DNA from: Caldifarciminota bacterium
GTDB lineage: Bacteria; WOR-3; Hydrothermia; WGAB01
Assembly: GCA_015489295.1 (NCBI GenBank)
Contig: WGAB01000079.1
Span: 1-9,043 of the forward strand
DNA: 9,043 nt
Direction: 5' to 3'
Position 1 is the stretch's first letter. The number at the start of each line of letters is the position of its first letter. Both the position numbers and the translations under genes were made by a program. Below the pieces are notes generated by a model, which searched no databases, was not told where the DNA came from, and saw nothing but the letters and a program-made list of their open reading frames with translations. This document shows, piece by piece, positions 1 through 9,043 of this stretch.

Positions 1-218
1 CGGCCCGACTGGGTTTCCAGGTTTCGCAGCAAACGGAACCCTTCGGGCACCTGGAAGGGCCGGGGCCGATCGTCGCGGGGAGCCCCGCCGCGGCGCGGCC
101 TCCGGGTCCGCCCTCGCACCGCCTTCCGGCGGTTCCGCGACCGATCGATGGTCCACAGCACCCCCACCGCCACCACCCCGATCACCACGAAAATCAGCAG
201 AATCCACACGTTATCCAT
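1..218 (-). CDS. Membrane-anchored protein of unknown function, 5' part only (runs off the left edge)
   Basis: The first 72 codons are present and the rest lies beyond base 1. The ATG at 218 is set by a GGAGG Shine-Dalgarno sequence 8 bases upstream; an upstream ATG (226) in another frame hits a stop after four codons. Residues 5-22 are a hydrophobic segment (WILLIFVVIGVVAVGVLW), probably one membrane helix. A very basic, Arg/Pro/Gly-rich stretch follows (about residues 26-53), which would place the remainder in the cytoplasm by the positive-inside rule. The visible end (PEGFRLLRNLETQSG) faintly recalls the start of NERD-type nuclease domains, but this is far too little to call. A good promoter at 266-294 serves it separately from btpA upstream. 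Presence of a gene is fairly certain; its function is unknown. Confidence 0.75.
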   Translation of the reverse strand, partial: MDNVWILLIFVVIGVVAVGVLWTIDRSRNRRKAVRGRTRRPRRGGAPRDDRPRPFQVPEGFRLLRNLETQSG

Positions 219-265
219 ATGCCATGCCTCCATTCCTTGGGTCTTCGGCCTTACCGGGCCGGAAA

Positions 266-294
266 TTTATACGCCCCCCTCCCCGGGGAATCAA
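266..294 (-). promoter_or_regulatory. Sigma70-type promoter for the leftmost gene
   Basis: Read on the minus strand, -35 is TTGATT (289-294), the spacer is 17 bases (272-288) and -10 is TATAAA (266-271). The start point would be near 259, giving a leader of about 41 bases before the ATG at 218. The -35 box overlaps the TGA stop of the BtpA-family gene. The spacer contains a G-rich block ending in GGCG directly before the -10, closely resembling the rpmB promoter at 5709-5737. Confidence 0.65.
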
Positions 295-1148
295 GAAATG
301 CCCATGGCTCCTTGGGATTCCAGTTCCCGCACCCGCTGCATAAACCTCCGAACCCGCTGAGAATCTACGGGTTCCGCGGTTTTCCCGGAAACCTTGAGGG
401 CGGTGCCCACGATCACCCCCTGCACCCGGCCCACCAGGGCGGGCAAGGTGTTCACGGTGACCCCGCTGCCCACCAGCACCGGCCGCCGGGCTACCGCCAG
501 AACCCGGTCCAGGATCGCCGGGTCCACCGGCGCCCCGGTCCGGGTTCCCGTCACGATCAGCGCATCGGCCAGGCCCCGCTCTTCGGTTTCCCGAACCCAC
601 ACCTCGGGCGGCACCTCCGGCCCCACGGGCCAGGCGTGCTTGACCATGAGGTCTTCGAAGAAACCCAGGCCCTGAACGCCCAGCTGCTTCCGTAGCAGCG
701 CCGCCTCCCGGGCCTGGCCCACGAGCCAGCCCGAGGGCGCCGCAAAGACTCCCACGGGCACATTGATCCGCACGAACCGGGCATCCACCGCGGCGGCGAC
801 CGCCACGGCCTGGCGGGCTGCGTTTCGCAGCAGGTTGATCCCCAGGGGCACCTCGGGAAAGGTCCGGCGCAGGGTCCAGGCGATCCGCACAAAGGCCGCC
901 AGGGTTTCGTCGGGCACCCGGTGCGGCGCAAAGGGCGCGTCGCCGAAGTTTTCCACGATCAGGGCATCCACCCCGCCCTCCACGAGGCGCCGGGCGTCCT
1001 CCAGGGCCCGTTCTTCAATGGCCTCCAGGGGATCCCGGTGGCGGGCACTTCCGGGCAACGGCAAGAGGTGCACCACCCCGATCACCCGGAACCGTTCCCG
1101 GAGCCAGGCCTCCGGCTGCCAGGACCGGTCAGGAGGCCGGGGGCTCAT
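291..1148 (-). CDS. btpA: BtpA/SgcQ-family TIM-barrel protein
   Basis: This 285-residue protein matches the BtpA family (also called SgcQ-like) over its full length. Family signatures are visible in order: GVVHLLPLPGS (24-34), DALIVENFGDAPF (61-73), GINLLRN (103-109), ARFVRINVPVG (123-133), DALIVTGTRTG (195-205) and a C-terminal PVLVGSGV ... GVIVGTALK pair (213-242) typical of TIM-barrel phosphate-binding strands. In cyanobacteria BtpA is needed for stable photosystem I, but the family is widespread in non-phototrophs, where its reaction is not established, so a photosynthetic role should not be assumed here. The ATG at 1148 has a good GGAGG site 9 bases upstream, located inside the end of tatA; the two genes overlap by 20 bases and are probably translated from one message. 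The family call is strong; the function is unknown. Confidence 0.85.
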   Translation of the reverse strand: MSPRPPDRSWQPEAWLRERFRVIGVVHLLPLPGSARHRDPLEAIEERALEDARRLVEGGVDALIVENFGDAPFAPHRVPDETLAAFVRIAWTLRRTFPEVPLGINLLRNAARQAVAVAAAVDARFVRINVPVGVFAAPSGWLVGQAREAALLRKQLGVQGLGFFEDLMVKHAWPVGPEVPPEVWVRETEERGLADALIVTGTRTGAPVDPAILDRVLAVARRPVLVGSGVTVNTLPALVGRVQGVIVGTALKVSGKTAEPVDSQRVRRFMQRVRELESQGAMGIS

Positions 1149-1326
1149 CCTGCTGTTCCTCCTCTTCGGGTGGGGCCTTCAGGGTTTCCTCCAGTTCCCG
1201 GCGGGCCCGTTGAAACTCCCGCACGGCCTGACCCAGGGCCCGCGCCAGCTTGGGCAGCTGTTTGGGCCCAAAGAGCACGAGCACCACCAGGAAGATGACC
1301 AGGACCTCCTGGAACCCGAGGTTCAT
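1129..1326 (-). CDS. tatA: Sec-independent translocase subunit TatA
   Basis: A 65-residue TatA/E-type subunit of the twin-arginine translocase, which oligomerises in the cytoplasmic membrane to let folded proteins cross. It has the family's short N-terminal membrane helix (about residues 5-20), the FGPKQLPKLARALGQ hinge and amphipathic-helix motif (19-33), a charged helix (REFQRARRELEE) and a short acidic, disordered tail (PPEEEEQQDEPP). Length and lack of a long C-terminal region favour TatA over TatB. No tatC is in the window. The ATG at 1326 has only a weak, distant purine run upstream (GAGGGG, 13 bases away), while a -10-like hexamer ends 6 bases before it, so the mRNA may be leaderless. 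It overlaps the downstream BtpA-family gene by 20 bases. Confidence 0.9.
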   Translation of the reverse strand: MNLGFQEVLVIFLVVLVLFGPKQLPKLARALGQAVREFQRARRELEETLKAPPEEEEQQDEPPAS

Positions 1327-1332
1327 AGGCTA

Positions 1333-1361
1333 ATGATAGCCCCTCAAGGCGAAGGGGTAAA
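1333..1361 (-). promoter_or_regulatory. Probable promoter of tatA, leaderless type
   Basis: On the minus strand, -35 is TTTACC (1356-1361), the spacer is 17 bases and -10 is TATCAT (1333-1338). Only six bases (1327-1332) separate the -10 from the ATG, so transcription should begin at or next to the start codon. The spacer ends in GAGGGGC, similar to the rpmB promoter. Confidence 0.5.
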
Positions 1362-1386
1362 CGGCCACCGGCAAGGTGGGACGCCG

Positions 1387-1392
1387 TAACAT
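1387..1392 (+). promoter_or_regulatory. Putative -10 element of the BFN-domain gene
   Basis: TAACAT fits the TAnnnT pattern and lies exactly six bases before the ATG at 1399. No convincing -35 is seen 16-18 bases upstream. There is no usable Shine-Dalgarno sequence near the start: the nearest purine run, AAGGTGGG at 1373-1380, is 18 bases away. Together these suggest a leaderless transcript. The call rests on one hexamer and is tentative. Confidence 0.35.
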
Positions 1393-1398
1393 TTAGAC

Positions 1399-1821
1399 AT
1401 GGGCCTGGTGGAGGTCGAAATCCTGCGGGTGATCCTGGACGAGGCCACCCAGACGCCGGTGGTGCTCCTCCGGGAAAAGGAGGGCCATCGGGTTTTGCCC
1501 ATCGTCATCGGCCACGCCGAGGCCCAGGCGATTCTTATTGCCCTGCAGGGCATGCCGGTTCCGCGCCCCATCACCCACGACCTCCTCAAAACCGTGATCG
1601 AGGCCCTGGAGGGCACGGTCGAACGGGTGGTCATCCACCGACTCCATCAAAACACCTTCTACGCCCGGATCCTGATCCGCAAAAACGGCAAGCTGTACTC
1701 CGTGGACGCACGGCCCTCGGACTCCATGGCCCTGGCCCTTCGGGTCCAGTGCCCTATTCTGGTGGCCGAGGAGGTCATGGAACAGGCCGGCACTTCGGCC
1801 GACGAACCGGTGGAATTTTGA
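1399..1821 (+). CDS. BFN (DUF151) domain protein, putative bifunctional nuclease
   Basis: A 140-residue protein consisting of a BFN/DUF151 domain plus a short tail. Family motifs are clear: LPIVIG (33-38), RPITHDL (56-62), NTFYARI (85-91) and DARPSDSMALALR (103-115), followed by PILVAEEVME. BFN proteins are small oligomeric cytosolic proteins found in many bacteria and in plants, and plant members have been reported to degrade both DNA and RNA; the role of bacterial members is poorly defined, so nuclease activity here is an inference from the family. The gene is divergent from tatA and sits 7 bases upstream of the LytR_C-like gene, with which it presumably forms a two-gene operon. The ATG at 1399 is chosen because the domain begins immediately after it; there is no nearby ribosome binding site. 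Confidence 0.85.
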   Translation: MGLVEVEILRVILDEATQTPVVLLREKEGHRVLPIVIGHAEAQAILIALQGMPVPRPITHDLLKTVIEALEGTVERVVIHRLHQNTFYARILIRKNGKLYSVDARPSDSMALALRVQCPILVAEEVMEQAGTSADEPVEF

Positions 1822-1828
1822 GGATCCG

Positions 1829-2254
1829 ATGAACCGCAGAAGCCAGATCGCCGTAACCCTGCTGGTGGCAGCGGTCTTGGTCTTCCTCGGGGCCTGGTTG
1901 TATCGGGTCTTTTTCCCCGGTCCTCCTCCCTCAACGCAGCCGCACCTCCGGGCCCCTGGAGGCCACCGGCCCCGGGTTCTGGTGATGAACGTGTCCGGGC
2001 TCCGGCCCGTGGGCGCTCGGGCTGCCCGACTCCTTAAGGACCTGGGCTACTCCGTGCGCCTCATCCCCTTTCCCCGGGAAACCCTGGAAACCTCGGTGAT
2101 TCTGGATCACCGGAGCGCGCAACTGGACCTGGGTCGTCGGCTCCAGGGAGCGTTAAAGATCCCGGTGGTTTCCTACGATCCGGATCCGGAGAACCCGGCC
2201 GACGCCACGGTGGTCCTCGGAAAGGACGCGGTGCGCCTGGTACTCAGGCCTTAA
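1829..2254 (+). CDS. Membrane-anchored protein with LytR C-terminal (LytR_C-like) domain
   Basis: A 141-residue protein. Residues about 8-27 form a membrane helix after a basic start (MNRRSQ), followed by a Pro-rich linker (30-46). From about residue 47 the sequence fits the LytR_C domain: a strand and turn (RVLVMNVSG, 48-56), a helix (ARAARLLKDLGYSV), a second half-repeat and a terminal ATVVLGKD (126-133), as in the family's common ending. By topology the domain would be extracytoplasmic. LytR_C domains occur at the C-termini of LytR-CpsA-Psr proteins and as stand-alone anchored proteins; their ligand is unknown. A GAGGA site overlaps the upstream stop, 4 bases before the ATG, suggesting translational coupling to the BFN gene. 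Its TAA interlocks with the TAA of the convergent tamB-like gene. Confidence 0.7.
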   Translation: MNRRSQIAVTLLVAAVLVFLGAWLYRVFFPGPPPSTQPHLRAPGGHRPRVLVMNVSGLRPVGARAARLLKDLGYSVRLIPFPRETLETSVILDHRSAQLDLGRRLQGALKIPVVSYDPDPENPADATVVLGKDAVRLVLRP

Positions 2255-5200
2255 AAGCGGTACCGCCAGTTCAGGCCCACCCCCAACCGGCTGTCCCGGT
2301 CGCGATCCACATACAGCCACAACCGGCGGGTGAGCAGATAGTTCAGGGTGAACACGTCCTTGGAGGGGCTCTGCAGATCGTGGGTGTAGCGGATGTGTAC
2401 CCGGGGCGACAGGTAAAAGCCCACGGTGAAGTGGGGCGACCGCCCGGCCAGGCCCGTTTCGATTTCCAGTTCCGACAGGCGGAGCCGCCGTTTGAGTTCC
2501 CGCGAAACCAGCGCCTCGGCCAGGTCCACCGACCGGCTGCGGAGGTAGGCCAGGGTGGCCGCATTGGGGGCCAGCTGTCCCAGGGTGTAACCGAAGGAGA
2601 GCAGGGAAACGATGTCCTCCAGGGGCAGGACCGGATCGGAGGTCAGCTGCACCTGGGGCTCCCGGAGGGTTCCGGAGGCCAGCAACCGGATCAGGATGGT
2701 TTCCTGAACGGTCGTCAACGCCTGGAAATGGATCTCCGGGTTGAAATCGGGGTCGTGGGCAAACACCATCTGCCCTTCTTCTATGCGGAAGGTGCGGTCC
2801 AGATAGGTCAGGGTCCCCTGGAGCACCCGCAGGTTGCCCGAGAGGTACCGGCCCACGGGCTGGTCCTTTTCCATGGTAAGATCAGCCTGGAGTTCGGCCT
2901 GCACCACATCGTTGATGAAGAACAGTTGCCCCGGGGCCCGGAGGCGGATGCGGAAGGTTACGGGTGAGGGCGCCGGGGCCGGGCCGCCCCCCTCACTGCG
3001 CTGGCCGAAGGGTGTGGTGATGTAGCCTTCGTTCAGATCCAGGCTACCGTCAATATGGAGCCGGGGAAAGACCCCCCGCACGGCCAGCGGACCGGTCACC
3101 CGGAGGTCCACATCGGGCTGGGGCTGGAGCGGAAAATTCCGCAGGTTCAGGTCCAGGGTCACGGTATCCAGGTTCCAGCCGCGGAGACGGGTGCGACCCT
3201 GGCCAAGGACCCGGCCCGGTGGCGCCAGGGCCTCAAAACGCTGGATTTCCAGAACATGGGGCTGAAACCGGAGGTCGGCCTCCAGGTCCTTGAGTTCGGT
3301 TCCGGAGGCCAGCAACACAGCGGAAGGGCTGGTAAGGACGAGGTTCCCCCGGAACACCGGCCGATCCAGGGTTCCCAGCACATGGAGTTCGCCGGAGGCA
3401 AACAACCGGTCGAGATAGAGCCCCGGAGGTTGCGAACGGAGCAGCGGCGTGAGGGGCCATTGCCACAGGTACAGGCTCAGGGAATCGTGGAGGGGTCTGA
3501 AGTTTCGATGAACCCAGAAGTCCGGAGGCATCAGGGCCTCGCCGTAGGCCCGGAGTTCCCGGTCGGCCCGGCGAAGCCGCAGGGAAGAGAGCATTACCAG
3601 CCGGTCCTTTAGCCGAAGGGCCAGGTGGGCCGAGTCTACAGGGAGCCCCACCAGGGTGTCACCAGACCAGTGGATCCCCAGGGAAACCCGGGGAGAACGC
3701 GGGGTACCCCGGGCCTGCAGCCGGATGTTCGCCCGGCCGTTCGTGGCGCCGGGCAGGCGGAAGGGAGCCAGCGCCAGGCTGTCCACCACAGCCTCCACGA
3801 TGAAGCTTGTGTCCTGCTGGACCCCGGTAAGCAGGAAGGTGCCTCCTTGCAGGTCGTAGCCGTGCAGAAACACATCCCGCTCGGTCCCTTCGGCCTGCAG
3901 GTTGGCCCAGAGCACGAGCCCCGTACGGTACCGTGGCACCCGGTACACCAGGGAATCCAGAACGGCCGTGAGCCCGCCGTTGTAGGTCCAGCCCCCGGAG
4001 GCCTCCAGCCGGCTGGAATCCTGCAGGGTCAGCGTGCCGGCAAAGGCGCCCTCACTCTGGCCGAGGCGGATCCAGCCCCGCCCCCGAACCAGGCGCTGTT
4101 GCCCCAGGGTTCCCTGTAAGTCCAGGAGGTCCAGGCGGGTACCGGCCGGAGCTCCCTGAAACCGGAACGGAAAAGAGAGGTCCAGGGCCTGCCGATAACG
4201 GGCGTGGGCCACCCGGCCGCTGCCCTGCCAGCGCAACCGGCGATAGGGGCCCGTCACCTGCAGGGCCACCGCCAGGGTGCCCGACGAAACCTCGGTGTTC
4301 AGGTACGCCAGCGGAAGGTCTCCTACCGTGGCCCAGAGGGCCAGGGTATCGCGGGTGCCGTATCCCTCGGCCAGGATCGTGGGCCGGGCAACTTCAAAAC
4401 GAAGGATCTGCCACTCGTCGGGCAGTTGCCAGTGCGCCTGTCCCCGGACCCCCTGGAACCGCCGCCCCTGCCAGGCTATGGAGGCCAGGGAAAAGGTGCC
4501 GGATCCCTCAAGCCCAACCCCCGCAAAGTCGGCCTGCAGCCCCTGGATTCGGGCATCCTGCCAGGGGCCGGAGGCCTCCACGTGCAGGGAGTACCGCCGA
4601 TCCCGGGGGGCCACCCAGCCCTGTGCCGTCAGTTGCAGCAGCCCCAGGGCCCCTTCCAACCGGAGGATCTCCAGGCGGGGCTCGTTCCACACGAAGCGCA
4701 GGGTCACCGGCCCGGCTTTTTGCCGTTGCCAGCGGATCCGCGCCACCCGCAGCTCGCCGCCCGGCACCCGGGTATCCAGCCGCAGGAAAAGGTGCCGCAG
4801 GTCTCCCTGGCCAGCCCAGGCCAGGGAATCGGTTTGGAGTTCCAGCACCGGGGGCTCATAGGTCACCCGGAGATGGCCCCTCAGGGGTTCCCCTTCGATG
4901 TGGAGTTGGTGCAACGCAAAGCGGCCCCGGTCATACCCCCCGGCGAGCACCGCCGATTGCCGGGCCAGCGGGCGGCCCTCCCGGGCCAGATCGATCCGAC
5001 CGAGGGAAAGCGTATAGGTGAACCGGTCTCGGGTTCCCCGGACCCGGAACCGGACCGCCTGCAGAAAAAGATCCCAGGGCCCCTGTCGCACCCGCAGGGT
5101 TTCTGCCGCCACCTGCTGCACCAGCACCTGCAACCGGGGCGTTTGAGGGGAGGAGGGGTTGCCAGCGGCAGACTCCCGGCCCCCCAAACGAAGGGCCAGG

Positions 5201-5481
5201 AACCCCACCCGGATCTCCTGCACCCTGCGAAAGGGGAGATCCCAGGGCACAAACCGGATCCGGAGCCGACGCAGCACGATCGTTGAGTCCGGTCCCCGTA
5301 CCTGCCGGATTTCCACCGTCCCCGGCAGGTGAAACCGGTACCCCTCCAGGTGCCATCCTGGGCCGAGGCGACGTTTCAGGAAAAAGGGAAGCCCCCATCC
5401 CACCCCTGCGAGATAGATCAGGAAAAGGATGAAGGCAAGAGAAAGGAAAACGAGGATCGGGCGCCAGCCCTTACGGGCCAT
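2251..5481 (-). CDS. tamB: TamB-family (DUF490) inner-membrane protein, AsmA-like superfamily
   Basis: A 1076-residue protein with an N-terminal membrane anchor (about residues 8-30) followed by a very long, beta-rich periplasmic region of repeating hydrophobic/polar strands, as expected for the lipid-conducting groove of AsmA-like proteins. The C-terminal third (about 750-1076) is the TamB/DUF490 domain: DGSLDLNEGYITTPFG near residue 815, GNLRVLQGTLTYLDRTF, EEGQMVFAHDPDFNPEI, ASGTLREPQVQLTSDP, PLEDIVSLLSFG, and a terminal strand ending WRYRF. TamB proteins span the periplasm and are implicated in phospholipid transport to the outer membrane and, with the BamA-like TamA, in outer-membrane protein insertion. 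It is somewhat shorter than the roughly 1250-residue E. coli protein. No tamA is in the window. It starts 10 bases after rpmB with no recognisable Shine-Dalgarno sequence in between, so translation probably depends on coupling to rpmB. Family call strong; exact cargo unknown. Confidence 0.88.
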   Translation of the reverse strand: MARKGWRPILVFLSLAFILFLIYLAGVGWGLPFFLKRRLGPGWHLEGYRFHLPGTVEIRQVRGPDSTIVLRRLRIRFVPWDLPFRRVQEIRVGFLALRLGGRESAAGNPSSPQTPRLQVLVQQVAAETLRVRQGPWDLFLQAVRFRVRGTRDRFTYTLSLGRIDLAREGRPLARQSAVLAGGYDRGRFALHQLHIEGEPLRGHLRVTYEPPVLELQTDSLAWAGQGDLRHLFLRLDTRVPGGELRVARIRWQRQKAGPVTLRFVWNEPRLEILRLEGALGLLQLTAQGWVAPRDRRYSLHVEASGPWQDARIQGLQADFAGVGLEGSGTFSLASIAWQGRRFQGVRGQAHWQLPDEWQILRFEVARPTILAEGYGTRDTLALWATVGDLPLAYLNTEVSSGTLAVALQVTGPYRRLRWQGSGRVAHARYRQALDLSFPFRFQGAPAGTRLDLLDLQGTLGQQRLVRGRGWIRLGQSEGAFAGTLTLQDSSRLEASGGWTYNGGLTAVLDSLVYRVPRYRTGLVLWANLQAEGTERDVFLHGYDLQGGTFLLTGVQQDTSFIVEAVVDSLALAPFRLPGATNGRANIRLQARGTPRSPRVSLGIHWSGDTLVGLPVDSAHLALRLKDRLVMLSSLRLRRADRELRAYGEALMPPDFWVHRNFRPLHDSLSLYLWQWPLTPLLRSQPPGLYLDRLFASGELHVLGTLDRPVFRGNLVLTSPSAVLLASGTELKDLEADLRFQPHVLEIQRFEALAPPGRVLGQGRTRLRGWNLDTVTLDLNLRNFPLQPQPDVDLRVTGPLAVRGVFPRLHIDGSLDLNEGYITTPFGQRSEGGGPAPAPSPVTFRIRLRAPGQLFFINDVVQAELQADLTMEKDQPVGRYLSGNLRVLQGTLTYLDRTFRIEEGQMVFAHDPDFNPEIHFQALTTVQETILIRLLASGTLREPQVQLTSDPVLPLEDIVSLLSFGYTLGQLAPNAATLAYLRSRSVDLAEALVSRELKRRLRLSELEIETGLAGRSPHFTVGFYLSPRVHIRYTHDLQSPSKDVFTLNYLLTRRLWLYVDRDRDSRLGVGLNWRYRF

Positions 5482-5491
5482 GAGAAACCGG

Positions 5492-5680
5492 CTACACGGC
5501 CTTCTGTACCTTCCGCATGCACTTGGTACAGAGTTTCATGCGCTTGACCGTGCCGTCTTCCATCCGCACCCGAACCACATGCAGGTTGGGCTTCCATTTC
5601 CTGCGGGTCAGGTGGTGCGAGTGGCTCACGCGGTTTCCGAACTGGACACCCTTTCCGCACAAATCGCAGCGTGCTGCCAT
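5492..5680 (-). CDS. rpmB: 50S ribosomal protein L28, zinc-binding four-cysteine form
   Basis: A 62-residue L28 of the large ribosomal subunit. It begins with the family signature [20 protein letters not shown], continues with [12 protein letters not shown], and ends with [13 protein letters not shown]. Cysteines 5, 8, 51 and 54 form two CxxC pairs, the zinc-ribbon (C+) version of the protein. The reading frame is open up to a TTG at 5686, but the ATG at 5680 is preferred: an AAGGAG site lies 9 bases before it and only 3 bases before the TTG, and L28 normally starts directly with MA-R-C. The tamB-like gene follows after 10 bases. A strong promoter at 5709-5737 drives the pair. In bacteria that have both C+ and C- L28 paralogues, the C- copy is induced by zinc starvation; only the C+ form is seen here. 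Confidence 0.95.
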
Positions 5681-5708
5681 GGCCAATCACTCCTTTTGGG
5701 GGCCGCAA

Positions 5709-5737
5709 ATTATACGCCCCTCCCCCAGCGGGTCCAA
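5709..5737 (-). promoter_or_regulatory. Sigma70-type promoter of rpmB-tamB
   Basis: On the minus strand, -35 is TTGGAC (5732-5737), the spacer is 17 bases and -10 is a perfect TATAAT (5709-5714). Transcription should start near 5702, leaving a leader of about 22 bases that contains the AAGGAG ribosome binding site. The spacer is G-rich (GGGGGAGGGGCG abutting the -10). Confidence 0.75.
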
Positions 5738-5745
5738 GGACCCGC
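5728..5745. promoter_or_regulatory. 18-bp palindrome over the rpmB -35 box
   Basis: GCGGGTCC-AA-GGACCCGC is a perfect inverted repeat with 8-bp arms and a 2-bp centre. It covers the -35 hexamer of the rpmB promoter and lies upstream of both predicted transcription starts (rpmB and ferritin), so it is more likely a protein binding site on DNA than an RNA hairpin. No T-run flanks it, which argues against a terminator. The binding protein is unknown. Confidence 0.4.
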
Positions 5746-5751
5746 GGCCCC

Positions 5752-5780
5752 TTGAAGTCCCCCGGCCCCGGCTTTAGGGT
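5752..5780 (+). promoter_or_regulatory. Possible promoter of the ferritin gene with inverted repeat at the start point
   Basis: TTGAAG (5752-5757), a 17-base spacer and TAGGGT (5775-5780) form a weak sigma70-like promoter, predicting a start near 5787 and a leader of about 40 bases. A short inverted repeat, GGGTT-N5-AACCC (5777-5791), overlaps the -10 and the start point. TTTAGG at 5773-5778 matches one arm of the operator found before the feo operon; the other arm is degraded (ATGAAA at 5783-5788). Confidence 0.35.
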
Positions 5781-5827
5781 TAATGAAACCCGATTGACCG
5801 GAAAGGTAAAACGAAAGGAGGCACACC

Positions 5828-6322
5828 ATGCTGGACCCGAAGATGCAGGAGGCCCTGAACGAGCAGATCAATGCCGAACTCTTTTCCGCCTATTTGTACC
5901 TGGCCATGGCGGCGTACTTTGAGGCCGAAGATCTGCCCGGCTTCGCCCACTGGATGCGCGTGCAGGCCCAGGAAGAGCTCGAGCACGCCATGAAGATCTT
6001 CGACTTCGTGAACGAGCGGAAGGGCCGGGTACAGCTGGCCGAAATCAAAACCCCCAAAGCCACCTGGTCGTCGCCCGCCGAGGCCTTTGAAGATGCCCTG
6101 CATCACGAAGAAGCGGTGACCCAGCGGATCCACAACCTCGTAGACCTGGCCCGCTCGCTCAAGGACTACGCCACCGAGGTGTTCCTCCAGTGGTTCGTGG
6201 AGGAGCAGGTGGAGGAGGAGGCCACCGCCGAAACGGTCCTGCGCAAAGTGCAACGGGCCAAGGACCATCCGCCGGCCCTGCTGATGCTGGACCGAGAACT
6301 GGGCCAGCGGAAGCCCGAATAG
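5828..6322 (+). CDS. ftnA: Bacterial non-heme ferritin (iron storage)
   Basis: A 164-residue bacterial ferritin-like protein of FtnA type, which assembles into a 24-subunit cytosolic shell, oxidises Fe(II) and stores it as a ferric mineral. The ferroxidase residues fall at the same numbers as in E. coli FtnA: E17 ([12 protein letters not shown]), E49/E50 and H53 ([10 protein letters not shown]), E94 (HHEEAV), and E126-Q127, E129-E130 (VEEQVEEE), so both the di-iron centre and the third iron site look intact. No heme-ligand methionine typical of bacterioferritin is evident at the expected position (residue 52 is Glu). The ATG has a strong AAAGGAGG site 6 bases upstream. The TtuA-rhodanese gene follows after 46 bases with no terminator, so co-transcription is likely. 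The context with feo genes fits an iron-homeostasis cluster. Confidence 0.95.
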
Positions 6323-6368
6323 ACCGTTCCACCGGCCCGGCAATACCCAAAGAGGAGGTTGAGAGAGG

Positions 6369-7715
6369 GTGCAGTACGCCAAGTGCGGAGGTGTGCGGTA
6401 TCAGGTCCGCCTGGAACCCTTGGGGGTGCCGTGCTCTGAGTGCCGCCAGGAAGAGGCGGTGGTCCACCTCCGGTACGCCCGCAAACGCCTGTGTGCCGCC
6501 TGCTTCAGCGACTTCTTCGTGCGGCGGGTGCAGCGGACCGTGGAACGGTACCGCATGTTCGGCCCCCGGGACCGGGTGGCCGTGGCCGTTTCCGGCGGCA
6601 AGGACAGCGTGGCCCTGCTCCACGCCCTGCGCCGGGCCTTTCCCGAGCAGGATCTGGTGGCGATCTACCTGAACCTGGGCATCGCCTACTACTCGGACCA
6701 CCTGGAGCAAAAGGTGCGCGACCTGGCCCGCCAGCTGGAGGTGCCCCTCGTGGTCTATAACCTGGCCCAGGAGGAGGGGTACCGGATCGACGATTTCCTG
6801 GCCACCCGGTACCGGAACAAGATGTGCTCGGTGTGCGGAGCCATCAAACGCCAGTTGTTCTCCAAACTGGCCCGGGAACAGGGCGCCACCGTGGTGGCCA
6901 CCGGCCACAACCTGGACGATACCGTGGGTACCATGCTCTCGGCCTTCTTTGCCGGCGACTTTGAAAGCATCCAGCGGCTCAAACCCGTGTTGCCGCCACT
7001 GATCCCGGGCCAGGCCCGTAAGGTCAAGCCCCTGATCCATACCCCCGAAATCGAGGACCTCTACTACGTGCTGCTGAATCGCCTGCCCGTGCAGGAATGC
7101 AGCTGCCCCCACGGCCTCGGCAGCTCGGTGCACCGGTACAAGGACCTGCTGGACCAGATGGAACAACAGAACCCCAATGTCAAGCACCAGTTGCTCGCGG
7201 TTTTCCTCAAAAAGTTTGTGCCCCTTTTGGAGCAACAACAGCCCCGGGAGGCCGAGCCTCTGTCGGTGCAGCCCTGCGTGCGCTGCGGCGAGCCCACCTC
7301 CTCGCCTGATGGGCTCTGCGCCAAGTGCCGCCGGGTAGACCTCCTGAAGCACGCCCGGCCCCCCTCCCTGCCCCTGGAGATCGAACCCGAAGACCTCCTG
7401 GACGGCACCCTGCCCCAGCCCTATCTGCTCCTGGATGTCCGGGCCGAGGCCGACGGCCATCCCCTGCCCGACGCCGTTGCGTTCCCGGCCGAGCCCTTCC
7501 TGCAGGATCCCCGCCGCCGGGCCCGGGCCCTGAAGCGGTGGAAACGGAGCCATCTCCTGGTGGTGGTGTGCGATACCGGCCGCACCAGTTACGCGGTGGC
7601 CGTCAAACTCCGGAACCTGGGCTTTCGGGCCGTGAACCTCAAGGGCGGGCTGCAGGCCCTGGAGAAGGCCCGGCGGCTCCGCGATCTTGCCCAACGGCTC
7701 CCCAAACCCTCCTGA
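6369..7715 (+). CDS. ttuA: TtuA-type tRNA 2-thiolation enzyme fused to a C-terminal rhodanese domain
   Basis: A 448-residue fusion. Residues about 20-325 are a TtuA/TtcA-superfamily PP-loop ATPase: N-terminal zinc finger (C22, C25, C41, C44), P-loop SGGKDS (75-80), Fe-S cysteines C153 and C156 (KMCSVCG) with C244 or C246 (QECSCPHG) as the third ligand, GHNLDDT (179-185), and a second zinc finger (C303, C306, C317, C320). TtuA adenylates U54 of tRNA and uses a [4Fe-4S] cluster to insert sulfur, giving 2-thiouridine that stabilises tRNA at high temperature. Residues about 350-437 form a rhodanese domain with DVR (356-358), the active loop CDTGRTS (C401) and GFRAVNLKGGLQAL. The start is GTG at 6369, with GAGGAGG about 10 bases upstream. 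An in-frame GTG at codon 20 would give the usual short TtuA N-terminus but has no ribosome binding site. Confidence 0.88.
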   Translation: MQYAKCGGVRYQVRLEPLGVPCSECRQEEAVVHLRYARKRLCAACFSDFFVRRVQRTVERYRMFGPRDRVAVAVSGGKDSVALLHALRRAFPEQDLVAIYLNLGIAYYSDHLEQKVRDLARQLEVPLVVYNLAQEEGYRIDDFLATRYRNKMCSVCGAIKRQLFSKLAREQGATVVATGHNLDDTVGTMLSAFFAGDFESIQRLKPVLPPLIPGQARKVKPLIHTPEIEDLYYVLLNRLPVQECSCPHGLGSSVHRYKDLLDQMEQQNPNVKHQLLAVFLKKFVPLLEQQQPREAEPLSVQPCVRCGEPTSSPDGLCAKCRRVDLLKHARPPSLPLEIEPEDLLDGTLPQPYLLLDVRAEADGHPLPDAVAFPAEPFLQDPRRRARALKRWKRSHLLVVVCDTGRTSYAVAVKLRNLGFRAVNLKGGLQALEKARRLRDLAQRLPKPS

Positions 7716-7744
7716 CCCTGCGCGATCGCCCGTCTCCAGGCCCC

Positions 7745-7773
7745 TTGCGTCTCCGGCCCGGTGGCTTTAAACT
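7745..7773 (+). promoter_or_regulatory. Promoter of the dtxR-feoA/feoB operon
   Basis: TTGCGT (7745-7750), a 17-base spacer and TAAACT (7768-7773) predict a start near 7780, about 24 bases before the ATG at 7804. It lies in the 88-base gap after ttuA, where no hairpin followed by a T-run is visible, so some read-through from ferritin-ttuA is possible. Confidence 0.55.
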
Positions 7774-7775
7774 TC

Positions 7776-7803
7776 CCTAAAACAAAATTTAGGACGGCCT
7801 AAA
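7776..7803 (+). promoter_or_regulatory. Putative DtxR-family operator covering the start point and ribosome binding region
   Basis: Three copies of one hexamer alternate in orientation: CCTAAA (7776-7781), TTTAGG (7788-7793) and CCTAAA (7798-7803). The last two form a perfect 16-bp palindrome, TTTAGG-N4-CCTAAA, ending at the base before the ATG. TTTAGG/CCTAAA half-sites are characteristic of DtxR/SirR/MntR-type operators, and the gene that follows encodes such a regulator, so autoregulation is likely. The arrays overlap the predicted transcription start and the only Shine-Dalgarno-like bases (AGGA, 7791-7794). Confidence 0.6.
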
Positions 7804-8826
7804 ATGTGGGTGCTCACAGGCGTTTTGGTTGCAGCGGCCGGTGCCCTGGCGGCCTGGGGGCTGGCCAGAGCCCGAGAACGCCTGCGGGTTCGCCGGCGGG
7901 AAACCCAGGAGGATACCCTCAAGTTCCTGTTTTCCCACGATCCCCAGGCCCACGGGGTGCCCCTGGAGGCCCTGGCCGGGTACCTGAAGGTCTCGCCCAG
8001 GGCTGCGGCCGAGCTGGTGGACCGCCTGTGCCAGCAGGAACTCGTACGCCTGCAGGGCAACCGGGTGTACCTCACCCTCCGGGGCCAGCAGGAGGCCACC
8101 CGTATCCTCCGGGCCCACCGGCTCTGGGAGTTCTACCTGTCCTATACCACCGATCTGCCACCCCAGGACCTGCACCGCCTGGCGGAAAAACAGGAGCACC
8201 GCCTCACGCCCGAGCAACTGCGGGATCTCGCCGCCCGAATGGGCCATCCCCTCCGTGACCCCCACGGCGACCCCATTCCCGATGAGGCCGGCACCCTGCC
8301 CCTGGTGGCCCCCGGCAAACCCCTGACCGATGTGCCTGCCCAAACCTGGGTTCAGGTGGTGCATGTGGAGGACGAACCCGCCGACATCTTCGCCCAGATT
8401 GTGGCCGAGGGCATTGATCCCGGTACCGTGTTCCTGGTGCTGGAGAACCTGCCCACCGGCATCCACCTGCGGTTGGACGGCCGAGACCTGTGGCTCGCGC
8501 CCATCGTGGCCAACAACATCAGCGTGCAGGTGCTGCCGGAAGCCCCGCCCCGGCCCCTGCCCCGCAAGACCTTGGCCGACATTGAACCCGGCACCTGGGT
8601 CCGGGTGGCCCGGATCTCACCCCGCATCCAGGGCCTGCTGCGGCGCCGCCTCCTGGACCTCGGGTTTACCCGTGGAGCCCGGGTGAAGCCCGTGCTCCAG
8701 AGTGCCTTCGGCCACGGCGACCCCACGGCCTACTGGGTTCGGGGCAGCCTGATTGCCCTCCGCCGGGAACAGGCCCGCGAAATCCTGGTACAGGAGGATT
8801 CCCATGAAACTGCTTCCCCGGCCTAA
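7804..8826 (+). CDS. Membrane-anchored DtxR/MntR-like metal-dependent regulator fused to two FeoA/SH3-like domains
   Basis: A 340-residue multi-domain protein. Residues 2-20 are a hydrophobic helix followed by an Arg-rich stretch (22-32), predicting an N-out anchor with the rest cytoplasmic. Residues about 36-100 are a DtxR-type winged helix; about 101-165 are the metal-binding dimerisation domain, with the family's HRLxE (H105, E109), H124, E128, E131-H132 and a GDPIPDE ending. The position of DtxR Cys102 is Glu128, as in MntR-type proteins. Two SH3-like FeoA domains follow (about 166-245 and 255-331), the second with the typical [17 protein letters not shown]. DtxR proteins bind operators when loaded with Fe(II) or Mn(II); FeoA is the small cytosolic partner of the FeoB Fe(II) transporter. 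This protein seems to combine sensor, regulator and transporter partner. It overlaps feoB by 23 bases. No separate feoA is seen. Confidence 0.85.
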
Positions 8827-9043
8827 GATCACGCCCGCCTGCGAAACCTGCCCGCTGTATCCCCGGGAATGGCTCCTGGAGGAGGGCAAATGGGACTACC
8901 TGGTGGCCCTGGCTGGTAACCCCAACACAGGCAAGAGCACCATCTTCAACGCCCTCACCGGCCTGCGCCAGCATGTGGGCAACTGGCCCGGCAAAACCGT
9001 GGCCCGCGCCGAGGGCGGCTTTTCCTTCGGCGGCAAACGGTAC
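8804..9043 (+). CDS. feoB: Ferrous iron transporter FeoB, N-terminal 80 residues (continues past the right edge)
   Basis: The first 80 codons of FeoB, the Fe(II) transporter with an N-terminal GTPase-like domain and a membrane permease domain. The G1 motif GNPNTGKST (38-46), FNALTG, and [11 protein letters not shown] (56-66, with the G2 threonine) followed by [10 protein letters not shown] are diagnostic. Before the G domain is a 30-residue extension with a CETC pair (C13, C16), which could bind metal but is not tested. The ATG at 8804 has GGAGG 6 bases upstream and lies inside the end of the regulator gene (23-base overlap), indicating translational coupling of regulator and transporter. The remainder of the G domain and the permease domain lie outside the window. 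Confidence 0.93.

Follow-up and report, generated by a model that had tools for sequence, protein, structure and literature searches.

Regulators of the DtxR family (DtxR, IdeR, MntR and ScaR) are soluble proteins that carry a DNA-reading helix. In DtxR proteins metal fixes the SH3 domain to the N-terminal domains (PMC10317159, PMC7762939), and the first helix turn of DtxR is presumed to need unfolding, since it would otherwise clash with DNA (PMC10317159). The nearest studied DtxR protein with twin FeoA domains is PgMntR of Porphyromonas gingivalis, which combines a winged helix-turn-helix, a metal domain and two FeoA domains; it is produced as a soluble protein, binds DNA and shares an operon with the Mn transporter FB2 (FeoB2 in that paper), and the sections of the paper used here describe no membrane helix (PMC4805248). 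In YtgCR of Chlamydia a DtxR module is physically joined to a membrane metal importer by fusion to an ABC permease; cleavage frees its repressor part, which in the presence of iron binds DNA. Fusions of permease and repressor have been reported from 11 phyla (PMC5599777, PMC7755916).

On the transporter side, stand-alone FeoA is normally an unanchored protein of about 8 kDa (PMC7762939). FeoA binding to the FeoB GTPase domain has been published for FeoAB of B. fragilis; the interaction is nucleotide-dependent and GTP-bound FeoB is stabilized by FeoA, and the FeoAB survey in the same paper excluded DtxR-fused FeoA by hand (PMC8980893). FeoC is a small winged-helix partner of FeoB (PMC10710835, PMC7762939), and FeoC and added regulatory domains provide general precedents for transporter control (PMC10710835). 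The locus type described here puts a recognizable metal sensor in the FeoA slot and so bears on the role of FeoA and on the throttling of FeoB by iron. FeoC is not known to derive from DtxR, to have the DtxR metal sites or to be fused to FeoA. Regulators of the CadC/ToxR type consist of an OmpR-type winged helix, one transmembrane helix and a periplasmic sensor. Among the open-licence PubMed Central papers listed in our literature search, we recognized none that dealt with a membrane-anchored DtxR-FeoA protein or with a split feoB.

We analyzed a stretch of 9,043 nucleotides from a WOR-3 (Caldifarciminota) bacterium, referred to as the window, which encodes a tethered DtxR-SH3-FeoA protein directly ahead of feoB. 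We consider it reasonably likely that this protein serves the Feo ferrous-iron transporter as a regulatory subunit, anchored in the membrane and sensing metal. The features of the locus are as follows.

7766..7781, unstranded: another operator-like copy, TTTAAACTTCCCTAAA, which has 1 mismatch and lies 22 bp upstream of the perfect one
7788..7803, unstranded: perfect 16-bp palindromic operator-like site TTTAGGACGGCCTAAA, its last base adjoining the ATG
7804..8826, + strand: open reading frame encoding the tethered protein (DtxR-SH3-FeoA), 340 aa and a stop codon
7810..7866, + strand: membrane helix, residues 3-21; Arg-rich residues follow, and the positive-inside rule gives an N-out/C-in orientation
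7906..8076, + strand: winged helix, residues 35-91, with its fold retained and its DNA-reading positions variable across the family
8077..8298, + strand: metal-binding and dimerization domain (Fe_dep_repr_C), residues 92-165
8329..8541, + strand: first of the SH3/FeoA-like domains, residues 176-246, which DtxR proteins ordinarily have as their third
8362..8379, + strand: H-x-E-D-E-P, residues 187-192, in the first SH3 domain
8566..8799, + strand: second FeoA domain (FeoA-2), residues 255-332, the added FeoA
8804..9043, + strand: feoB (GTPase), of which the window includes the 5' part; AGGAGG lies at 8792-8797

The original prediction, made from the window alone, had described 7804-8826 as a membrane helix followed by a DtxR module and FeoA domains, overlapping feoB by 23 bases, and this architecture was confirmed. 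Its count of two FeoA-like domains holds for the second, which is an added FeoA, and not for the first, which corresponds to the third (SH3) domain that DtxR proteins ordinarily have. Domain searches with the window protein returned Fe_dep_repr_C (E 1e-19) and placed the second domain above Pfam's FeoA cut-off, with the FeoA fold present. The winged-helix fold is kept as well, but the DtxR DNA-binding domain PF01325 was not detected at E 0.1. Hits in an NCBIfam search of the window were all under cut-offs, and an Rfam search of it gave nothing at the gathering threshold.

The tethered protein shares its fold, metal ligands, dimer and SH3 domains with DtxR, IdeR, MntR and ScaR, but its DNA-reading positions are unconserved. 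From PgMntR it differs in its anchor, its partner and the loss of DNA-reading residues. The same loss also sets it apart from YtgCR, as do its single anchor helix, its FeoA domain and its partnership with FeoB; the window protein has no ABC-3 permease domain and a single hydrophobic helix, and is therefore not a YtgCR-like fusion. With FeoA it shares the fold of FeoA-2 and the slot directly before FeoB. The CadC/ToxR type is not matched, the tethered protein having a DtxR fold and no periplasmic domain (the transmembrane helix starts at residue 3).

The architecture is general. In a homologue search 1435 of 7997 scored candidates passed E 0.001, and the best 120 of the 1435 are 328-383 aa long. 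We compared 45 distinct loci: L001-L014 of 80 retained loci, 25 of 26 from a survey of the phylum of a Roseivirga genome (G012) and 6 of 7 from a survey of Chloroflexota. Left out were L015-L080 (soluble or partial; L062 is truncated by its contig), L102, which repeats L013, and L117, which repeats L012. Going by record titles, the 45 loci include Bacteroidota, Chloroflexota, WOR-3 and Ignavibacteriota.

The membrane helix is present in 45/45 tethered loci, with a drifting sequence, and among the best 120 of 1435 homologues 114 have a hydrophobic N-terminal segment (Kyte-Doolittle mean ≥1.6); the other six score 1.29 (P0006), 1.57 (P0024), 1.57 (P0029), 1.06 (P0049), 0.19 (P0026) and 0.16 (P0038). 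Together with the Arg-rich stretch behind residues 3-21, the constancy of the helix supports membrane anchoring as first proposed. Its presence throughout despite sequence drift also led us to reject a start codon further downstream, around residue 33. That tblastn matched L001 only from residue 33 onward is due to divergence of the N-terminus, and the L001 reading frame has a helix. A cleavable signal peptide is unlikely, as the tethered loci have a mean of 0.2 K/R before the helix and 5.5 in the next 18 residues. In AF2 models of both the window protein and a distant member (L013) the anchor helix is continuous with DtxR helix 1; in L013 it is a single helix of residues 3-54 with pLDDT 94.9, falling to 84 over residues 21-30. 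In 32 of the 44 members with a searchable helix-1 motif a proline lies no more than 22 residues before helix 1, so most of them may have a kink in the anchor helix.

An open reading frame for the FeoB GTPase lies directly downstream of the tethered gene in 45/45 loci. It is separate in 41 of them (254-304 aa as called) and fused to the permease in L010, L012, L099 and L106. The recurrence of the separate frame in 41/45 loci marks the split of feoB as conserved and makes sequencing error an unlikely cause. A separate permease frame follows in 38 loci; L084, L086 and L116 showed no permease match within the remainder of the 1.5-kb flank. A soluble DtxR is encoded on the same strand in the flank of 40/45 loci (not seen in the flanks of L005, L086, L099, L111 and L116), after the permease gene in L001 and L002 and ahead of the tethered gene in the other 38; in L114 and L115 it lies some 640-720 bases off. 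The window stops within feoB, so its split feoB and soluble DtxR are inferred from L001 and L002. With the subunit anchored and the GTPase separate, sensor, switch and channel can each be produced on their own and combined one by one. Upstream of the tethered gene, on the same strand, the window carries a ferritin gene (5828-6322) and a gene for a TtuA-like PP-loop protein with a rhodanese domain (6369-7715), and thus places iron storage near iron uptake.

We searched the same sample of 198 genomes from the Roseivirga phylum with a FeoB-N query and found a strong group of matches in 30 genomes (E 1.5e-74 or lower; the next match is at 8.9e-55). In 28 of the 30 this FeoB type is encoded by open frames of 254-315 aa, and in two (G022, G027) it is fused; the weaker hits, among the matches listed, are frames of 599-872 aa except one of 242 aa (G103). 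The tethered protein occurs in 26 of the 30 genomes. In all four genomes without it (G059, G140, G156, G181) a FeoA frame, 77-122 aa as called, lies directly before FeoB-N, and the tethered protein therefore occupies the FeoA position. The same four genomes encode a soluble DtxR nearby, on the opposite strand in 3/4.

The metal ligands H105, E109, H124, E131 and H132 are invariant in 45/45 tethered proteins, and of the same 45, E128 is E in 37 and D37 is D in 42. We take E128 to be the position of Cys102 in DtxR and of Glu in MntR. H187, E189, D190, E191 and P192 of the SH3 domain are likewise present in 45/45 tethered loci. Of the 40 soluble neighbours, 33 have D at the D190 position, and the remaining four residues lack conservation there. 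The bound metal could be Fe or Mn.

To compare the DNA-reading parts we paired the tethered protein with the soluble DtxR from the same 40 loci; charge means of the tethered protein are over 41 rows, window included. Entropy of the recognition helix is 2.57 bits in the tethered and 1.40 in the soluble proteins, and that of the wing 2.24 versus 1.62 bits, whereas the metal/dimer domain is near equal (1.40 versus 1.38 bits). Averaged over the 28 columns of recognition helix and wing, entropy in the tethered protein exceeds that in the soluble one by 0.90 bits (Wilcoxon p 2e-4), as compared to 0.01 bits over the 74 columns of the metal domain (p 0.80) and −0.06 over the 29 columns of helices 1-2 (p 0.62). 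Mean net charge is −2.2 in the tethered winged helix versus +1.9 in the soluble one, and 0.1 versus 1.2 in the recognition helix. At the wing position mapped to DtxR Arg60, K/R is found in 2/40 tethered and 34/40 soluble proteins, the residue equivalences to DtxR and MntR being our assignment by motif. PF01325 is detected in 6/85 tethered members (7/55 in an overlapping set) and in 11/11 soluble neighbours tested, out of 40; L120, the one soluble twin-FeoA protein tested, matches it at 3e-17. The winged-helix fold of the tethered protein is intact. Erosion is weaker in the lineage of the window: the recognition helix/wing difference is 0.40 bits in the 8 Chloroflexota and WOR-3 pairs versus 0.96 in the other 32, and the net charge of the window's own residues 54-91 is +1.

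Comparison of the window with L001 (gene at 3905-4921) shows 29% identity in the membrane helix, 57% in the winged helix and 91-100% in the domains behind, with 5/14 identical residues in the recognition helix (residues 64-77). The 5' divergence over 7804-8073 (residues 1-90) looks like recombination or fast change. Fast change of the DNA-reading parts could reflect a shift to other DNA targets rather than the loss of any target. The operator is nearly identical in window and L001 although their winged helices are 57% identical.

The site in the window has the pattern TTTAGG-N4-CCTAAA and abuts the start codon. Of 46 regions (window plus 45 loci), 21 carry the relaxed pattern TTTAGR-N4-YCTAAA, drawn after viewing the window and L001-L014, ahead of the first operon gene with at most 1 mismatch, as compared to 0.5% of dinucleotide shuffles; among the 31 loci not viewed beforehand, 10 do so. 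The site is not universal, since 25/46 regions carry two or more mismatches. Within the window there are 7 sites with at most 3 mismatches versus 2.4 expected, and at least 7 occurred in 1 of 200 shuffles.

Our best reading is that the tethered protein is a DtxR paralogue turned FeoA subunit that controls FeoB post-translationally, with the soluble DtxR handling transcription; it probably no longer switches genes, and would sense intracellular metal and adjust the FeoB importer directly. The protein would span the inner membrane and extend its domains into the cytosol, dimerize in DtxR style and bind the FeoB GTPase through FeoA-2. Cytosolic Fe2+ (or Mn2+) would fill the DtxR sites and lock the SH3 domain onto the dimer, FeoA-2 would move, and the shift would change GTP turnover and with it Fe2+ import, which amounts to feedback acting on the transporter. 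The soluble DtxR, acting at TTTAGG-N4-CCTAAA, would be what regulates the operon's transcription. There is about an even chance for a wider account, in which a DtxR repressor paralogue gave up DNA and became a permanent subunit exerting direct metal trans-inhibition of FeoB, its anchor helix lying where DNA would lie and its FeoA domain relaying the cytosolic iron reading to the detached FeoB GTPase, in a four-gene Feo subtype of several phyla with permease-DtxR fusions as a possible parallel. If true, this would cleanly exemplify how a transcription factor can become part of a transporter.

The original prediction was of a DNA-binding repressor through which transport might be coupled to transcription. 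Constant association with FeoB supports some coupling of metal sensing to transport. A DNA-binding repressor is not the likeliest reading, however, since the recognition helix and wing lack features that the soluble neighbour retains, the wing Lys/Arg among them, since PF01325 is so rare among tethered members, and since a separate soluble DtxR lies in most flanks. A membrane-tethered repressor would bind operator DNA in the membrane, as CadC does, or after proteolytic release like YtgR. The intact winged-helix fold, the operator-like site next to the gene's own start codon and the milder erosion in the window's lineage all agree with it, as does DNA binding by the soluble twin-FeoA PgMntR (PMC4805248), and YtgCR, whose freed repressor part binds DNA, keeps it alive as the less likely reading (PMC5599777, PMC7755916). 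We nevertheless regard it as unlikely: under the published helix-1 unfolding mechanism the continuous anchor helix would collide with DNA (PMC10317159), and the nearly unchanged operator of window and L001 does not fit their divergent winged helices.

The invariant ligands allow a further reading as an iron receiver, a membrane-bound metallochaperone whose sites take Fe2+ leaving FeoB and pass it on, with FeoA-2 for docking only. The constant FeoB partnership and the extra invariant acidic and His residues of the first SH3 domain, mostly missing from the soluble neighbours, are in agreement with such a role; the site set is that of DtxR sensors, however, and we consider the reading quite improbable. 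Gene order by itself is accounted for by the FeoA slot, as it would be if the DtxR part no longer sensed anything and had been left as a spacer holding FeoA at the membrane. We give this structural role little credence, because the metal ligands are invariant and the metal/dimer domain is as conserved as that of soluble DtxR. The regulatory subunit thus remains the reading that we prefer, and the name 'metal-dependent transcriptional regulator' that some database entries of tethered proteins bear should not be trusted at face value.

Counting full-length matches above 300 bits, with carriers known beforehand included in each sample, we found the tethered protein in 26/198 genomes of the Roseivirga phylum (known carrier G012), 7/121 of Chloroflexota (phylum of known carrier G011) and 2/80 of WOR-3, both of them known carriers (G001, G002). 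The WOR-3 loci L001 and L002 are the closest named relatives of the window. In a quick IQ-TREE analysis of the metal and SH3 core (130 rows; SH-aLRT only, without bootstrap), all 60 tethered rows (window, 45 loci and 14 database proteins) fall on one side of a branch with SH-aLRT 92, and the soluble neighbours are intermixed with ordinary DtxR. The tree lends no support to a separate origin in each genome by local duplication of the adjacent DtxR. P0017 and P0023, which their sources name Chloroflexi and Ardenticatenia, are among the rows next to the window's WOR-3 group (support 90), and WOR-3 therefore probably acquired the tethered gene by transfer.

Two loci carry metagenome-assembled genome (MAG) labels at odds with their position, L005 (Borreliella garinii) and L011 (Rickettsiales); their tethered proteins group with Bacteroidota rows, and the labels are therefore probably wrong. 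The Chloroflexota sample also contains soluble DtxR-FeoA-FeoA proteins of 302-309 aa adjoining a fused feoB (L118, L120, L121, L122). These four have the PgMntR-type layout and form their own group (support 99) outside the tethered proteins, on a tree that does not contain PgMntR itself. Another separate group (support 99) consists of 11 ABC-permease-DtxR fusions of Bacteroidota, YtgCR itself not being among the rows. One protein with the YtgCR-like layout, L107:736-2220, joins an ABC-3 metal permease to a DtxR-SH3 module. PF01325 appears in 2 of the best 120 of its 2700 homologues in the precomputed Pfam list, and there is a hint that fusions such as L107 may likewise have lost DNA binding. 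Several L107 homologues are named Saprospiraceae or Bacteroidota.
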